Shown piece after piece: positions 1 through 64,000 of a stretch of DNA of 64,000 nt. Numbering within the stretch: position 1 is the first letter of the stretch; each line of letters opens with the position of its first letter. The notes beneath the pieces are model-generated. The model did no database searches. It was not told the DNA's origin and was given only the letters and a program-made list of their open reading frames with translations. The stretch comes from Mayamaea pseudoterrestris (Eukaryota; Bacillariophyta; Bacillariophyceae; Sellaphorales; Sellaphoraceae), in NCBI GenBank assembly GCA_027923505.1, contig BROI01000025.1, positions 372,001 through 436,000 on the forward strand, read 5' to 3'. The translations under genes were made by a program, and so were the position numbers.

Positions 1-2015
1 AATGAATTGGATCTCTCTCGGTTACTAGGTGACTGGCTCTGCGCATCCTCCAAAGCGCTGGGACTATGAGCAGTCGAGTTGGAGCGAGTGTAACCGATGA
101 CTGGGTCGACAGACATGTCTTCCTCGTACGCAGAGGAGAAAAATCGCGCAGTGACATTCTCTTCCGCCTTTGTGCTTCCCGTAGATATCTTTTCCATAGA
201 ATCGAAATCAGAGTGAGCCGGTGACACAATGAGCTTACGATACTTTTCACGGAGGGCCTTGCGAAATGAGCTGCCATCCTGTCCTTCTTCCTCGAGCGTG
301 TCAACTGGTTGAATTGGCTTGAAAGGACTAGCAAGGCCTGCTTCGCTTCGCTCATCGGTTATCGGCCCATCCAAAGCAGCTGGGATTGTAGAGGAGGCAC
401 TGGGAGATGTTAGGCTAGATGTTCGGGTAGGTGTAGCATACCTTCGTTTGTCACGACGAGCCTGAATGGCCCGTCGGTACATGGACTTGGACCCAAGCGA
501 CACGAGATCACGACTCTCGAATGATCCGACAGAACCAGAATCAGGTGCCCATGATTTTGCTTGCAAGTTATTCTTGCCTTCTTGTTCCTTCAATGACTCA
601 ATGTCAATGACGGTCCGCAAGGGTTTTGTGGTGGAGCTCCGACTAACGCTTTCTGTTTTGGACAACGAGGGAGCAATCTCCACCTCGCGATGCTGCGCCA
701 TGCGCTCGGGGCTATCGCGATACTTGGCAGCATTGTTCTTTCCATCGCCGGAGCGGTTATACTGCACGGCACCAAACTCTGTCTCCAAGCTCGGCGAAGT
801 AAAAATGGGTTCCGGTGCAGAGACACTTGACTCACGTGCAAAGCGTTCCTGACTGACATTTCGAGCGCGGTTAATTCGAGACCTAATTTCTTCGTCTCCA
901 CTTTCGTCGGAGCTAAACACGAGATCATCGTCCAATGCCTTCTTATTGTTTGAGAAAACTCCGGCTTGGGTGGGCATTGATCCAACCTGCTGAGAATTTC
1001 GCGTCAACAAATGATTAACATTTACTTTATCGTCTTGCATTTGCTGCTGTCTACTCCGGCTCTCAATCACTTGCTCCGTTAAGCGAAAGAAGCTGCTGCT
1101 GTGGTCCGGACCTTGATCGGGCGAGCTCGAATAGTCGAGACGAATGTTGTGACCGGATGAAGGTGAGACGGAAGCCGACGACAGTTGTTGCTGCTGCTCC
1201 TTGTGAATGTACTCTGTCTCAAGGCTTGGACTTATCTCGATTGGATCTGGAGATAGGCCACTGCGGTCGCGAATAGCGTTGCTGTCGCCAGTTAAGCTAT
1301 TCGACTTGTGTTGATCATGCTTCTTCGTCTTGACAATTAACTCCTCTTCCAAGCTCGGCGTCGCGGCAATAGTATCAACCGGGTACTCATGGTTCCGGTA
1401 GCGTCGCATGTTTTTATTTCCATCGATATCAATGACTTGCTGTGAAATGCGGAGACCACCACTTGAACCACCTTTTATTGCTTGGGCCGACACCAGTGCC
1501 AAATGGTCATCATCATCCTGAAGGATCTTGCTGACATCATCAAGCTCGCTGCTAATGGAAAAGGTGATCCGTTGACCATCACGCCGCACTGGAATGGGCT
1601 TGACAGTTTTTTGTGATGGCTGTTCATGCGTACGATGATGGTGAACGGAAGGCGCTGCCGAAGATGTCGACTTGTCCGATGAATGATAATGATTTGCTCG
1701 ACGAGGCGCCGCAATATTGATCCTTCCAGGTTCGGTTGTCTCGTCGTCATTACTCATCATATCATGCATGGAGGCGTAGTCCATGGAAGTGAGGCCCGTT
1801 CTAGTAGAAACGTCATCGTCAAAGCTAATGTAGCGGCGTCCATGAGCAGGTGCTTTCGCCGTCGCTGCGCGGGTCGGCGGCTGACCACGTGTAGACGACG
1901 AAACAGAAAAGGCTGACGGAATAGCAGCAAAGCTGTTGCTCTCTTCATATTGTGTCAAATCAATCAGGTTGTCAATCATGACTGCAGACTGCCCAGTTAC
2001 TGTAGACCGTGACAT
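1..2015 (-). CDS. Large disordered Ser/Asp/Glu-rich protein, C-terminus beyond window
   Basis: An uninterrupted reading frame of 671 codons starts at the ATG at 2015 and runs off the left edge of the window, so the C-terminus is missing. An in-frame TGA lies about 60 nt upstream of this ATG. The protein is low in hydrophobic residues and rich in Ser, Asp, Glu, Gln and Arg, with no membrane segment or recognised domain in the visible part, so it is probably a disordered regulatory or scaffold protein. A short motif, PSLE followed by acidic residues, occurs four times at about residues 219, 261, 405 and 447 (the last reads PSLSKTE). Basic clusters such as YRRAIQARRDKRRY occur near residue 520. 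I do not recognise a family; function unknown. The long open frame and biased composition make it very likely coding. Confidence 0.8.
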   Translation of the reverse strand, partial: MSRSTVTGQSAVMIDNLIDLTQYEESNSFAAIPSAFSVSSSTRGQPPTRAATAKAPAHGRRYISFDDDVSTRTGLTSMDYASMHDMMSNDDETTEPGRINIAAPRRANHYHSSDKSTSSAAPSVHHHRTHEQPSQKTVKPIPVRRDGQRITFSISSELDDVSKILQDDDDHLALVSAQAIKGGSSGGLRISQQVIDIDGNKNMRRYRNHEYPVDTIAATPSLEEELIVKTKKHDQHKSNSLTGDSNAIRDRSGLSPDPIEISPSLETEYIHKEQQQQLSSASVSPSSGHNIRLDYSSSPDQGPDHSSSFFRLTEQVIESRSRQQQMQDDKVNVNHLLTRNSQQVGSMPTQAGVFSNNKKALDDDLVFSSDESGDEEIRSRINRARNVSQERFARESSVSAPEPIFTSPSLETEFGAVQYNRSGDGKNNAAKYRDSPERMAQHREVEIAPSLSKTESVSRSSTTKPLRTVIDIESLKEQEGKNNLQAKSWAPDSGSVGSFESRDLVSLGSKSMYRRAIQARRDKRRYATPTRTSSLTSPSASSTIPAALDGPITDERSEAGLASPFKPIQPVDTLEEEGQDGSSFRKALREKYRKLIVSPAHSDFDSMEKISTGSTKAEENVTARFFSSAYEEDMSVDPVIGYTRSNSTAHSPSALEDAQSQSPSNRERSNS

Positions 2016-2475
2016 GCGGAGCGGAAGCTGGTAATGGACGAGACTGCAATCGTCACCTTTTCAAAGCTCTTGATCAGAAGCAGAGACCCGTCAAGTGCTC
2101 TTCCACTGTATCAAAGCAACCAAACAAGCTTTCTAAGAAGCAATCCTTTCCCATGGCCAGTTGTTGATTGGAATCCAACGAGGAAGATATCATGGAGAAA
2201 CCGAAGGTTCGGCTGGCGCTCCCGAAGCGACGAGTTAGCGAGGAAGGCCTAAGTATTCATCGCAAAATTAAGAAGCGGTTTTGAAAACTTTGGTTACTTA
2301 GTACACAAATTCTCCCGACTGGCACGCGATGCTCTGAAAACCGCTCCGATACTACTTTTCTGTCTCGCCACGCATTCGTCGACTCGCGGTGAACAACCAT
2401 GAACATTGCATTGCTTTGCACTTTTGGTTCCGATTCTTGCCATGTACTGCGGCTGCAACAGCAGGAGCCATCACG
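2016..2475. promoter_or_regulatory. Divergent promoter region
   Basis: About 460 bases separate the start of the disordered-protein gene (minus strand) from the proposed start of the sterol desaturase (plus strand). It must hold both 5' regions. I see no convincing conserved element, RNA gene or further exon in it. Confidence 0.4.
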
Positions 2476-3723
2476 ATGCACGGTAATAGAATTTTTAGCT
2501 TTGGCTCTTTGTTTGCGTTTCTGCTGATTGTGGCAGTGACTGCTATCCAAATCAAGAATGAAACGACGAGCACCAGTGCATGGAGCGTCTGGTTAGACGA
2601 CCTTTCATCACTTCCTTCCAATGGTTCGTAATGCTTGCGAGCATCGGACAAAATTGCATTGTTCTTTAAATCATCTCATTCGTAAGTTATAATTTTTTCG
2701 CTTTCAGTTCCTTTTCCTGGCGAGAAATGGCTTGACCGCATCGCTTCCGATTCATCACTGTCAACAGCTGCACCCTTTGCCTACAAGAACACTTTATATT
2801 CGTCCGTCTATGCAGCCTTTCTCGACAATCGACCTCTTGATTACCCATGTCGGAATTTGAATGCCTGGATCAATTCATTTTTCCTGTCGCCCTCGCTCGC
2901 TGGACTCGTAACGGAACAATTGCTTTCACTGGGAATTTCACTTGACATGGTCCATTACATGCTTTGCTACTTTCGCAATTTTATTGGCGCCATGATTGTA
3001 TACTATGGCACGGCCGCTGCCTTCCACTATGTCATTTACATTAAGAACGGAAGCACTTACTTTGCGGATCGACCAATGCCAACGGCGGCAATCATGTGGC
3101 ACCAAGTCAAGCTTGCGCAAGCCTCCATGATTCTGTACGTTCTGCTACCCGCAGTTGACGAGTATATTGTGGAATCTGGATACACTCCACTTGTCTACTA
3201 CACGATTGCTGACATTGAGGGCTTGCCGTGGTACTTGTTCTACACGGCCGTTTACTTTTTGGTGGTTGAAGTCGGCATTTACTGGATGCACCGGACGCTG
3301 CACACCAACAAGTTCCTCTACAAGCACTTGCACCTCAAGCATCATCAGTACAATGCGCCCGATACACTGACACCTTGGGCAAGCATTGCGTTTCATCCGC
3401 TCGATGGTATTCTGCAGGCGAGTCCGTATGTATTTACACTCTTTCTTGTTCCTTGCCACTATCCGACGCATTTCGCCATGCTTTTTTTCACCGCTATATG
3501 GGCAACATACATTCACGACTCTATGGAGTACAATCCACTCGTTTTAAAGAAACCAGTCATCATGGGATCGCGCTACCATACCATGCATCATACGCACTAT
3601 TCATGCAACTATGGGCAAGTGTTGACACTTTGCGACTGGTTTTGGGGAACATTGAAGGAGCCCGACACGAATAAGTGGAAGACTATGAGTGCGGCAAATA
3701 GAAAGAGTAAAAAGATAATGTAA
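2476..3723 (+). CDS. ERG3: Delta7-sterol C-5(6)-desaturase (lathosterol oxidase type), two exons
   Basis: This is a membrane di-iron enzyme of the fatty-acid hydroxylase superfamily that introduces the C-5 double bond in sterol synthesis at the ER. The three histidine clusters are present: HRTLH at about residues 244-248, HLKHH at 258-262 and HTMHH at 340-344. The block AFHPLDGILQ followed by a hydrophobic stretch and YHTMHHTHY is characteristic of the ERG3/STE1 branch rather than the C-4 methyl oxidases. I propose exon 1 at 2476-2623 (hydrophobic N-terminal anchor) and exon 2 at 2708-3723, with an 84-nt intron ending TTTCAG; the donor (GTTCGT) is weak, but it restores the frame and avoids the TAA at 2629. 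Predicted length is 387 residues. The catalytic exon is certain; exon 1 is inferred. The 3' end converges with the PDZ gene 108 nt away. Confidence 0.9.
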
Positions 3724-3831
3724 ATAGATCATTTCTGTGTTCGTCTTATTCTTGTTTTGCTCATGAACTTCATCACCAATCGACTGGGGCTGCCGTGCCA
3801 AAAAGATATGCGTCGTTATTCACTCAATGCG

Positions 3832-6003
3832 CTAGTAAATATCAGGCAAAGAAGTAGTAATAACGTTGCCTTCCATCAGTGTCAGCTTGATCTGGCTCTG
3901 CGAACGCGGCAGTGATCCGCCTTCGTCCCCACTCTCCATAGTGGGACTCATGCCGCCCATCGTAGTGTTGCGCGCTACAATCGACTTTAAAAGCTCTTGA
4001 GAGGTGTAGCCGTAAGTCTTTACGTCGTTCAAGCTCAGTATGGAGTCTCCGGGGTTGAGTTGTCCAACTAGTGGACTATTTGACGCCACAAACTGAACCA
4101 CCGGGTAGTCCATTGGCCCTACGGCATCGAGGAATTGAAGTCCAAGCGAGACAAGCATGTCGTCCGCTGATGAACCTTGGAGTAAGGCTGGAATGGGGAA
4201 GTGAATCTCTCGCACATATCCAGCCTTTCCCAAATCAAGTAATATTTCTTCCAAGGATCTACTGGGTTCCGTCACATCCGAAGGGACCGCCGTATCGTCC
4301 AAATCTAGCTCCAGCTCAATTTCCTCACTGGTGCAATGATTCACTATGCTATCTGATGACAGGGTGAAGAAGCCAAACGATGAGGTGACCGACGTGTTCA
4401 CCTCTTCAATCGTTTGTTCGCCGTCTTGGAGAGGAATGTCCTCTCCGAGGAGACGGGGCGTGCGCGTCGTCTCAGCATTTTCCTCGTCATAGTCATTATC
4501 TTCGTCAATCTCAGAAGCTTCACTCATGTTGCTATCTGACCAAGCCATTGCATCTCCGTCGTCTCCGGCACCGTCGCTCTCGGTAAGGTCGGAGCCGTCG
4601 TCGCTGGATGACACATTTAGACCCGAGTCACCGTCACTTTCATCGTCGTCCGATTCTCGGTGGTCCACACTTGGGAATGGCGACGACATCATGGCCGCTA
4701 GCAGAGAAGTTTGCATGCCGCACAAGACACCCGCATCATCGCGAGCAAGTTGTTCTAGCTGGTAAATTGCCTCGAAACTTTCTTGCCCGCCTAAGGAAGG
4801 GGAATCATAGGCAAGACTAGGTTGAATCACTGACTTCACCAATGCGACGGTACGGTCATCCACGGGTTGCGCAAGCATTTGCAGCTGCCTGCTTTCCGCA
4901 CCAGTCAGAGTCAAATTATGATTCGAATTCTTTTCTGCTAAGCGCCGTTCGTCGGGCTGTTCGCTCCGGCTGCTCGTTCCGTCGCTGTCGTCCACCTCAC
5001 TTTCCTCTTCTTCCTCCAGTACACTCGAAATGCCGTGCGTATCACTGCTTTCTCCGCCACTCTCGTCCAAAATGCTGTTTGTCAGCGTTGAAAGCCGGGA
5101 GAGACCGGAAATATAGGCCAGTCCATGTTGCTGCTCCGGCGATGCGGATGACAGTGACGACGATACGGACGATGAATGCCCATGCGAACTTTTCGCTCTT
5201 CCACTCAGCTTGCTTGATGTGCCGCTCATGGGGAGCGCCTTGATGTCCTGGATCCATGGATTTATTGGTCGCTCATGACCAGAGTTCAGTATTGCCGCGC
5301 TCGTGGCCTGAGCAGCTGGTTGCGTCGGAGACAAAGGAGGCTGACACCAAACCTTTTCGTCGCGCTGTTCATCCTTGTACTCCTGGTAGGCAATAGCTCC
5401 GTCTTCGTCGCGAGCATGGCTTGTGGGTGGATCATACGGGCTCATGCTGCCACTAGCAACGCTTTGGTGGTCGCAGCCATCGTCGCCATCGGGATGCTCC
5501 TTTGACCGAAACAATCGCTTACGCAATCGGCACAGCCTCGTCCAACCAAAAAGGCAGCAGCCAAAACAAACAATGGTCACAGATAGTGACAGAAACATAA
5601 CTGGAATTCGCCATTCAGACTGAAGTTGTCTATACTTGTTTACTGGTGTCTTGAGTCGACGACGAATAAACGGAACAGGTGTGGAGGTCTTGTTTTTATT
5701 AAATGGTGAAATTTTGTTATATCGAAGCTATCAGATACAATGAGAAAACCAATTTAGATATCAAACGAAACGTCTTTGCAGTGAAAATTTGACATGAGTA
5801 TGTGCACTTACAGTCGAGGCAGCTTGAACAGCGTCAGGTGCGCCGTCCTCCTTGTTTACAACGCGTACAACAAAATCTACAGGTAACTTCTCCTTGACTA
5901 GTGATCCATCTCGAAAAGGATCTGAAGCAAAACTGATCCGAATGAATATATGCCAAAGCCATAGTGCAAGTAGGATCGACAGCACCACCTGATACGGCTT
6001 CAT
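3832..6003 (-). CDS. Single-pass membrane protein with acidic tail and C-terminal PDZ-like domain, two exons
   Basis: The gene is read as exon 1 6003-5812 and exon 2 5727-3832, joined across an 84-nt intron with a consensus GTAAGT donor and a GATAG acceptor in phase 0. The product has about 695 residues. It starts with a signal peptide (MKPYQVVLSILLALWLWHIF) and a short lumenal part. A membrane segment follows near residues 109-128 (VMFLSLSVTIVCFGCCLFGW), then a basic stop-transfer stretch and a long Asp/Glu/Ser-rich tail. A PDZ-like domain (about residues 570-680) includes GQLNPGDSILSLNDV, where the PGD and the following strand fit the fold. The exon 2 frame alone would start at an internal Met and miss the signal peptide. 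The architecture matches the genes at 10446 and 31013. Function unknown; a receptor-like or adaptor role in the secretory or surface membrane is inference. Confidence 0.8.
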
Positions 6004-6787
6004 GGTAAAACTGCAGGATGCGGAGACCAAGTGCAATCAACGAAAGATCAACTATAATCGACCAATGTGAAACCCATTTGGTTAAGAGAGACTGGGCCAT
6101 TTGAGTCTCCTCTTGGCAATCTTCATCGTGTTTTCTCGCATTGAAAAGTTGGAGTCGCCATCAGCAGTTTTGACTCGTGGCTTGCATTCTTGGTGCGTAT
6201 CAATGCCACTGCTCCAATGAAATTCATCGCTAGTCCTGCACCTTTTTAGCAGGAAACATCCGTAAGTCGTTTGCCAGCGCAGCATGTCTTGGAAGCGAAA
6301 AACAAAAACTTTTAACAGCAAGCGATGGGCAAGACAAATGCATGCGTGACGACGCGACGACGGGGCCTTTCGACAATTACGTGCATCGTTTTGAAGACTG
6401 CTTTTATCAGATTCATAAGTGAATGTAACCTCCGCGCGCAGATTGTTGCACAAGTTTATTTACATTAACCTGTACGCTTATCGATTTATACCAAATAGTA
6501 CCGGTACCAGCAGCAATCTTCCTCGTTGTTTGCTGTTGTCGATGGTCGATTACGAGTACCGGTCCGAGTTTCGTGCATTTGCTTATAGATACTCCCAGTG
6601 CGTAGTTTTCATGATCACAAGACCTCGCCGATCCCGCATGCGCACTCTTTGTCCCACAGTCGCTGGCTAGGTTTGATCGTTCGCCCCTCTATCTGCCGCC
6701 AACTTGGTTCACGCTTCGATCACCGCACACTGTCTTGATGTATCTAATGTACGCTGAGAGTCCTCTAACTTCTCCCTTGGAATAAAC
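6004..6787. promoter_or_regulatory. Divergent intergenic region with TACCGGTA sites
   Basis: This 784-base stretch lies between two divergent genes. It contains the palindrome TACCGGTA at 6499-6506 (extended to GTACCGGTACC) and a related TACCGGTCC at 6557. Short open frames on both strands have no domain, signal peptide or composition suggesting a gene, so I treat them as chance. Confidence 0.4.
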
Positions 6788-7957
6788 ATGACAATCAAGT
6801 ATGTGTTAATGGTCGGTATGGCTGGCGTTGCCTCGTTACTGATAGTGAAACAGCTCAGTTTGGAGCGCTCGCTTGTGGCTCTCCTGTGGCCGACAGAGTC
6901 GGCAGGCTCGACGCAACAAAGTGTTTCTACATTGTCGCACTCTTCTGGGGCTTACCACTTGCTTGTAGAGCCGCCAGAGAGAAAAGATGTTCCTTATACA
7001 CCAGCCTCAAGCGAAGCCTACGCGAATGATCATGCGGAAGAGTTGGGCTTTTTGGCAAACGATACCGACACCATGACCATGGCGTCATGTCGCATCTTTA
7101 CGGACGCTGAATTGCCAACTCATAAAAGTCTGCAAGCGTATCGGACGGAACTGACGGAATATACACGTCGCGTGGATGAATTTTCAACAGATATTCCAGA
7201 TTTGCGAGTTCCTCTGCAAGCTGGTGCAGATAGGGAGCAGCTTTGTTCTACTTTGGATCTGAATTTGACGGATGTATTCGCCGAGTCCAAGCAGTTATCG
7301 CATGGAAGCTTTGGCTATGCCGAGCCTCTCCTTCCTCCTATGCGTCATCCCGAGTTTTGTTTCGGCCGCCGCCAGCACTTGATGGCGTTAAATTATTTGA
7401 TTCATGACTGGCCGGCCATGTGCAAACGATTGACGCCATTCTCAAGAACCGTCTTTATTGACATGGGAGCCTCGCTTGCATTTCACTCCAACCGACAATC
7501 GCCAGCTATCTACATTCTGGAAACATACAAAAAGTTTGGCTTTGCCTTTGACCATGTTTATGCATTTGAAATTACCAAGCAGGAGCCGACGAGAGTGTTT
7601 GAAATGGTTCCGTCAAATATGCTTCATCAGTATCATTGGATCAACGTTGGCGTTGAATCAGATCCTGAAGGCAAGATGAATCCACTGCGCATGCTTTTGG
7701 AGCAGTTTAAGGAGGATGACTTTGTCGTTATCAAGCTTGACATTGACACTGGCTGGATCGAGGTGCCGCTCGCTCATCAGCTATTAAATGATGATCGATA
7801 CAGCAAATTGGTGGATCAGTTTTATTTTGAACACCATGTTTGGCAGTTGGAGCTGGCAGGTGATTGGGGCTCCTCCAAGGAAGGAAGTATCAAGTCATCC
7901 TTTGACCTCTTTGGCGGATTGAGAAAGAAGGGCATTGCTGCGCATTACTGGGTCTAG
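6788..7957 (+). CDS. Type II membrane FkbM-like methyltransferase
   Basis: The 389-residue protein has an N-terminal signal anchor (about residues 5-24) with the remainder predicted lumenal. The C-terminal half resembles an FkbM-type SAM-dependent methyltransferase fold: VFIDMGASLAFHS (about residues 221-233) is the probable glycine-containing SAM loop, YAFEI follows as the acidic end of the next strand, and VVIKLDIDTGWIEV provides the Asp-containing strand seen in FkbM proteins. FkbM enzymes O-methylate sugars and natural products; with this topology a Golgi or ER glycan substrate is a reasonable inference, not shown. The start ATG is directly followed by the anchor. The SAM loop is less glycine-rich than in typical enzymes, so activity is uncertain. 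Confidence 0.7.
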   Translation: MTIKYVLMVGMAGVASLLIVKQLSLERSLVALLWPTESAGSTQQSVSTLSHSSGAYHLLVEPPERKDVPYTPASSEAYANDHAEELGFLANDTDTMTMASCRIFTDAELPTHKSLQAYRTELTEYTRRVDEFSTDIPDLRVPLQAGADREQLCSTLDLNLTDVFAESKQLSHGSFGYAEPLLPPMRHPEFCFGRRQHLMALNYLIHDWPAMCKRLTPFSRTVFIDMGASLAFHSNRQSPAIYILETYKKFGFAFDHVYAFEITKQEPTRVFEMVPSNMLHQYHWINVGVESDPEGKMNPLRMLLEQFKEDDFVVIKLDIDTGWIEVPLAHQLLNDDRYSKLVDQFYFEHHVWQLELAGDWGSSKEGSIKSSFDLFGGLRKKGIAAHYWV

Positions 7958-8545
7958 CCTAGCAGCTTTGCGGGCATGATATAGTTTAATAACATATAAA
8001 ATTGTTAAATTTGGGGAGTTTTTAAGAGATCGAATAGGGTAGGCAGGCGAGAAACAATGACCGCAGTCGGTGACGAGGCAAGAAGCAAGATGCGAGGTGT
8101 CTTAGGTCTTAGATAACGGGCAAGCGATGCGATAATGAAGAGTGATTGACACATGACCTCATCCACACAATCGGTCCTTGTATAACTGCAACCGGTAAGC
8201 ATTTAGAGAACTACTATCTGCAATTTTGTGTTGAATTCGCCGCATACAAGGCACACCGCCACGCCATGGTCGTCGCTTTCGAAATCGTGACACGAAAAAA
8301 TGTGCCGATTCGTTGCGCCAGCCGTGCTTTCTGAGTACTCTTGTTTCAATAGACATTCACGCCAGCCTATCATCGAGGAAGGTTACTTAAGCTCGGCTGA
8401 TAATTCAAGTCCGTTGATGAATCATGTGCCGACCGTTCCATCATCGAGCTCCGCCATGGCGCGCTCGACCATGCGATGATGACGAACGACGAACAACAAT
8501 CCATTAATTTTATCATCCACACGACTTAGATTTGACGCGTTCACC
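7958..8545. other. Intergenic region, no gene seen
   Basis: About 590 bases with only short chance open frames on both strands. It probably holds the 3' region of the methyltransferase gene and the promoter of the following membrane-protein gene. No recognisable RNA gene or repeat. Confidence 0.4.
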
Positions 8546-9871
8546 ATGGCAATGCAGTCTCTCCTGCTTCTATTACTTATAGCGCTTCTGCATCCGCTGC
8601 ATGCGCAGCAAGATAGCATAACAACTGACGACGAAGACGACAATTTGCTGTCTCTTCCCTTCGGCTTGCTCGACCTTCAAATTCGATCTCGATCGCCCTC
8701 AACACTCAACGAGTTTTTGTTCAATATTCTCTCGGAAACATCCACATTTCTCGATATTTATTTGACGCAAGCATTTCACAAGGGCGTCTTGTACTCGCAC
8801 GTGACCCTTGCCGTCGACTCGTACGACTTGACCACGACGCCTACCATTGCCGTCAATGCGAGCGCGGCAACGGAAGACAAGGTCTTGTCGTATGCAAGCA
8901 ACTATGATGCGACAGTCAGTCTGTCTGGAATGGCGCTCTTTGATACTGATGGAAAGAAGCCATGGAAACTGGAAGTGACGAACAGTGTCCGCAGGGTGCT
9001 ATTGGCGCATGCCAATGAATTGGAGCGGCGTTTGGCAGCCACCAACAATGAACTCTTGAGGGACTTGAAGTTCGTCATTGTCACGCTGAATGGAGAAACC
9101 ATGGCGGGGGGAAACTACACGGAAAGATTTGCCGGTGCTCAGCCCCGAGGAAGTGCTGATTCAATAGCAAGCCAAGACGATGATTCCTTGTCATTACCTG
9201 CTTGGTCAATGGCTGTCATGACGGGCTTGGGATCGTTTATCATAGTCCTGGCTTTGATTTATGTATGTCGTCATATTCGCCGAACGATGCGGCGCAATCG
9301 ATCTGGTCGGAGGGGCGCTCCGACGCAAAAACTCACGACAGATACGGACGACTATCGCGACAATGATATTGATGACGACGAGGATGCGGAGGAAGCTTCT
9401 CCCATGCACAGCGACATTGTCTCAGTCGCGAGCTCAGCTTTTACCTACAATCCATCACACTTATATGGCAGCGGTATTAGTAGGTTGACTCCAACATCTG
9501 CTGGACGAAACGCTGCAAACGCAAACTCTCATTCTGCAACCACAAGCTCAAACAATGCCGCCACCACCAATCCGCTTCTTCTCTTCCACAATGACATTAG
9601 CGCAATATCCAACAAGAAGGACTTGAGTTTAATTGATGAAGAGCAATCCGAGGATGCTAGTACAGCATCATCGAGCGAGCTAGGTTCGCCGCAGAATGCT
9701 GCAGCCACTAGGCGACGCCATAATTTAAACGCCAATGCAGACATGCCCAATGCGCTCGACTTGAATGGACCTTCGCAGAATGTCATTGATGATTTGAAGG
9801 ACTTGTCGGCGCAGATTGATACCTTTCGACGATCAAGCAAGGGTGGCATTGGAGCAGGTGATTTTGCTTAA
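8546..9871 (+). CDS. Single-pass membrane protein, PDZ-less relative of the neighbouring PDZ gene
   Basis: The 441-residue product has a clear signal peptide (MAMQSLLLLLLIALLHPLHA), an ectodomain of about 200 residues, a membrane segment near residues 215-237 (MAVMTGLGSFIIVLALIYVC), a basic stop-transfer run, and an Asp/Glu/Ser/Asn-rich cytosolic tail. The tail ends with VIDDLKDLSAQIDTF, which matches in position and pattern LVDDLKWLEKQL of the next gene. There this segment precedes the PDZ domain, whereas here the protein stops about 15 residues later. Ectodomain order and tail composition also agree, so the two look like tandem relatives. I see no PDZ-coding sequence in the 570 bases downstream. 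Function unknown. Confidence 0.8.
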   Translation: MAMQSLLLLLLIALLHPLHAQQDSITTDDEDDNLLSLPFGLLDLQIRSRSPSTLNEFLFNILSETSTFLDIYLTQAFHKGVLYSHVTLAVDSYDLTTTPTIAVNASAATEDKVLSYASNYDATVSLSGMALFDTDGKKPWKLEVTNSVRRVLLAHANELERRLAATNNELLRDLKFVIVTLNGETMAGGNYTERFAGAQPRGSADSIASQDDDSLSLPAWSMAVMTGLGSFIIVLALIYVCRHIRRTMRRNRSGRRGAPTQKLTTDTDDYRDNDIDDDEDAEEASPMHSDIVSVASSAFTYNPSHLYGSGISRLTPTSAGRNAANANSHSATTSSNNAATTNPLLLFHNDISAISNKKDLSLIDEEQSEDASTASSSELGSPQNAAATRRRHNLNANADMPNALDLNGPSQNVIDDLKDLSAQIDTFRRSSKGGIGAGDFA

Positions 9872-10445
9872 TCGACCATGTATGTTTCTTGTGTCTGGGT
9901 TTTGATATACAGGATGATGATTGCTCAATAGCCTTAACGTCTAACCTAGTTTTCGTAAAGTATATAAAGCAATAACTTTGGATTCATCAACGCGGACTTT
10001 TACCGTACATAGTTTACGGTACATAATGGCTCCGCGGCCACCACTTTCAAACCGTCAATTAAGTACAGTAATTAGCTTCATCACAGGCCAAACACTAGCA
10101 GCATTCAATTAATCGGATACTAGCGCTTTTTGACAGTAGCGTTTTTGTAAAGGCTCTTTTGCGGCTCCTCCGAAGAGAAGTCGAGTAATGTGCATCAAGT
10201 CCGGGAAAACAGAGCAATGCGAAGGAAAACTATGACGTCACGATGGCATCATCAACGCGCCGTTCGAGCCGACCATGCCGCTTTTGGGTATCTTTCAAAA
10301 CATGATTCGGCGACGAATATTGGATTCGTCAAATAAGCGATCCGTGATCATCAATTGCTGCAACCACCATCCCACTTTCTTGGAGTCGACAATGAGACGA
10401 GCCGACTATTGACGACTTATTATACTATTTACATACGCAGCCAAG
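9872..10445. promoter_or_regulatory. Promoter region with palindromic CRE and an inverted repeat
   Basis: Between the two tandem membrane-protein genes lies a perfect cAMP-response-type palindrome TGACGTCA at 10233-10240, about 206 nt before the next ATG. A short inverted repeat TACCGTA (10001-10007) / TACGGTA (10015-10021) lies further upstream. CRE-like TGACGT elements bound by bZIP factors are known in diatom promoters; their use here is inference. No gene is seen. Confidence 0.45.
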
Positions 10446-13211
10446 ATGTTACGCACTTCAATTATCTTTCTGTCTACAGCGATGCTTGTTGCTTTTGCGT
10501 CAGCTCGCGTCGGACAACATGGTAGTGACATCGAAAATCCTCCATCCATCCACAACAAACGAAGCAGCTACGAACGCACCAACAGTGGAGCTATGTATCC
10601 CTTGAAGGAGCGACGTTTGCGAGAAGCAACAGAGCACTGGACCATGGCTGACATTAAGGAAAAGTACATGCTGACCTTCAATGAAGACAGTCCCCCCAAG
10701 CCGCTTGAGCTCTTTCTCTTGCAGCTGATTGAGACCGATGGACACCTACCTAACGAGCCCTCTCTTGACACGATAACTACCGGCTTGGAAAACTTTCTCA
10801 CGGCGGAGCTTAATGCGCTCTTTGCTCCAACTCATAAGATTCAAGAGATTGAAGCAACAATAAAAGAGCAGCAGGCCATTGCCGACGGAAGCGAGCTTCT
10901 GACAAGCGTCGAGGTCACCTTCATGTATGAGCCCTCGCCCGAACAAGCCATTCTCGAACTTTGGGTCCAAAGCATTATGGCGAATCTGACCATGCTAGTA
11001 TCAAATATTACATCCCTTGCTGACGGCGATCCCGAGCTGGCCAATTTATCATCTGCCCAACGAGCGGTATATGCTCCATCCGACGGAGGAACCTCGGGCA
11101 TTGTTAGCGACAAAGACCCAGTCAGCAGGTCTCCAAATTCCGATTCCATGCCGTACATTATCGTTCCGGCCGTCCTTGCAGGCGTCTTGCTGGTGGGACT
11201 CATAGTGTTGCTCTCAGCCCAGCGCAGCAAGAAACGACGCACACAGCTCCTTTGCTTCACCGCGCAAGATCCGAACGAGCATCCAAGTCGATCGCTAGCT
11301 CGAGCTAACCTCCAAAAAGACATGAACAACACTTCCAAGGCAAACAACAGCAACAATAACACCAGTGGTCAGATCTCCGTTTTCATGGAGGATGATAGCG
11401 ACATTTTCTCAATCGAAACCGGCCTTATTGACTCGCCTGCGGCGAAGCGACGCCTCGAATCACCAACAAACAAGCGATCAAATGCCAAGATTCCAAAGTT
11501 GTACTCTGAAACCGACCTTTTCAGTGGTTTGGAGAGCGGGGTTACCAGTCCGAAAAATGGCGCAAGTGGAGCCAGCATCTTTTCCTTCTTGTCAGGTTTG
11601 ACTAATCGCAGCGAGGCGACCATTCCTGTCAGCAACACTACCACAGCGAACAGCAAGAGCGCGGCATCATCTAACGGGTACACCTTGGGCATCAGTAGCC
11701 GTCATAACGGTACCGACATGCAAAGTGGTACACCTCACTCACAGGTGGGCAGCTTGTTTGCCTTTAGCGAGGAGGGAGAGGAAGATGATGATACCGACGA
11801 AGAAGAAGACGACGACGACGACGACGAAACCTACCCGGTCCCTCCTGTCACCAGCCCCAAGACACCATATGATGAAGAAGCACAACCTGAGGTTGTTGAA
11901 GACTTTTTGATTGACACGGCCAGCATGAACTCTGAGACACACATGCGCGAGCATTACGACGATGAAGCAATGGTCAGTCCAAAGAATGGCTTTAACATTC
12001 CCAGCCCTGCATCGGCTGGACCGTCACCTCCTGTCGCTGCTCATTCAGTCGAAGCACGTTTCCCAGACACCGAAGAAGAACCAATGGAAGTTCCCAAACA
12101 AGAGTCACCGAAGAAAGGGTGGTTTAACTTCTTCGGGCCAAAGAGCTCCACCAAGGCTTCTCGACAAAATGAGCCAGCTGATGACGATTCAACGACCTCT
12201 GCGGAACTAAACGAGCAGATTGTGGAGGAAGCATCCTCCCCCATGTCGGCGGAAGTGAACGTTGCCTGGAACGACGCTGCAAATGCACAGCGCAACGCGG
12301 CTGCAGCTGCCGCTTTTGTGGACGTCGTGAAGTCAAACTACGAGTCACCCACGGAAGCTGAACAGCATAATGGACGAGGACGTCGCCATGCCAAGACCAC
12401 CAACACTGACGGGACAGAGCAGTACCAACGCGAAACCATGGAACACAATCCGGAATGGTCTATTGACGAAGGAACCATATCAACTCCGAGTGCAGGATCT
12501 CCTGAACGTCGAGAAAAAGCTGTACACAATAGCTATGGAATCTGGCAGGCTGAAACAGGCCTGTTGCCGCTTCAGAGCAAGACTCCCGTCCCAACAAGCA
12601 CGTCCAAGGCCAAGAATGAATCTAATATTTCTGGGCTTTCAAGTATCCAGCAATACAACGTCTCGGGCAATGCTTCTAGCAGCGTAAATGTTTCCAACAG
12701 CATCAATACGAGCAGTAGCTTGCCGTTTGATGCAAAGGCGAGTCCCAGCAAGCAACTGGTGGATGACCTCAAGTGGTTGGAGAAACAGTTGAAAGGACAG
12801 GTTCACAAAGTTTTGTCTCCGTCGAATGCCGATCCTGCCTGCACCGAGCCTTCCTTGAATGCTTCGGATTCAATGTCATTCACTTCAGAGTCTGAGCTAC
12901 AGCAACCAGTGTCTAGCGAGACGGAAACCTCCTCGCTATTGCCACCCCGCGAATCAATCATCTGTCGCGACTGTATTGCACCACCTGGAAAGCTCAAGAT
13001 CATCATCCACTCAACCAAGGATGGACCAGCCGTGCACACGGTCAAGGAAGGAAGCGCGCTCGAAGGTCAGATCTTTCCTGGCGACCTCATTATCAGCGTC
13101 GACAATGTTGATACTCGCTCCTACACGGCAGAACAAGTTATGAAGAACATGACGGCCAAGTCAAAGTATGAGCGAACGATTACGGTCTTGCATATTGAGC
13201 AAGACTCGTAA
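10446..13211 (+). CDS. Single-pass membrane protein with acidic tail and C-terminal PDZ domain
   Basis: The 921-residue product starts with a signal peptide (MLRTSIIFLSTAMLVAFASA). A lumenal or extracellular domain follows to about residue 235, with several N-glycosylation sequons (NLTMLVSNIT). The membrane segment lies near residues 238-258 (YIIVPAVLAGVLLVGLIVLL), followed by KKRR. A long low-complexity tail includes a poly-Asp/Glu block near residues 440-460. The last 90 residues are a PDZ domain: GPAVHTVKEGS, then IFPGDLIISVDNVDTR and a terminal helix and strand. This PDZ is clearly homologous to that of the gene ending at 31013 (shared GP-VH, GDLI, DTR, TA, ERxIT). A helical LVDDLKWLEKQL segment precedes it. 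PDZ domains bind C-termini or internal peptides; partner and role are unknown. Confidence 0.85.
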   Translation: MLRTSIIFLSTAMLVAFASARVGQHGSDIENPPSIHNKRSSYERTNSGAMYPLKERRLREATEHWTMADIKEKYMLTFNEDSPPKPLELFLLQLIETDGHLPNEPSLDTITTGLENFLTAELNALFAPTHKIQEIEATIKEQQAIADGSELLTSVEVTFMYEPSPEQAILELWVQSIMANLTMLVSNITSLADGDPELANLSSAQRAVYAPSDGGTSGIVSDKDPVSRSPNSDSMPYIIVPAVLAGVLLVGLIVLLSAQRSKKRRTQLLCFTAQDPNEHPSRSLARANLQKDMNNTSKANNSNNNTSGQISVFMEDDSDIFSIETGLIDSPAAKRRLESPTNKRSNAKIPKLYSETDLFSGLESGVTSPKNGASGASIFSFLSGLTNRSEATIPVSNTTTANSKSAASSNGYTLGISSRHNGTDMQSGTPHSQVGSLFAFSEEGEEDDDTDEEEDDDDDDETYPVPPVTSPKTPYDEEAQPEVVEDFLIDTASMNSETHMREHYDDEAMVSPKNGFNIPSPASAGPSPPVAAHSVEARFPDTEEEPMEVPKQESPKKGWFNFFGPKSSTKASRQNEPADDDSTTSAELNEQIVEEASSPMSAEVNVAWNDAANAQRNAAAAAAFVDVVKSNYESPTEAEQHNGRGRRHAKTTNTDGTEQYQRETMEHNPEWSIDEGTISTPSAGSPERREKAVHNSYGIWQAETGLLPLQSKTPVPTSTSKAKNESNISGLSSIQQYNVSGNASSSVNVSNSINTSSSLPFDAKASPSKQLVDDLKWLEKQLKGQVHKVLSPSNADPACTEPSLNASDSMSFTSESELQQPVSSETETSSLLPPRESIICRDCIAPPGKLKIIIHSTKDGPAVHTVKEGSALEGQIFPGDLIISVDNVDTRSYTAEQVMKNMTAKSKYERTITVLHIEQDS

Positions 13212-13525
13212 TTTGGATTGCGCTGAATAAACAAGCTGCAACTATGCGAATGTCAGTACCGGAAGTTGCTTAAAGAGGTAATCCCTTTATACAAAATATC
13301 TTGCGCTCATAAGTTAGTCACAGTATAGGAAGCAATGGTAGAGGTTGTCATAGGAGAGAGGTGACTGTATTTACTTTTACAGGTAGCTGACACCGGATTG
13401 CACTTGTCTCACTGGTTTACAGTGCGTGACAAGATCTTCCAAAAAATTCGACGAGCGTACCGGTAGACCATGAGATTCATTCCTTTCACCGTGCACATCA
13501 AAGCTGTAAGCAAATGCCTTGAAAT
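13212..13525. other. Short intergenic region with a TACCGGTA palindrome
   Basis: About 310 bases between same-strand genes. TACCGGTA is at 13458-13465, roughly 65 nt before the CDP-DAG synthase start. No gene seen. Confidence 0.4.
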
Positions 13526-14365
13526 ATGTCTTCATCATTCCAGAGACTTCATCGCTACTATAAGCTGCACTGGACAGATCTTCCTCGTCGCATGGCAACG
13601 ATCTGCATTGGCGTTCCCATTCTCTGGCGTATGTTTCTCGACGACTGGTTGCGAACAGTCTTCTTTCACGGCCTACTTGCTGTCATTCTTTGGGAATGGA
13701 TGCATATTAGCAAAAGCTACAGTCTTTGGTGGAGTTTACTGTTAATTCATGTGCCAAGAGAATTGTTTCTGCCGTCACTCGTCAGCGCGGTGGCAATGTC
13801 ACAAATATTCAAACCGACCGACAAGGAGAAAGGATCTCCCTTTATGACTGGATCACTCTTGATAACGATACCCTTTTATAGCTGGATGCACGTACAAAGC
13901 TTGGGATTTGGTTATGTCGTTTCGCTACTTCTGGTGACTTGGAATGTGGATACTGGGTCGCTCATTGCTGGGCGGATGCTTGGAGCCAAAGGACAACCGC
14001 TATGGCTGACGCGCGTCTCGCCAGGCAAGTCCATTGCAGGACTCTTTGGAGGTTTGGTGGGAGGGCTTGGTACGTTTGTGTTGCTGGGCCGCTTTTGGAA
14101 GCTTATTTTGCGTTTAAACTTGGCGTCATTAGATTCTGTCAAGATCAACCTGGAGCTAGATACAATGCACGCAGTTTACATTGGGGCATCGCTGTCCGTG
14201 GCGGCATCTCTCGGCGACTTGTGGGAGTCGAGTCTAAAGCGGCAATGGGGCGTCAAGGATACTTCCAAACTGCTGCCTGGACACGGAGGGATCCTCGATC
14301 GATTCGATAGTTCGCTCGTGGCTGTCTTGCTTTACGAATTCTACATTAACCAGGGATTAGTTTGA
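13526..14365 (+). CDS. CDS: Phosphatidate cytidylyltransferase (CDP-diacylglycerol synthase), CdsA type
   Basis: This integral membrane enzyme makes CDP-diacylglycerol from phosphatidate and CTP, the precursor of phosphatidylglycerol, phosphatidylinositol and cardiolipin. The 279 residues are mostly hydrophobic helices. The C-terminal family signature is complete: SSLKRQWGVKD, then LPGHGGILDRFDS (roughly residues 233-262), with the paired Asp, His and Arg residues. The upstream NVDTGSLIAGRMLG and SPGKSIAGLFGG blocks are also typical. Length and signature fit the bacterial-type CdsA branch, which in algae often serves plastids, but I see no obvious bipartite plastid presequence at this start. 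It supplies the substrate for the PGP synthase encoded at 33514-35169. Confidence 0.93.
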   Translation: MSSSFQRLHRYYKLHWTDLPRRMATICIGVPILWRMFLDDWLRTVFFHGLLAVILWEWMHISKSYSLWWSLLLIHVPRELFLPSLVSAVAMSQIFKPTDKEKGSPFMTGSLLITIPFYSWMHVQSLGFGYVVSLLLVTWNVDTGSLIAGRMLGAKGQPLWLTRVSPGKSIAGLFGGLVGGLGTFVLLGRFWKLILRLNLASLDSVKINLELDTMHAVYIGASLSVAASLGDLWESSLKRQWGVKDTSKLLPGHGGILDRFDSSLVAVLLYEFYINQGLV

Positions 14366-14481
14366 TCAACAAGAAATCTTTGCAGAATCGTGAACAGTTT
14401 TACTGTTAACAGTCGGGAGCTTCATACATACAACATTAACATTGCTTCCTGGCTCTGCCTCGCTATCGCCTCCACTCTCAT

Positions 14482-15555
14482 TTACTCGTCCTCCGCGACG
14501 CCAAACAAGCATGGCGGAGCATTAAAGACGTGCGCAGGCGGCAAACTTTCCTCCTTACTTAGCTCTTCGGCCGGAACGTCGTTTCGTTCAAAAATGCAAA
14601 TATGCATTTCGCAATGCACACTCTGCATAAACTTGTGCAGTGTTGGAAAACAAATTTGGTCCGGAATCGCAGGATCACCGCAATAGTGCACATCCTTGAA
14701 CACTTGCGGCAGAAAATGGTTGCGAAAGGCAACTGCGTCGGCTTCTGCAATGGGCTGAATATCTTCCACCACAAGCAAACCACCCGGCGCCAAACGGGGA
14801 AACCAGAAAAACACCGTCTTGGCCATGTGTTCGGAAATGTGCGCGCCATCATCGATGACAAGTTTGAGTGGAGGAGCGCTAGGACTGCGCATGTCGCTCC
14901 AAACGCGTACAAGTGTGTCGTAATCGTTCGCGTCACCGCAGTGCAGTCGGTTCGAATCAATGAGCTGTTGATACTCGGCGTGCTCAGCGGCAAAGTTACC
15001 ATACGGCCACTTGCCCTCACTCTGTGGCCCTCCGGGAAGACACGAGATCTCCAATGAGTGAGCTTCCGCCCTCGGCATGAATTTTCGAAAAGCGTCAAAG
15101 CCTCGTCCATTGAAGAAGCCTATCTCAAGCATTTGAAAGGGCTCAGCATTGTCTCCAGCAAACAAGGGACCAAGCCTCGCATTGTACATTGTATGATAGA
15201 AATGACTTGCTCCAGTTCGACACTTTGGTTCAGCTAGTTGCGGTTGGGGACAGTCCTCTAAATTCTTTAAACAATGCGGCAAGGTATAGGGACCTTCCAC
15301 CTTGTCCGTGCCCGTCGAAAGACCGATTGCTTCAAAGTCGTACAACCGCCGCGACGACGATGCAACGAAAGTGTTGGAAGACGAATCTTGGTTTTTTCTT
15401 GCTGCCAATGGTACACCGTCCAACAGCAGTAAAGATCGCTGCTGGATCGTCGTGACTGCAACAGTCAAGAGAATCACTAAGACAATACATGGTATTGCAC
15501 GGCCACCGCTGCTGACAATTCCTTTGTTGCTGTATATTCGCTGCGTTCTTGCCAT
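14482..15555 (-). CDS. Type II membrane class I SAM-dependent methyltransferase
   Basis: The 357-residue protein has an N-terminal anchor (about residues 20-38) and a lumenal methyltransferase domain. FQMLEIGFFNGRGFDAF carries the LEIG-x-x-x-G SAM-binding loop, LEISCLPGG the next strand, LVIDDGAHISEHM a DDGxH metal/active-site motif, and GGLLVVEDIQP the following strand with VEDI. These motifs match O-methyltransferases related to macrocin and TylF types that methylate sugars. The C-terminal region is Cys-rich (HYCGDPAIPDQIC), which suits a secretory compartment. The substrate is unknown; a glycan is a plausible inference from membrane topology. It converges with the CDP-DAG synthase 116 nt away. 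Confidence 0.82.
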   Translation of the reverse strand: MARTQRIYSNKGIVSSGGRAIPCIVLVILLTVAVTTIQQRSLLLLDGVPLAARKNQDSSSNTFVASSSRRLYDFEAIGLSTGTDKVEGPYTLPHCLKNLEDCPQPQLAEPKCRTGASHFYHTMYNARLGPLFAGDNAEPFQMLEIGFFNGRGFDAFRKFMPRAEAHSLEISCLPGGPQSEGKWPYGNFAAEHAEYQQLIDSNRLHCGDANDYDTLVRVWSDMRSPSAPPLKLVIDDGAHISEHMAKTVFFWFPRLAPGGLLVVEDIQPIAEADAVAFRNHFLPQVFKDVHYCGDPAIPDQICFPTLHKFMQSVHCEMHICIFERNDVPAEELSKEESLPPAHVFNAPPCLFGVAEDE

Positions 15556-15978
15556 TGCTACGCAGTTTGAAGAATGAAGAATACGGTGATAGTTGACTGT
15601 CTCATCAGTGAAAATGCAAAGCGAAGCGGGTCAAAAAAGTGACGTCGGGAGAAGGCGATCCGAACGCCGAGCGGCCGAACGCGCCGATGACAAAGCGCGG
15701 CAAAATTGAAAGTCCCGCGCCGGACGTCGGCCCGTCCATCAAGCTCTTGTATAGTTAATGCGCTGTACGAAATGCAGTTTTCTGAAAGTCTTGTATTGCA
15801 TCAACTATGGGACCGGCATCAAGTCAGTGCGATGTATAAGTACTGTACTCCCGGGCATGCTTTACCTCATGGAGTACACCGAGTAAGACTTAGTACTGCT
15901 TACTAACTTAACTACCAGTATTTTTCTTTACATATACTTACGTTTTACTGTGTTAAAATTTCATTGCATGGGTTTAAA
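15556..15978. promoter_or_regulatory. Intergenic region with TGACGTC element
   Basis: About 420 bases lie upstream of the minus-strand methyltransferase and downstream of the acidic-protein gene. TGACGTC is at 15640-15646, about 85 nt upstream of the methyltransferase ATG, in a GC-rich stretch. No gene seen. Confidence 0.4.
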
Positions 15979-17886
15979 TTACTCAACAGCGACTGGTGCT
16001 TGGTTAGTGACTTCCTCTGCCGCAGGCTCGGGTCCCATTTCTTCCTCATTTTCAGACGCATGTGACAGGTTGGACATGGCCTTGCTTGCAACAGCAACGA
16101 CTTCGTCTACTTCCACTGGAACATTGGATGCTTGCTCTTTGACGACATGGCTGTTGCTCTTCTTAGCCAGGATCGATCTTAGAGAGAAGCGAGAAGCCTT
16201 GGACTGCTTGGACGCGACAGTTGGTTGGTCAACCACAACAATTACATCCTGAGCAACTTGGTCTGGTTGTTCATCGTCTCGCCCTTCAACTTCCTCGTCA
16301 TCGACTTGGCGATCTTCCGTATCTTCACGTTCTCCAGCTTCGTCTACCGGTACATCAGCGAAATCCGCAACACTGATATGAGCAATTGATTCCTCTCGGA
16401 CGAGTGCCTCTTCTTCCTGAGGTGCCATCTCGGCCTCGAGACTTGCCTTGGCTTCAAGTTCTTCCATTGTTACCTCTTCAGTTGGAACATTGTCGTAGTC
16501 CTTGATCTCGCAGTGACCGCATTGGCGCATGTAACCACTAAAGTCCTTGAGTAGAACTTCGAATCCACGTTCGATGCGTTCTGTGTGCGACATGAATCGA
16601 ACCATTCCAGGTATTTCCTGCAAATTTTCCATGTCATTTTCAGTTGCAACCTCGTCTGGGACGGCGCTCTTTCGTGAAAAGCGAGACATGGCAGCGGAAA
16701 TGATGCTCGCTCTTGAGCGCTTGCTCCTCTTGGATCCATCACTGAGAGCTGTTGCAACAGCCGGAATGGTGGCTGCTTCCTCGGCTTCGGCTTCAACTTC
16801 AGCTTCCTCCTCTTGAAGGGTCTCTTCCACGACCTCCTCTGTCTCTACTTCCTCATCCTCAATCTGAGCGACTTCTTTTTCTTCTTCGTCGTCTACTACT
16901 ATTTCGTCCACTTCACTAGGAACAGCGACGACTGGGGCATCAATCTTTTCCTCGTCGACGTTCACGACGGCGAGTGCCGCCGCACCACCTCCAACGGCTG
17001 CAGCAGTTCCGACAACAGCACCAGTGGTTGCACTGGTCGACTTGCATGCGGCGCACCAACCAAAAAGTCCCTTGATAATAGTTGGCGTTTCAGTCGCTTC
17101 CGCAGAAGCGGCCTTGGCGACATTTTCAACAACCTTCTCATCGTCAACCGCAGCCTCCTTGTCGACGAGCGATGGCGAGTCTTCCTTGGTTTCACTTTCC
17201 TTATTTTCTGCCTCGTCGACATCGTTCTCTTCGATAAGAGTCAATCCCTTGACGCCGGCAGCCGCCTCTTCCTTGCGCGTTGCGATATCCTCGATGGTGC
17301 TCTCCTGCCCAAGCGTTGACGAAGTGGCACCAGAGGCTCGACTACTGTCGTCGTCATCGTCTTCAAACTCTTCTTCCATTGGGCGAGCGCCACCTCCCAA
17401 CATGCAAACATTGGAGAGAGTCTTGCCAATGGAGTCAAAAAAGTCAGTGGCCGCGTTTTTCGACTTGGGTGACTTGAGTAGCGCATGCGGAGTCACGGGA
17501 GGCGTCATAATGTCATCCGGATCATACTCTACAGGTTCCGGCAGCGTCGTAGTGGTGATTTCCTTGGGAGGAACGGTGCCTTCAGGGTCACGCGGCTCGG
17601 CTGAAAGATTGACCAAGTTGCGACTGGCAGGAGCATCGGGCTTTGAGCCGGTGGTGCTTGCGACCGGCTGAATCTCTTCGGGGTCTCGAGACTCCATTGT
17701 TTTGATACCATCAGGCTCAAGACTCTTCTGACTTTCAATCGAGTCGTTGCGCGCAATCAATCTTCCGTCGTCGACCGACGCGTCTTCAACCATAATAATC
17801 GGTGCCTTGATGTTGCTGCCAGTCGTGACAGCTTCCTCAACTGTAGCCGACGCCTTCTTTTTTCCAAGCTTATTGAGAAAGCCCAT
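15979..17886 (-). CDS. Acidic Glu/Asp/Val/Ala-rich protein, function unknown
   Basis: The 635-residue protein is dominated by Glu, Asp, Val, Ala and Ser and is probably disordered. It opens with MGFLNKLGKKKAS, a Gly2 followed by a basic patch that could be N-myristoylated and membrane-attached, although residue 6 is Lys rather than the preferred Ser or Thr. There are two less acidic islands. One near residue 280 (GLFGWCAACKSTSATTGAVVG) continues into an Ala/Gly/Val stretch of marginal hydrophobicity. The other near residues 430-465 (RFMSHTERIERGFEVLLKDF, then a Cys-Gly-His-Cys) may be a short folded or helical module. I do not recognise a family. It is divergent from the gene at 18289. Confidence 0.75.
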   Translation of the reverse strand: MGFLNKLGKKKASATVEEAVTTGSNIKAPIIMVEDASVDDGRLIARNDSIESQKSLEPDGIKTMESRDPEEIQPVASTTGSKPDAPASRNLVNLSAEPRDPEGTVPPKEITTTTLPEPVEYDPDDIMTPPVTPHALLKSPKSKNAATDFFDSIGKTLSNVCMLGGGARPMEEEFEDDDDDSSRASGATSSTLGQESTIEDIATRKEEAAAGVKGLTLIEENDVDEAENKESETKEDSPSLVDKEAAVDDEKVVENVAKAASAEATETPTIIKGLFGWCAACKSTSATTGAVVGTAAAVGGGAAALAVVNVDEEKIDAPVVAVPSEVDEIVVDDEEEKEVAQIEDEEVETEEVVEETLQEEEAEVEAEAEEAATIPAVATALSDGSKRSKRSRASIISAAMSRFSRKSAVPDEVATENDMENLQEIPGMVRFMSHTERIERGFEVLLKDFSGYMRQCGHCEIKDYDNVPTEEVTMEELEAKASLEAEMAPQEEEALVREESIAHISVADFADVPVDEAGEREDTEDRQVDDEEVEGRDDEQPDQVAQDVIVVVDQPTVASKQSKASRFSLRSILAKKSNSHVVKEQASNVPVEVDEVVAVASKAMSNLSHASENEEEMGPEPAAEEVTNQAPVAVE

Positions 17887-18288
17887 TGTTGCTGCTCTTG
17901 TTGTTTACTTGTCGTTGCCGCTCGTTGCAACAGAAACTGAAGAGAGTAAGTGAACGTTGTGTACTTCCAACGCGGTGCGTTTCTCGCCGACCCATCGCTC
18001 TTCCAGAAATCGCGAGCTCGGCCGGCTCGCGAGTCGCCGATCCACAGCCTGGCGTCATTGTAACCATGATTGGCACGCCCAGCGTGTTATGTGTGTACCT
18101 GTATTACTTAAGAGAGTGAAAAATACATAGGCACTTAACGGCTCCAAACACGCTTCAGTTGCGAAATTCGTGCGTTGAAAGATCAATTCAATGAGCAGCA
18201 TCATCGCCTCACATCATTCGTTGTTGCTGTTCCGTTCAACCATCACAACTCGACCTTGCTACACCCGGACGGTTTTGTTACGATTACA
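17887..18288. promoter_or_regulatory. Divergent promoter region
   Basis: About 400 bases between two divergent starts. The frame of the rightward gene stays open upstream to 18175, but without an ATG, so I treat this as 5' untranslated and promoter sequence. No other feature seen. Confidence 0.35.
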
Positions 18289-19083
18289 ATGAAACAGGAA
18301 ACGAGAACATTTGGTAGCTTCTGGTCCTGCGGCTCGTTGTTACCAGAAGATGAGGTCAATACTCTCACTGGTTTCCTGACATGCAAAGCCCCCGACGCAC
18401 CCCCCGCAGCTGCTGCGACGACAGTAACTGCCAAGCAATGCAGTGCCACTAACCAAGATCCAGTCACCAGTAACACAACTGATGCTAGCAGCCGGCCATA
18501 TCAACGAACTAGCTCGCCAGCCCGGCCATGGGCGATGCAGGTAGGAAGCAGCGATGCTCCGATCGACATGAGAGACGCCGCGTCAACAGTTGCAACGCCA
18601 ATTGAACCAAAGCGACCAGCTCGGGAAGTGAAAAAAACAACGATGCTACGAGAACTGCGACAGCAGCGAGAAGCTACACCCACGCGAGTGGAACGTCCAA
18701 AAACAGCGACGCCGCCAGTATCAGATGACAATAGCATCACCGAAAAAGCCGCACCACATTTTCCTGGGCCAGAAGTTGCCTACCGACATCGGCGAACACC
18801 GGAACCCGAGCAGCGCAGAGTTCACAACATGCGTTTGTCGCCAGAAGGCCGAATCAAATCGACATTGGCGTCAAGCAAGAATCAAGGCACGGGAATTGAG
18901 CTGCGCAAGGTGTTTGAAAACGAAGAGTTTGTCACCTTTCGCAAGGTTGCGTACTCGGGCAAGACGAATATACCATTTTCTATGCATGACAGCGAATTAG
19001 AACCTGACTCTGACGATAGCCAGAGTCGAAAGAGTTCGTCGCATCAAGTGCTTGTTGTCACAAAGAAGCGATATCCGAGGTAG
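18289..19083 (+). CDS. Basic, probably disordered protein of unknown function
   Basis: The first ATG of the frame gives 264 residues (MKQETRTFGSFWSCGSLL). The middle is rich in Ala, Thr, Arg, Pro and Ser. The last 90 residues look more constrained (VFENEEFVTFRKVAYSGK and a C-terminal QVLVVTKKRYPR) and contain an acidic Ser-rich DSELEPDSDDS stretch that could be a casein-kinase target. No domain, signal peptide or membrane segment is visible. The reading frame opens further upstream but only from a non-ATG codon. Function unknown; coding status is supported by frame length and by the constrained C-terminal part. Confidence 0.6.
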   Translation: MKQETRTFGSFWSCGSLLPEDEVNTLTGFLTCKAPDAPPAAAATTVTAKQCSATNQDPVTSNTTDASSRPYQRTSSPARPWAMQVGSSDAPIDMRDAASTVATPIEPKRPAREVKKTTMLRELRQQREATPTRVERPKTATPPVSDDNSITEKAAPHFPGPEVAYRHRRTPEPEQRRVHNMRLSPEGRIKSTLASSKNQGTGIELRKVFENEEFVTFRKVAYSGKTNIPFSMHDSELEPDSDDSQSRKSSSHQVLVVTKKRYPR

Positions 19084-19292
19084 CCATGTACATATGAACA
19101 TAGTATGAAGGTACCGGTATTGTAGGAGCACATGCAGAGTATTCCGCATGTAAAGAGTAGCAAGCCTTGAATTTTATATTTATATATTTCAAACGGTACG
19201 ATATTAATGAAAGGTCGGTGCTTACGCTCTGTACATTTTAATCTACCGTTTTACATTCCTAAACCATTCGTTATCAATAATTCCGCCGAAGA

Positions 19293-22200
19293 TTAGTATG
19301 CTTGAGAGTCGCCTAGTGTTGACATTGGATCGAGCGGATTTTCCCATACCGTGTGCGTTCGATCCAAAGTAAAGTAATAGTACGCGCCGCTTTTTGGATC
19401 CAGTGCCTTGGCCCAGCCTATTTCAAACAAATCTTCATCGGATGGAACAACGGACTCATAGCTGCTGCAGCTGTCAGATTGCGACAAGGATAAATCACTT
19501 TCCAGACTCGCTTCAGCGTCTGGTCGTCTGCTGACCGGCGTATCCGGCGGGCCACGAAGTTGTTGTTGAGCCGGGTGTTGAAATGGTTGTCGCAGAGATG
19601 ACACGCTGGAGAATACGGATCCACTTTCCACTGTCGCCAGGTTTTGGCCGAACAACATGGATGATTCGTCCATCGTTGTCGTCAAAAAGGCCGATGATCC
19701 GTCGGTAGAGTAGTCAAGAGACAAAGGATTACTCAAGTTATTGCCCATTTGCGGCGTGTGTCGCCGAACCAATGGAGACGTGACTGGGTCCATCGCGTAC
19801 CTGCTTGATCGCGTCGTGAATGTAGACGAGGCATTCGGACTTGACGATACGCCGTGATTCTTGGGAGTTGCATTTTGCGCAAAAGATCTTTCTTGAGAAT
19901 CTGACCGCTGACTCCTTCCGTGCTCAAGGAAGACGGACTCACTAAAGTGGCGTGGCGTCTTACTCTGCAGCGACTCACCAGGAGGGTCTGAACCTGAGCT
20001 AGGAGACCCTCGAGGTCTCGACATGACAACCAAGTCAGAAGACAGCCGAGGCACGGTCGCTGTGTTAACAGTTGTCATTCCAGATTCAACTGCAGAGTCA
20101 ACTGAGAACCTCGTTGCATTTTTGACGCTGCTTCCAAAACTGCTCGCTGTTTTTGATGGGCTTAACCCAACAACTCCCGCATTTGAGCGATCATGCCTCG
20201 AATCCATCAGAAATCTCTCGTCGTTTACGTCGTCGCCGTCCCCATCCCCATCCTCGTCCTCCTCGAGTCCTTCAAACAGCTCATCTTCGGTTTCTTCTCT
20301 TATGCTCTTCATGGCCGCCACTGCTGCTTGTTGGTAATCTGAAGCTGATATTTTGACGGGCGCAGCGGGTGCTACCGAGACACTAAGCGATTGCGCTTGA
20401 CTCTTTTGAAATGCTGGTACGCGCTGTTGCTCGTGTGGCGTGTCTGGCTTGATCGGAGTGCTCGTACTCGTATTCGTTTTGTAGCTAACATTGTTTGTTA
20501 CTTCGCGCGCCATAAATCCACTTGAGCTCGGATCGCTGCACCCACACGCCACCGCCAAGAGCATAGTGGGCGTCACCAGTTTTGGAATAGGTACACTCGT
20601 CCAATCACGCGCTTTCTTGTCCCAGCTCTTGTTTAAAACGTTCAACAAGAGCGACCTGGTCATGCGCGTCGTATACGGGGGATCAAAATTGGGCGCAAAA
20701 TAATTGGTTGGTGTTCCGTTGCGAAACAGATACAGCCCATGCGGGTATGCCACTTCGTCCGCCGTCGCGCCGCCTTGCAAAAATGATAGTTCCGGATCGA
20801 GATACTTTGGGCCGCGCTGTTTCCACTCCTCCAATATCTTTTCCGCCTTGCTAAAGTATCGATTCATGTGTTTGACAGTCTTCCATCTTACTTGCTGCGC
20901 CAATGTGATGCTAAAGGGTCGCTCCATCCATTGCGCACCAAGATTAATGAAATACTCGTACAGTTGATTGTGCATAAATTCAAGCGACCAATTTGGCCAA
21001 TCGTCAGGGACAGAGTCGTCTTCGGTGCGGTCGCAGTCGAAGCGCACGACAAGACTAGGCGGAGACGCGCCTTGGACCGACAACGCTTCAGGTAGTACAG
21101 CCATGTGCGGAATGAAAATGTCTCCCGAAGCAAGGGCTTGAATGACCTTCGAGACGGCTGCTTCATTGGGACAGTCAATATGGATAATGGGAATGTGGAC
21201 TTGATCAATGGTTGGAACCTTGGCTGCCGAAGGTGTTGTTGGTGATGCTGGCTTGTTGGGCGGCGACGCATTCAAATCTTTGTTTTCATCGCTTAAAGCG
21301 GTTGATGATCCTCCTTGCTCTCCTCCACCCGCCCTCCATCCATGCTTGTCAGTCGAACTAACATACTTGTAGCTGCGATCTTGTAACTCGTTGAAATCAA
21401 AGGCAGTTTGTCGCGTCACCGTCTCCGAATGTCCAACGGCGCTTTGCCGACTCAAGCACAAACCAATAGTCACGGAATGCGGTCCACGTGGAACCGACTG
21501 TTCCATTCCATCGCGCCCTTGATGCTGCGCACTCATCATCATGTGCGAACTTGCACCATCCCGTAAACTTCGAACGTGACTTCGAGGCGAGCTCGTTTGT
21601 AGTGTTGTTCCGCTTGACTTGTAGCCTCCATTGACACTCCCACTGCCACCAGCGTTTGACGCACTTGACCGACCTGGCGTCGCTGCACACTGCATGAGCA
21701 AGGGACCCGCTCCACTAACACCATTTCCTCCATTGGCAATGGCTTCATCTCCAGTACAGGCATACGCCATGCTACGTAACACACTTGGCGGACCAACTCC
21801 TCCAGGAGCGCCAACGGCTCGATGCACATGTTGCGTCGACTCGGATGCCAACCGCGCCGCCTTTTGTGCTTTTAGCAGTCGGTACTCGCGATCCGCCATT
21901 TGCGCTGGACGCATCGTTTTTGGATTATCCGTCACTTCGGAAACGAGGGCGCGCGCAAAGAGTGCCGAAACGGGTGGTTGCTTTTTTGTTTTCTGGCGGT
22001 GCTGCTGCTTCTTGGCGTGACAATCTTCGTCCCAGTCGGCGGCGTCGTTGGCCGCAATGGAAGCGTCGTCTTTTTCGTCAAAATCATAGTAATCGTCATC
22101 CTCTTCTTCATCTTCTTCGTCGTCGTCATCGTCCAAAAACCCTTCAAAGTGCGACCGCGTCGGAGAGGAAATGCACATAACGTCCGCTTTGTGCAGCATC

Positions 22201-22379
22201 CGCGTCGCAAGATTGGTTCCCTCGTACTCGGCTGGATCGGTGGTATCAATGCTTCCGCAAAACGTCTTTTCCAAAAAGGCGGATCCAGGAAAGGTTTTGA
22301 ATCGTTCCCTATTGTGTTCGTAATCCTTGGCCGAGTATGGGGTTGATGCTCTTCGACCTTTCGACGAGGAAACCCCCAT
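19293..22379 (-). CDS. Large WW-domain protein with probable N-myristoylation start
   Basis: I place the start at 22379 because it gives MGVSSSKGRR, a strong N-myristoylation sequence; another ATG eight codons upstream (22403) would bury it. The product has about 1028 residues. A long disordered first part includes a poly-Asp/Glu stretch near residue 90. It is followed by a constrained block around residues 390-620 with W, F and Y-rich segments (DDWPNWSLEFMHNQLYEYF, HMNRYFSKAEKILEEW), which I take to be an uncharacterised folded domain. A second disordered region follows, then a C-terminal WW domain (GWAKALDPKSGAYYYF, HTVWENP) with both Trp and the Pro in place. WW domains bind proline-rich ligands. 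A lipid-anchored adaptor is the inferred role. The 3' end converges with the gene ending at 19083. Confidence 0.8.
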   Translation of the reverse strand: MGVSSSKGRRASTPYSAKDYEHNRERFKTFPGSAFLEKTFCGSIDTTDPAEYEGTNLATRMLHKADVMCISSPTRSHFEGFLDDDDDEEDEEEDDDYYDFDEKDDASIAANDAADWDEDCHAKKQQHRQKTKKQPPVSALFARALVSEVTDNPKTMRPAQMADREYRLLKAQKAARLASESTQHVHRAVGAPGGVGPPSVLRSMAYACTGDEAIANGGNGVSGAGPLLMQCAATPGRSSASNAGGSGSVNGGYKSSGTTLQTSSPRSHVRSLRDGASSHMMMSAQHQGRDGMEQSVPRGPHSVTIGLCLSRQSAVGHSETVTRQTAFDFNELQDRSYKYVSSTDKHGWRAGGGEQGGSSTALSDENKDLNASPPNKPASPTTPSAAKVPTIDQVHIPIIHIDCPNEAAVSKVIQALASGDIFIPHMAVLPEALSVQGASPPSLVVRFDCDRTEDDSVPDDWPNWSLEFMHNQLYEYFINLGAQWMERPFSITLAQQVRWKTVKHMNRYFSKAEKILEEWKQRGPKYLDPELSFLQGGATADEVAYPHGLYLFRNGTPTNYFAPNFDPPYTTRMTRSLLLNVLNKSWDKKARDWTSVPIPKLVTPTMLLAVACGCSDPSSSGFMAREVTNNVSYKTNTSTSTPIKPDTPHEQQRVPAFQKSQAQSLSVSVAPAAPVKISASDYQQAAVAAMKSIREETEDELFEGLEEDEDGDGDGDDVNDERFLMDSRHDRSNAGVVGLSPSKTASSFGSSVKNATRFSVDSAVESGMTTVNTATVPRLSSDLVVMSRPRGSPSSGSDPPGESLQSKTPRHFSESVFLEHGRSQRSDSQERSFAQNATPKNHGVSSSPNASSTFTTRSSRYAMDPVTSPLVRRHTPQMGNNLSNPLSLDYSTDGSSAFLTTTMDESSMLFGQNLATVESGSVFSSVSSLRQPFQHPAQQQLRGPPDTPVSRRPDAEASLESDLSLSQSDSCSSYESVVPSDEDLFEIGWAKALDPKSGAYYYFTLDRTHTVWENPLDPMSTLGDSQAY

Positions 22380-22403
22380 GTTGTGATGCGATGAGAATGG
22401 CAT

Positions 22404-22952
22404 GGCGAATGTTGATTGCTAGCTTTCTACAACGTCTTTCGTGACACCGTCCGTGACTCTTTTGCGTCGGACACGGAGTATATTTCCGTCTACCAGTGGA
22501 GAGTTTGTTCAAGTTTCACACAGCAACGACCATGGTCGGAATATTTTCGTCGGCCTGCAATTTTTCGCGAGGCCGTGGGGTTTTGGCGATCACACGAGCG
22601 ATGTCGCAGGGCGTTGAATCTTCGAGTACCGCCTCGGATTCCAGTCAAAAGTCATAATGACCGATGATTGGGCCTTGTCAATGTCAATGGTTAACCGGCC
22701 ATAAGTAGGTGTGATTGATCATATAGGCCCATTGATAAAACTGGCATTCATGAAGTCAACCAGGATCAAGTTGCGGAGAATCGGCCCAGTTATCGAGTAT
22801 TCAACGTGAAGAATCTGTCCGACATGCCGCAATGCGATGCGGCGTTCGCAAGTGATATTTACTATCGATATAATAGTCGACTAAAGCGTCGTCGAACGCC
22901 AGAAATCCTTCCTCACGAACAGGCACGACACTGACATTTGTCTAATGACCGC
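22404..22952. promoter_or_regulatory. Divergent promoter region
   Basis: About 550 bases between the WW-protein gene and the kinase gene. Contains only short chance frames. If the kinase starts at its second Met (23106), the region extends to there; the sequence just before that Met is pyrimidine-rich and untranslated-looking. Confidence 0.35.
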
Positions 22953-24766
22953 ATGGAACAGCCTCTTCCGCCTCACTGGGTCGGTGTCGTGTTCCCCTCC
23001 GCGTCTCTTGCTTGTCAGTGGAAACAAGGCCGCCCTTGCCACTTGATCACTTCATCACTTGATCAACTCGCTCTTCTTATTCCCTCACGCACTTTTAGTC
23101 TCAAGATGAACCATTCATTAGCAGCAGACCAATCAACAAACGATTGTTTACCATTAGCCATGCAAATGCCTCAATCTCATTATCCCCAACAGCATCATGT
23201 TCCGCAAATACACTTGACAAAGATGATGAGCGCGACAACAAGTCGCAGACTCACGGACCGGATTCATTCCAGTGTCCGCGAAATGGTTTCCAAGAGTCGC
23301 CTCAGTCGACTGCAGCAAGCGGAACAATTGCTACTGCTCGACAGGAGTCAACTAGTCACACTGGAACTACTCGGCACTGGAGCCTTTTCGCAGGTGCACT
23401 TGGTGACAACGACGCACAGCCATTGCGTCTACGCCATGAAGCACGTGAAACCCGAACTCCTTCGGTCCAATAACGAGAATTGCGACGCATCGTCGAGCGA
23501 CAGTGCTGCCAGTAACAGCAACTTTTGTTTGGCCGCCTGCGAACTCGCCGTGGAAGCTCACTTGCTGGCATCCTTTGATCATCCACACATTATTTCCATT
23601 CGTGGATGGGCTGCCAATGGAGTTGCCTCCTTTTGCAGTGGATGTCGACATGACTCCTTCTTTTTGCTGCTGGATCCACTGGAGGAGTCGCTGGATCAGC
23701 GGCTGTCGCGATGGAAGGAGGAGCGACTGGTGTTGCATGGAAACGGTTCGTCGTCTTCGTCGTCAACGTCATTGACAGTGTCTCCACTACGCCCCCGCCA
23801 GGATGGCTTTTGGAGTCGATGGGCTGCCTCGAGTCTTCATCCGCAGCTACAGCATGTGCACAATGAGCAGCAGGAGTTGTTAGAGCAAGAGTTCATTGAC
23901 GACCCGGAACTTTACTCCGACAAGCTTCGCATTTGCGCCGAGATTGCCTCGGCCCTGGCCTACCTGCATTCGCTGCATGTCATTTATCGGGACTTGAAAC
24001 CAAACAACATTGGCTTTCTCAGCGATGGACGTGTGCAGCTCTTTGACTTTGGTCTCAGTCGGGAGCTTCCGAGCGCCACAAGCAACTTGTCAGACTCGTT
24101 CAACATGTCGGGCAAGGTTGGAACATTACGATACATGGTAAGGAGCATTTTGATTGTTGTTGAGATTGCTTTGAGTCATTTCAGACGACTTACCTGCCAT
24201 ATTTTGCTTGTTTGATCCAGTCTCCAGAAGTGGCAACACACCAGCCCTATGCCGTATCGGCGGACGTTTACAGCTTTGCCATGGTTGCTTACGAAATACT
24301 GACTCTGCAGAAGCCTTTTCAGGGCTGGACGCGTGACATGCACTCCAAGTTGGTGTGTGGAAAACACTTGCGTCCGGATCTTGCGCCTCTGACGCTCACC
24401 ACGACGGCTGCCACACGGCCGCCCTGTAGTCAGCTCGTGAGACCACTCATTGAGGCAAGCTGGAGCGCCGTTCCAATGCAGCGACCGTCCATGCAACTTG
24501 TATACGAGCAGTTGAGCTTGGTGCAGCGTGACTGCCTCATTGTGGCCATGTCCATGGAGCAGCAGCCGCAACAACGAATGGGGCAACCGCTGCAAGGACT
24601 AGTACATGTTTCGCACCAGTCGCCAGCACGTTCCGTCTCTGTTGAATTACCGCCAGACTTTGAAGTCCGCAAGCCACCCGCTCGAACTATTTCGGCCGGT
24701 ACCAAGACGACTGCGAGCATGAGCGCGAGCGCCAGCTTGGCAGCCGAGCACTTTTTCTTTGGTTAA
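22953..24766 (+). CDS. Protein kinase, two exons
   Basis: Exon 1 (to 24137) and exon 2 (from 24221) join in phase 0 across an 83-nt intron (GTAAGG donor, ATCCAG acceptor), giving 576 residues from the first ATG. The kinase domain is complete: glycine loop GTGAFSQV at about 141, catalytic Lys163 in [14 protein letters not shown] with Asp347, DFG with Asp365, and SPE right after the splice. An insertion of about 80 residues lies between lobes. The usual His of HRD is Tyr ([10 protein letters not shown]), a variant I recall in many heterokont kinases of mixed TKL/Ser-Thr character, so activity is expected. Two starts are possible, 22953 and 23106; the kinase domain is unaffected. The C-terminal tail is Ser/Pro-rich. 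Substrates unknown. Confidence 0.9.
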
Positions 24767-25096
24767 CGCGAATCATCTGATTTCATGGCACGTTAACTAA
24801 TTATATTATTATAGATGGATACACATACCAGTAGCGTCAATCTATTCCGTCACATTTGTTTATGAACTAAAAGAACGTGTTACTTGACGTACTTCCTACA
24901 AACGACGAAAACAATGGACGGGTGGAGAATGAGCTCTTTCGAATGTATGAATATACTGTGAGCCACTAAATACTCTGCCTCCTCGCTATGAATCTAGATT
25001 TTATTCCACAGTAGAGTGCATGCTACATTTGCTTGCTATAGTGTGTAAATTTTCTAATAATTTATAGTAGCGCAAGCCCTTCGTAAATTTGGGTCA
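24767..25096. other. Convergent 3' intergenic region
   Basis: About 330 AT-rich bases between the ends of two convergent genes. It holds both 3' untranslated regions; nothing else seen. Confidence 0.4.
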
Positions 25097-26737
25097 TCAG
25101 CGTCTCTCGTTTCCATCGGCATCCTCCTCATCCACAGTCGGTACTAAATGAAGGTAATCTAGTCCCTTTGCCACTCGTCCAATGCAAACCTCATTCTTGG
25201 AAATCACTGCATCGTCGGCCAAGTAAATGCGCAAGTACAAGACGTGAATGATGGAATCTACCACTGCCGACTGCAACGCGACGCTTCCGGCCTTGTTGCA
25301 CGACTTGGAGTCTTCGACAAACTCTAACAATGGCGAGCTAGTGGCTGTTTGACTCGAAACTCGTACAACGTTCGGTTGAATCGTTTCGAAAAGCATTTGA
25401 TCCCACTGGTGATTGTCAATCTGCTGCAGCAGGACATTCACGGCATGCGGGGTGTCATCGGAAAGATCCAACACAATGGGAATCTCCTTTTGCGCATTCT
25501 CGTGTGCATCTACTTGCGGCGCATCCAGTGTGAGTTGGAGCGTGACAACAATCGGTTTATCGTCGAATCGCTCGTGAATCTTGTCGCGAGCATTCAACTG
25601 AATTCGCACGTGAACATGCTCCAGCTCCTGCTGCAACCGCTGATTCTCAAGCTGCAACGCTTCCAATGCTTCGCTGGATGCGCCGTCACTCGTTGTCGTT
25701 GTTGTGACTTGAGCCGCCGCATGCACCTTTTTGGCCGCTTGATCCATCCACATCATTTGATCCAAAATGTGGGACCGCTCCTCGTCGTACTGATCAAGAC
25801 GCGATCGATGCGCCTTGACCTTGTGGTGCGAGTCATAAATCATGACGGTCAAGCAAACGAGCGCCAGCAATTGGAAAAAGTGAATGGGCGTAAAAAAGGA
25901 GCGAACTTGACAGAGCCAAAGGCTACTCGAAGAAGAAACATGTTTGGATCGCTTCTGCGGTGCTGCTTGCGGCGGTCTGTCTGATACAAAGATATTGCTG
26001 GAATTATGATGGCTGCTGTTGCTGCTTAAATGCTTGTATTGTGAAGTATCTGAAAGGTCCATGGAATGGCGATGTCGTCCGCGTGAAATCTTTTCGTGAG
26101 AATGTAAGTGAGTGTTGGAAGCAGCAGCAGAATACGTTGGTTTCCACAAGAGTCCATCAGGAACTGATCGAAACAAATCTTCATTTCCGGAACGACTGCT
26201 CCGTGCGGATATATCCAGTAGGTCGGCATTGGGTGACAGTGACTGGTTTGACCCTTGTCGCTCCAATCTTCCGCGAAACCCAGTCCCAATGGTACCTGCT
26301 GCTGCACTTCCCTCCAACGTCAAGGGAAGAGGTCTGGTATTGGAAACTTGTCGTCGGCGTCGCGCGTAGCCAGTCTTGCTTTCCGACGTATGAGGAACTG
26401 TTGGTGCAGCATTCAAGTGAATCGTCGGCGGTGACGACAGCGGGCCATGATTGCTTCCTCCGGCAGTAATGACTCCGTTGCTTGCTGCTGCCCCTCCTGC
26501 ATCAGACTGTAAATTGCGAATCGTCGGCTGCGGCGCCTTGTATAGACGCGTATGTTGCATCATGTTTGAGTCATGCGGTGGAATACTGGTTGTACTTGCT
26601 GAAGGTCGTTTGGAAGACGCCATGGCGGGTCGTTCGCCGTAGTAGGCTGCCGCGGCTGTTTTTGTCAAGTCCCCGCTGCGAGACATTTCATGACGAGAAA
26701 AAGATTCATGCATTGCAAATTCGAAGGATCGATACAT
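25097..26737 (-). CDS. Type II membrane protein with coiled coil and cyclophilin-like C-terminal domain
   Basis: The 546-residue protein has a Ser/His-rich cytosolic N-terminal half, one membrane segment near residues 282-302 (FFTPIHFFQLLALVCLTVMI), a coiled coil to about residue 385 (LEALQLENQRLQQELEHVHV), and a C-terminal domain of about 160 residues. The latter resembles a degenerate cyclophilin fold. DDTPHAVNVLLQQID sits where cyclophilins have the helix after their second strand, and EVCIGRVAKGLDYLH resembles the FGRVVEGxDVV strand and helix near the end of cyclophilins. The catalytic Arg/Phe core motifs are not seen, so an active prolyl isomerase is unlikely. Two Cys near the end (SKSCNKAG, NEVCIG) could form a lumenal disulfide. 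A secretory-pathway location is inferred from topology; the function is unknown. Confidence 0.72.
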   Translation of the reverse strand: MYRSFEFAMHESFSRHEMSRSGDLTKTAAAAYYGERPAMASSKRPSASTTSIPPHDSNMMQHTRLYKAPQPTIRNLQSDAGGAAASNGVITAGGSNHGPLSSPPTIHLNAAPTVPHTSESKTGYARRRRQVSNTRPLPLTLEGSAAAGTIGTGFRGRLERQGSNQSLSPNADLLDISARSSRSGNEDLFRSVPDGLLWKPTYSAAASNTHLHSHEKISRGRHRHSMDLSDTSQYKHLSSNSSHHNSSNIFVSDRPPQAAPQKRSKHVSSSSSLWLCQVRSFFTPIHFFQLLALVCLTVMIYDSHHKVKAHRSRLDQYDEERSHILDQMMWMDQAAKKVHAAAQVTTTTTSDGASSEALEALQLENQRLQQELEHVHVRIQLNARDKIHERFDDKPIVVTLQLTLDAPQVDAHENAQKEIPIVLDLSDDTPHAVNVLLQQIDNHQWDQMLFETIQPNVVRVSSQTATSSPLLEFVEDSKSCNKAGSVALQSAVVDSIIHVLYLRIYLADDAVISKNEVCIGRVAKGLDYLHLVPTVDEEDADGNERR

Positions 26738-27240
26738 GTGTATTTAAAAGGCGTGTAGCTTGAGTCAATTTCGGGAGTAACTTACTTTCAATCTCAGTCT
26801 CTCAATCCGTTTCTTGCTGGTGAGGAGCCTCTGAAGAATTCTGATTGACCGGCGCTGTAATCCCAGCTCCAAAGTCAGAAATAAGTTATGCACGCAGTTC
26901 AGCCAGCCACGATCAATCGCAAGGTCCGTCAAGGCTCTGTTACAGGCGTTCAGGGAGAAAGAGGACCATTCATGGAAGCTTCTTGCATGCTGTGTGTGTC
27001 ATCCATCTTGCGGAGGCACTTCGCGCTCAAACGATGTGGAAAACTCAAAACCTTACAAAACTGCGTCCGAGAATGGGGTAGCTAATGTCTCGTCTAATAT
27101 ACAAGTAGCGTAGATTCAGGTCAGTTTACAAGTAGATTAAAGTTCTACAACTGACTAAACATACTTGATGGGACAACGTTGCACGTAAAAGAGACGAAAT
27201 TCGAGCGCATCAACCGACTACAACTCGAGGCGTATTCCAT
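26738..27240. other. Intergenic region, no gene seen
   Basis: About 500 bases between two minus-strand genes; it holds the 3' region of the silaffin-like gene and the promoter of the cyclophilin-like gene. A 78-codon rightward frame inside has no distinguishing feature and I do not call it. Confidence 0.35.
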
Positions 27241-28221
27241 TTAGCGGCGACCCTTGATCTTGCTGCTGCCGCTTCCAGATCCAGAGCCACTGCCTCCCTT
27301 GGCCTTTGATCCTTTCACTCCCTTGCTGCTTCCACTGCCGGATCCAGAAGCACTGCCACCTTTTCCACCCTTGCTGCCCTTGACACCCTTGCTACTGCCA
27401 GATCCAGAACCAGATCCGCCGCTGCCCTTGATTTTGCTGCCCTTGGACTTGCTACCCTTGGTTTTGCTACCCTTGGTTTTGCTGCCCTTGACGCCCTTGC
27501 TACTTCCACTACCAGATCCAGAGGAGCTGCCAGAGCCAGAGTTTTGGACATGGCCCGAGTGATGGGAGGCGCTGCCACTTCCAGAGTTTTGGTTGTGGTT
27601 GGAGTGACGAGGGACGCTGCCGCTTCCAGAGTTTTGGTTGTGGCTGGAGTGATGAGGAACGCTGCCGCTTCCAGAGTTCTGAACGTGGCCCGAGTGGTGA
27701 GAGACGCTGCCCGAGTCAACAATGACAATGGGTCCAGCAGATCCGCCAGAGCCAGATCCATGGGTGCTGCCGCTACCGGATCCACTTCCAGAACCATGGC
27801 CACTTCCACTGGAAGATCCTGATCCCTTGACGCTTTTGGATCCCTTGCTAGACTTGCTCGCCTTTGGTGCCGTCAGCTTGGATGCTTTCGCGCCTCCCTT
27901 GACGGACTTGGACTTGGAGTGCATTTTCTTGGTATATGAGCCAGAACCCGAGCCAGAGCCCGAGTAGAGCTCTCTGCCACGAACTCCATATAGTTGTGCC
28001 TGCGGGTTTTATACATTCGAATCAGATCGAGCGCGCGTTAGCCAATGCATGAGTACAAGGGCACTCTGAGCGAGTAAACATTTCCATTGAACATTGAACC
28101 AAGTCGCCAATTTACTCATCACCCGATACAATGCAACAAGTCACACACATACAAAACGTACCTCCTGGGCGACAACACACGCCACGACGGCAAGTAGAAT
28201 AAGGTTGGATAGCTTGGACAT
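27241..28221 (-). CDS. Silaffin-like secreted Lys/Ser/Gly/His-rich protein, two exons
   Basis: Exon 1 (28221-28162) encodes exactly a 20-residue signal peptide, MSKLSNLILLAVVACVVAQE. A 162-nt intron (GTACG donor, CCGCAG acceptor, phase 0) leads to exon 2 (27999-27241). The predicted precursor has 272 residues. After the signal comes a short propeptide ending GVRGREL, which contains an RXL sequence like the processing site of diatom silica-forming proteins. Next are KSK/KGSK clusters, a Ser-Gly region, four His-rich 15-residue repeats (NSGSGSVPHHSSHNQ type), and more Ser-Gly and KGSKxKGSK blocks, ending KIKGRR. Lys, Ser and Gly make up most of the protein. Silaffins are highly phosphorylated, polyamine-modified Lys/Ser proteins that template silica; membership here is inferred from architecture, because such proteins share little sequence. 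An extracellular-matrix glycine-rich protein is the alternative. Confidence 0.8.
27541..27720 (-). repeat. 45-bp coding tandem repeat (His-rich 15-residue units)
   Basis: Four adjacent 45-nt units, the last partial, lie inside the silaffin-like gene and encode NSGSGS followed by two or three His, Ser, His and Gln. The first and last units end GHVQ, the middle two end HNQ, which suggests duplication followed by partial homogenisation. Confidence 0.85.
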
Positions 28222-28646
28222 GATTATTGAAGAGTGAAGTGGTTTGGTGGACGAGGTGAGTCGAATTATGATGATGATCGCGCAAGTTGCTTCCATCCGT
28301 TTTTCAAACGAGCTATGCACATGCGCCGCATGCCTTCTACTTAACAGTATCAACGAGCCCGCAAGGTTTGAACGTCGACCAGCTCATCGGCATTTTATCT
28401 AGTTAGATCAATCGTGTCGGATCAAATGGATGGGTCGGCTTGGATACTTAGATGTTTTTATACATGCTTGAATGGGCTCAGACTGTATTTTGTCCGTTCA
28501 AGATCCGATGAGCCAAAGCGCAAATCAAATCACGGAGCGACGTATCATCGTTCCAATTCGTCCATGGAAGAACCTGTGCATCTTGACATCCAACATCCAC
28601 CATCCATGCATCCGATCCTTTATTGTTGCCACCAATAGTAATCAGA
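28222..28646. promoter_or_regulatory. Divergent promoter region
   Basis: About 425 bases between the silaffin-like gene and the Nudix gene, which point away from each other. No element or gene could be singled out. Confidence 0.35.
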
Positions 28647-29150
28647 ATGTCACGCGATCCTCCAGCTCCCTTTCATCCTACAGCAACCCGTCGCGTCAGG
28701 GGATCCGTCCGCGTAGGCGTTGGTGTCATTGTTTGCCAAGGCCACAAGATTTATGCTGGCCTTCGAAAAGGATCCCATGGAACTGGCAAACTCGCTCTGC
28801 CGGGAGGACACTTGGAACTTTACGAAAGCTGGGAGGATTGTGCGATTCGGGAAGTAATGGAGGAAATGAATGTACACATAAGTGGCGTTCGGTTCGTCCA
28901 CGTGTGCAACAATCCAATGCCTGACGAAGAGAAACACAACGTGACAATATTCATGATGGCGAGAATAAACGATGATGCAATAGCGCCTGTGAATACTGAA
29001 CCTGAAAAGTGCGAAGGATGGAATCTTTACAGTTGGAATGAGCTTAGGGAAATGATGGACGCGGACAAGGTGTTTTCTCCATTGGAGTGTCTCGTTAGGG
29101 AGGCGCCAGCTGCTCTCCTGGAATTTCTGCACAAAGTGAACAGCAGGTGA
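28647..29150 (+). CDS. Nudix hydrolase, NUDT15/MTH2-like
   Basis: The 167-residue protein carries the Nudix box: LPGGHLELYESWEDCA followed by IREVMEEMNV, with REVxEE in place. The position normally Gly in EExG is Asn here. The block GVGVIVCQGHKIYAGLRKGSHGTGKLALPGG before the box, in shorter form, and FVHVCNNPMPDEEKHNVTIF after it resemble human NUDT15 in order and wording, including the C-terminal NxEPEKCEGW segment. NUDT15-type enzymes hydrolyse oxidised or unusual nucleoside triphosphates to monophosphates. The ATG at 28647 is the first of the frame; there is no targeting sequence, so a cytosolic or nuclear location is likely. Confidence 0.9.
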   Translation: MSRDPPAPFHPTATRRVRGSVRVGVGVIVCQGHKIYAGLRKGSHGTGKLALPGGHLELYESWEDCAIREVMEEMNVHISGVRFVHVCNNPMPDEEKHNVTIFMMARINDDAIAPVNTEPEKCEGWNLYSWNELREMMDADKVFSPLECLVREAPAALLEFLHKVNSR

Positions 29151-29546
29151 TGAGTCGTCTCTGTTTCCTACGAATGCAACGGCTTTCATTTTTATCGACA
29201 GTAGGCTTGCGTATAGAGGCGCGTCGACAATGCCATGGCCTCAAAGGCTGGATTTCCTAGTACGCTTTCTTTGCACAATGAATGCAGGATTTGATCAATA
29301 AGATAATGCGGATTATAGTTTGCACGTGTATGATCGTCTTCAAAGTTAAGATACTGCAGCACTGTTTCATTTAAAGACACTGGCTGCTGCTGCTAGAATT
29401 TATCTCGACATCGCTGCGGTACTCATTCACGAACGACTTCTTGTCGCCTTCGAAACTTCAACTTGGCATGGATCGAGCCTACGTCGCACATCACTTCTTG
29501 GTAGTTTATTTCTTCCTTACAATAGACTTGACTTACAACTACGACA
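29151..29546. promoter_or_regulatory. Upstream region of the uroporphyrinogen decarboxylase gene
   Basis: About 400 bases between two rightward genes. A minus-strand frame of about 60 codons (29192-29380) has natural-looking composition but starts only at GTG and lacks a family match; I leave it uncalled. Otherwise presumed 3' untranslated and promoter sequence. Confidence 0.35.
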
Positions 29547-30887
29547 ATGAAGGTCGCTTTCAGTTTATCTGCAGTATTGCTTACTCTCGGCTCGTCCACC
29601 GCGTTCTCACCCTCAGTGCGAACGACGAGGACAACTTCATCACTATCGGCATCGGTGGAGCAAGCGACAGCGTCCGCATCAACTTCCAAGGACTCGCACG
29701 ACGCCCCTCTACTCATTCGGGCTGCCCGCGGCGAACAGGTGGAACGAACTCCCGTCTGGATGATGCGACAGGCTGGTCGACACATTGCCGAGTATCGAGA
29801 ATTATGCAAAACCTACCCCACCTTTCGCGAACGCTCCGAAATTCCACACGTTGCCGTCGAAGTGTCGCTGCAGCCTTGGCGCAACTACCAAACAGATGGT
29901 TGCATTTTGTTCAGTGACATTTTGACGCCACTTCCAGGCATGGGATGTGAATTTGTCATTGACGAAAAGAAGGGACCCGTCATGGCGTCGACGATTGACT
30001 CCTGGGACAAGCTTGACACGATTCACGCATTGGATCCGACCAAGTCAACGCCATTCGTCGCTGAAACACTTCAACTTTTGCGGCAAGAGGTTGGACCAGA
30101 AACGGCCGTTCTTGGATTCGTTGGTTGTCCGTATACACTGGCCACGTATTTGGTGGAAGGCAAGTCGTCCAAGGAATACTTGGAAATCAAAAAGATGGCC
30201 TTGAATGAGCCAGAACTGCTGCATGCCATTCTTCAAAAGCTTGCTGACAATATTGGAGACTATGCGCTCTATCAGATTGAAAGTGGCGCTCAACTGATTC
30301 AAATGTAAGTGACGAGAAAACAGTTGCGTCCGGCGTACTGTTTTGCACCTGCAGGCAAGAACGGGTATCAGAAAAAAACACTTGCAAACGAGAGAATAAT
30401 CTGACTTGCTTATCTTGGTCGTTTCAGTTTCGACTCATGGGCCGGTCACTTGAGTCCACGCGACTACGACGCCTTTGCCGCACCTTACCAAAAGCAAGTC
30501 CTTGACAAGATCAAGGCTGCTCACCCTGAAATTCCAACGGTTGTTTACATTAAGCATTCCGGAGCCTTGATTGAGCGCATGGCGGCAACGGGAGTTGATG
30601 TCGTGTCGCTTGACTGGACGGTGGACATGGCGGATGGACGCAACCGCGTCGAAGCAGGTCGCAAGGCTGCCTGCTTGAGTGGACGTGGCGGTGTGCAAGG
30701 CAACTTGGACCCAGCTGTGCTTTTGGGCAACCATGATATGATTAAGGAACGGACGGAAGAGATCCTTAAGAAGGCCGGTAACACTGGTCACGTAATGAAC
30801 CTTGGTCATGGTATCGAGGCGTGCACACCAGAGGAGAATGCAAAATGCTTCATTGAGACTGTGCGAAACTATAGACACGACGCATGA
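29547..30887 (+). CDS. UROD: Uroporphyrinogen III decarboxylase, plastid-targeted, two exons
   Basis: It decarboxylates the four acetate side chains of uroporphyrinogen III to give coproporphyrinogen III on the way to haem and chlorophyll. Exon 1 (29547-30304) joins exon 2 (30428-30887) across a 123-nt intron (GTAAGT, TTTCAG). The join splits an Ile codon and restores the family sequence QIFDSWAG; total length is 405 residues. The substrate-binding PVWMMRQAGRH motif and GCPYTLATY block are intact. The N-terminus MKVAFSLSAVLLTLGSSTAF is a signal peptide with an A-F cleavage site followed by a Ser/Thr/Arg-rich transit peptide, the bipartite presequence of heterokont plastid proteins. This gene is the clearest marker of a secondary red-type plastid in the window. 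Confidence 0.97.
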
Positions 30888-31012
30888 AGTATCTGAAAAC
30901 ACAACCATTCGTTTGTATCATGTATGGTGAAAGTGTTACTAAGGTACGGATAACGGATAGTCTTTTACTATAATGCCTTAGGCTACGAAACATACATGCA
31001 ACTGCCAAACAT

Positions 31013-33343
31013 TTAGTATCCAGCAATGGCCAAAAGAGTAATTTTTCTCTCCTTCTGGTTCGATTTTCGCGCCATGAGTCGGGTCAAGGTAGCTGCCGTC
31101 ATGCCACGAGTGTCCTCGTCATCCAGTCCGACAATGAGGTCACCAGCGTTGATCAAACCCAGCATTGGAGAAGTGGGCTTCAGCGAGTGCACACATGGAC
31201 CCTCCTTCGTTGTGTCAACGACGATTCCAATCGGACCTGCCGGAGCAAAGACATCGTAGAGACCTCCTCGGCGCACCGCCGATTCGTAGGAAGCTGGCAA
31301 ATTGTCAAGTTGCTGCGGTCCATCGTCGCGCAAAGGGCGAGCGCCCAGGTAACCAGTTGATTCCATCGTCGGCTGCTGTGACTGGTGCTTCGCTTTCATC
31401 TGCTGCTGTTGCGGCTTCTTCTTTTTCTTGCCCGAGAGGATGTTGTTAAAGAAAGAGCTAGCAACTGATTGCCCGGATGCGGATGTAGACGGTGAATCCA
31501 TAGCGATGGGAGCCGCTCCTAACGTTCCACCCATGCTTTTGGTCAACATAAGTTCCTGATCGTCAACGTAGAATGAGGGGTTTGGCTGACCATTGTAGTA
31601 GATCCCGGCCGGCGCTGCAAACTGCGCATTAGGTTGATTGTGCATTCCAATATGTTCATTCGCACCTCCTGGACGCGCTCCAAGGACTTGACGCATCATG
31701 TGAGCATGGTCGCGAGACGTTGTCGGATCGATTCGGAAGCCATACTGTTCATAGTTTGCCTCGGAAACTCCAACCTCCGACTCTGTTGGCGGATCCACCG
31801 ACCCATGGCTTCGCTGCAATGGAATGTTCGTGAGCTGGCCACCCCCCAAGCACTCTGCTCCAATCCTTTGGTTCAAGCAGTCCAAGTCGCCGAAAATATT
31901 GTCGGACATGATGGATGGTCGACCGGTATTTTCTTGGTGCTCCTCGTTTTCCTCCGTCGCTGACTGGTTAATTGCAGCTGCCATTTGCTGCTCGGTCAAA
32001 ATGGTATTATCGGGATAAGTGCGTGCCTCAACAAAAGCGTTAGGGTCCATGTAACTATCCTTCATTGGATACTGCTGTTGCATGCCAAACTCGTTCACCA
32101 TCATGGTGCCAGTCGACGATCCTCGTGGACTGTCAAGGGCTTCGCCATATTCGGACAAGGTGTAGCTACGCACCGAGTAAACAGCGGCACCAATTGCCAA
32201 TCCAACCGCCACCAAAGCAATGACAAGAATGGCCGACAGACCACCTGCGGATATGGCCTTTTCGGAAGCGTTGGCGTTGCCTTGAATGGCGCTGGCGTCG
32301 ATTGGACGCAGCGGCAAAAAGACGTCATTGTAATTGCCGAGCATGTGGATCCAAAGCTCATCCGGTTTCTGAAACAGTGAATTAAGCGCAGCGAACAAGT
32401 CAAATTCTGTATCTGCGCCAGTGTAAATGGCTGTGACTTCAAAATGTAGCTCCAACAATGTTGATGACTCTGACGTCGTTGTTACTTGTTGTTGCTCAAG
32501 CGTGCGCTCACTCGGCGGCGCGCCATCCACCTTGTAGTCGGATGTGGCCGTGACGCTTGTCTCTGTCCCATCCGTTGTCATGGTCATGTTGAAGCCTCGC
32601 GTCACAAGGGCTTGAAACTCCAAAACGACTTGCGGAACGCTGAGTCCACCGTCAATCGACAGCTGATCAATGTAGTCTTCCGTTCCAGTGACAAAAGCCA
32701 ATTGCTCCTCGCTTGTCAGCTTTTTCGTAAGCTCCAAATGTGCTGTGAAAAAGGCCGACTGCGTACCAATGTAGGTTGGAACGTTGCTTGGCATGCTTGA
32801 TACCGACGGACTCGCTGATGGATTAAGGGAAGGCGCTGCCGAAACGGTCGGACTACTGGAAGGAGTTTTTGTTGGTGAATACGACGGACGTGATGATGGC
32901 ATGGGAGAAGTCGTTGGCGAAGGAGATGGCGGTGATGACGGTGCCTCTGTCGGAAACCGCGTTGTGGTGGGTTGGAAACTTGGTTGCGGACTGTCGGTTG
33001 GCGCAAGAGTAGGCGTATACGATGGGCTTGGAGAAGGTGCTGGTGACTCTGTGGGCGAAGCTGTTGGGCTTCCAGTCGGCTCGGGTGTAACAGTGGGAGT
33101 AATGGTCGGTGTATAGCTTGGGCTTGGTGAAGGTGCTGGACTTTCCGTCGGCGAGCTAGTAGGGCTGCTGAGTTCATCAGCGGTTGTATTGGTGGCGTTC
33201 ACAGCTGTCGCATTCTTCAAAAGGCCGCGCACGCCTTGTGACGGAACGACATCAATAGAGCGACGAGGGTAGTTCCAAGCCTTTGTTGAATGCAGCAAGA
33301 CAGCACTGAGCAAGAGAGTGGTGGCAGTCCGATGGTTGATCAT
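31013..33343 (-). CDS. Membrane protein with Pro/Thr/Ser stalk, folded ectodomain, TM and C-terminal PDZ domain
   Basis: The start at 33343 gives a signal peptide (MINHRTATTLLLSAVLLHST); the frame upstream has no ATG. The 776-residue product continues with about 130 residues of SPxPSPSYTPT-type repeats, a stalk or wall-associated style common in diatom surface proteins. An ectodomain of about 170 residues follows, with alternating strands (LLELHFEVTAIYTG). The membrane segment lies near residues 370-392 (LSAILVIALVAVGLAIGAAV), followed by a cytosolic tail with Gln, Asn and Met-rich parts and a KKKKPQQQQ stretch. The last 85 residues form a PDZ domain (GPCVHSLKPTS, INAGDLIVGLDDEDTRGMTA, ERKITLLAI) homologous to that of the gene at 10446. 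It is divergent from the PGP synthase gene with only 170 nt between the starts. Function unknown; a surface receptor or adhesion molecule is inference. Confidence 0.85.
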   Translation of the reverse strand: MINHRTATTLLLSAVLLHSTKAWNYPRRSIDVVPSQGVRGLLKNATAVNATNTTADELSSPTSSPTESPAPSPSPSYTPTITPTVTPEPTGSPTASPTESPAPSPSPSYTPTLAPTDSPQPSFQPTTTRFPTEAPSSPPSPSPTTSPMPSSRPSYSPTKTPSSSPTVSAAPSLNPSASPSVSSMPSNVPTYIGTQSAFFTAHLELTKKLTSEEQLAFVTGTEDYIDQLSIDGGLSVPQVVLEFQALVTRGFNMTMTTDGTETSVTATSDYKVDGAPPSERTLEQQQVTTTSESSTLLELHFEVTAIYTGADTEFDLFAALNSLFQKPDELWIHMLGNYNDVFLPLRPIDASAIQGNANASEKAISAGGLSAILVIALVAVGLAIGAAVYSVRSYTLSEYGEALDSPRGSSTGTMMVNEFGMQQQYPMKDSYMDPNAFVEARTYPDNTILTEQQMAAAINQSATEENEEHQENTGRPSIMSDNIFGDLDCLNQRIGAECLGGGQLTNIPLQRSHGSVDPPTESEVGVSEANYEQYGFRIDPTTSRDHAHMMRQVLGARPGGANEHIGMHNQPNAQFAAPAGIYYNGQPNPSFYVDDQELMLTKSMGGTLGAAPIAMDSPSTSASGQSVASSFFNNILSGKKKKKPQQQQMKAKHQSQQPTMESTGYLGARPLRDDGPQQLDNLPASYESAVRRGGLYDVFAPAGPIGIVVDTTKEGPCVHSLKPTSPMLGLINAGDLIVGLDDEDTRGMTAATLTRLMARKSNQKERKITLLAIAGY

Positions 33344-33513
33344 TTTTGCTGTCAAATCGAGGGCAACGTTACTGCTTGCAAATTTGTACAGAATAGCGCC
33401 ACTCAAGGCTGCTGCTGTTTGGAGAGAAAGAAAGTTATCTGCGGAGTTGTCTTGTAGTCACTTTGATGAGACAACAAGAGGCAAGGGCAGCATGGAGGTG
33501 AAGGAATTGGAAT
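33344..33513. promoter_or_regulatory. Compact bidirectional promoter
   Basis: Only 170 bases separate the start codons of two divergent genes (PDZ membrane protein and PGP synthase), so both core promoters and 5' leaders must fit here, or the PGP synthase starts at a later Met. Confidence 0.5.
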
Positions 33514-35169
33514 ATGAACGATTTGGCGATGGAGACGTTGCCTTGTGAAGGCATGGCAGGCGCGCGGATGACCGCCCGGCTTGCTAATGTTCACGATGCG
33601 ACATGGGTCACACGCGGCATCAGCTGCCGCAAATCTTTTTCTTTCGCACCATTCTTCCATCTTCACCATTACGGAGCGATTCAAGGACGTGCAATGGCAA
33701 GCATCAGTCGAACAAGGCTCCTCAATGCCGCGAGAGGGTTGCTAGATAGCAAAAATAAGTCGCTTGGAATTTTACGATGCTTTCCGTTGAAGCGTCAGCA
33801 CGTGGAAACATCGCCTCCGACACCCGCTGACTTCCACACGACCCTTTGTCATTTGATTCGAAACGCAAAGCAACGAGTAACGCTGGCGTCTCTATACATA
33901 GGACCAGCAGCGGATGTTGTTTACGAAAAAGAGGTGGAACTACTGAATGCCATTCGCGAAGCGTCATCCAACGGCGTTGACGTCAAGATTCTGTTGGATC
34001 AACATCGAGCACTTCGGCTTGTACCCATCAAAGGAAGCAAGAGCAAGAACATTACATCTGCGGAAGCATGTAAACGAGTACTAAATGAAAGTGGGAAAAT
34101 TCATCTACTCTCTGTTCTTCCGCCGATATTGGATCGGTTACTCCCGAATCCATACAATGAGATCGCTGGAGTCTTTCACATCAAGGCCTACATTATTGAT
34201 GACCATTTGATACTTAGTGGGGCCAATCTTTCGGAAGAATACTTTGTCGACCGGATCGATCGATATTTATGGGTTACTTGTCCAGACTTGGTGCAATGCT
34301 ACCAAGACATTGTTGACGCTCTGTCTGATCATGGTGTCGAATATTGCGACCATGGAAGACTGCTGCCGCCAAAGACAACCCGACAGCAGCTACTCGACGC
34401 ACTTCGAGCCATCTTGACTACAACGGAAGCAAATGAATACAACCTTGACTCATTCCACGGCGTTGACGATCCGGTCGCCTACGCTGTGCCAACATTTCAT
34501 GCGCCTCCATCCTACGTTCGTCGCTATAGCATGTTTCGAAATGACCATCAAGTCTTGAAAGGCATTTTGCAAGAAGCCGCACACCAGCAGGAGCAACTCC
34601 GTATACCACTGTCATGCCGCATTTCCACAGCCTACTTGAATCCTACCGATGCATTTCTCAAGCTTCTTTCGCCGCTTCAGCGCACCATTTTTCTCACGGC
34701 TGGAAGAGTTTCACATGGATTCAAACCAAAGCCAAAGGCAGGCAACAAGGGACGCGACTGGATACCCACCGTCTTTGAACATTCCGCGCAACTTGCTTCC
34801 CAAAAATTGGACAATGTGAGTGTTTCCTACTACCAGCGTCCAAACTGGTCGTTTCACGCCAAGGGCGTCTGGCTGACGAATGAGTGCATGACGAACAAGG
34901 CAACCGATCATGACGATCCACGTCTTTCGGCAGACGCTCACGTTTACGCCGTGACGCATGGCTCCTCCAACTATGGTCAGCGATCCGCTCACCGTGACAT
35001 GGAGAGCAACTTGTTTTTGATCTTGCCCGAGTTTTCGCCACTGGTGAAGGAACACATTGATGAATGGAACGCATTGTGCGAATACTCAGTGTCAGCTGAA
35101 AGTGAAGGCACGAGACCAATCTTGCCGCAGATTCGGGGAGCCTTTCCCGTCATTCGATACTTCTTCTAG
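33514..35169 (+). CDS. PGS1: Phosphatidylglycerophosphate synthase, phospholipase D family (PGS1 type)
   Basis: It transfers a phosphatidyl group from CDP-diacylglycerol to glycerol-3-phosphate, the committed step to phosphatidylglycerol and cardiolipin. Two HKD-type motifs are visible: HIKAYIIDD (His222, Lys224, Asp229) with SGANLSEEYF, and FHAKGVWLT (His448, Lys450) with HGSSNYGQRSAHRDMESNL. The second lacks the Asp, as I recall for eukaryotic PGS1 proteins. Length is 551 residues from the first ATG. The first 60-70 residues are basic and Ser/Ala-rich with further Met codons (for example MASISRTRLLNAARGLL), consistent with a mitochondrial presequence, so the true start may be internal. It uses the product of the CDP-DAG synthase encoded at 13526-14365. 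Confidence 0.93.
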   Translation: MNDLAMETLPCEGMAGARMTARLANVHDATWVTRGISCRKSFSFAPFFHLHHYGAIQGRAMASISRTRLLNAARGLLDSKNKSLGILRCFPLKRQHVETSPPTPADFHTTLCHLIRNAKQRVTLASLYIGPAADVVYEKEVELLNAIREASSNGVDVKILLDQHRALRLVPIKGSKSKNITSAEACKRVLNESGKIHLLSVLPPILDRLLPNPYNEIAGVFHIKAYIIDDHLILSGANLSEEYFVDRIDRYLWVTCPDLVQCYQDIVDALSDHGVEYCDHGRLLPPKTTRQQLLDALRAILTTTEANEYNLDSFHGVDDPVAYAVPTFHAPPSYVRRYSMFRNDHQVLKGILQEAAHQQEQLRIPLSCRISTAYLNPTDAFLKLLSPLQRTIFLTAGRVSHGFKPKPKAGNKGRDWIPTVFEHSAQLASQKLDNVSVSYYQRPNWSFHAKGVWLTNECMTNKATDHDDPRLSADAHVYAVTHGSSNYGQRSAHRDMESNLFLILPEFSPLVKEHIDEWNALCEYSVSAESEGTRPILPQIRGAFPVIRYFF

Positions 35170-35277
35170 CGTGCTTGCGAATAGTGGTATTGCTGGTGGT
35201 GTGACGATAAAATACACGTCGCGACTGAACACACAATAAATATATACCTAAGAATAAACTTTAACAAATACGCCTGC

Positions 35278-36132
35278 CTACCTGTCTCGACGTTTCTTGT
35301 CCTTCTGTTGCTGTGGACCTCCTCCATACGACTTGTGCCACAGTCGTCCAGTATCGGTTCGAAAACTCTTTTGAATACTGCCATGGTCATAATCCACGCG
35401 ACACGGACGACCCAAGACAACAATTGGTGACGCCGTGGCCTCCTGCGCATGCTCCACCGCGTCGAACTCCACGTAGGCAAAGCCTCTGGACCGCTTGGTG
35501 GCATTGTGACGAACGACGCGCACGCCGCCCGGCACAATGTTGGCATCGGCGCCAATGGCTTCCGCAATATCATCCTCCGTAGCGTCATACGACAAGTTAT
35601 GTAACACAATCGTCTTGGATGGTTCGCCTTGCAGTGTTTGTTGTTGCGTCGTTGATTGACCAGCGGACGGAGCATTCGCCGGAGCAATGCTCAAGTATCG
35701 CTTCTTCAAATACAGACGCTTGGCACCGAGTGCACATGCCGACTGCTGAAGGTCGCGTGTCGCAAATACAACGTGTCCATATCCTTTGAGGCGACCAGTG
35801 TCGGGCCAGGTTGGTAGACGCACGTCGGAAATGATTGCATCGGCATCTTCTTCCGTCGCGTTCAAATGCTGCACAAAGAACGCGACTACATCCTCGCGGG
35901 TACAATCATATGGTATGCCTTCCACAAAGACTGTTCGATCGACTTCGCGCTCCTTGGTGTCGGCATCCTTGGCCGCAGCGTCAAGTTCATCATCTTCCTT
36001 GTTTTCTTCGTCGTCGTCAGCCTTTTTGCGTTTTCTCTTGCGCTTGCGACGCTTCTTCCCGTCGTCAACCGCCTCTGGAATCTCATCGACTTCCAGATTC
36101 TTTTCCTTAAAGGATTCCTCGTAGTCTGCCAT
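35278..36132 (-). CDS. Two-RRM RNA-binding protein, nucleolin/Nop12-like
   Basis: The 284-residue protein has an acidic/basic N-terminal tail (KKRRKRKRKRKKADDDEENKE) that looks like a nucleolar localisation signal, then two RNA recognition motifs. The first has VFVEGIPY and KGYGHVVF as RNP2 and RNP1, the second has IVLHNLSY and RGFAYVEF. A short Arg/Lys/Gly-rich tail follows. This layout fits nucleolar RNA-binding proteins involved in pre-rRNA processing, in keeping with UTP6 and UTP14 further along, although plain splicing or mRNP roles cannot be excluded. Start and stop are clear and no intron is needed. Confidence 0.88.
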   Translation of the reverse strand: MADYEESFKEKNLEVDEIPEAVDDGKKRRKRKRKRKKADDDEENKEDDELDAAAKDADTKEREVDRTVFVEGIPYDCTREDVVAFFVQHLNATEEDADAIISDVRLPTWPDTGRLKGYGHVVFATRDLQQSACALGAKRLYLKKRYLSIAPANAPSAGQSTTQQQTLQGEPSKTIVLHNLSYDATEDDIAEAIGADANIVPGGVRVVRHNATKRSRGFAYVEFDAVEHAQEATASPIVVLGRPCRVDYDHGSIQKSFRTDTGRLWHKSYGGGPQQQKDKKRRDR

Positions 36133-36395
36133 GCTAGATATGATAAGTGCAGCCGAAGAGCAAAATCAAGCAACGGCAGATCGAAGAGAAAATGGATGGT
36201 CGGATGGAGAAAATCAACTGTGTACCGTTACGACATAGTGACGGATCTTCTATTGTTTCACGAGTCAAATCCAGCGCCGCCGCGCTGGCGCGCGCAAACA
36301 TTGGCAATCAATCGTCGCTTCTCATTCATTCGGCCAAGATTGGAGTTCATACCTTTGCTTCATCGTACCATCTCAGTCAATCTCTCTCATTCGCA

Positions 36396-36767
36396 ATGAG
36401 ACTTGTTCTCTTCTACCTTCTTGGCATTGTTGTCACAGGTGTGGTGTCGAAATTGGTGTCCGCAGCTTCGCCACCAGAGCAAGCTCGCTTGGGTCATGGT
36501 TCAGCGGCAGCTCGCACTTTGAACACCTTGCCGACACCGACATTGAATGCACCCGAGCGACAGGACTCAGCAAGCGTGCATCAAGAATACTACAAGGGCA
36601 CGAAAGATGGCAAGGAAGCTTCGCAAGCTAGGATGGTCGTGACCAAGCCCCGACGGGTCATGGGAGTCGCGCCGCCGCCCACTCGTGGAGAAGTTCACGG
36701 GAGACCTCGCGACTTTTTGCAGCCTGGATTGTTTGGACCTTTTCCAAAGTGGTCCAGTCGACGTTAA
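36396..36767 (+). CDS. Small secreted protein of unknown function
   Basis: The ATG at 36396 starts a 123-residue product with a good signal peptide (MRLVLFYLLGIVVTGVVSKL, then VSAAS). The same frame opens further upstream, but without convincing Met or composition. The mature part is small, basic and Pro/Arg/Gly-rich, has no Cys, and ends FLQPGLFGPFPKWSSRR. Several dibasic or Arg-Pro sites (KPRRV, GRPRDF) could be cleaved. No family recognised; a secreted peptide precursor or matrix protein is possible. The signal peptide is the main support for coding. Confidence 0.6.
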   Translation: MRLVLFYLLGIVVTGVVSKLVSAASPPEQARLGHGSAAARTLNTLPTPTLNAPERQDSASVHQEYYKGTKDGKEASQARMVVTKPRRVMGVAPPPTRGEVHGRPRDFLQPGLFGPFPKWSSRR

Positions 36768-37151
36768 TAGTCTCTTTGTAATAGTCTAAATAAGTAAAAT
36801 ACTGTACAATGTCACGTGAATCAGTTAGATCTTATGCGTGGACAAGCTGGATCTTGCAAATGCTTGTAGATGGTATGTAAGGGACAATCATCGTTTTTGA
36901 GCATGAATCGTCAAAAGCATGGGAAGAATAACTTCATGCTTCACCACAACAGCGATCGCTTGCCAAAGAAAAGTGGAGTAGCACAGAATAAAACCGCTAA
37001 GACTCAATGACTAGATCGTGGTGCGACTTTTGCACTGACGTTGTGTCCACTCGCACGCTTCGACCATGAAACCATGAGGAACGAATGAGGCTCTACTGAC
37101 GACTTATTTCCGCCTTTATCGCAGCAGACACTTGAACTGGATTTACATATT
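36768..37151. other. Intergenic region, no gene seen
   Basis: About 380 AT-rich bases between two rightward genes. Nothing beyond presumed 3' and promoter sequence. Confidence 0.4.
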
Positions 37152-37925
37152 ATGCAAGACAATAGAAAGCATACGAAAGGCATGGCATTCATTTCTGGAC
37201 GACTTTTAATGCAGCTTCTGATGTTGATGATTTCATGTTTCGTGATATCAGGCTTCTACATTAAACCTACCTTCTACAAGGCGGATAGAATAGGACTAAA
37301 GATGAATAGTCAACTCATAATATTGCATGCAACATTGAACCCAATCAATGGCGAACGAGACACGCAAGCCGCTGAAGATTTCACATTTGATCTCGCTGAT
37401 GCTGCCGATATCGATGAAAGTGAAGTCATGCCAACTGCTCCACCAGTCACTTACAAGAAATTTATCACCATGCAAGATAAACGCGTTCTAGTTACCATTC
37501 GATACTCGGGGGAGTCAGGATTAAGGCCATACTTTTTGACGGTTGCCAAGCGATTGAAGCAATCACATCCCGATGTCATAGTTGAGCGACGCATTCTTCC
37601 ACCAGCAGCCCATGTATCAAGTGAAACTAGCATGGAGGCAGAAGCTACATTTGAAGTACTGGTGGATGGAACAATGGTGGTAGGTAGGACCAGGGCTAGG
37701 CGGGCCAAGGTAGCGCGGGTGGACATGAGTCGAAGTAGAAGTGTGTACGTGAGCATGCAGGAATTAGACGTTGCCATTGCGAGAGCTAGGAGAAGGCGAC
37801 GGCCATCAACTACTGTCTATGGAGATGCGGCAGCGGCTCAGAGTGGCGCCATGCGCAAGGAAATGCTGCGAGACAAGAATGGCGCAGAAGATGGTAGTAG
37901 TGGTAAGGATGATGCGTTTCTCTAA
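37152..37925 (+). CDS. Membrane-anchored selenoprotein W-like (Rdx) protein lacking the redox cysteines
   Basis: The 257-residue protein has an N-terminal anchor or signal peptide (about residues 15-36) and a central domain of about 90 residues that follows the Rdx/SelW pattern. A strand VLVTIRYSG leads into a loop, then YFLTVAKRLKQSHPDVIVE, then FEVLVDGTMVVGRT and a helix QELDVAIARARRRR. SelW-type proteins have Tyr-Cys-Gly-x-Cys/Sec-Gly at the first loop; here it reads Tyr118-Ser-Gly-Glu-Ser122-Gly, with Ser (TCG, TCA) at both redox positions and no in-frame TGA. The C-terminus is a disordered basic/acidic tail. Family assignment is by pattern only. If right, a thiol redox role is lost and binding or structural use is inferred. 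Confidence 0.7.
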   Translation: MQDNRKHTKGMAFISGRLLMQLLMLMISCFVISGFYIKPTFYKADRIGLKMNSQLIILHATLNPINGERDTQAAEDFTFDLADAADIDESEVMPTAPPVTYKKFITMQDKRVLVTIRYSGESGLRPYFLTVAKRLKQSHPDVIVERRILPPAAHVSSETSMEAEATFEVLVDGTMVVGRTRARRAKVARVDMSRSRSVYVSMQELDVAIARARRRRRPSTTVYGDAAAAQSGAMRKEMLRDKNGAEDGSSGKDDAFL

Positions 37926-38722
37926 AAGCATTACACATGATTGCCGTAGCGAAATGAACCTATGACCTATGATTGTCGGTGGCTGATATTGCTTAACTTA
38001 CAAATCACTTAATGAACAATTATAAGATGGTATTTAGTACAGTGCTGCACCTTGGGTACCGGGGTAGTTTGCCTACAAGTCGTCGCGGACTGCATCTTGG
38101 TTGCTACTTTGCTTCCAACTGACGCTCTTGACGGCTCCGTCATGTATATTGGGTGGATCAATAAGCTCAAGCTCGACAAACAAAAAGTGTAGGAGTATCG
38201 CAATACCGCACTTGTTGTTCCGCTCACCTTTTTTACAATGGTTTAAAGAGGACAACTACTATGCTACGGTTACTCTGCCTAAACTATCCGACCTTGCTTG
38301 CTGACGTGTCGACTGACTCAAATTGACTTGTGACGTGTCGGAAGCAACATTGGAACACGTGGCAGCTGCTTCGCTGCTTAGGCTTAAGTAAACTTCAAGT
38401 AGACAAATCTCTATTCAAGGCGCAGATGGCCGAGAAATCGACGTGTCTTTGTTGTTCAATTTGAATAACATCCAAGAGCCGATTGTATGAACAAGCTGAC
38501 CATTCTACCCACCATACGTTAAAGAAAAGGCCCGAGGAGTTGGTAGATCATGACTCTGTAATAAGGCTCTTCACTCAGAAAGCACTTGCTTGTGACACTA
38601 CGATCATTTGCCGACTTCCACTCATTCGAAAGTCGACGCAGCAAAGACGCAAGTGTCCCGTTCCGGCAAAAGTTTCGATTCAGTTCTGCCAATTACCGAA
38701 ATCAAGTAACGTATATAGTAGA
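37926..38722. promoter_or_regulatory. Long upstream region with bZIP-type element cluster
   Basis: Nearly 800 bases precede the ATG at 38723. Clustered between 38302 and 38361 are TGACGTGTCG (38302-38311), TGACTCA (38314-38320), a second TGACGTGTCG (38331-38340) and the G-box CACGTG (38356-38361). The reading frame of the next gene is open from 38483 but has no upstream ATG. Confidence 0.5.
38302..38361. promoter_or_regulatory. Cluster of TGACGTG repeats, AP-1/GCN4-like site and G-box
   Basis: Two identical 10-mers TGACGTGTCG spaced 29 nt apart, a TGACTCA between them and CACGTG 15 nt after the second make up four classic bZIP/bHLH-type targets in 60 nt. The cluster lies about 360-420 nt upstream of the SR-tailed protein gene. 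Confidence 0.5.
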
Positions 38723-40096
38723 ATGTCGGACTATCCGCGTGGAAATTATCGCGACAACGATGAGGATGGCTCGGAACGTAGCAGTGCCTTCACGGACGAC
38801 GCGGGGTACCAAAGCTCCAACGATGGCCGACAGCGTCGACCCTTGAATCCATCAGACGCAGCTCCGAACAACGAGCGACAGCAAACCTTTCAAAGAGAAG
38901 AGGACAAAAAAGATGTTCCGCTGCAAGCAGGTTTTCAGTCATCTGATCCATCTTCTCATTCTAGCTCATTTATGGAATCGATTGGGCTAGCAGGACAGTA
39001 TGAAGGGCAAAATTTGGATGCAGATACAGCTGCATCAATTAAAAATGCTGCTGGCTCATACCTCGCGGTAGACACATCCAGCAAGTTGTTTGCAGGGTTT
39101 CGCAATGTTGGGTTTGCTGCAACTCAAGAACACGAACGAGTCGATCGGCCGACTATTTACGACCCATTGGGCGCCACCAGTACGCACAGGGAAAGCTCTC
39201 ACTGTCATCAAGAACCTATGGGTCCTCCGTTGAGTCGGATTCAAGCTTCTAGTCGTGAAGGCTCCATGTATGGATCCGACGATGGACAACGTGACACAGC
39301 AGGTCGATACTCTCCGTTTCACGGCAGTACGACTTCGAGTATCAGTCAACTACACGAGACCATGGAGGCTGAAGATGATAATGTAAAGCTCGATCATGGT
39401 GCAGATACTCCTCCTCCTAGTCTGTCCGGGGCAGATGATATGGAAGAAGGATCACAAGCTGGCGGTGAGGACGACTGCGGAAACTCACTCGATGTGGAGA
39501 CGCACTCCGTTCACTCCATGGGAGCGAGATCCGTTTATAGCCAAGATGACACTTCGTTTTTGCCGCAAGTAGAGACGGCGAGCATTCATGATGTTCCCTC
39601 CTTTGATCCAAGGCAACTGCAAGGCGTTCCGGGCGGCGGCGTGAATCACAGTCCACTCGGCTCTACCGAGGCATTTGGCGCTGTGGACAACTCTCCCTAT
39701 CAAGAAGCCTTTTTGCATGCGCCAGGTGAAAATTACGACAACGCGGAAACCACCCTTTTAAAAGTGGCTGAGGCTAACAGAGCAGCCTATCAGCACCAAG
39801 GCCGCGACCAAGATTTAATGCCAATGACTGTGCCGGCCAAAATGTACGCAGATGCAGACGAGGAAATCGTCTTTGATACAGCTAGTTTACAAAACAATCG
39901 ACGGCGGGTACAAGCGGATTGGGTCAGTATTGAAGATCAATACCGCCATCGAGGAGTTGGGCGACGCAGTCGTAGCCGGAGTAGGAGTCGAAGCCCCAAT
40001 CAGAGTGGGGAAGAAGAAGGAAAGCCGGCAGCTCGTTCGCAGTCAAGCGGAGGTGACGCTCATCATCCGCACGAAGACCCTGCCCGATCATTATGA
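38723..40096 (+). CDS. Disordered acidic protein with C-terminal RS repeat
   Basis: The 457-residue protein from the first ATG (MSDYPRGNYRDNDEDGSER) is rich in Ser, Asp, Gln, Glu and His, with no membrane segment. A partly constrained middle (SSFMESIGLAGQYEGQNLD, LFAGFRNVGFAATQ) may be a short motif region. Near the end, GRRSRSRSRSRSPN is an RS dipeptide run like those of splicing regulators, but no RRM accompanies it. Its role is unknown; nuclear speckle or phospho-regulated scaffold functions are guesses. The frame continues open upstream of the ATG, so an upstream exon cannot be excluded. Confidence 0.7.
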   Translation: MSDYPRGNYRDNDEDGSERSSAFTDDAGYQSSNDGRQRRPLNPSDAAPNNERQQTFQREEDKKDVPLQAGFQSSDPSSHSSSFMESIGLAGQYEGQNLDADTAASIKNAAGSYLAVDTSSKLFAGFRNVGFAATQEHERVDRPTIYDPLGATSTHRESSHCHQEPMGPPLSRIQASSREGSMYGSDDGQRDTAGRYSPFHGSTTSSISQLHETMEAEDDNVKLDHGADTPPPSLSGADDMEEGSQAGGEDDCGNSLDVETHSVHSMGARSVYSQDDTSFLPQVETASIHDVPSFDPRQLQGVPGGGVNHSPLGSTEAFGAVDNSPYQEAFLHAPGENYDNAETTLLKVAEANRAAYQHQGRDQDLMPMTVPAKMYADADEEIVFDTASLQNNRRRVQADWVSIEDQYRHRGVGRRSRSRSRSRSPNQSGEEEGKPAARSQSSGGDAHHPHEDPARSL

Positions 40097-40258
40097 CAAA
40101 CAAAAACAGCCGACGCTATTTGAGACTGCTATCTATCATTATTGTGTTGCTACGAGTCATAGATGACTCTGCTAAGATCAAACGCATTTAGAAAAGTATT
40201 CAATCGTTTCGCGGGTGAATTGGTAGAGCATCCGCCAGTCAAATCTCGCCATTCTCGT

Positions 40259-41651
40259 TTACGATGGCGGATGCTGATCCTCCAGCGAGCGACGAATCGC
40301 CTCGGCAATCATTTCCTCCTCCGTCAACTCTTGATCTGATGCCCCGCCAGGTTGGCGAGGAGCTGCATTCCTATTGGCAATGTTGCTTTCACCAGCAGCC
40401 GACGGCATCATGCTTGCAAAGCCGCCAACCGGCATCCCCATGGCTTGCATTTGCTGCATGGCTCGAGGATCCTGCATCATGGCTTGCATTCGCTGCATGG
40501 CTTGAGGGTCCTGCATGAGCTGCGTCATTTGCGCAAGCATTTGCGGATTGTTGGCCATTTGCTGAAACGCTTGCCGCATCATGGGATTGTTGGCGACTCG
40601 AGGATCATTCATCATCATGTTTTGAATCATGGGATTCTGTGAATACAAGACAAGAGAGGGTAAGAATGGAAACGTTGTATCGAATCAAGACGCATTACAT
40701 CATGTGTTTATTTACCTGCATCATGCTTTGCAACAAGGCTGGATCACGCATAATTGCCGCTTGAATATTATTCATGTCGGGCGGCATATTTGCTCCCAAA
40801 CCCGGCAATCCTCCTCCCGGTGGCAACAAGGATGGTAAACCAGTCGCTCCTGCAGGAGCCAAGGGCATGTTGCTAGTAATGTTTCGCGCCGCATTGACTT
40901 GCTGGACGGCTCGCTCAACCTTGGTTTTGGTTTCCTGCAGCTTTTGCCAAGCGTCGGCATTGGCATGCATAACGTAGACTGGCGCTCCACTTTCCGCGTC
41001 CGTCTCGCTGACAAAGCCGGCGGCAAGCAAGACAGCATCCCCTCCCACTAGATTTCCAAGGCGACGTGCAAAGGCTGGATTCTCCTTCTTGACGCGTCTA
41101 TATTTTTCCTCCAATGGGTGCTCCAAAATATTGAAAAGCAATTTATCCAAAACTTGTACTGCCGTTTGATAGTCGGCTGGAGAGTTGGATGCTCGCATGG
41201 CTTGCAGAGCGGCAAGGAGAGGATCGTTTGGTGTCAATGGTTGCGCTGTAACGGCGGCTGCTGCTACCGATGGAAATCTAATGGGAGCAGGGGCCGTCAT
41301 CATGCTGGCGGAAGCGACTGGTAGAGTCGCGGCTGCAGCTGATACTGCAGAATTCACTTCTTGAGTAGTAACGGCAGTAGCAGACTCTGCCTGGACAGCA
41401 GGTTTTCCCATACAGTGAAGTACACTTCCATCCTCCATTTTGTATTCTTGAACAGCAATTTTCGTTGCATCGCTTGCGATCAATCGACCACGAAAAATTA
41501 GCTTGAGCGTTCCAGGTGGGATCTTGGTGCTATCGCTAACGCGCTTCAATAAATCTAGCGCTGAAATATTGCTAGGGACTTGGATAGGGACCCGAGGCGA
41601 TCCTTCCGCTCCTGTAACACTCAAGTGAATGGTAATCTCGTCGTTGCTCAT
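40259..41651 (-). CDS. Ubiquilin-like protein with UBL, PUB, STI1 and UIM modules, two exons
   Basis: Exon 1 (41651-40716) and exon 2 (40636-40259) join in phase 0 across a 79-nt intron (GTAAAT, TTCACAG), giving 437 residues. An N-terminal ubiquitin-like domain (ITIHLSVTGAEG to VLHCMGK, residues 5-80) is followed by an Ala-rich linker. A PUB domain lies near residues 155-215 (VQVLDKLLFNILEHPLEEKY, FARRLGNLVGGDAVLLAAGF), and Met/Gln/Pro-rich STI1-type repeats (NPMMRQAFQQMANNPQML) span the splice. The C-terminus, EEEMIAEAIRRSLED, fits a ubiquitin-interacting motif. Canonical ubiquilins are UBL-STI1-UBA shuttles between ubiquitinated clients and the proteasome; PUB domains bind p97/Cdc48. The combination suggests a p97-linked quality-control shuttle (inference). 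Confidence 0.88.
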
Positions 41652-41903
41652 GGTCGCTTCCGTCGCCTTCCCCGTTCGCTCGATTGCTTTTGTGGAAGCT
41701 GCAGCGCGCGCACGCGATGCAGCGCGATTTGCGGTAAAACCGCTACGACATACCGGTACTAAAATCTTTGCGCAGAACGCGATTGCTCCTACCGTCAGCA
41801 GGGCGGCTTTGCATCTCGTGGATCAGAGCTATGGCAAGCTACAATTTTTAAAAAATGCGTCCGACCCTTTCAACAATTCTGCAAACTCTATCATTCTATC
41901 ATT

Positions 41904-44692
41904 TTACCGTATTTCCATTACTTTGATCTTGGCAGACGACGATATCTTGAGCTCAAAACTCGCAATTTTGCCGCGATCATAGTTTGTCACTAGCAGCGTG
42001 TAAGTGCCATGAGGCAGCAGCTGGCGTTCCGACGCGACAAAACCATGGCGATACTTGCCAGTGTCAATGATTGGTTTCACGACATTTGATGCAGTAACAG
42101 CCTGTCCATAAGCCGCGACTGGGACCAGTATGAAACAAATGGCGCTTGTACGAATCGTCGTGACCGTAATCTGGATCATTGATCCGCCCGTCGGAGTCGC
42201 CAAGGCAAACTGGGGGTTATTGTAGGCGTACTTGGTACCTAATGCTCCGCCGGCCTTTTCGTCCGTCCATTGAGAGAACAGTTCGATGCAAAGTGGTAGA
42301 TCCTTTGGCGGGCGCGTCAAGATGAATGGCTCTGTGCAGAAGCACGACAAGGTATAATTCAAGTCGTTTGACTTTTTGTATTGCGACAGTATCAGCGAAA
42401 GAAATTGATCCTCTTGCCCTTGGAGGTCGTAGCGAACAAGTACATGCGGATTGTTTGTATATGCACCAGTCAGAATGCAGTCGCCGCCCTTGCCGGCGTA
42501 CCAGATTCTATTCTTTTGTTCCGTGTTTCGATGGACATGGACAGTGAGATAGTCATTTACCTCTATCCCTTCTTGCTCTTGCTTGTCAACGTGGCGTGAC
42601 GCAAGGATCCAAACCGTTGGTTGTCGCCTTGCTGCAGCCTCCGAAAAGGCGACTATGTACTGTGGGTTCTCGCCAACGTTAAACGAGTCATCGTCCGGAG
42701 CCACGTTTCGAGGCCAGCGCCCATGACGAACCACGCGATGGTTAAAGAGCCGAGGATTCCACGACAAGTGGAAGTTATGGAAGTGAGTGAGAAGATCCTC
42801 CCAAGATATCCAAAAGACGCCATCCTCTTTGCACTTGCCACCCTTACTTGGTTTGTAGCCAACCTCAGCGCATAAGGAAGGCGTCCAGCTATCAGTATCA
42901 GAGCTGCTGTACTTTCCCTTCCACTCCTGCTGGCCCCATGGATTCTTGAGCAGCAGCAGTCGTGTTCCATTCGTTGTTTGGACGACATTCAGCACAGCAT
43001 ACGCATGCTGTGTAACTATGCCGTTGTCCAACACCATTTCCTCCCGACCGTCCGCCGTTCCCTTGCTTGCGGTTGTTGAGACTGTCACGAGGCAATCCCC
43101 AAACGCACTTGCTCCAAAGATGCGGTCCCAGACTCGCTCTGGTGCTGTTTCATAGTCTCGCACGTTGGAAGCATCCGAAGCAAAGAGGACTCGCTCTGGA
43201 ATCCAGCCAGTGAGCGAGAAAAGATCGACGCCACTGTTGGAACCAGGAAAGTCGTAGCCGCCGCATAGTTTCATGTACGCCTTTTCGATCAATGGAACCC
43301 AAAGCTCCAAACTTCGCGGCTGCTGCTGATTGGTAATTGCACTAAACGTGGAGACACTGCACAAAAGGTTGCCGTACTTGTCAACTGGCAAGTAGTCGTC
43401 AATAACGACGCATCGTGGCACTCCATTGAACCACAGCTTGACCATGTACTTGCCCGTCGGGCTGACTATTGGATAAATTCTCGAGGCGCCGGCAACTGAT
43501 GACTGCCTTTGCGGATGGAGCATGCTTGAAACAATTTGCGTTCCAAACCGTCGTTCCAATGCGGCGCAGATACAAAGACTGGCTATAAACGAACAGTCGG
43601 TAACATATTGCTGCGTAATGGAAAATGGTGTCATGTTTTGAATCACTCGGATGGAAATTGATTGCTGAGATGCATGCATGCGTAGTTGTTGTTGTCGCAG
43701 ATGGATAATTTCGCAAGGTCTTGCCCACTTGTAAAAATGCTTTTGCTGGCGTGCATTGAGGCGTAGATGACCTTGTGGATCCTTGTACAAGTTTAACTTT
43801 TGTTGGCTTGATAAAGTTGATACAGATTCTCTCGAAAATTGGTTTGCCTCCTCATCGGACCACGGAAGAAACAAGCCGCTGGCCATGAGTGAGGATTGCT
43901 TCAACACTTGCACTTCCTCTGATGACAGTTTACTGCTGGATGCTGGTATTGAAGGCAATGGTGCAGGTATCTCTGCTGACTTGGTAATTGTTGTATTAGA
44001 ATGTTTCAATTGCTCAATGCGATCAAGTGTTTGCTCGAGTCGTCGCTTCCATGTGACAAGGTTTACTTGATTGCCTATTGCTTTCGCATGAATCTGAATC
44101 GCCTGCAGATAAAGTTCGGCCGCCTGCATGTAGGCTTGAATTATGGCTTCCTTCTTATCGCTGGTTGTAGATTGTCGTTGCTGCTTTTCGTCTATATCGA
44201 TAGCGATTAAGAGTTTGGCATTAGCTTGAGTGGCGAGCGTTAGTGCCTGCGAGGAAACAACTGGAACTGTAGGAGTTGCTGCAGGAAAGAATGCCTGCTC
44301 TGAAGTCTGTAAAGAAACGGGAGACCTCGGACTCATGTTGTTATATTTTAACTTGTTCCGCGACGCATCCGACGAGTCATCGTTGACAAGTTCCTTGGCA
44401 ATGCCTTCATAGTGGGTCGCCTTTTCCGTGAGCAAGCGTCGCGTATTTGCATACTGAGGAGTGACTGGAAGATGCTGCACATGGGTTCGAATCAAGTAAA
44501 CTGCTTCATAGTACTGCTCAATAAATTAAGATTGTATGAGGAATAAAGCATTGCTTTCGTGTCACAAAGTTGCTCATTCGTGCTCACCTTGGTGGCGGCT
44601 TCAATCCGCTGCGTCCCAGACTCTTCCAATGTATTCGCCAGTTTCAAGAGATCAAATATGTCTTCAAGAGTACCGGAAGATGCAGCTGCCAT
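41904..44692 (-). CDS. CAPN7: Calpain-7/PalB-like cysteine protease with N-terminal MIT domain, two exons
   Basis: A 105-nt first exon (44692-44588; consensus GTGAGC donor) encodes the start of an MIT helix bundle that continues in exon 2, beginning at 44516 or 44513; the acceptor is a tandem GAGCAG. The product has about 905 residues. A second MIT-like helical stretch lies near residues 100-160. The calpain core has Cys343 (VTDCSFIASL), His539 (TQHAYAV) and Asn560 (KNPWG), so the catalytic triad is intact. Two C2-like (calpain domain III) regions follow. Calpain-7 binds ESCRT-III through its MIT domains, and its fungal relative PalB acts in pH signalling on endosomes. No calcium-binding EF-hands are present, as expected for this subfamily. 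Confidence 0.92.
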
Positions 44693-45099
44693 AATTGCAA
44701 TGTGTAATGGAGATCATTGTTTGTCGTCTTGGTCTTGATACTGCTATAGAAGTAAGCAAAAGCATCACAATGCTGCACCATGATGCTGACGACGAGGTTT
44801 CGCTGCTGTTTTGTACTATTGCCTGATGACGCAGATTCAATATTGCCTATCACTTTGTGCTGTTTGATCTACAGTGCCAAATCATGAGTATCAAACTTAT
44901 TGGCACTACTTTTAGACTCACAGTGCCATAAACTTTGAAATATATCAAAGTTTTTGGCACTACACTTTGTTCAACAGTCGATTCATCACTCCGACATGGT
45001 TGACGACCAACCATTATTATTTCGTTTCGTTCCATTGCACATCACTTTCTTCTTTCAAGCAAAAGCAACAGCAGCTATACACCCAAAAGCACTAACATC
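44693..45099. promoter_or_regulatory. Divergent promoter with two inverted repeats
   Basis: The 407-nt region between calpain-7 and UTP6 contains four copies of the heptamer AGTGCCA or its complement, arranged as two successive inverted repeats at 44873-44907 and 44922-44961. The second is a near-perfect hairpin. Confidence 0.5.
44873..44961. repeat. Pair of inverted repeats (AGTGCCA...TGGCACT), second a 17-bp stem hairpin
   Basis: Repeat one: AGTGCCAA (44873-44880) and TTGGCACT (44900-44907) with a 19-nt spacer. Repeat two: arms 44922-44938 and 44945-44961 pair at 16 of 17 positions around a 6-nt AATATA loop. The shared arm ends indicate common origin or a common binding protein. Confidence 0.85.
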
Positions 45100-46947
45100 A
45101 TGGCGGAACAAGTCCAGGCAATTTTAGACGGCATGGTTGCGCCGCTGCGGGACTTGGAGGAGCGCAAAGTCTTTTCTTCCGACGAGATTCGATCCATTGT
45201 GAATCGGCGTCGAACCTCAGAGTACGCCCTGCAGCGTCGGAAAGCTCGACAAGCCGACTATATTGAATACATTCAGCAAGAAATTCAATTAGAGAAACTG
45301 CGAGCGCTTCGAGTCAAGCGAATCAAGCGCCAGCAGCCTCATGACGAAACGACGCAGCAAGGAGCAACGACAAGGTTCATTGGCGACAAGCACATTGGCT
45401 CTCACATTCATTTCATTTGGACACGAACCATTCGCAAGTTTCGGAGTGACATGGCAGTCTATCTCATGTATGCCGAGTATTTGGAGGAGACGAAAAATTA
45501 CAACAAACTGTCGCTGCTGTATGCGCAAGCCCTGCAGCTCTTTCCACGCGAAACTGGACTTTGGATCAATGCGGCGTCGCACGAGTACTTTGTGGCTGGA
45601 AATATGCAGTCGGCTCGAGTTTTGCTGCAGCGAGGCCTGAGAATCAATCCAACGTCGCAAGAGCTTTGGGTACAATCCTTTGTTTTGGAAATGCACGTTG
45701 TCCAAAAGATGCAAGGGCGAGAAGCTATTTTGCGAGGTGGCGGCGATGTTGTAGCTAATGGATCAATCGACATTCTAATTGACGAAAATCATCCACTGGC
45801 ACTCTCCAAACTTGTCTATGATCATGCCATACAAAAGATTACAGACAAGGTGTCCTTTCGACTGGCGTTTCTACAGCAGTGCAGCTTGTTTCCAAACACA
45901 CAAGCCTTGGCGCAACACATTTTGCAATCCATTATCAAGGATTGTGGTAATCAACCAGATGCTTGGATCGTCAAGGCCATGTATATTTTACAGCAGGAGC
46001 AAGTAAAACATGTAGTTGAGCCTGTTGATGATGCAGGTCCAGTCAGCAAGAAGCAGCGAATGGACGATGCAAATGGATCGTCATTGTCGCCTAGTAGAAC
46101 CATCGATGCAGTTCGGCAGGTGCTTTTGGAAGCGACGCAGCAACTGGCAACGACGGAAATGTATACACGAATTTTGCAGTACTTGAAGGAACTGGTGGAA
46201 GAAGGCAAGGAGGAGAGTGATGGAGTGATACAACTTGCCAAGCAGTTTGTGAATCAAGCGTCGGACGACGGAATGTTGTCGAATGACTTAATCATGGCGT
46301 ACGCAGCCTTGGTTGTAGAAGGCGACGATGAGCATGTTGGTCAACTCATTGAACGTTTTCAGCAAACGTCCGAAAAAATTACAGCCTCGTTATGGCTACA
46401 GCTTGCGCAATCAGCAGCTTCCGTCGAACAAGCAATCGTCATTCTTGAGCGTGGGCTAGAAGCAACTCCAATGGTACAATCGGACCATTTGATTCTTCTT
46501 CTGCAACTACTCGGAGCCAAGCTAAAGCTTCATTCGATTAGTATGGGGGACTTGTTGCGAACTCAGGAGCGCATACTATACTTGGCGCCTGGGTTCGTGA
46601 ATGTTGGTGACAACGACGACGCGCCGTTTGGAATCATCAACGTCATGGATGCGTGTTTGCAATGTTTGATGCATGTTTGGAAGCATGATGGACTCGGCGC
46701 TGCACGCAAAGCGTACTTGAACGTTTTATTTCAAGCAAATACTGCCAAACTATACATGCGAGACGGCTCCGACCATGTTAAGGAATACTTGGATGCGGCG
46801 ATCAGTATCGAGACAAATTGCCAAGACGTCATTGACCGTCAACGACGTCTAGCGCGAATCTTTTCGTATGCATTGGAACTATTCGCCGGTACGGAAATTG
46901 GCAAGGAATATCGGAAGCTTTCGTTGGAAGCAAAACAAGACAGGTGA
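45100..46947 (+). CDS. UTP6: U3 small nucleolar RNA-associated protein 6 (SSU processome)
   Basis: This nucleolar UTP-B component is needed for 18S rRNA processing. The N-terminus matches the family closely: MAEQVQAILDGMVAPLRDLE, then FSSDEIRSIVNRRRTSEYAL. HAT/TPR-like half repeats follow, beginning with IWTRTIRKFRSDMAVYLMYAEYL, ALQLFPRETGLWINAASHEY and RVLLQRGLRINPTSQELWV. The 615-residue length fits family members of about 600. The stop lies 38 nt before the next start codon, unusually close for separate nuclear genes. It is divergent from the calpain-7 gene across a promoter that contains hairpins. Confidence 0.95.
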   Translation: MAEQVQAILDGMVAPLRDLEERKVFSSDEIRSIVNRRRTSEYALQRRKARQADYIEYIQQEIQLEKLRALRVKRIKRQQPHDETTQQGATTRFIGDKHIGSHIHFIWTRTIRKFRSDMAVYLMYAEYLEETKNYNKLSLLYAQALQLFPRETGLWINAASHEYFVAGNMQSARVLLQRGLRINPTSQELWVQSFVLEMHVVQKMQGREAILRGGGDVVANGSIDILIDENHPLALSKLVYDHAIQKITDKVSFRLAFLQQCSLFPNTQALAQHILQSIIKDCGNQPDAWIVKAMYILQQEQVKHVVEPVDDAGPVSKKQRMDDANGSSLSPSRTIDAVRQVLLEATQQLATTEMYTRILQYLKELVEEGKEESDGVIQLAKQFVNQASDDGMLSNDLIMAYAALVVEGDDEHVGQLIERFQQTSEKITASLWLQLAQSAASVEQAIVILERGLEATPMVQSDHLILLLQLLGAKLKLHSISMGDLLRTQERILYLAPGFVNVGDNDDAPFGIINVMDACLQCLMHVWKHDGLGAARKAYLNVLFQANTAKLYMRDGSDHVKEYLDAAISIETNCQDVIDRQRRLARIFSYALELFAGTEIGKEYRKLSLEAKQDR

Positions 46948-46985
46948 GAGGATGATCTACGCTTCGCTGCTACACTAGACTTGAC

Positions 46986-48095
46986 ATGACTGTCTGCTCA
47001 CCAACATCATATTGCGCTTCTGGTAGAGATGTCGCTGTTAATGGAGTCAAGGAAGTCCTTTCGGGCGCACCCATCGTGCCGAGTATGGATGTTTCGTCGT
47101 CGGACTTCTCACCGATAGCGTTTGCTACGACTTTTGACTTGTTCAAATTAGTGCATTTGCGCAACCTTTCACATAAAAGCAAGAGTCGCAATGCTATTTC
47201 CTGGCAGAACTTGGCATTAATCTACGACACTATCAATGCCGACGACCAGGCGACTTGGTGCGTGGAAACGAAGGAAGACGACTCCATGGAGGTATCTCCG
47301 GCAACCTTTTTGAGTGGCAATGGCGATGCGGTCCGTGCCTACTGCAGTTTTCTTGTACAAAATGACAAAACTGTTTTGGAAGACACGTTGGCGAGACTTC
47401 CAGTACAAGAGATTGATTGTCTGCAGGACTGCACATACGAGGACGCGCTGTGGTTTTTCTTTGGCCGCAATCCTCGCGTCAAGGGCGCTTTGAATCTCAG
47501 CGGCAGATCAGAGCATACTGATTCCGTTTCACATGATGGAACTTGGCACTACCAACTTTCAGGTAGCAAGATTTGGGAGCTGCGGGCCTCGTCCTGCATG
47601 AAGCGCCACTTGGATCAGCATTTTGCTTGTGGCTGGGACGAGTCAAAGCGTTTGGTGGTAAAGGTGGAACAGGGTGATGTGTTGGTTATCAATACTCGCC
47701 TTTGGTTCCACCAGACGATAATTCCTCCGCAGCGTGTTCCTTCCGTCTCGTATGCTCGCGATTTTTGCTTTGATAATAATGCATCGGACAAAATGAATAG
47801 CACCCACATGACGAACGTTGACGGTATGTATGCGACCTCGGATATAGAGGAAGGTACTATTCTGTTTCGCGAGGCCGATATGCCCTCCTGTGAACTGCAC
47901 CGTGCAACTAATGACGCAGATGCAAATTGCGATGTGGTGGAATTGGAAGATGGGACGAGTGCTGTTGTCAGCACGAGGAAAATTGCGGCTGGTGAGTTCT
48001 TTAGCGTCCCAGAGAGCGACGACGAAAGTGGCGACGGCGACGAGAGTGATACGGTTGAAGACGACGAGTCGGCCGCTGACGAAGATAGCAATTAA
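46986..48095 (+). CDS. JmjC/cupin-like dioxygenase-fold protein with acidic tail
   Basis: The 369-residue protein has a JmjC-like core. LNLSGRSEHTDSVSHDGTWH carries the HxD iron motif (His177, Asp179); YQLSGSKIWEL is the strand usually following it; and GDVLVINTRLWFHQT supplies the distal His242. Such proteins are Fe(II)/2-oxoglutarate hydroxylases or demethylases. After the core, MYATSDIEEGTILFREADMP and AVVSTRKIAAGEFFSV resemble the xxRxIxxGEEL strands that end SET domains, so a small SET-like remnant may be fused. A poly-Asp/Glu/Ser tail of about 30 residues ends the protein. It sits in the same orientation between UTP6 and UTP14, which suggests, but does not prove, a nucleolar or ribosomal-protein substrate. 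Confidence 0.78.
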   Translation: MTVCSPTSYCASGRDVAVNGVKEVLSGAPIVPSMDVSSSDFSPIAFATTFDLFKLVHLRNLSHKSKSRNAISWQNLALIYDTINADDQATWCVETKEDDSMEVSPATFLSGNGDAVRAYCSFLVQNDKTVLEDTLARLPVQEIDCLQDCTYEDALWFFFGRNPRVKGALNLSGRSEHTDSVSHDGTWHYQLSGSKIWELRASSCMKRHLDQHFACGWDESKRLVVKVEQGDVLVINTRLWFHQTIIPPQRVPSVSYARDFCFDNNASDKMNSTHMTNVDGMYATSDIEEGTILFREADMPSCELHRATNDADANCDVVELEDGTSAVVSTRKIAAGEFFSVPESDDESGDGDESDTVEDDESAADEDSN

Positions 48096-48333
48096 AAACA
48101 GTACTATACTTTAGTTGACTATATAGTCTTACTTATGTGGCAACTCATCATTTGATCGGCCTAATAGTCTACCGGTAGAGCAACGATGACGAAGAATCAC
48201 CGGGAGAAAGCTGAACGTCGCACACTCGTCGTAACGGCACTCGTCTCACAGCCAAGCAAAAATTGGATCGAAACCATGGCATGCCGCCGTTTCAAGGCAT
48301 CTCTCTCATTTTATTGACAGAGTCTTATTCACC
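48096..48333. promoter_or_regulatory. Upstream region of UTP14 with TACCGGTA
   Basis: A 238-base spacer between the JmjC-like and UTP14 genes. TACCGGTA at 48170-48177 lies about 164 nt before the UTP14 ATG. Confidence 0.4.
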
Positions 48334-50832
48334 ATGCCCAAGAAGCAAAAGCGCCCAATAGCTGCAGCGCCAGACCCAGATGATGATGACGATTCGTCAA
48401 TTGCTTCGGACGACGCCTTTGACTCGGAGGATGAGCGTCGCTACGGAAGCTTCTTTGAGGAGCGTGACAGGGCCAAGGCCGAGGGAGGTGACATGGATGA
48501 AGATTCAGAAGACGAAAGCGATGATGATGACAGCGACGTAGAAGATGTTGAAGAGAATGAAGTAGCTGACGAGGATGAGAGCGATGATGAAGACGACGAC
48601 GATGACGACAGCGAAAGCGACGCTGAAGATGAAGAAGGAGATGGCGGGGACTACATGCTCAGTCTGCTCGACAAGATTGATGACAAGAAGCGCAGCCACA
48701 AAGACGAAGATCCGTCGCATGGAATTGCTACTCACACCAAGGAATCAGAGTTCGCAGCGTCCGTCTTGAAAAAGGGAGACTTGACCCTCGACGCGTTGAT
48801 GGGATCCATTCAAGATACGGCTGGCTACGGCAAGGTGCAAAAGCAACTGAAACATGTAGCGCACGGCGAAGCAACATCAGCTCCAGTGGCTCGCATAATA
48901 TCAGAGCGCATCCAGCGCAAGATTGACTACGAGGAGCAGTGCAAGGAAGTGAGTCAGTGGATGACGGCCGTCCAGCAGAATCGTCAAGCCGAAACGCTAG
49001 ACTTTCGACCCAAGCAGCGCCTGCAAGTGACGCAGCAAGGTTTGGTGGATGGTTTTGTACCCACGACAGACTTTGAAAAGCAGATTCATGCAGCCTTGCA
49101 AAAGGCTGGTCAAGAGGATGAGGAGACGGTTTTAAAGCGAGAGCGCGACCGCCTCCAGGACGACTTGGATGCCAATGAGATTACGATGGATGAGTACAAG
49201 AAGCGTCGAAGTGACTTGGCGCAAATGCGAGCCCTCATGTTCTATCACGAGCAAAAGCGTCATCATATCAACAAGATCAAGTCGAAAAAGTACCGTCGCA
49301 TCCGGAAGCGGCAGCGCGAGCGTCTGCAAGGTGACGAGGCGGAGTTAGACGCGGATGCGTTGAAGGAGCAAGAGGAAGTGGAGCGCATTAAGGAGCGCGC
49401 CAGCTTGGCTCATAAAAACACCAGCAAATGGGCTAAGCGAGTTCTCAAGCGAGGCAACAAGGTGGACGTGAATACTCGCAAGGCGTTGTCGGAATCCTTG
49501 CGCCGAGGCGACGACCTGCTTAAGCGCATGAAGAGCACACGTGGTGGTGACGAGTCATCCGACTCGGAGAGCGAAGATCTGGTGGCGTCAGCCAAGGCTG
49601 TATTGGCCAATATGGATGACGATAATGATGTTGTTCCCAGTGGTAAAGGCAACGCGCTGTTTCAAATGGCTTTTATGCAAAAAGGCATTGAAAAACAGAA
49701 GGCTCGCGCTCGTGAGGAAGCTCGGGAGCTTCTAAAGGAATTAGAAGCAGAGGAGCGTGATAGTTCATCGGACGCTGAGGAACAGGGCGCAGATCTGGCG
49801 CCAGTAAAGAAAATTCGAATGTCGAGCAAGGCTGAGATGAAAAATGTACTGCGAGAGAGTGAACTTGTTGTTGCGTCGCTGAAACTCGGGCAGAAGCATC
49901 AAGTCGCTGTTAGTGGTCATATCGACATTGGTATGGACGAGAACCGGACAGTTCCTGCCGGGAAGGTTGAAGGAGCCAAGAATACTACTTTGAGTGAGCA
50001 TAGTGTCACACTCGATCAGTTGGAAGTTGTGGCCGACGTTTCATCTTCGTCAAGGAAGCAGGATGCACCAAAGCGGCCGGCCGCTACTCAATCTCGCCTT
50101 GTTGCTGATGCCGATGAAGTCAACCCTTGGCTAGCAGATCAAACAGATAACGTGACGAACAAGAAGGCGACAAAAAAGATGGGCAATGCTTTACGCGGTA
50201 TGGTTGATGTTGAGAGCGCAGTCGACCTACTCGAGGCGGCTCCGACAAGGGCAACTACTATAGCTGCTGCAACGGCAACCGTCGACAACAGTACTAGCAA
50301 GGCAATCACGAGCCTGTCACAAGGCGAGCTTGTCCGTCGTGCATTTGCTTCCGTGGCGGATCTAGAGGAAGATGACTTTCAGAAGGAGAAGGTTAGAGTG
50401 GCGGAGCAAGAAGATCCTACTCGAAAGCAGCTACAGGCAAGCGCGAAACTGGCTGCATCCAAGGGATGGGGCTCTTGGACCGGTGCAGGTGCTCCACCGC
50501 CAAAGCCTCCTCGCACAATGCCAAAGAGGCTTCAGCCGCCGGAAAAGACATTAGGAAAGCGGGCGCGGGCGGACGAGAAGAAGCCCAATGTAATATTGAG
50601 CGAGAAGCGAATGAAGCGACTTGCAAACAATTACATGCTTGCTGCTGTTCCGTACCCTTTCACATCGCGCGAAGAGTATGAAAAGGCAATGTCTGGAAGT
50701 CTAGGTAAGGAATTTAATGTGACTGGGGCATTCAAGGAGATGACTCGCCCAGCAGTCATGACCAGGCCAGGCAAGGTTATACAGCCCATTTCCAAAACAG
50801 TCAAGGTTAGGAGAAGCGCTGCAAAGTTCTAG
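48334..50832 (+). CDS. UTP14: U3 small nucleolar RNA-associated protein 14 (SSU processome)
   Basis: UTP14 activates the DHR1 helicase that releases U3 snoRNA during small-subunit maturation in the nucleolus. The 832-residue protein has a very acidic N-terminal part (to about residue 115) and the conserved stretch KIKSKKYRRIRKRQRERL (around residues 315-332). Next come ERASLAHKNTSKWAKRVLKRG and FMQKGIEKQKARAREEAREL, and the family hallmark KGWGSWTGAG near residue 712 followed by ARADEKKPNVILSEKRMKRL. Start and stop are clear and no intron is needed. It lies 1.4 kb from UTP6 in the same orientation. Confidence 0.96.
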   Translation: MPKKQKRPIAAAPDPDDDDDSSIASDDAFDSEDERRYGSFFEERDRAKAEGGDMDEDSEDESDDDDSDVEDVEENEVADEDESDDEDDDDDDSESDAEDEEGDGGDYMLSLLDKIDDKKRSHKDEDPSHGIATHTKESEFAASVLKKGDLTLDALMGSIQDTAGYGKVQKQLKHVAHGEATSAPVARIISERIQRKIDYEEQCKEVSQWMTAVQQNRQAETLDFRPKQRLQVTQQGLVDGFVPTTDFEKQIHAALQKAGQEDEETVLKRERDRLQDDLDANEITMDEYKKRRSDLAQMRALMFYHEQKRHHINKIKSKKYRRIRKRQRERLQGDEAELDADALKEQEEVERIKERASLAHKNTSKWAKRVLKRGNKVDVNTRKALSESLRRGDDLLKRMKSTRGGDESSDSESEDLVASAKAVLANMDDDNDVVPSGKGNALFQMAFMQKGIEKQKARAREEARELLKELEAEERDSSSDAEEQGADLAPVKKIRMSSKAEMKNVLRESELVVASLKLGQKHQVAVSGHIDIGMDENRTVPAGKVEGAKNTTLSEHSVTLDQLEVVADVSSSSRKQDAPKRPAATQSRLVADADEVNPWLADQTDNVTNKKATKKMGNALRGMVDVESAVDLLEAAPTRATTIAAATATVDNSTSKAITSLSQGELVRRAFASVADLEEDDFQKEKVRVAEQEDPTRKQLQASAKLAASKGWGSWTGAGAPPPKPPRTMPKRLQPPEKTLGKRARADEKKPNVILSEKRMKRLANNYMLAAVPYPFTSREEYEKAMSGSLGKEFNVTGAFKEMTRPAVMTRPGKVIQPISKTVKVRRSAAKF

Positions 50833-50939
50833 CAACTGAGCGGGTCGCTTGACTTGATTTTGTAGCAAACAAAGTAAACGTAAAAGTTTTTAAAAGTTAC
50901 GTAATAGTTAATTTAGCGTGCCAAAAATCAAAATATAAA

Positions 50940-52376
50940 TTACGGCGTCACCTCTTGACAAAATTGAGTTTCCTTCATAAACGTCGAGCCGGACATGAAC
51001 ATGGCGCGATGCTTTTGAATTTGATCAAAGTTGGTCGCGTACATGCCATAGCGGTTTCCACATGCTGCTTCAATCTCCTGCGAAGACAGTTCACCAAACG
51101 AGTGTTGCTGCGCCTTGCGGTTGCCATTGTGCGGTAGCTGCAACTGATGACTCGGCAACCAACAATCGCAAGCGTCCATTTGACAGTTGATATTGTTGCG
51201 GACGCAAAAGCAGTCGGCGTGACAGCAAGGTTCATTCTGTACGGCTTGATGCAGAATCGTCTCCAATTCTTCGCGCGACGGTGCACTTTCGTGAGGCAGC
51301 AAATGACGCTTGCGAAGCTCCTTTTTCAAGTCGTTTATGTTCAAGCGCTTGGCTTGCGCCTTTTTGCTCGTGCCGAGTGAGCTGCCAACGTGAACGACCA
51401 GCTTGCGACAGTTGCATCCGGCTCGTTGACTGCGACTGTTGCGGAGCTCCTCCAGCTGGTTGCGAACGGCATTGACATCCAGTTGCGTAAAGGTTTCATT
51501 GAATTGTTGCTCCGTCGTTGAGTGCGGTGCCGTGGGTCGCGTGCGACGCGTGGAATTAATCACCTCCCCCGACGACGAGAACGATCCCGACCGCGCGCGA
51601 TGCTTGCGAGGCGCAAGTCGCGGAGGAGAGCCGGAGAGTTGCGGCTGCAGTACGGCATCGTGTCCATCTCCATCTTCGTCGTGCTCCGCCGACGAGTAGT
51701 TCAAAAACAGCTGCCGGCGCAAGTTTTCCGTCAAACTTCCAAAGAGTGGATTCTTGTGATTGCTGCTGCGATAGTCCCATTGCCGCGTTTCAAGTACTCT
51801 TGTAGATGAGCCATTGGTATGAATTGGCGACGTCGCTGAGTCATCATCATCATCGTCTACTTTTAATTGCGCGAGTCGTTCCTGCAGACGCTCCTGCTTG
51901 GCTTGCTCATAGTCGTCTACTGAGACATTTGAAATTTCCAACACCTCGTCGTTCAATCCCAATGGCCAGGAACCAGAGGCTGGAACACCGTCCACACCCA
52001 AGCAGCGATCCATGCTTTTAACGGTGACATTGCCAAAGCTTAAACTGCAGTTGCGTTGTTGAGTTGACTCGACGGCGCGCTTGGTGCGCTTGTTTTTGCG
52101 GCGCTGGCGGCGCTTGGCCGAAGTACTTGTTGGTGGCGTCGCATGCGGCTGCTGCTCGTCTTGATCGTCGTCTTCGTCATCATGATCGTCATTGCTACTA
52201 CTGCTACTGTTTGATGGCGACTCTAGCAGGGTCGGAGGTGAATGAACCGTCGTTGCAACAGTTTTCGTCGTCAAGGAAGAAGAGGAGTTGATGTTGTCGT
52301 CGTCCGAGTCAATTTCGGAGTCATAATCATCGAACTTCCACAGGTACGACTTGGAAGGCGGCGGAGGCGGCGGCAT
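50940..52376 (-). CDS. CSRNP-like cysteine/serine-rich nuclear protein
   Basis: The 478-residue protein starts with a Pro run and acidic Asp/Ser stretches, then a basic KRRQRRKNKRTKR patch (likely nuclear signal). A strand-rich block follows (LSFGNVTVKSMDRCLG, PASGSWPLGLND), then a disordered stretch. The C-terminal Cys-rich part reads AGCNCRKLVVHVGSSL, LKKELRKRHLLP, EPCCHADCFCVRNNINCQ, ACDCW and ACGNRYGMYATNFDQIQKHR. The spacing of these Cys pairs, and the CGN-x-x-G-x-x-x-N-x-x-x-V/I-x-x-H ending, agree with the domain of animal CSRNP/AXUD1 proteins, which bind DNA and regulate transcription. Residue-level comparison is from memory of the family pattern. It is divergent from UBA3 across a minisatellite. 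Confidence 0.78.
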   Translation of the reverse strand: MPPPPPPSKSYLWKFDDYDSEIDSDDDNINSSSSLTTKTVATTVHSPPTLLESPSNSSSSSNDDHDDEDDDQDEQQPHATPPTSTSAKRRQRRKNKRTKRAVESTQQRNCSLSFGNVTVKSMDRCLGVDGVPASGSWPLGLNDEVLEISNVSVDDYEQAKQERLQERLAQLKVDDDDDDSATSPIHTNGSSTRVLETRQWDYRSSNHKNPLFGSLTENLRRQLFLNYSSAEHDEDGDGHDAVLQPQLSGSPPRLAPRKHRARSGSFSSSGEVINSTRRTRPTAPHSTTEQQFNETFTQLDVNAVRNQLEELRNSRSQRAGCNCRKLVVHVGSSLGTSKKAQAKRLNINDLKKELRKRHLLPHESAPSREELETILHQAVQNEPCCHADCFCVRNNINCQMDACDCWLPSHQLQLPHNGNRKAQQHSFGELSSQEIEAACGNRYGMYATNFDQIQKHRAMFMSGSTFMKETQFCQEVTP

Positions 52377-53183
52377 TTTAGAGTATTCAATTGTTGCAAA
52401 TCAGATTGCAATGAGGCAACGAAGAGGTCCCGATGGCAAAGTAACGACGGATGAATGATGCAGCAGTATACAACCACCAGGAGCTCGTCAAGATCTTCTG
52501 CCAGCTGCGCGAAACGTGCACGAGACCAACCTGACTGAGCAGGCAATAGTATGAAACGAGTGCCAGTGAAAACGAAGCCAAAAGGCTTATGTATGAAACG
52601 GGTGCCAGTGAAAACGAAGCCTAAAGGCTTATGTACGAAACAAGTGCCAGTGAGAACGAAGCCTAAAGGCCTATGTAAGAAACGAGTGCCAGTGAAAACG
52701 AAGCCGAAAGGCATATGTACGAAACGAGTGCCAGTGAAAACGAAGCCTAAGGGGTTATGTATAAAACGAGTGCCAGTGAAAACGAAGCCAAAGGGGTTAT
52801 GTACGAAACAAGTGCCAGTGAAAACGAAGCCGAAAGGCATATGTACGAAACGAGTGCCAGTGAAAACGAAGCCTAAGGGGTTATGTATAAAACGAGGCCA
52901 ACAGCCAAGGGTTATACGAAAGGTGAACCAAAGATGTATGAAACGAGTGCCAGTGAAAACGAAGCCTAAAGGGGTTAAGTATGAAACGAGTGCCAGTGAA
53001 AATGAAGCCTGAAGGGTGAGACGAGCGCTGCGTCTCCCACCATGGGAAATCTTCTCGACACATACGCTTTGCGGCAGCCGCTGCATATTCGCAAGTACCT
53101 TATTATAAAGCCTACGGTGCAATCGAAATTCAGTCATTTTTCGGTTATATACTTTCAATATAGCGTAATTGTAGTTTTGATCC
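52377..53183. promoter_or_regulatory. Divergent promoter occupied by minisatellite
   Basis: The 807 bases between the starts of the CSRNP-like and UBA3 genes are more than half repeat. The flanks (52377-52550 and 53020-53183) must hold both core promoters; AT-rich sequence lies just before the UBA3 start. Confidence 0.4.
52551..53019. repeat. 42-bp minisatellite, about ten units
   Basis: Eight consecutive 42-nt units (52551-52886) share the core AACGAAGCC and GTGCCAGTGAAAACG. A degenerate 51-nt unit and two more units (43 and about 39 nt) follow. Units at 52719 and 52845 are identical and both followed by ATAAAACGAG, giving a 126-nt higher-order period. Because 42 is a multiple of three, both strands stay open: rightward a 14-residue basic unit MKRVPVKTKPKGLC, leftward a hydrophobic PLGFVFTGTRF unit. 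I favour a non-coding promoter array between CSRNP and UBA3; translation of the rightward frame, which begins with a true ATG, cannot be excluded. Confidence 0.9.
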
Positions 53184-54753
53184 ATGGCGAAGCGCTCTTT
53201 TGAAGGGCCGAACGATCAAACAGACAACAAGAAAGGATCTCCTCAGCCAATGGTACGTTTGGAAAACTCTTCTTGACCATAGACTAAGAATTAAATCTGT
53301 CGGCGGTAATCTTTCTCTGTATAACTTTCTTACGCACTGAGAATCTTCACACGAAAATCTACTTTCGCAGGAAATGGAAAGGTCTGCTGCAGCTACAACG
53401 AAAACCGCTTCCAATATGCGAGGATCGCTTCTTACACTATTAAATCGTCCATCACCATTTGCAAACGAGATGGGCACTCTTCCATGCGGTGAGTTTGAGC
53501 CTGTATCGCTTGCGACGCACAAGACGACTTCTGCCTTGGACTTTTGGACGTCGGTTGAAACGCCACTCTCCCTGACCAAGGTTTTGGTCGTTGGCGCTGG
53601 AGGGTTGGGATGCGAAATACTCAAGGACTTGGCCCTGAGTGGCATTCGCAATGTCCATGTGATTGATTTGGATACAATTGACGTGACAAACTTGAATCGG
53701 CAGTTTCTCTTTCGGCAAGCTGACGTCGGACAGTCAAAGGCATTCACTGCCGCTTCCTTTATCAACAAGCGCTGTCCGTGGATGCAAGTCACGCCACACC
53801 ATGGCAAGATTCAAGACAAAAATATTGACTTTTATGCATCTTTCAGTTGCGTCTTGTCGGGCCTTGACAATATTGAGGCGCGGCGATGGCTCAACGCCAC
53901 TATGGTTAAGCTAGTACAGACGGACGAGGACGGTGACATTGATCCTTCCACGATTATTCCTCTCATTGACGGTGGAACGGAAGCCTTTTCGGGTCAAGCT
54001 CGCTTGATACTCCCAAACCTGACGAGCTGCTTTGAGTGCACCATGGACTCGTTTCCGCCGCAGCAAACAACCTTTCCCTTGTGCACGATTGCTGAAACTC
54101 CACGCCGACCGGAGCACTGCATTGCGTACGCTTTGATTCTCCAGTGGCCCAAGGAGTTTCCCGACAAGAAGCTTGACAAGGATTCTGCCGAACACATGCA
54201 GTGGATTCATAAAAAGGCATTGGAGCGAGCAGAAACATATCAGATTCCTGGCGTGACGTATCAGCTCACGACTGGCGTTGTCAAGAACATTATACCAGCA
54301 GTGGCGAGTACGAACGCGATTATATCCGCCGCCTGTGTCAATGAAGCAGTCAAAATCCTGACCTACTGCTCGCAAACAATCAACTCTTACATGATGTATA
54401 TGGGCAGTGCGACCGGTATTTATTCCCATACATTCGAGTATCAAAAGCTGGAGCATTGTCCAGTTTGCTCACAAACGGTGATTCAGTTGCACACAACAAA
54501 ACATCAGACGCTTCGTGAGTTTATTCAGATTCATTTGACTGGCGGTGCGTCGTCTCTGCGGCTGACTTCACCGAGCCTTGCAGCGAGCAGTGGGACGACC
54601 CTGTACATGCCCAAGCCACCAGCCCTTGAGCAAGCAACCCGTCCAAACCTGGACATGCCTTTGTCATCCTTGATTGCTGACGGCGAAGAAGTGACTATTA
54701 CGGATCCCTTGTTGGAAAGTACTGCCATTACGGTTCAAATCCACTTTGAGTGA
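53184..54753 (+). CDS. UBA3: NEDD8-activating enzyme E1 catalytic subunit, two exons
   Basis: With its partner NAE1 it adenylates NEDD8, forms a thioester and passes it to UBC12, which activates cullin ligases. Exon 1 (53184-53252) gives a basic 23-residue lead; a 118-nt intron (GTACG, TTCGCAG) joins exon 2 at 53371; total length is 483 residues. Motifs: GAGGLGCEILKDL ATP loop at residue 98, DTIDVTNLNRQFLF with the adenylation Asp and Arg, a SCFEC zinc ligand pair and HCPVC partner, and catalytic Cys261 in FPLCTIAETPR. The GGTEAFSGQARLI and C-terminal ubiquitin-fold region are typical of UBA3 rather than UBA2, which carries a longer catalytic domain. Nuclear and cytosolic location expected. 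Confidence 0.95.
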
Positions 54754-55036
54754 AGCAGTATTGAGCAGATAAACATAAGCCTTGCCTTTTTGGTTGGCAA
54801 GAATTAAATGACAGGTTGTGGTTAGTGTAACTATGTACGTAATGTTTTTTTCCGTCGCTTTGGCAGTTGTGAAAAATATAAAGGACGCAACAAGTGCGTC
54901 GTAGTAAATTGGTGAGTACCGATGCGAGCTCAGAGTTTTGGGGCGCCGACGCGCCTCGTCTTGTGCCATTTCGCAAGATCCGCTCGAGGATAACGAGCCT
55001 CGATGCGAAACGTCCAACTGTCCTGTTACAATCATC
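54754..55036. other. Short intergenic region
   Basis: About 280 bases. The following gene's frame opens at 54938 without an ATG, so I treat this part as 5' leader. Confidence 0.35.
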
Positions 55037-56479
55037 ATGTCCCGTCCCATTGTCCCTCCAGCTGCACCCTTTCATGCAAGTGGCGCCAAGTCGAATAGCA
55101 AGACTAGCAAGACTAACAAGTCGGGCAAGGGAGCATCATCAGCCGCCGCCATGAAAAACAAGCATCAGTTTCGTCGTACACCTCGTCGCAGTCGACTGGA
55201 AATCATGAGCTCGCAGACAAAGCTCATCTTTCGCATCACTGCCTTTGCCTTGATAATGGGACAGCTGCTTTCAAAAACTTACTTTGACTACTTGCTTCCG
55301 CATGGACGGCCCGAAAAGCTTTCGGAACGACCCTCGCCACTGCCGATTGATCGAAACTCTGACTTGCTGCGGTTTCGTCATGGACGCACCCAACGAATCT
55401 ACGAGCGAGTCGAGGAGAATGTCAAGCCCAAACTGCATGGACCGGAGACTGTTGTGATAAATCCAAAGACTGGAGATTTGTACGTCATGACGGCAAATGC
55501 ACGATTGCTGCAGCTTAGTGATTTGGAAATAGACTCGAATGATGCAACTAGAGTCACAGCCAAGGCGACGGATTTACATTCCTTGGGAGCCGGCCGTCCA
55601 CTAGGAGGAGCGTTTACAGCAGATGGCAAGACTTTGTACGTTGCGGATGCTGTCCTGGGCTTGACGCGTCTGCATAATCCAACGGATCCTAAGGCCAAGG
55701 TAGAACTAGTTGTTGATACCATTGCTACCAAGAATACGAACGGAACACTTGTACACGAGCGACTCTGGTATGTTGATGATGTTTGCATTGGTCCAAAGTC
55801 GGGCAATGTTTACTTTACCGACGCGACAGACATTGCTCCGGAGCGATTTGGACACAAGCAAAAGGCACATTGGGATACGCTGTTTGCCTCCAAGCTTGAC
55901 TTGGTGCGCGGCAGGCCTATGGGTCGTGTTTTGGAATACAATCCTACGACTGATACTACTCGCGTGCTTGTAGGTGACCTGAATTTTGCCAATGGCATTG
56001 CCGTGGACAAGGATGAACAATATTTGATTGTGTCACAAACGTTTGGACCGCGTGTGTCCAAATACTATTTAAAGGGCGACAAAGCGGGCACTTTGGAAAC
56101 AATCTTGGGGCCCAACCAATTGACTGGTTATCCAGACGGAGCGGATTGTGCATGGGAGGGGAACCGAAAGTGTTACGCCGTCTTACCAAGTGCATTCTCC
56201 CCAATCCACGCCTTGTACAGCAAGCTACCCGACCCAATGGATCGCGTGTTGCGAGTCATTCTCTTGCTGCTACCTCGCTGGCTGGCTCCTCGAGTGCAAA
56301 AGTATGGCGGCATTGTCGAGTTTGACCCGATGACCAAGGTGCATCGGTATATCCAAGATCCGACTGGAAAAGACATTGCCATGCTTACGGGCGTCACAAT
56401 TTACAACAACAAGCTGTACTTGGGTTCGCTTGAGAATGATTACATTGGTGTTTACACACTGGAGGCTTCAGAGCTATAA
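55037..56479 (+). CDS. Strictosidine synthase-like / APMAP-like beta-propeller membrane protein
   Basis: The 480-residue product, from the first ATG, has a Ser/Lys/Arg-rich cytosolic head, one anchor near residues 68-88 (IFRITAFALIMGQLLSKTYF) and a six-bladed propeller. Family blocks are clear: HGPETVVINPKTGDLYVMTA, RPLGGAFTADGKTLYVADAV, SGNVYFTDATD, GRVLEYNPTTDTTRVLV, LNFANGIAVDKDEQYLIV, GYPDGADC and YLGSLENDYIGVY. Animal APMAP is an arylesterase-like ER or plasma-membrane protein; the plant relatives named strictosidine synthase-like mostly lack that activity. Metal-dependent hydrolase activity is possible, substrate unknown. Topology predicts a lumenal propeller. Confidence 0.9.
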   Translation: MSRPIVPPAAPFHASGAKSNSKTSKTNKSGKGASSAAAMKNKHQFRRTPRRSRLEIMSSQTKLIFRITAFALIMGQLLSKTYFDYLLPHGRPEKLSERPSPLPIDRNSDLLRFRHGRTQRIYERVEENVKPKLHGPETVVINPKTGDLYVMTANARLLQLSDLEIDSNDATRVTAKATDLHSLGAGRPLGGAFTADGKTLYVADAVLGLTRLHNPTDPKAKVELVVDTIATKNTNGTLVHERLWYVDDVCIGPKSGNVYFTDATDIAPERFGHKQKAHWDTLFASKLDLVRGRPMGRVLEYNPTTDTTRVLVGDLNFANGIAVDKDEQYLIVSQTFGPRVSKYYLKGDKAGTLETILGPNQLTGYPDGADCAWEGNRKCYAVLPSAFSPIHALYSKLPDPMDRVLRVILLLLPRWLAPRVQKYGGIVEFDPMTKVHRYIQDPTGKDIAMLTGVTIYNNKLYLGSLENDYIGVYTLEASEL

Positions 56480-56588
56480 CAGATACATAGATAAGCTGAG
56501 GCATAAAGCTCTGTAAAGCATTGTACTGTTATCACATTTCTACTGTATATACAATATATTCAAAATTGAGTGGACGAGCCACCTTCAC

Positions 56589-59500
56589 CTACGTGTGACG
56601 CGTCCATTGGGCAGGCAAACTTATGCGTCTGGATGTCGGGTCTTTGGGCAACTTTCGATAAAGCTCTGGTACAAACTCTCTCAGAGCTGCCAACACTCGG
56701 CTGCTGACAAAGCCTTCTGCGCTGCACCGCTGCAAAATGACGCCTGCAATGCGATTACGCTCATCCATGTTGGCCAAATGTCGACCAATAACTTGGAAAA
56801 AGTTGACATAAATGTAAGAGTTCGGCTTCACGCCGCATGATCCATCCGTCAGGGCAGTCATGACTTGCAGAGCGATATGTACGGCGTCTTGCGAGTGGTC
56901 GTTGTGCGTGTAGGCACACGCATTCAAGACTGCCGCGAATGCGTGAGCGCTCGGCTTGCTATCCAAGTCGCCACGCTGTTGATACCCCTTCATGAGTCGT
57001 TGGAGCAAGCCCCACGCGACAGCAGCCTTGTTAGAATGATTGCTCTTGGCGTATGCATGAATTAGTATGGTTGTACAACGAGCGTCCGGTTTCGCCGCGT
57101 GATTGCCGCTCTCATTTGCGTCTGTCATCTCCCGCATTAGTTCCTCGAGCTTGTCCAGCGTGTATGAACCTATTTCGAGATTGCTTTTCAAGTGAGCAGT
57201 CATGACCGACGAATATAGCTTCTTGTCGGGTGCATGTGCAATGCCATAGCGCGATGCGCGCTTCACCCGATCAAGAATCTTGTCGGCTTCTTGGCCAGCG
57301 ATTGATGGATTATTGTGTATCCATGCGGCAATCAACGCTTGGTAGGGTGCCGCTCCAAGAAGGCCAAGGGAATCGTCTCCTCGTCCGGTCAGGGTTTCGA
57401 GTCGGTCGAGTATTAACTCGCATTTCACATGGCCGTCTGAAACGCTGCTCCACGCGTACATGGACGAGACAAGACAAGGCAAATCCGGTGTTACAGTTTT
57501 ATTCTTCTGCATTTCATTCAAAAGATTCTCAATGGTCTCCGCTGCTTCAGCGGTACCAAGACGGCTGAGCGATTTAAAAAGAACTTGGTAAATCCTTAGA
57601 TCGGGCTCCACTCCATCGCCTCTCAAATCGTCGAGGATTTGCTTAGCTTTGTTTGGTGTCATAGAATTGTCAGTCAATATTAAGGTCGTGTAATGCACCA
57701 CGCTTGGTTTCAAGTTTGCGTCTCCGTCAGTCTGCTGTTTGAGCCGGTCAAAAATTCGCTGACACTGTGCTGAAGCCTGTGGATGTCGCGATCGACTCCA
57801 TGCCACCATGACGGATGCATAATCGTGAGCTGACAATGTTACGATTTCCTTTTCCAGTGTCTTTTGCCAGATACCCATGGCTTGCTGCGCTGCTGGAGCA
57901 GTCCCAATCTTGGCGAGCGCCTTGAGTTGAACTGAAAAGGACTTGGAATTTCGACGGATTTTAGGATTCGATGTCATTTCTTTCCAAAGCCTGCTGACTC
58001 GATGTGGTTTATCTGCGTCATAATTTGCCTCCATTAGCAAATTCCAATGAAAGGTGTCCGTGTCTGAATCCACAACAACATTGCTCTGACGCAGAGTAAT
58101 ATGCTTCGCTTCCATTAGCTCCAACAGTTCTTGTCTATATGCTTTGGAGGACGTTGAAAATTCCGCTCCTTTGAAAGCCAAAATTGCCAAGTAATAAAGA
58201 TGCAGCGTCGGCAAGTCATTCGGATACATGGACCGGAGCGGCTCGAGCAACGCCTTGACAACATCTTCACGCTCCATCACAGAAAGCAACGTAGATGCTT
58301 GCAGTACTCGCGTGAGGGTCTTGATAAAACGCTCGCAAAGGTCAGTCTGCTGATTGCTGGCAGCTGCCGCCGCGAGAATCTCAGCTTGCTTTTCGGAAGA
58401 CGCTAGTACATCGCGCAGGCGCCAAAGCAACTCCGTCCAAACGTTAGTGGCAATTCCTTGGTCTGATGACTGACACAAGCAGTCAAGTCCGTTACACAGT
58501 ATCTGCACGTGCCTTAACAAGTCCTCCTTTTGTAGTGTAGTCTGCTTGTTTTTCGCAATGAGTCCATCTGCCTGCTTTATAGTTTGAAGCATGCTGGTTC
58601 GAATTGACATTACTTCATCACCTGCCAACGTATTACCTCCTCCTGTTGCAGGCAACATTGCCACATTCGCCAAGCAGTCCGACACGAGTGCATACGTTGT
58701 CAGCGTTGGCGTCATGTAGTATCCCGTCTCCTGCAAATGCTCAAGGACTTCCATGGCGATGCGCGCCACCGTAAGCTTTGCATCAAGACTGTCACTACTT
58801 TCGGCCAGCGCTGCTGCTTTCGACATTGTGTTACAATCATCACTGCGTATAGCTGCATTTTGTTTCTGTTTCCCGCTGGACCTAAAGACGCGGAGAAGCA
58901 AGTGGTAATCGTCGAGCGAGGCTGCCAGTTCCAAGTCTCCTCCAAGCGTTTCGTTCCAGTCGTTCATCACCTGAAGCGCGCGGGTCGAGTACGACTCGCA
59001 ATCGTTAAGTTGCGCAACATGAGCATATACTTGCAGCATGACGCGATGTGGAAGGCTGCTCGACGGACTGTCACTGCTACTTGATGATGGCGTGCCAGCA
59101 ATAGCCTTGTCAAGGTTCTGCCAAACTTGATACAAGTCATGCATGCGCTCCAGTGCGTCGGCTACTGTCAATGATCTGTCGCTATCAGTTGAGGCTTCTT
59201 CAACGTGATTCGACGCGAGCAATGCATCCCGCCACTGCACCAGCAAGTCTTGTATTTGTGCGCGTTGCGTAAGGTCTGAATGCGAGGCAGTTTCGGCTAG
59301 TAGTCGCTTGGACTGATGCTCCAGGTCTTGCAGTCGCATTGCGCTTTTCGACAACAGTGAATTAGATTGAGAGCTGCTCCATCTTGTATTCGCATGAATG
59401 AACCCGCGACGCTCGACTGATCTAGAAGGATGCAACAGAAAGGACGAGGCTGTCCAAGGCGATGATGCTCCTGCTGGTGCAAAGTTAAACGCTTCACTTT

Positions 59501-59708
59501 TCATGTTGAAGCGATTAGCGCTTCTCCATCGTTTCGAGTCCAAGTGATTAAAAGCTGCTCGAGATGAGGAATGGAATAAATTTGGCGGGTCCTTGATGAG
59601 TGCTGGAAATGTTAACGCGTCATTTGGTCTTTGTCGTCGTCGACGAGTAGGTGTTTGGCCGTCGAGCAGTCGTCGGCGCCCTTTTAGAAGAAGAAACTTT
59701 CGCAGCAT
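56589..59708 (-). CDS. Large pentatricopeptide-repeat protein, probably organellar
   Basis: The 1039-residue protein starts with a very basic segment (MLRKFLLLKGRRRLLDG, TPTRRRRQRP) that looks like a mitochondrial presequence; no signal peptide for plastid import is seen. From about residue 550 to 1000 there are repeated helix pairs with the PPR pattern. Examples are VVHYTTLILTDNSMTPNKAK, VEPDLRIYQVLFKSLSRLGT, APYQALIAAWIHNNPS and KPSAHAFAAVLNACAYTHND. PPR proteins bind organellar RNA in a sequence-specific way for processing, stability or translation. The N-terminal half is helical but less regular. The target RNA cannot be predicted from this reading. It is divergent from the SulP gene and intronless. 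Confidence 0.9.
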   Translation of the reverse strand: MLRKFLLLKGRRRLLDGQTPTRRRRQRPNDALTFPALIKDPPNLFHSSSRAAFNHLDSKRWRSANRFNMKSEAFNFAPAGASSPWTASSFLLHPSRSVERRGFIHANTRWSSSQSNSLLSKSAMRLQDLEHQSKRLLAETASHSDLTQRAQIQDLLVQWRDALLASNHVEEASTDSDRSLTVADALERMHDLYQVWQNLDKAIAGTPSSSSSDSPSSSLPHRVMLQVYAHVAQLNDCESYSTRALQVMNDWNETLGGDLELAASLDDYHLLLRVFRSSGKQKQNAAIRSDDCNTMSKAAALAESSDSLDAKLTVARIAMEVLEHLQETGYYMTPTLTTYALVSDCLANVAMLPATGGGNTLAGDEVMSIRTSMLQTIKQADGLIAKNKQTTLQKEDLLRHVQILCNGLDCLCQSSDQGIATNVWTELLWRLRDVLASSEKQAEILAAAAASNQQTDLCERFIKTLTRVLQASTLLSVMEREDVVKALLEPLRSMYPNDLPTLHLYYLAILAFKGAEFSTSSKAYRQELLELMEAKHITLRQSNVVVDSDTDTFHWNLLMEANYDADKPHRVSRLWKEMTSNPKIRRNSKSFSVQLKALAKIGTAPAAQQAMGIWQKTLEKEIVTLSAHDYASVMVAWSRSRHPQASAQCQRIFDRLKQQTDGDANLKPSVVHYTTLILTDNSMTPNKAKQILDDLRGDGVEPDLRIYQVLFKSLSRLGTAEAAETIENLLNEMQKNKTVTPDLPCLVSSMYAWSSVSDGHVKCELILDRLETLTGRGDDSLGLLGAAPYQALIAAWIHNNPSIAGQEADKILDRVKRASRYGIAHAPDKKLYSSVMTAHLKSNLEIGSYTLDKLEELMREMTDANESGNHAAKPDARCTTILIHAYAKSNHSNKAAVAWGLLQRLMKGYQQRGDLDSKPSAHAFAAVLNACAYTHNDHSQDAVHIALQVMTALTDGSCGVKPNSYIYVNFFQVIGRHLANMDERNRIAGVILQRCSAEGFVSSRVLAALREFVPELYRKLPKDPTSRRISLPAQWTRHT

Positions 59709-60052
59709 CTTCCGACACTGTTTATCAGTACTTTGATACTATATTTAGTAGTTGGGTCAATATATGCGGCTCATTTGTAACGAGACGATAGAATAGAGCA
59801 AGAGCAAGAAATGTGCGACGAGCGACGAATGAGTTGGCTCGTCAAAACCGCTGCGATTGAAAATGAGTACCGTTACGGGAGTCGACACGAGCGCGCGACG
59901 AAAGAGAGGCGCGACGCCTTTCGTCATCGTCAAACGGACCATCAGTCTTGCTTGCATATGACAGTCTTGCTTGCATATGAATGTGACTATTGGAGAGCCT
60001 TCTCTATTCTGTATCGCTATAAATATACTGCATCGTCTAGCTAGTAGTCATC
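59709..60052. promoter_or_regulatory. Divergent promoter region
   Basis: About 340 bases between the PPR and SulP starts. A duplicated decamer-like phrase, CTTGCTTGCATATGA, occurs twice close together near 59946-59980; nothing else stands out. Confidence 0.4.
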
Positions 60053-62452
60053 ATGGGAGTTATACAGCATGATGACGACGATGCGTTCATTGAGCCTATA
60101 TCTGCGACAATCGTCGAGGCCTTTCCCGAACAGCAACAAGCCCAAGGGAACAGTATTAACGAAGCGCCTCCAACGGTTGTGGCGGGTGCTGCTAATCCGT
60201 CTATGCATGACATGGAATCGCAGCAGCAAGACCCTTACGCCGAACATTTCGCCGAGCAGTACATGGAGCCGCAGCAGCACCAGTCACTGAGCAACAATAG
60301 TAACGATTTCTCCGTTTCCGAATCGTCCATTCGTCGACGAACCTTTTTGTCGCGCCATCGCCAAGACTTGGATCATTTGGAGACGGACGCGGCGCACAAT
60401 TGCTCGCATCCCATTCCGGAACCGACGCGTCCATTGGAAGCGCAGAATCCGCAGATGCAACAACAGACGGCGACGAGAGACTCGCTCGATCGATGGGATC
60501 GCATACAATCCACCATGACAAACTTTACGCAACTACCAAAGACTCCGGATGCACTCTTGACATTTTTTCTTCCAGCGTGGAGATGGCTCAAGCAGTACAA
60601 TTTAAAGACATCCTTGCGCAAGGACATTATTGCCGGCTTGACGGTGGGAGTCATGGTCATTCCGCAAGGCATGAGTTACGCCAAGCTGGCCGGCCTGCCC
60701 GTTCAGTTTGGACTATACTCGGCCATTATTCCAGTGTACATGTACGCACTCTTTGGATCCAGTCGGCAGCTCGCCATTGGACCAGTCAGTATGATTGCGC
60801 TGCTGCTGAATACTGGTTTGACGACGATTATGCGAAACAATTATGCGCAAGTTTCCGAAGCAAAATATCAATCCATTTACTTGCAGCTGGCACTGCAAAC
60901 CAGCTTTTTGGTGGGACTTATCAACATTTTTCTGGGTTTGGCGCGCTTGGGGTTTGTTACCAATTTCCTCTCGCGCGCCGTCATTTCGGGTTTCACGACG
61001 GGAGCCGCCGTCATTATTGGATGCACGCAGCTGCCCAGCATTTTTGGCTTTGGCGTCACTTACGACTCGATCAAGATTCACAAAATACTGCAAGCATTTT
61101 TTCGAAACATTCATCAAACCAACTGGAAATCGTTCGTTTTGGGAACAGTGTCAGTGTTGCTCCTGGTGTTGCTCAAGCATATAGGCAAGGCGCGACGAAA
61201 GTATCGATGGGTGCAGGCGCTTGGTCCGTTGACAGTCACAGTGATTGGCATTGTATTTACGGTTGGTATGGATTTGGATGTTGATGCAAATATTTCGGTT
61301 GTGGAAGACATCCCAAAGGGCTTTCCACAAGTCAGTGCACGCGACATTTTTCCAATGGATCACTTTCGCGAACTGATACTACCAGTCATTAGCATTACCT
61401 TGTTCGGATTCATGGAAAGCGTGGCCATTGCCAAGCGGCTAGCAGCGACGCACCGCTACGAGATTGACAGTAGTTTGGAGCTGATTGGATTGGGCGTGGC
61501 CAACTTGTCGGGCAGCATGTTTCAAGCCTTTCCAGTCACTGGGTCGTTTAGTCGATCAACTATTAACAACGACTGCGGAGCCGAGTCGGGTATTGCTGGA
61601 GTCGTGACGGCGACACTAGTTTTGGTGGTTGTGATCTTTTTTGTAAAGATCTTTGAGCGTTTGCCCCTTTGCACGCTCTCGGCCATTGTCATGTCGGGTG
61701 TCTTTGGCTTATTAGACTACGCGGAAGCAATCAAGCTTTGGAAGGTCCACAAGAAAGATTTTGTCTGTTGGATGTGCGCCTTTGTTGGAACATTGTTTTC
61801 AGGTGTCGAGATTGGCTTGCTGCTGAGCATTGGGGTCTCTGTGCTCATTGTTTTGTACGAGAGCGCTTACCCGCATACGGCCGTTCTTGGTCGACTGCCG
61901 TCAACGTCCGTTTACCGCAACATTAAGCAGTACCCCGACGCGGAGGAATACATCGGCATACTCATTATTCGCGTCGACGCTCCGTTGTATTTTGCGAACG
62001 CTCAGAACGTTCGTGAGAAGATTCGCAAGTACCGACTGGCGGCGGAGGAAGACACGGCTTACGAGCATGGTGACGTCAAGTTTTTGATTCTTGATTTGAC
62101 CCCAGTCTCACACATTGATACGACGGCTCTTCATTGTTTGGAAGACATGTGCGACAATTACAAATCACGCAACCAGCAACTCTGCTTCTGCAATCCCAGT
62201 TTGGTCGTCATGAAGCGTTTTGACGACATTGGTTTTACGGAAAAGGTCGGCCGCAAGTTCTTCTTTTCTTGCACACATGACGCAGTCAAATGGTGCTTGG
62301 CAGAAATGGACACGGATGCCACTTCGGCGCACGAAACACAACTGCAGACGAGCGACGGGGCACACGGGTCACGGACGAATTGCAACGACGACCTTGGTTG
62401 CCCGGTTCGTGTCACTAGGTTAGCTCCTTTGGAGGTTGTCTTTGACGCGTAG
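60053..62452 (+). CDS. SulP/SLC26 family sulfate (anion) transporter with STAS domain
   Basis: The 799-residue protein has a cytosolic N-terminal region of about 180 residues, rich in Gln, Asp and Ser. A 12-14 helix core follows, starting at LRKDIIAGLTVGVMVIPQGM, with the SulP hallmark SYAKLAGLPVQFGLYSAIIP. FPVTGSFSRSTIN marks the substrate region; a C-terminal STAS domain (about residues 610-755) includes FLILDLTPVSHIDTTALHCL. Family members move sulfate, bicarbonate, chloride or other anions across the plasma membrane; the SxxGSFSRS motif resembles plant and fungal sulfate permeases, so sulfate is the most likely substrate. The STAS Asp-Thr-Thr loop lacks the Ser typical of phosphorylated anti-anti-sigma proteins. 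Start and stop are clear. Confidence 0.95.
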   Translation: MGVIQHDDDDAFIEPISATIVEAFPEQQQAQGNSINEAPPTVVAGAANPSMHDMESQQQDPYAEHFAEQYMEPQQHQSLSNNSNDFSVSESSIRRRTFLSRHRQDLDHLETDAAHNCSHPIPEPTRPLEAQNPQMQQQTATRDSLDRWDRIQSTMTNFTQLPKTPDALLTFFLPAWRWLKQYNLKTSLRKDIIAGLTVGVMVIPQGMSYAKLAGLPVQFGLYSAIIPVYMYALFGSSRQLAIGPVSMIALLLNTGLTTIMRNNYAQVSEAKYQSIYLQLALQTSFLVGLINIFLGLARLGFVTNFLSRAVISGFTTGAAVIIGCTQLPSIFGFGVTYDSIKIHKILQAFFRNIHQTNWKSFVLGTVSVLLLVLLKHIGKARRKYRWVQALGPLTVTVIGIVFTVGMDLDVDANISVVEDIPKGFPQVSARDIFPMDHFRELILPVISITLFGFMESVAIAKRLAATHRYEIDSSLELIGLGVANLSGSMFQAFPVTGSFSRSTINNDCGAESGIAGVVTATLVLVVVIFFVKIFERLPLCTLSAIVMSGVFGLLDYAEAIKLWKVHKKDFVCWMCAFVGTLFSGVEIGLLLSIGVSVLIVLYESAYPHTAVLGRLPSTSVYRNIKQYPDAEEYIGILIIRVDAPLYFANAQNVREKIRKYRLAAEEDTAYEHGDVKFLILDLTPVSHIDTTALHCLEDMCDNYKSRNQQLCFCNPSLVVMKRFDDIGFTEKVGRKFFFSCTHDAVKWCLAEMDTDATSAHETQLQTSDGAHGSRTNCNDDLGCPVRVTRLAPLEVVFDA

Positions 62453-63052
62453 ATTGCTTGTTTTCTGCAGTAAAACACCACCTTTATCTAACGAAGTATT
62501 AGAAAAAGGTTGCACAATCAATTGCATGTACAGGTACAAGGTTTGCTGTGTCAAGCACACTGAAGCGTCCAAAGCATGTGGAGCACAAGTCTTAGCAAGC
62601 AGCAACCTTAATTTTGAAAACCCATATAGTCATGTATCGGCCAAAATTTAATTGGATGGTTTCAATAATATTGATCTACAAGATAGAATGCCTGGCTGGT
62701 GTCCCTGTAAACTGCAATGCCTTTGGTGAAAACTCCTCACAATTTCAGCTGCCAATTAGCCTATAATTAAAAAAATACGTAGAACCATTAGGTTCAAATC
62801 ACACAAGGATGGCGCCTACACCTTTGCTGAGTATGCTTTGCAAGGTAATTGCTTGGTAGTTCCCTAAGTAGACTGCAATGTGACTAGTGAGAACTTCTCA
62901 CAAGTCTCAGCCCACAGATGCGCGCGCTCATGGTGCTAAAATGTGGCCCTTTACCACTAACCCTGTAGTCCATTTCCATCCAATCTTGTTTGGCTATGCT
63001 TTGGGAGTAGTATGTGGTAAGATTGGTGCAGCTCCAAGATAGTGATGAATGC
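62453..63052. other. Gene-free region with degenerate repeat copies
   Basis: Six hundred bases downstream of SulP with no credible gene. A phrase of the type CCCTxxxxACTGCAATG, GTGAxAACT, TCTCACAA recurs, diverged, near 62703-62750 and 62862-62910, about 160 nt apart, and looks related in period to the tandem array that follows. Confidence 0.5.
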
Positions 63053-63755
63053 ATTGCACTTTTGACATCATAAAACAATGCCTGTCAAAGTTCAACTGCC
63101 AGCAATCAATTTACACCTCTCTGGCTGCTGGAGTGGGTTATGGCAGCCTGCTATGTTGGACAAGCCTGGGGACACGAAATTCTGGCAGTCCCTGTCAACG
63201 AACTTGAAGACTACATAGGCTAGTGCTTAATGGATTGCACTTTTGACATCATGAAACAATGCCTGTCAACTACCAGCTAACAATTTATACCTCTCTGGCT
63301 GCTGGAGTGGGTTATGGCAGCCTGCTATGTTGGACAAGCCTGGGGACATGAAATTCAGGCAGTCCCTGTCGCTGAACTTGGAGACTACATGGACTAGTGC
63401 TGAATGGATTGCACTTTTGACATCATGAAACAATGCCTGTCATTTGCCAGCAATCAATGTATACCTCTCTGGCTGTTAGAGTGGGTTATGGCAGCCAGCT
63501 ATTGTGGACAAGCCTGGGGACACGAAATTCTGGCAGTCCCTGTCACTGAACTTGGAAACTACATGGGCTAGTGATGAATGCATTGCACTTTTGACATCAT
63601 GAATCAATGCCTGTCAACTGCCAGCAATCAATGTATACCTCTCTGGCTGCTGGAGTGGGTTACGGCAGCCTGCTATGTTGGACAAGCCTGGGGACATGAA
63701 ATTCTGGCAGTCCCTGATGCTGAACTTGGAGACTACATGGACTATTGGCACCAAC
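63053..63755. repeat. Tandem array of four ~174-181 nt units
   Basis: Units start at about 63053, 63234, 63408 and 63582, each opening with ATTGCACTTTTGACATCAT and containing CCTCTCTGGCTG and GGACAAGCCTGGGGACA. Units are highly similar, with small substitutions and indels. The last three are exactly 174 nt apart (58 codons), and the same peptide phrase (LLEWVxAACYVGQAWGHEI, with a stop at the unit end in most copies) recurs in one frame. The array could be satellite DNA or decayed repeated coding sequence. Confidence 0.85.
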
Positions 63756-63770
63756 CAGGCAGTCAACATA

Positions 63771-64000
63771 TCTTGTAGCGCACTTGAAATAAGGATGTTA
63801 GAACCATTCTGGCTTGATTTGGGCATACATATGGCTCACGGTATGGGCCTTTGAGAGGCATGGCATCTGCTGGCTGAGACTGATGACACGTTGTCACCAA
63901 TCACATTGCGAGCATCAGAGACACCAGCCATTTAGATATTCTTGTAGCGCACCTAAAATAAGGATGTTAGCGTCATTCTGGCTTGATTTGGGCATACACA
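63771..64000. repeat. Start of a second tandem repeat, ~169-nt period, cut by window edge
   Basis: TCTTGTAGCGCAC followed by AAATAAGGATGTTAG and ATTCTGGCTTGATTTGG appears at 63771 and again at about 63940, then the window ends. The unit differs from the preceding array. Confidence 0.75.

Follow-up and report, generated by a model that had tools for sequence, protein, structure and literature searches.

The minus strand of the analysed window, a stretch of 64 kb (C25:372001-436000) in a 30.6-Mb, 41-contig genome that is very probably of a diatom, carries a putative two-exon gene for a silaffin-like protein. The spliced coding sequence is in frame and encodes 272 amino acids, from an ATG at 28221 to a TAA stop at 27243-27241. 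The following features were distinguished (evidence in brackets):

28162..28221, minus strand: exon 1, residues 1-20, signal-peptide-like (hydropathy, rule-based)
28000..28161, minus strand: intron, 162 nt, phase 0, GTACGT...CCGCAG (frame-0 stops, AGGT donor context)
27241..27999, minus strand: exon 2, encoding residues 21-272, with the TAA stop (spliced reading)
27967..27975, minus strand: RXL-type site REL, residues 29-31 (motif count)
27820..27966, minus strand: N-terminal Lys block, residues 32-80, with 12 Lys and a single His (composition)
27505..27819, minus strand: central Lys-free Ser/Gly/His block, residues 81-185, with no Lys and 13 His (composition)
27544..27717, minus strand: His-rich unit array with a 45-bp period, residues 115-172 (tandem repeat, unit alignment)
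27244..27504, minus strand: C-terminal Lys block, residues 186-272, with 20 Lys and no His (composition, repeats)

The intron is bordered by the donor GAG/GTACGT and the acceptor CCGCAG/GCA, and the splice points 28161/28000 are the same as those proposed in a preliminary description of this DNA. When the intron is read through in frame 0, two stops are encountered, so the signal-like exon can reach exon 2 by splicing only. Twenty frame-keeping GT-AG pairings without an internal stop exist in the ranges tested, and the 28161/28000 pairing is the one among them that unites an AG/GTACGT donor with a CAG acceptor. An alternative donor (GTATGT at 28152) used with the same acceptor is possible and would add three residues. 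The sequence AGGTRNGT is found in the 64-kb window four times on the strand of the gene and once on the opposite strand. Exon 1 is thus predicted to be joined to exon 2.

The URO-D gene in the same window (29532-30887) is apparently interrupted by a 123-nt intron (GTAAGT donor, TTTCAG acceptor; one frame-keeping GT-AG pairing in the short interval tested), so that short GT-AG introns are not unusual here. The start of the URO-D gene looks signal- and transit-like by eye, and further URO-D matches are located on C11 and C6. A NUDIX gene on the plus strand (first in-frame Met at 28647) is arranged head to head with the silaffin-like gene. Between the two start codons lie 425 bases (window 28222-28646), where the genes may share a promoter region.

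Residues 1-18 resemble a signal peptide. Residues 7-17 form a hydrophobic core (11-residue mean hydropathy of 3.53), and V16 and A18 fit the (-3,-1) rule for a cleavage after A18; this call was made by hydropathy and the (-3,-1) rule alone and presupposes the predicted splice. The protein would accordingly be secreted. Plastid-targeted proteins are described as having Phe, Tyr, Trp or Leu at position +1 after signal cleavage (PMC12136025), and plastid targeting was rejected, as Q19 is at +1 after the rule-based cleavage site. Residues 19-31 form a 13-residue segment after the likely signal cleavage, with REL (29-31) as its last residues. This is the only RXL of the protein and corresponds to the processing site (GREL) noticed earlier. 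When residues 21-272 were shuffled 5,000 times, at least one RXL appeared in 281 cases, i.e., a single site is only mildly unlikely by chance; its cleavage may be expected by analogy with other diatom proteins.

In the whole protein, KXXK is present 16 times (shuffle mean 3.87) and K[SG][SG]K nine times (shuffle mean 1.26), and neither number was reached in any of 10,000 shuffles. The KGSK clusters reported previously were confirmed, with seven copies of KGSK counted. The C-terminal block contains a period-5 KGSKx run, in which K[SG][SG]K at 191, 196, 201 and 206 are spaced one residue apart, and three copies of SSKGVKGSK with SGSGSGS spacers. Pentalysine-type windows (five non-adjacent Lys in 12-14 residues) cover residues 45-58, 49-61, 66-78 and 188-199. 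The best 100-residue window has 35% Ser and 19% Lys, the best 150-residue window 33% and 13%, and the whole protein has only one Asp and two Glu in 272 residues, with a net charge of +35 before modification. For comparison, 264 kb of the same contig (the window and C25:1-200000) contain 611 stop-to-stop frames with a length of 100 amino acids and above. Five of them pass the Ser/Lys composition rule given below, but only in the frame of the silaffin-like gene does K[SG][SG]K occur more than once (nine versus at most one elsewhere).

It is the order of the blocks that stands out: a Lys block is followed by a Lys-free His block and then by a second Lys block. The central block (105 residues) holds 13 of the 14 His of the protein, and if every residue of 32-272 other than Lys and His is disregarded, these 13 His are consecutive. 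Such a run unbroken by Lys was found in 0 of 200,000 shuffles, in a test conceived after the sequence had been inspected. An HHSxH spacing recurs in the block, and a 45-bp tandem repeat (27536-27711) comprises 3.9 copies with 82% matches. Four His-rich units of 15 residues had been described here; this holds for three of them, whereas the first unit is diverged and has 13 residues. The suggestion that the His-rich units are distinctive was borne out in a sharper form, as Lys and His are kept in separate blocks. Pairwise comparison of the three full units gave 1/2, 3/4 and 3/5 synonymous/other codon changes, too few for an argument about selection, which was dropped. A match of the His region on C8 (E 0.84, 31% identity) is an Arg/Ser/His-rich frame without Lys clusters and was attributed to chance. 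The charge calculated for residues 81-185 with a His pKa of 6.5 is +12.7 at pH 5, +2.2 at pH 7.2 and +0.4 at pH 8; phosphate was left out, and Ser phosphorylation would shift the balance. The putative pH switch is a calculation rather than an observation.

Silaffin-like proteins are usually recognised through their composition and motifs and not through sequence similarity. One published screen asked for an ER signal and for a stretch of 100 residues or more containing 18% Ser and 10% Lys (PMC3820600), another for repeated KXXK (X being S or G, 1-6 residues apart), pentalysine clusters (five non-consecutive Lys in 12-14 residues, present in eight of the ten new proteins) and RXL (PMC5501833). 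The protein studied here has the composition of the first screen, with a putative signal peptide that fits by rule, and the repeated KXXK, pentalysine cluster and RXL of the second. By these criteria, rather than by sequence comparison, it resembles the Thalassiosira pseudonana proteins of both screens in its signal-like start, Ser/Lys content, KXXK with S/G, pentalysine clusters and RXL, and differs from them in the additional Lys-free His-rich block. RXL processing and Lys modification are described in PMC4557024. Silaffin-1 of Cylindrotheca fusiformis (R5 repeat, PMC3806462) has a common SGS/KGSK vocabulary and an RXL site past the signal region; however, our protein lacks repeated cleavage sites between modules and possesses the His block. 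In silicanin-1 (PMC5525289), the signal peptide is also followed by a short segment ending with RXL (30 residues versus 13 here), but the NQ-rich domain is absent from our protein, and no second long hydrophobic stretch was seen in it by eye.

Cingulins are known for Lys-enriched regions and frustule targeting (PMC9650480). The Lys-enriched regions of CinW2/CinY2, e.g., KSGKGSSSKGSK, are similar to those found here, whereas the Trp- and/or Tyr-rich domains alternating with KXXK regions in cingulins have no counterpart (0% Trp and 1.2% Tyr in residues 21-272). Silacidins are highly acidic phosphopeptides, unlike this chain with its few acidic residues (1 Asp, 2 Glu; net charge +35). Glassin of glass sponges contains more than 30% His and Asp (PMC11733937, PMC10282587), versus 5.6% His and 0.4% Asp in residues 21-272. 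In sorghum siliplant1, a silaffin-like Lys-rich domain and a glassin-like His/Asp-rich domain are reportedly joined (PMC8042044). The present protein shares the presence of a His-rich part with glassin and siliplant1, but its His block is Ser/Gly-rich with one Asp; it follows a siliplant1-like plan of Lys parts and a His part without the Asp, a resemblance in design only, the sequences being uncompared. In the open-access literature searched, no description was found of a diatom protein whose silaffin-type Lys blocks flank a His block free of Lys.

Database searches with exon 2 gave little. No Pfam family matched its translation at E <= 1. Six PDB sequences matched at E <= 1 (lowest E 6e-5), in each case within exon 2 residues 50-92; they were taken as Ser/Gly composition and linkers and set aside as homologues. 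A pattern search of bacterial and archaeal genomes gave 212 stretches; tblastn confirmed none of them and no relative was found, as expected for a eukaryotic gene.

The genome itself encodes silicon transporters. The silicon transporter (SIT) family PF03842 has ten matches on three contigs, with E values down to 2e-197, while only one of 14 control genomes gave a match, below cut-off; SITs are also found in Parmales (PMC10328945), so a diatom origin is very likely, though not proven. At C1:2970661-2974680, a single open frame of 1445 residues contains three consecutive silicon-transporter domains; most diatom SIT genes have one domain (PMC10328945). Spermine-synthase-type PF01564, examined as a sign of polyamine chemistry, has ten matches at eight places in the genome. 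It was rejected as a diagnostic sign, as it also matches 11 of the 14 prokaryote controls.

With full exon 2 as query, the same genome gave no match except exon 2 itself. The C-terminal 99 residues matched C20:159599-159697 (70% over 33 residues), with a weak E value of 0.024 for this best match. In a stepwise search using the C20 match and then two of its own matches as queries, KGSK-type repeats were gathered at nine places beyond the window (two each on C20 and C1, and one each on C10, C14, C22, C2 and C7). The KGSK/KGPK/KAPK-rich frames are located at C10:370337-370903, C20:157626-159934, C1:1267227-1268747 and C1:280864-281190, with further matches on C14, C22, C2 and C7. Those on C20, C10, C1 and C14 were read at letter level, and those on C22, C2 and C7 are matches only. 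Five of the six relatives read have a hydrophobic start (judged by eye, with a start Met of our choice) and at least one RXL, and in five of the six the Lys-rich modules come after the RXL sites; no RXL was seen in 860 of the 1198 residues of the C14 relative. The RXL numbers were reached in few or none of 5,000 shuffles for C20b (four RXL; 0 shuffles), C10 (six; 0), C20a (four; 4) and C1a (nine; 0), whereas the single RXL of C1b was reached in 2,641 and is no excess. The C10 frame appears polyprotein-like, a design not seen in the window protein, and of its six RXL sites RQL precedes KGSK twice and HGSK twice. Only one of five compared relatives, C1a, attains 18% Ser together with at least 10% Lys in a 100-residue window. 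The Collagen repeat model matches three of five relatives, two of them above the curated cut-off, and was taken to reflect their KGPKGxKG composition; their other Pfam matches are below cut-off. Three genome searches seeded with KGSK relatives did not return the window protein. Given this absence and the weak E value of 0.024, shared descent is not established: the genome holds a group of frames with RXL and KGSK, whose vocabulary also recurs in the window protein.

Taken together, we estimate a probability of about 0.65 that a diatom here encodes a secreted, silaffin-like protein of the silica matrix, built as a Lys-His-Lys triblock with a His block that would become charged in acid. The silaffin-like, RXL-processed and secreted nature put forward in the preliminary description gains support at the sequence level from the SITs, the published criteria and the other RXL/KGSK frames. 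The assignment as silaffin-like is by motif, and entry of the protein into silica is presumed from it; silaffins in the strict sense occur in silica, carry modified Lys and phosphorylated Ser and precipitate silica in vitro. Silaffin-like traits are expected in a diatom, and the gene is of a known kind; the part that stands out is the order of the blocks.

Exon 1 would provide an ER signal peptide spliced onto exon 2. As in silaffins and silicanin-1, a diatom RXL protease would then remove the segment ending with REL, and the mature chain would start with YSGSGSGS. The Lys blocks, with their KXXK/pentalysine-type clusters, would be modified, target the chain to the silica deposition vesicle (SDV) and act as binding sites for polyanions and polymerising silicic acid. 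SDVs are acidic, and Sin1 clusters upon acidification (PMC5525289). According to the calculation, the His block is near neutral at pH 7-8 and gains ~10 positive charges at pH 5; because of this pH-dependence, only within the acidic vesicle would the block contribute charge and bring about assembly or phase separation. In the end, the frustule would enclose a Lys-His-Lys triblock chain. Free histidine stays out of silica in vitro (PMC4311759), which counts mildly against a direct role of His. Separate Lys and His blocks are natural, testable parts, with Lys proposed for targeting and silica binding and with a His charge that would track vesicle pH.

Alternatively, an SGSGS/His-rich chain could serve as an extracellular adhesive or mucilage protein for attachment or trails, its Lys binding surfaces outside the silica. 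We regard this as unlikely, though it is the strongest of the alternatives. An adhesion screen in Amphora coffeaeformis also sought a signal peptide and a Lys-rich repetitive composition, and one of its candidates, AC4076, includes a stretch rich in Tyr and His (PMC4220933). However, that screen targeted Tyr-rich chains, whereas residues 21-272 have 1.2% Tyr and no Trp here; the localised candidate AC3362 turned out to be silica-associated (PMC4220933); and RXL together with KXXK clusters indicates silica proteins (PMC9650480, PMC5501833, PMC5525289).

A secreted metal-binding protein, with His units binding Cu, Zn or Ni at the cell surface and Lys/Ser as a wall anchor, would fit the 13 His in 105 residues and their repeated HHSxH spacing. 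It is improbable, as the block has no Cys and one Asp, the Lys clusters and RXL are left unaccounted for and exon 2 matches no Pfam family. The gene model could also be wrong, with exon 2 preceded by another 5' exon or translated from Met46, resulting in an unsecreted Lys-rich protein. Other frame-keeping GT-AG pairings and an in-frame Met upstream of exon 1 exist, and the junction is predicted from sequence; yet an AG/GTACGT donor, a CAG acceptor, a matching phase and a fitting signal peptide all coincide, making this rather improbable still. Finally, a chain may come to be of low complexity without having any function in silica, and the tandem arrays of 15, 45 and 12 bp and the lack of a Pfam match at E <= 1 would suit drift of a slippage-prone Ser/Gly/Lys coding sequence, but because every one of the six Ser codons is used, along with three Gly codons out of four, the chain is no simple DNA microsatellite; moreover, Lys and His lie in separate blocks and the RXL and KGSK design is common to several frames of the genome, so that this is the least probable explanation.

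A silaffin-like triblock chain bears on two questions, whether acidification gates silica-protein assembly and whether diatoms use His-rich silica chemistry. More speculatively, and in our opinion doubtfully, a diatom silica protein may here combine silaffin-type Lys clusters with a glassin-like His domain as a pH-gated polycation switch in the SDV. In that case, a His-containing cationic silica chemistry would have been reached separately in diatoms, glass sponges and grasses.

The other KGSK/KGPK/KAPK-rich frames are possible silica-matrix precursors in their own right, judging from their motifs. Two of them adjoin each other on C20. The frame on C14 (~120000-120626; 1198 residues) has long PVAPPSP and PTPVPTPRPT repeats, which are followed by dense clusters of Lys with KGSK and GGKGG.
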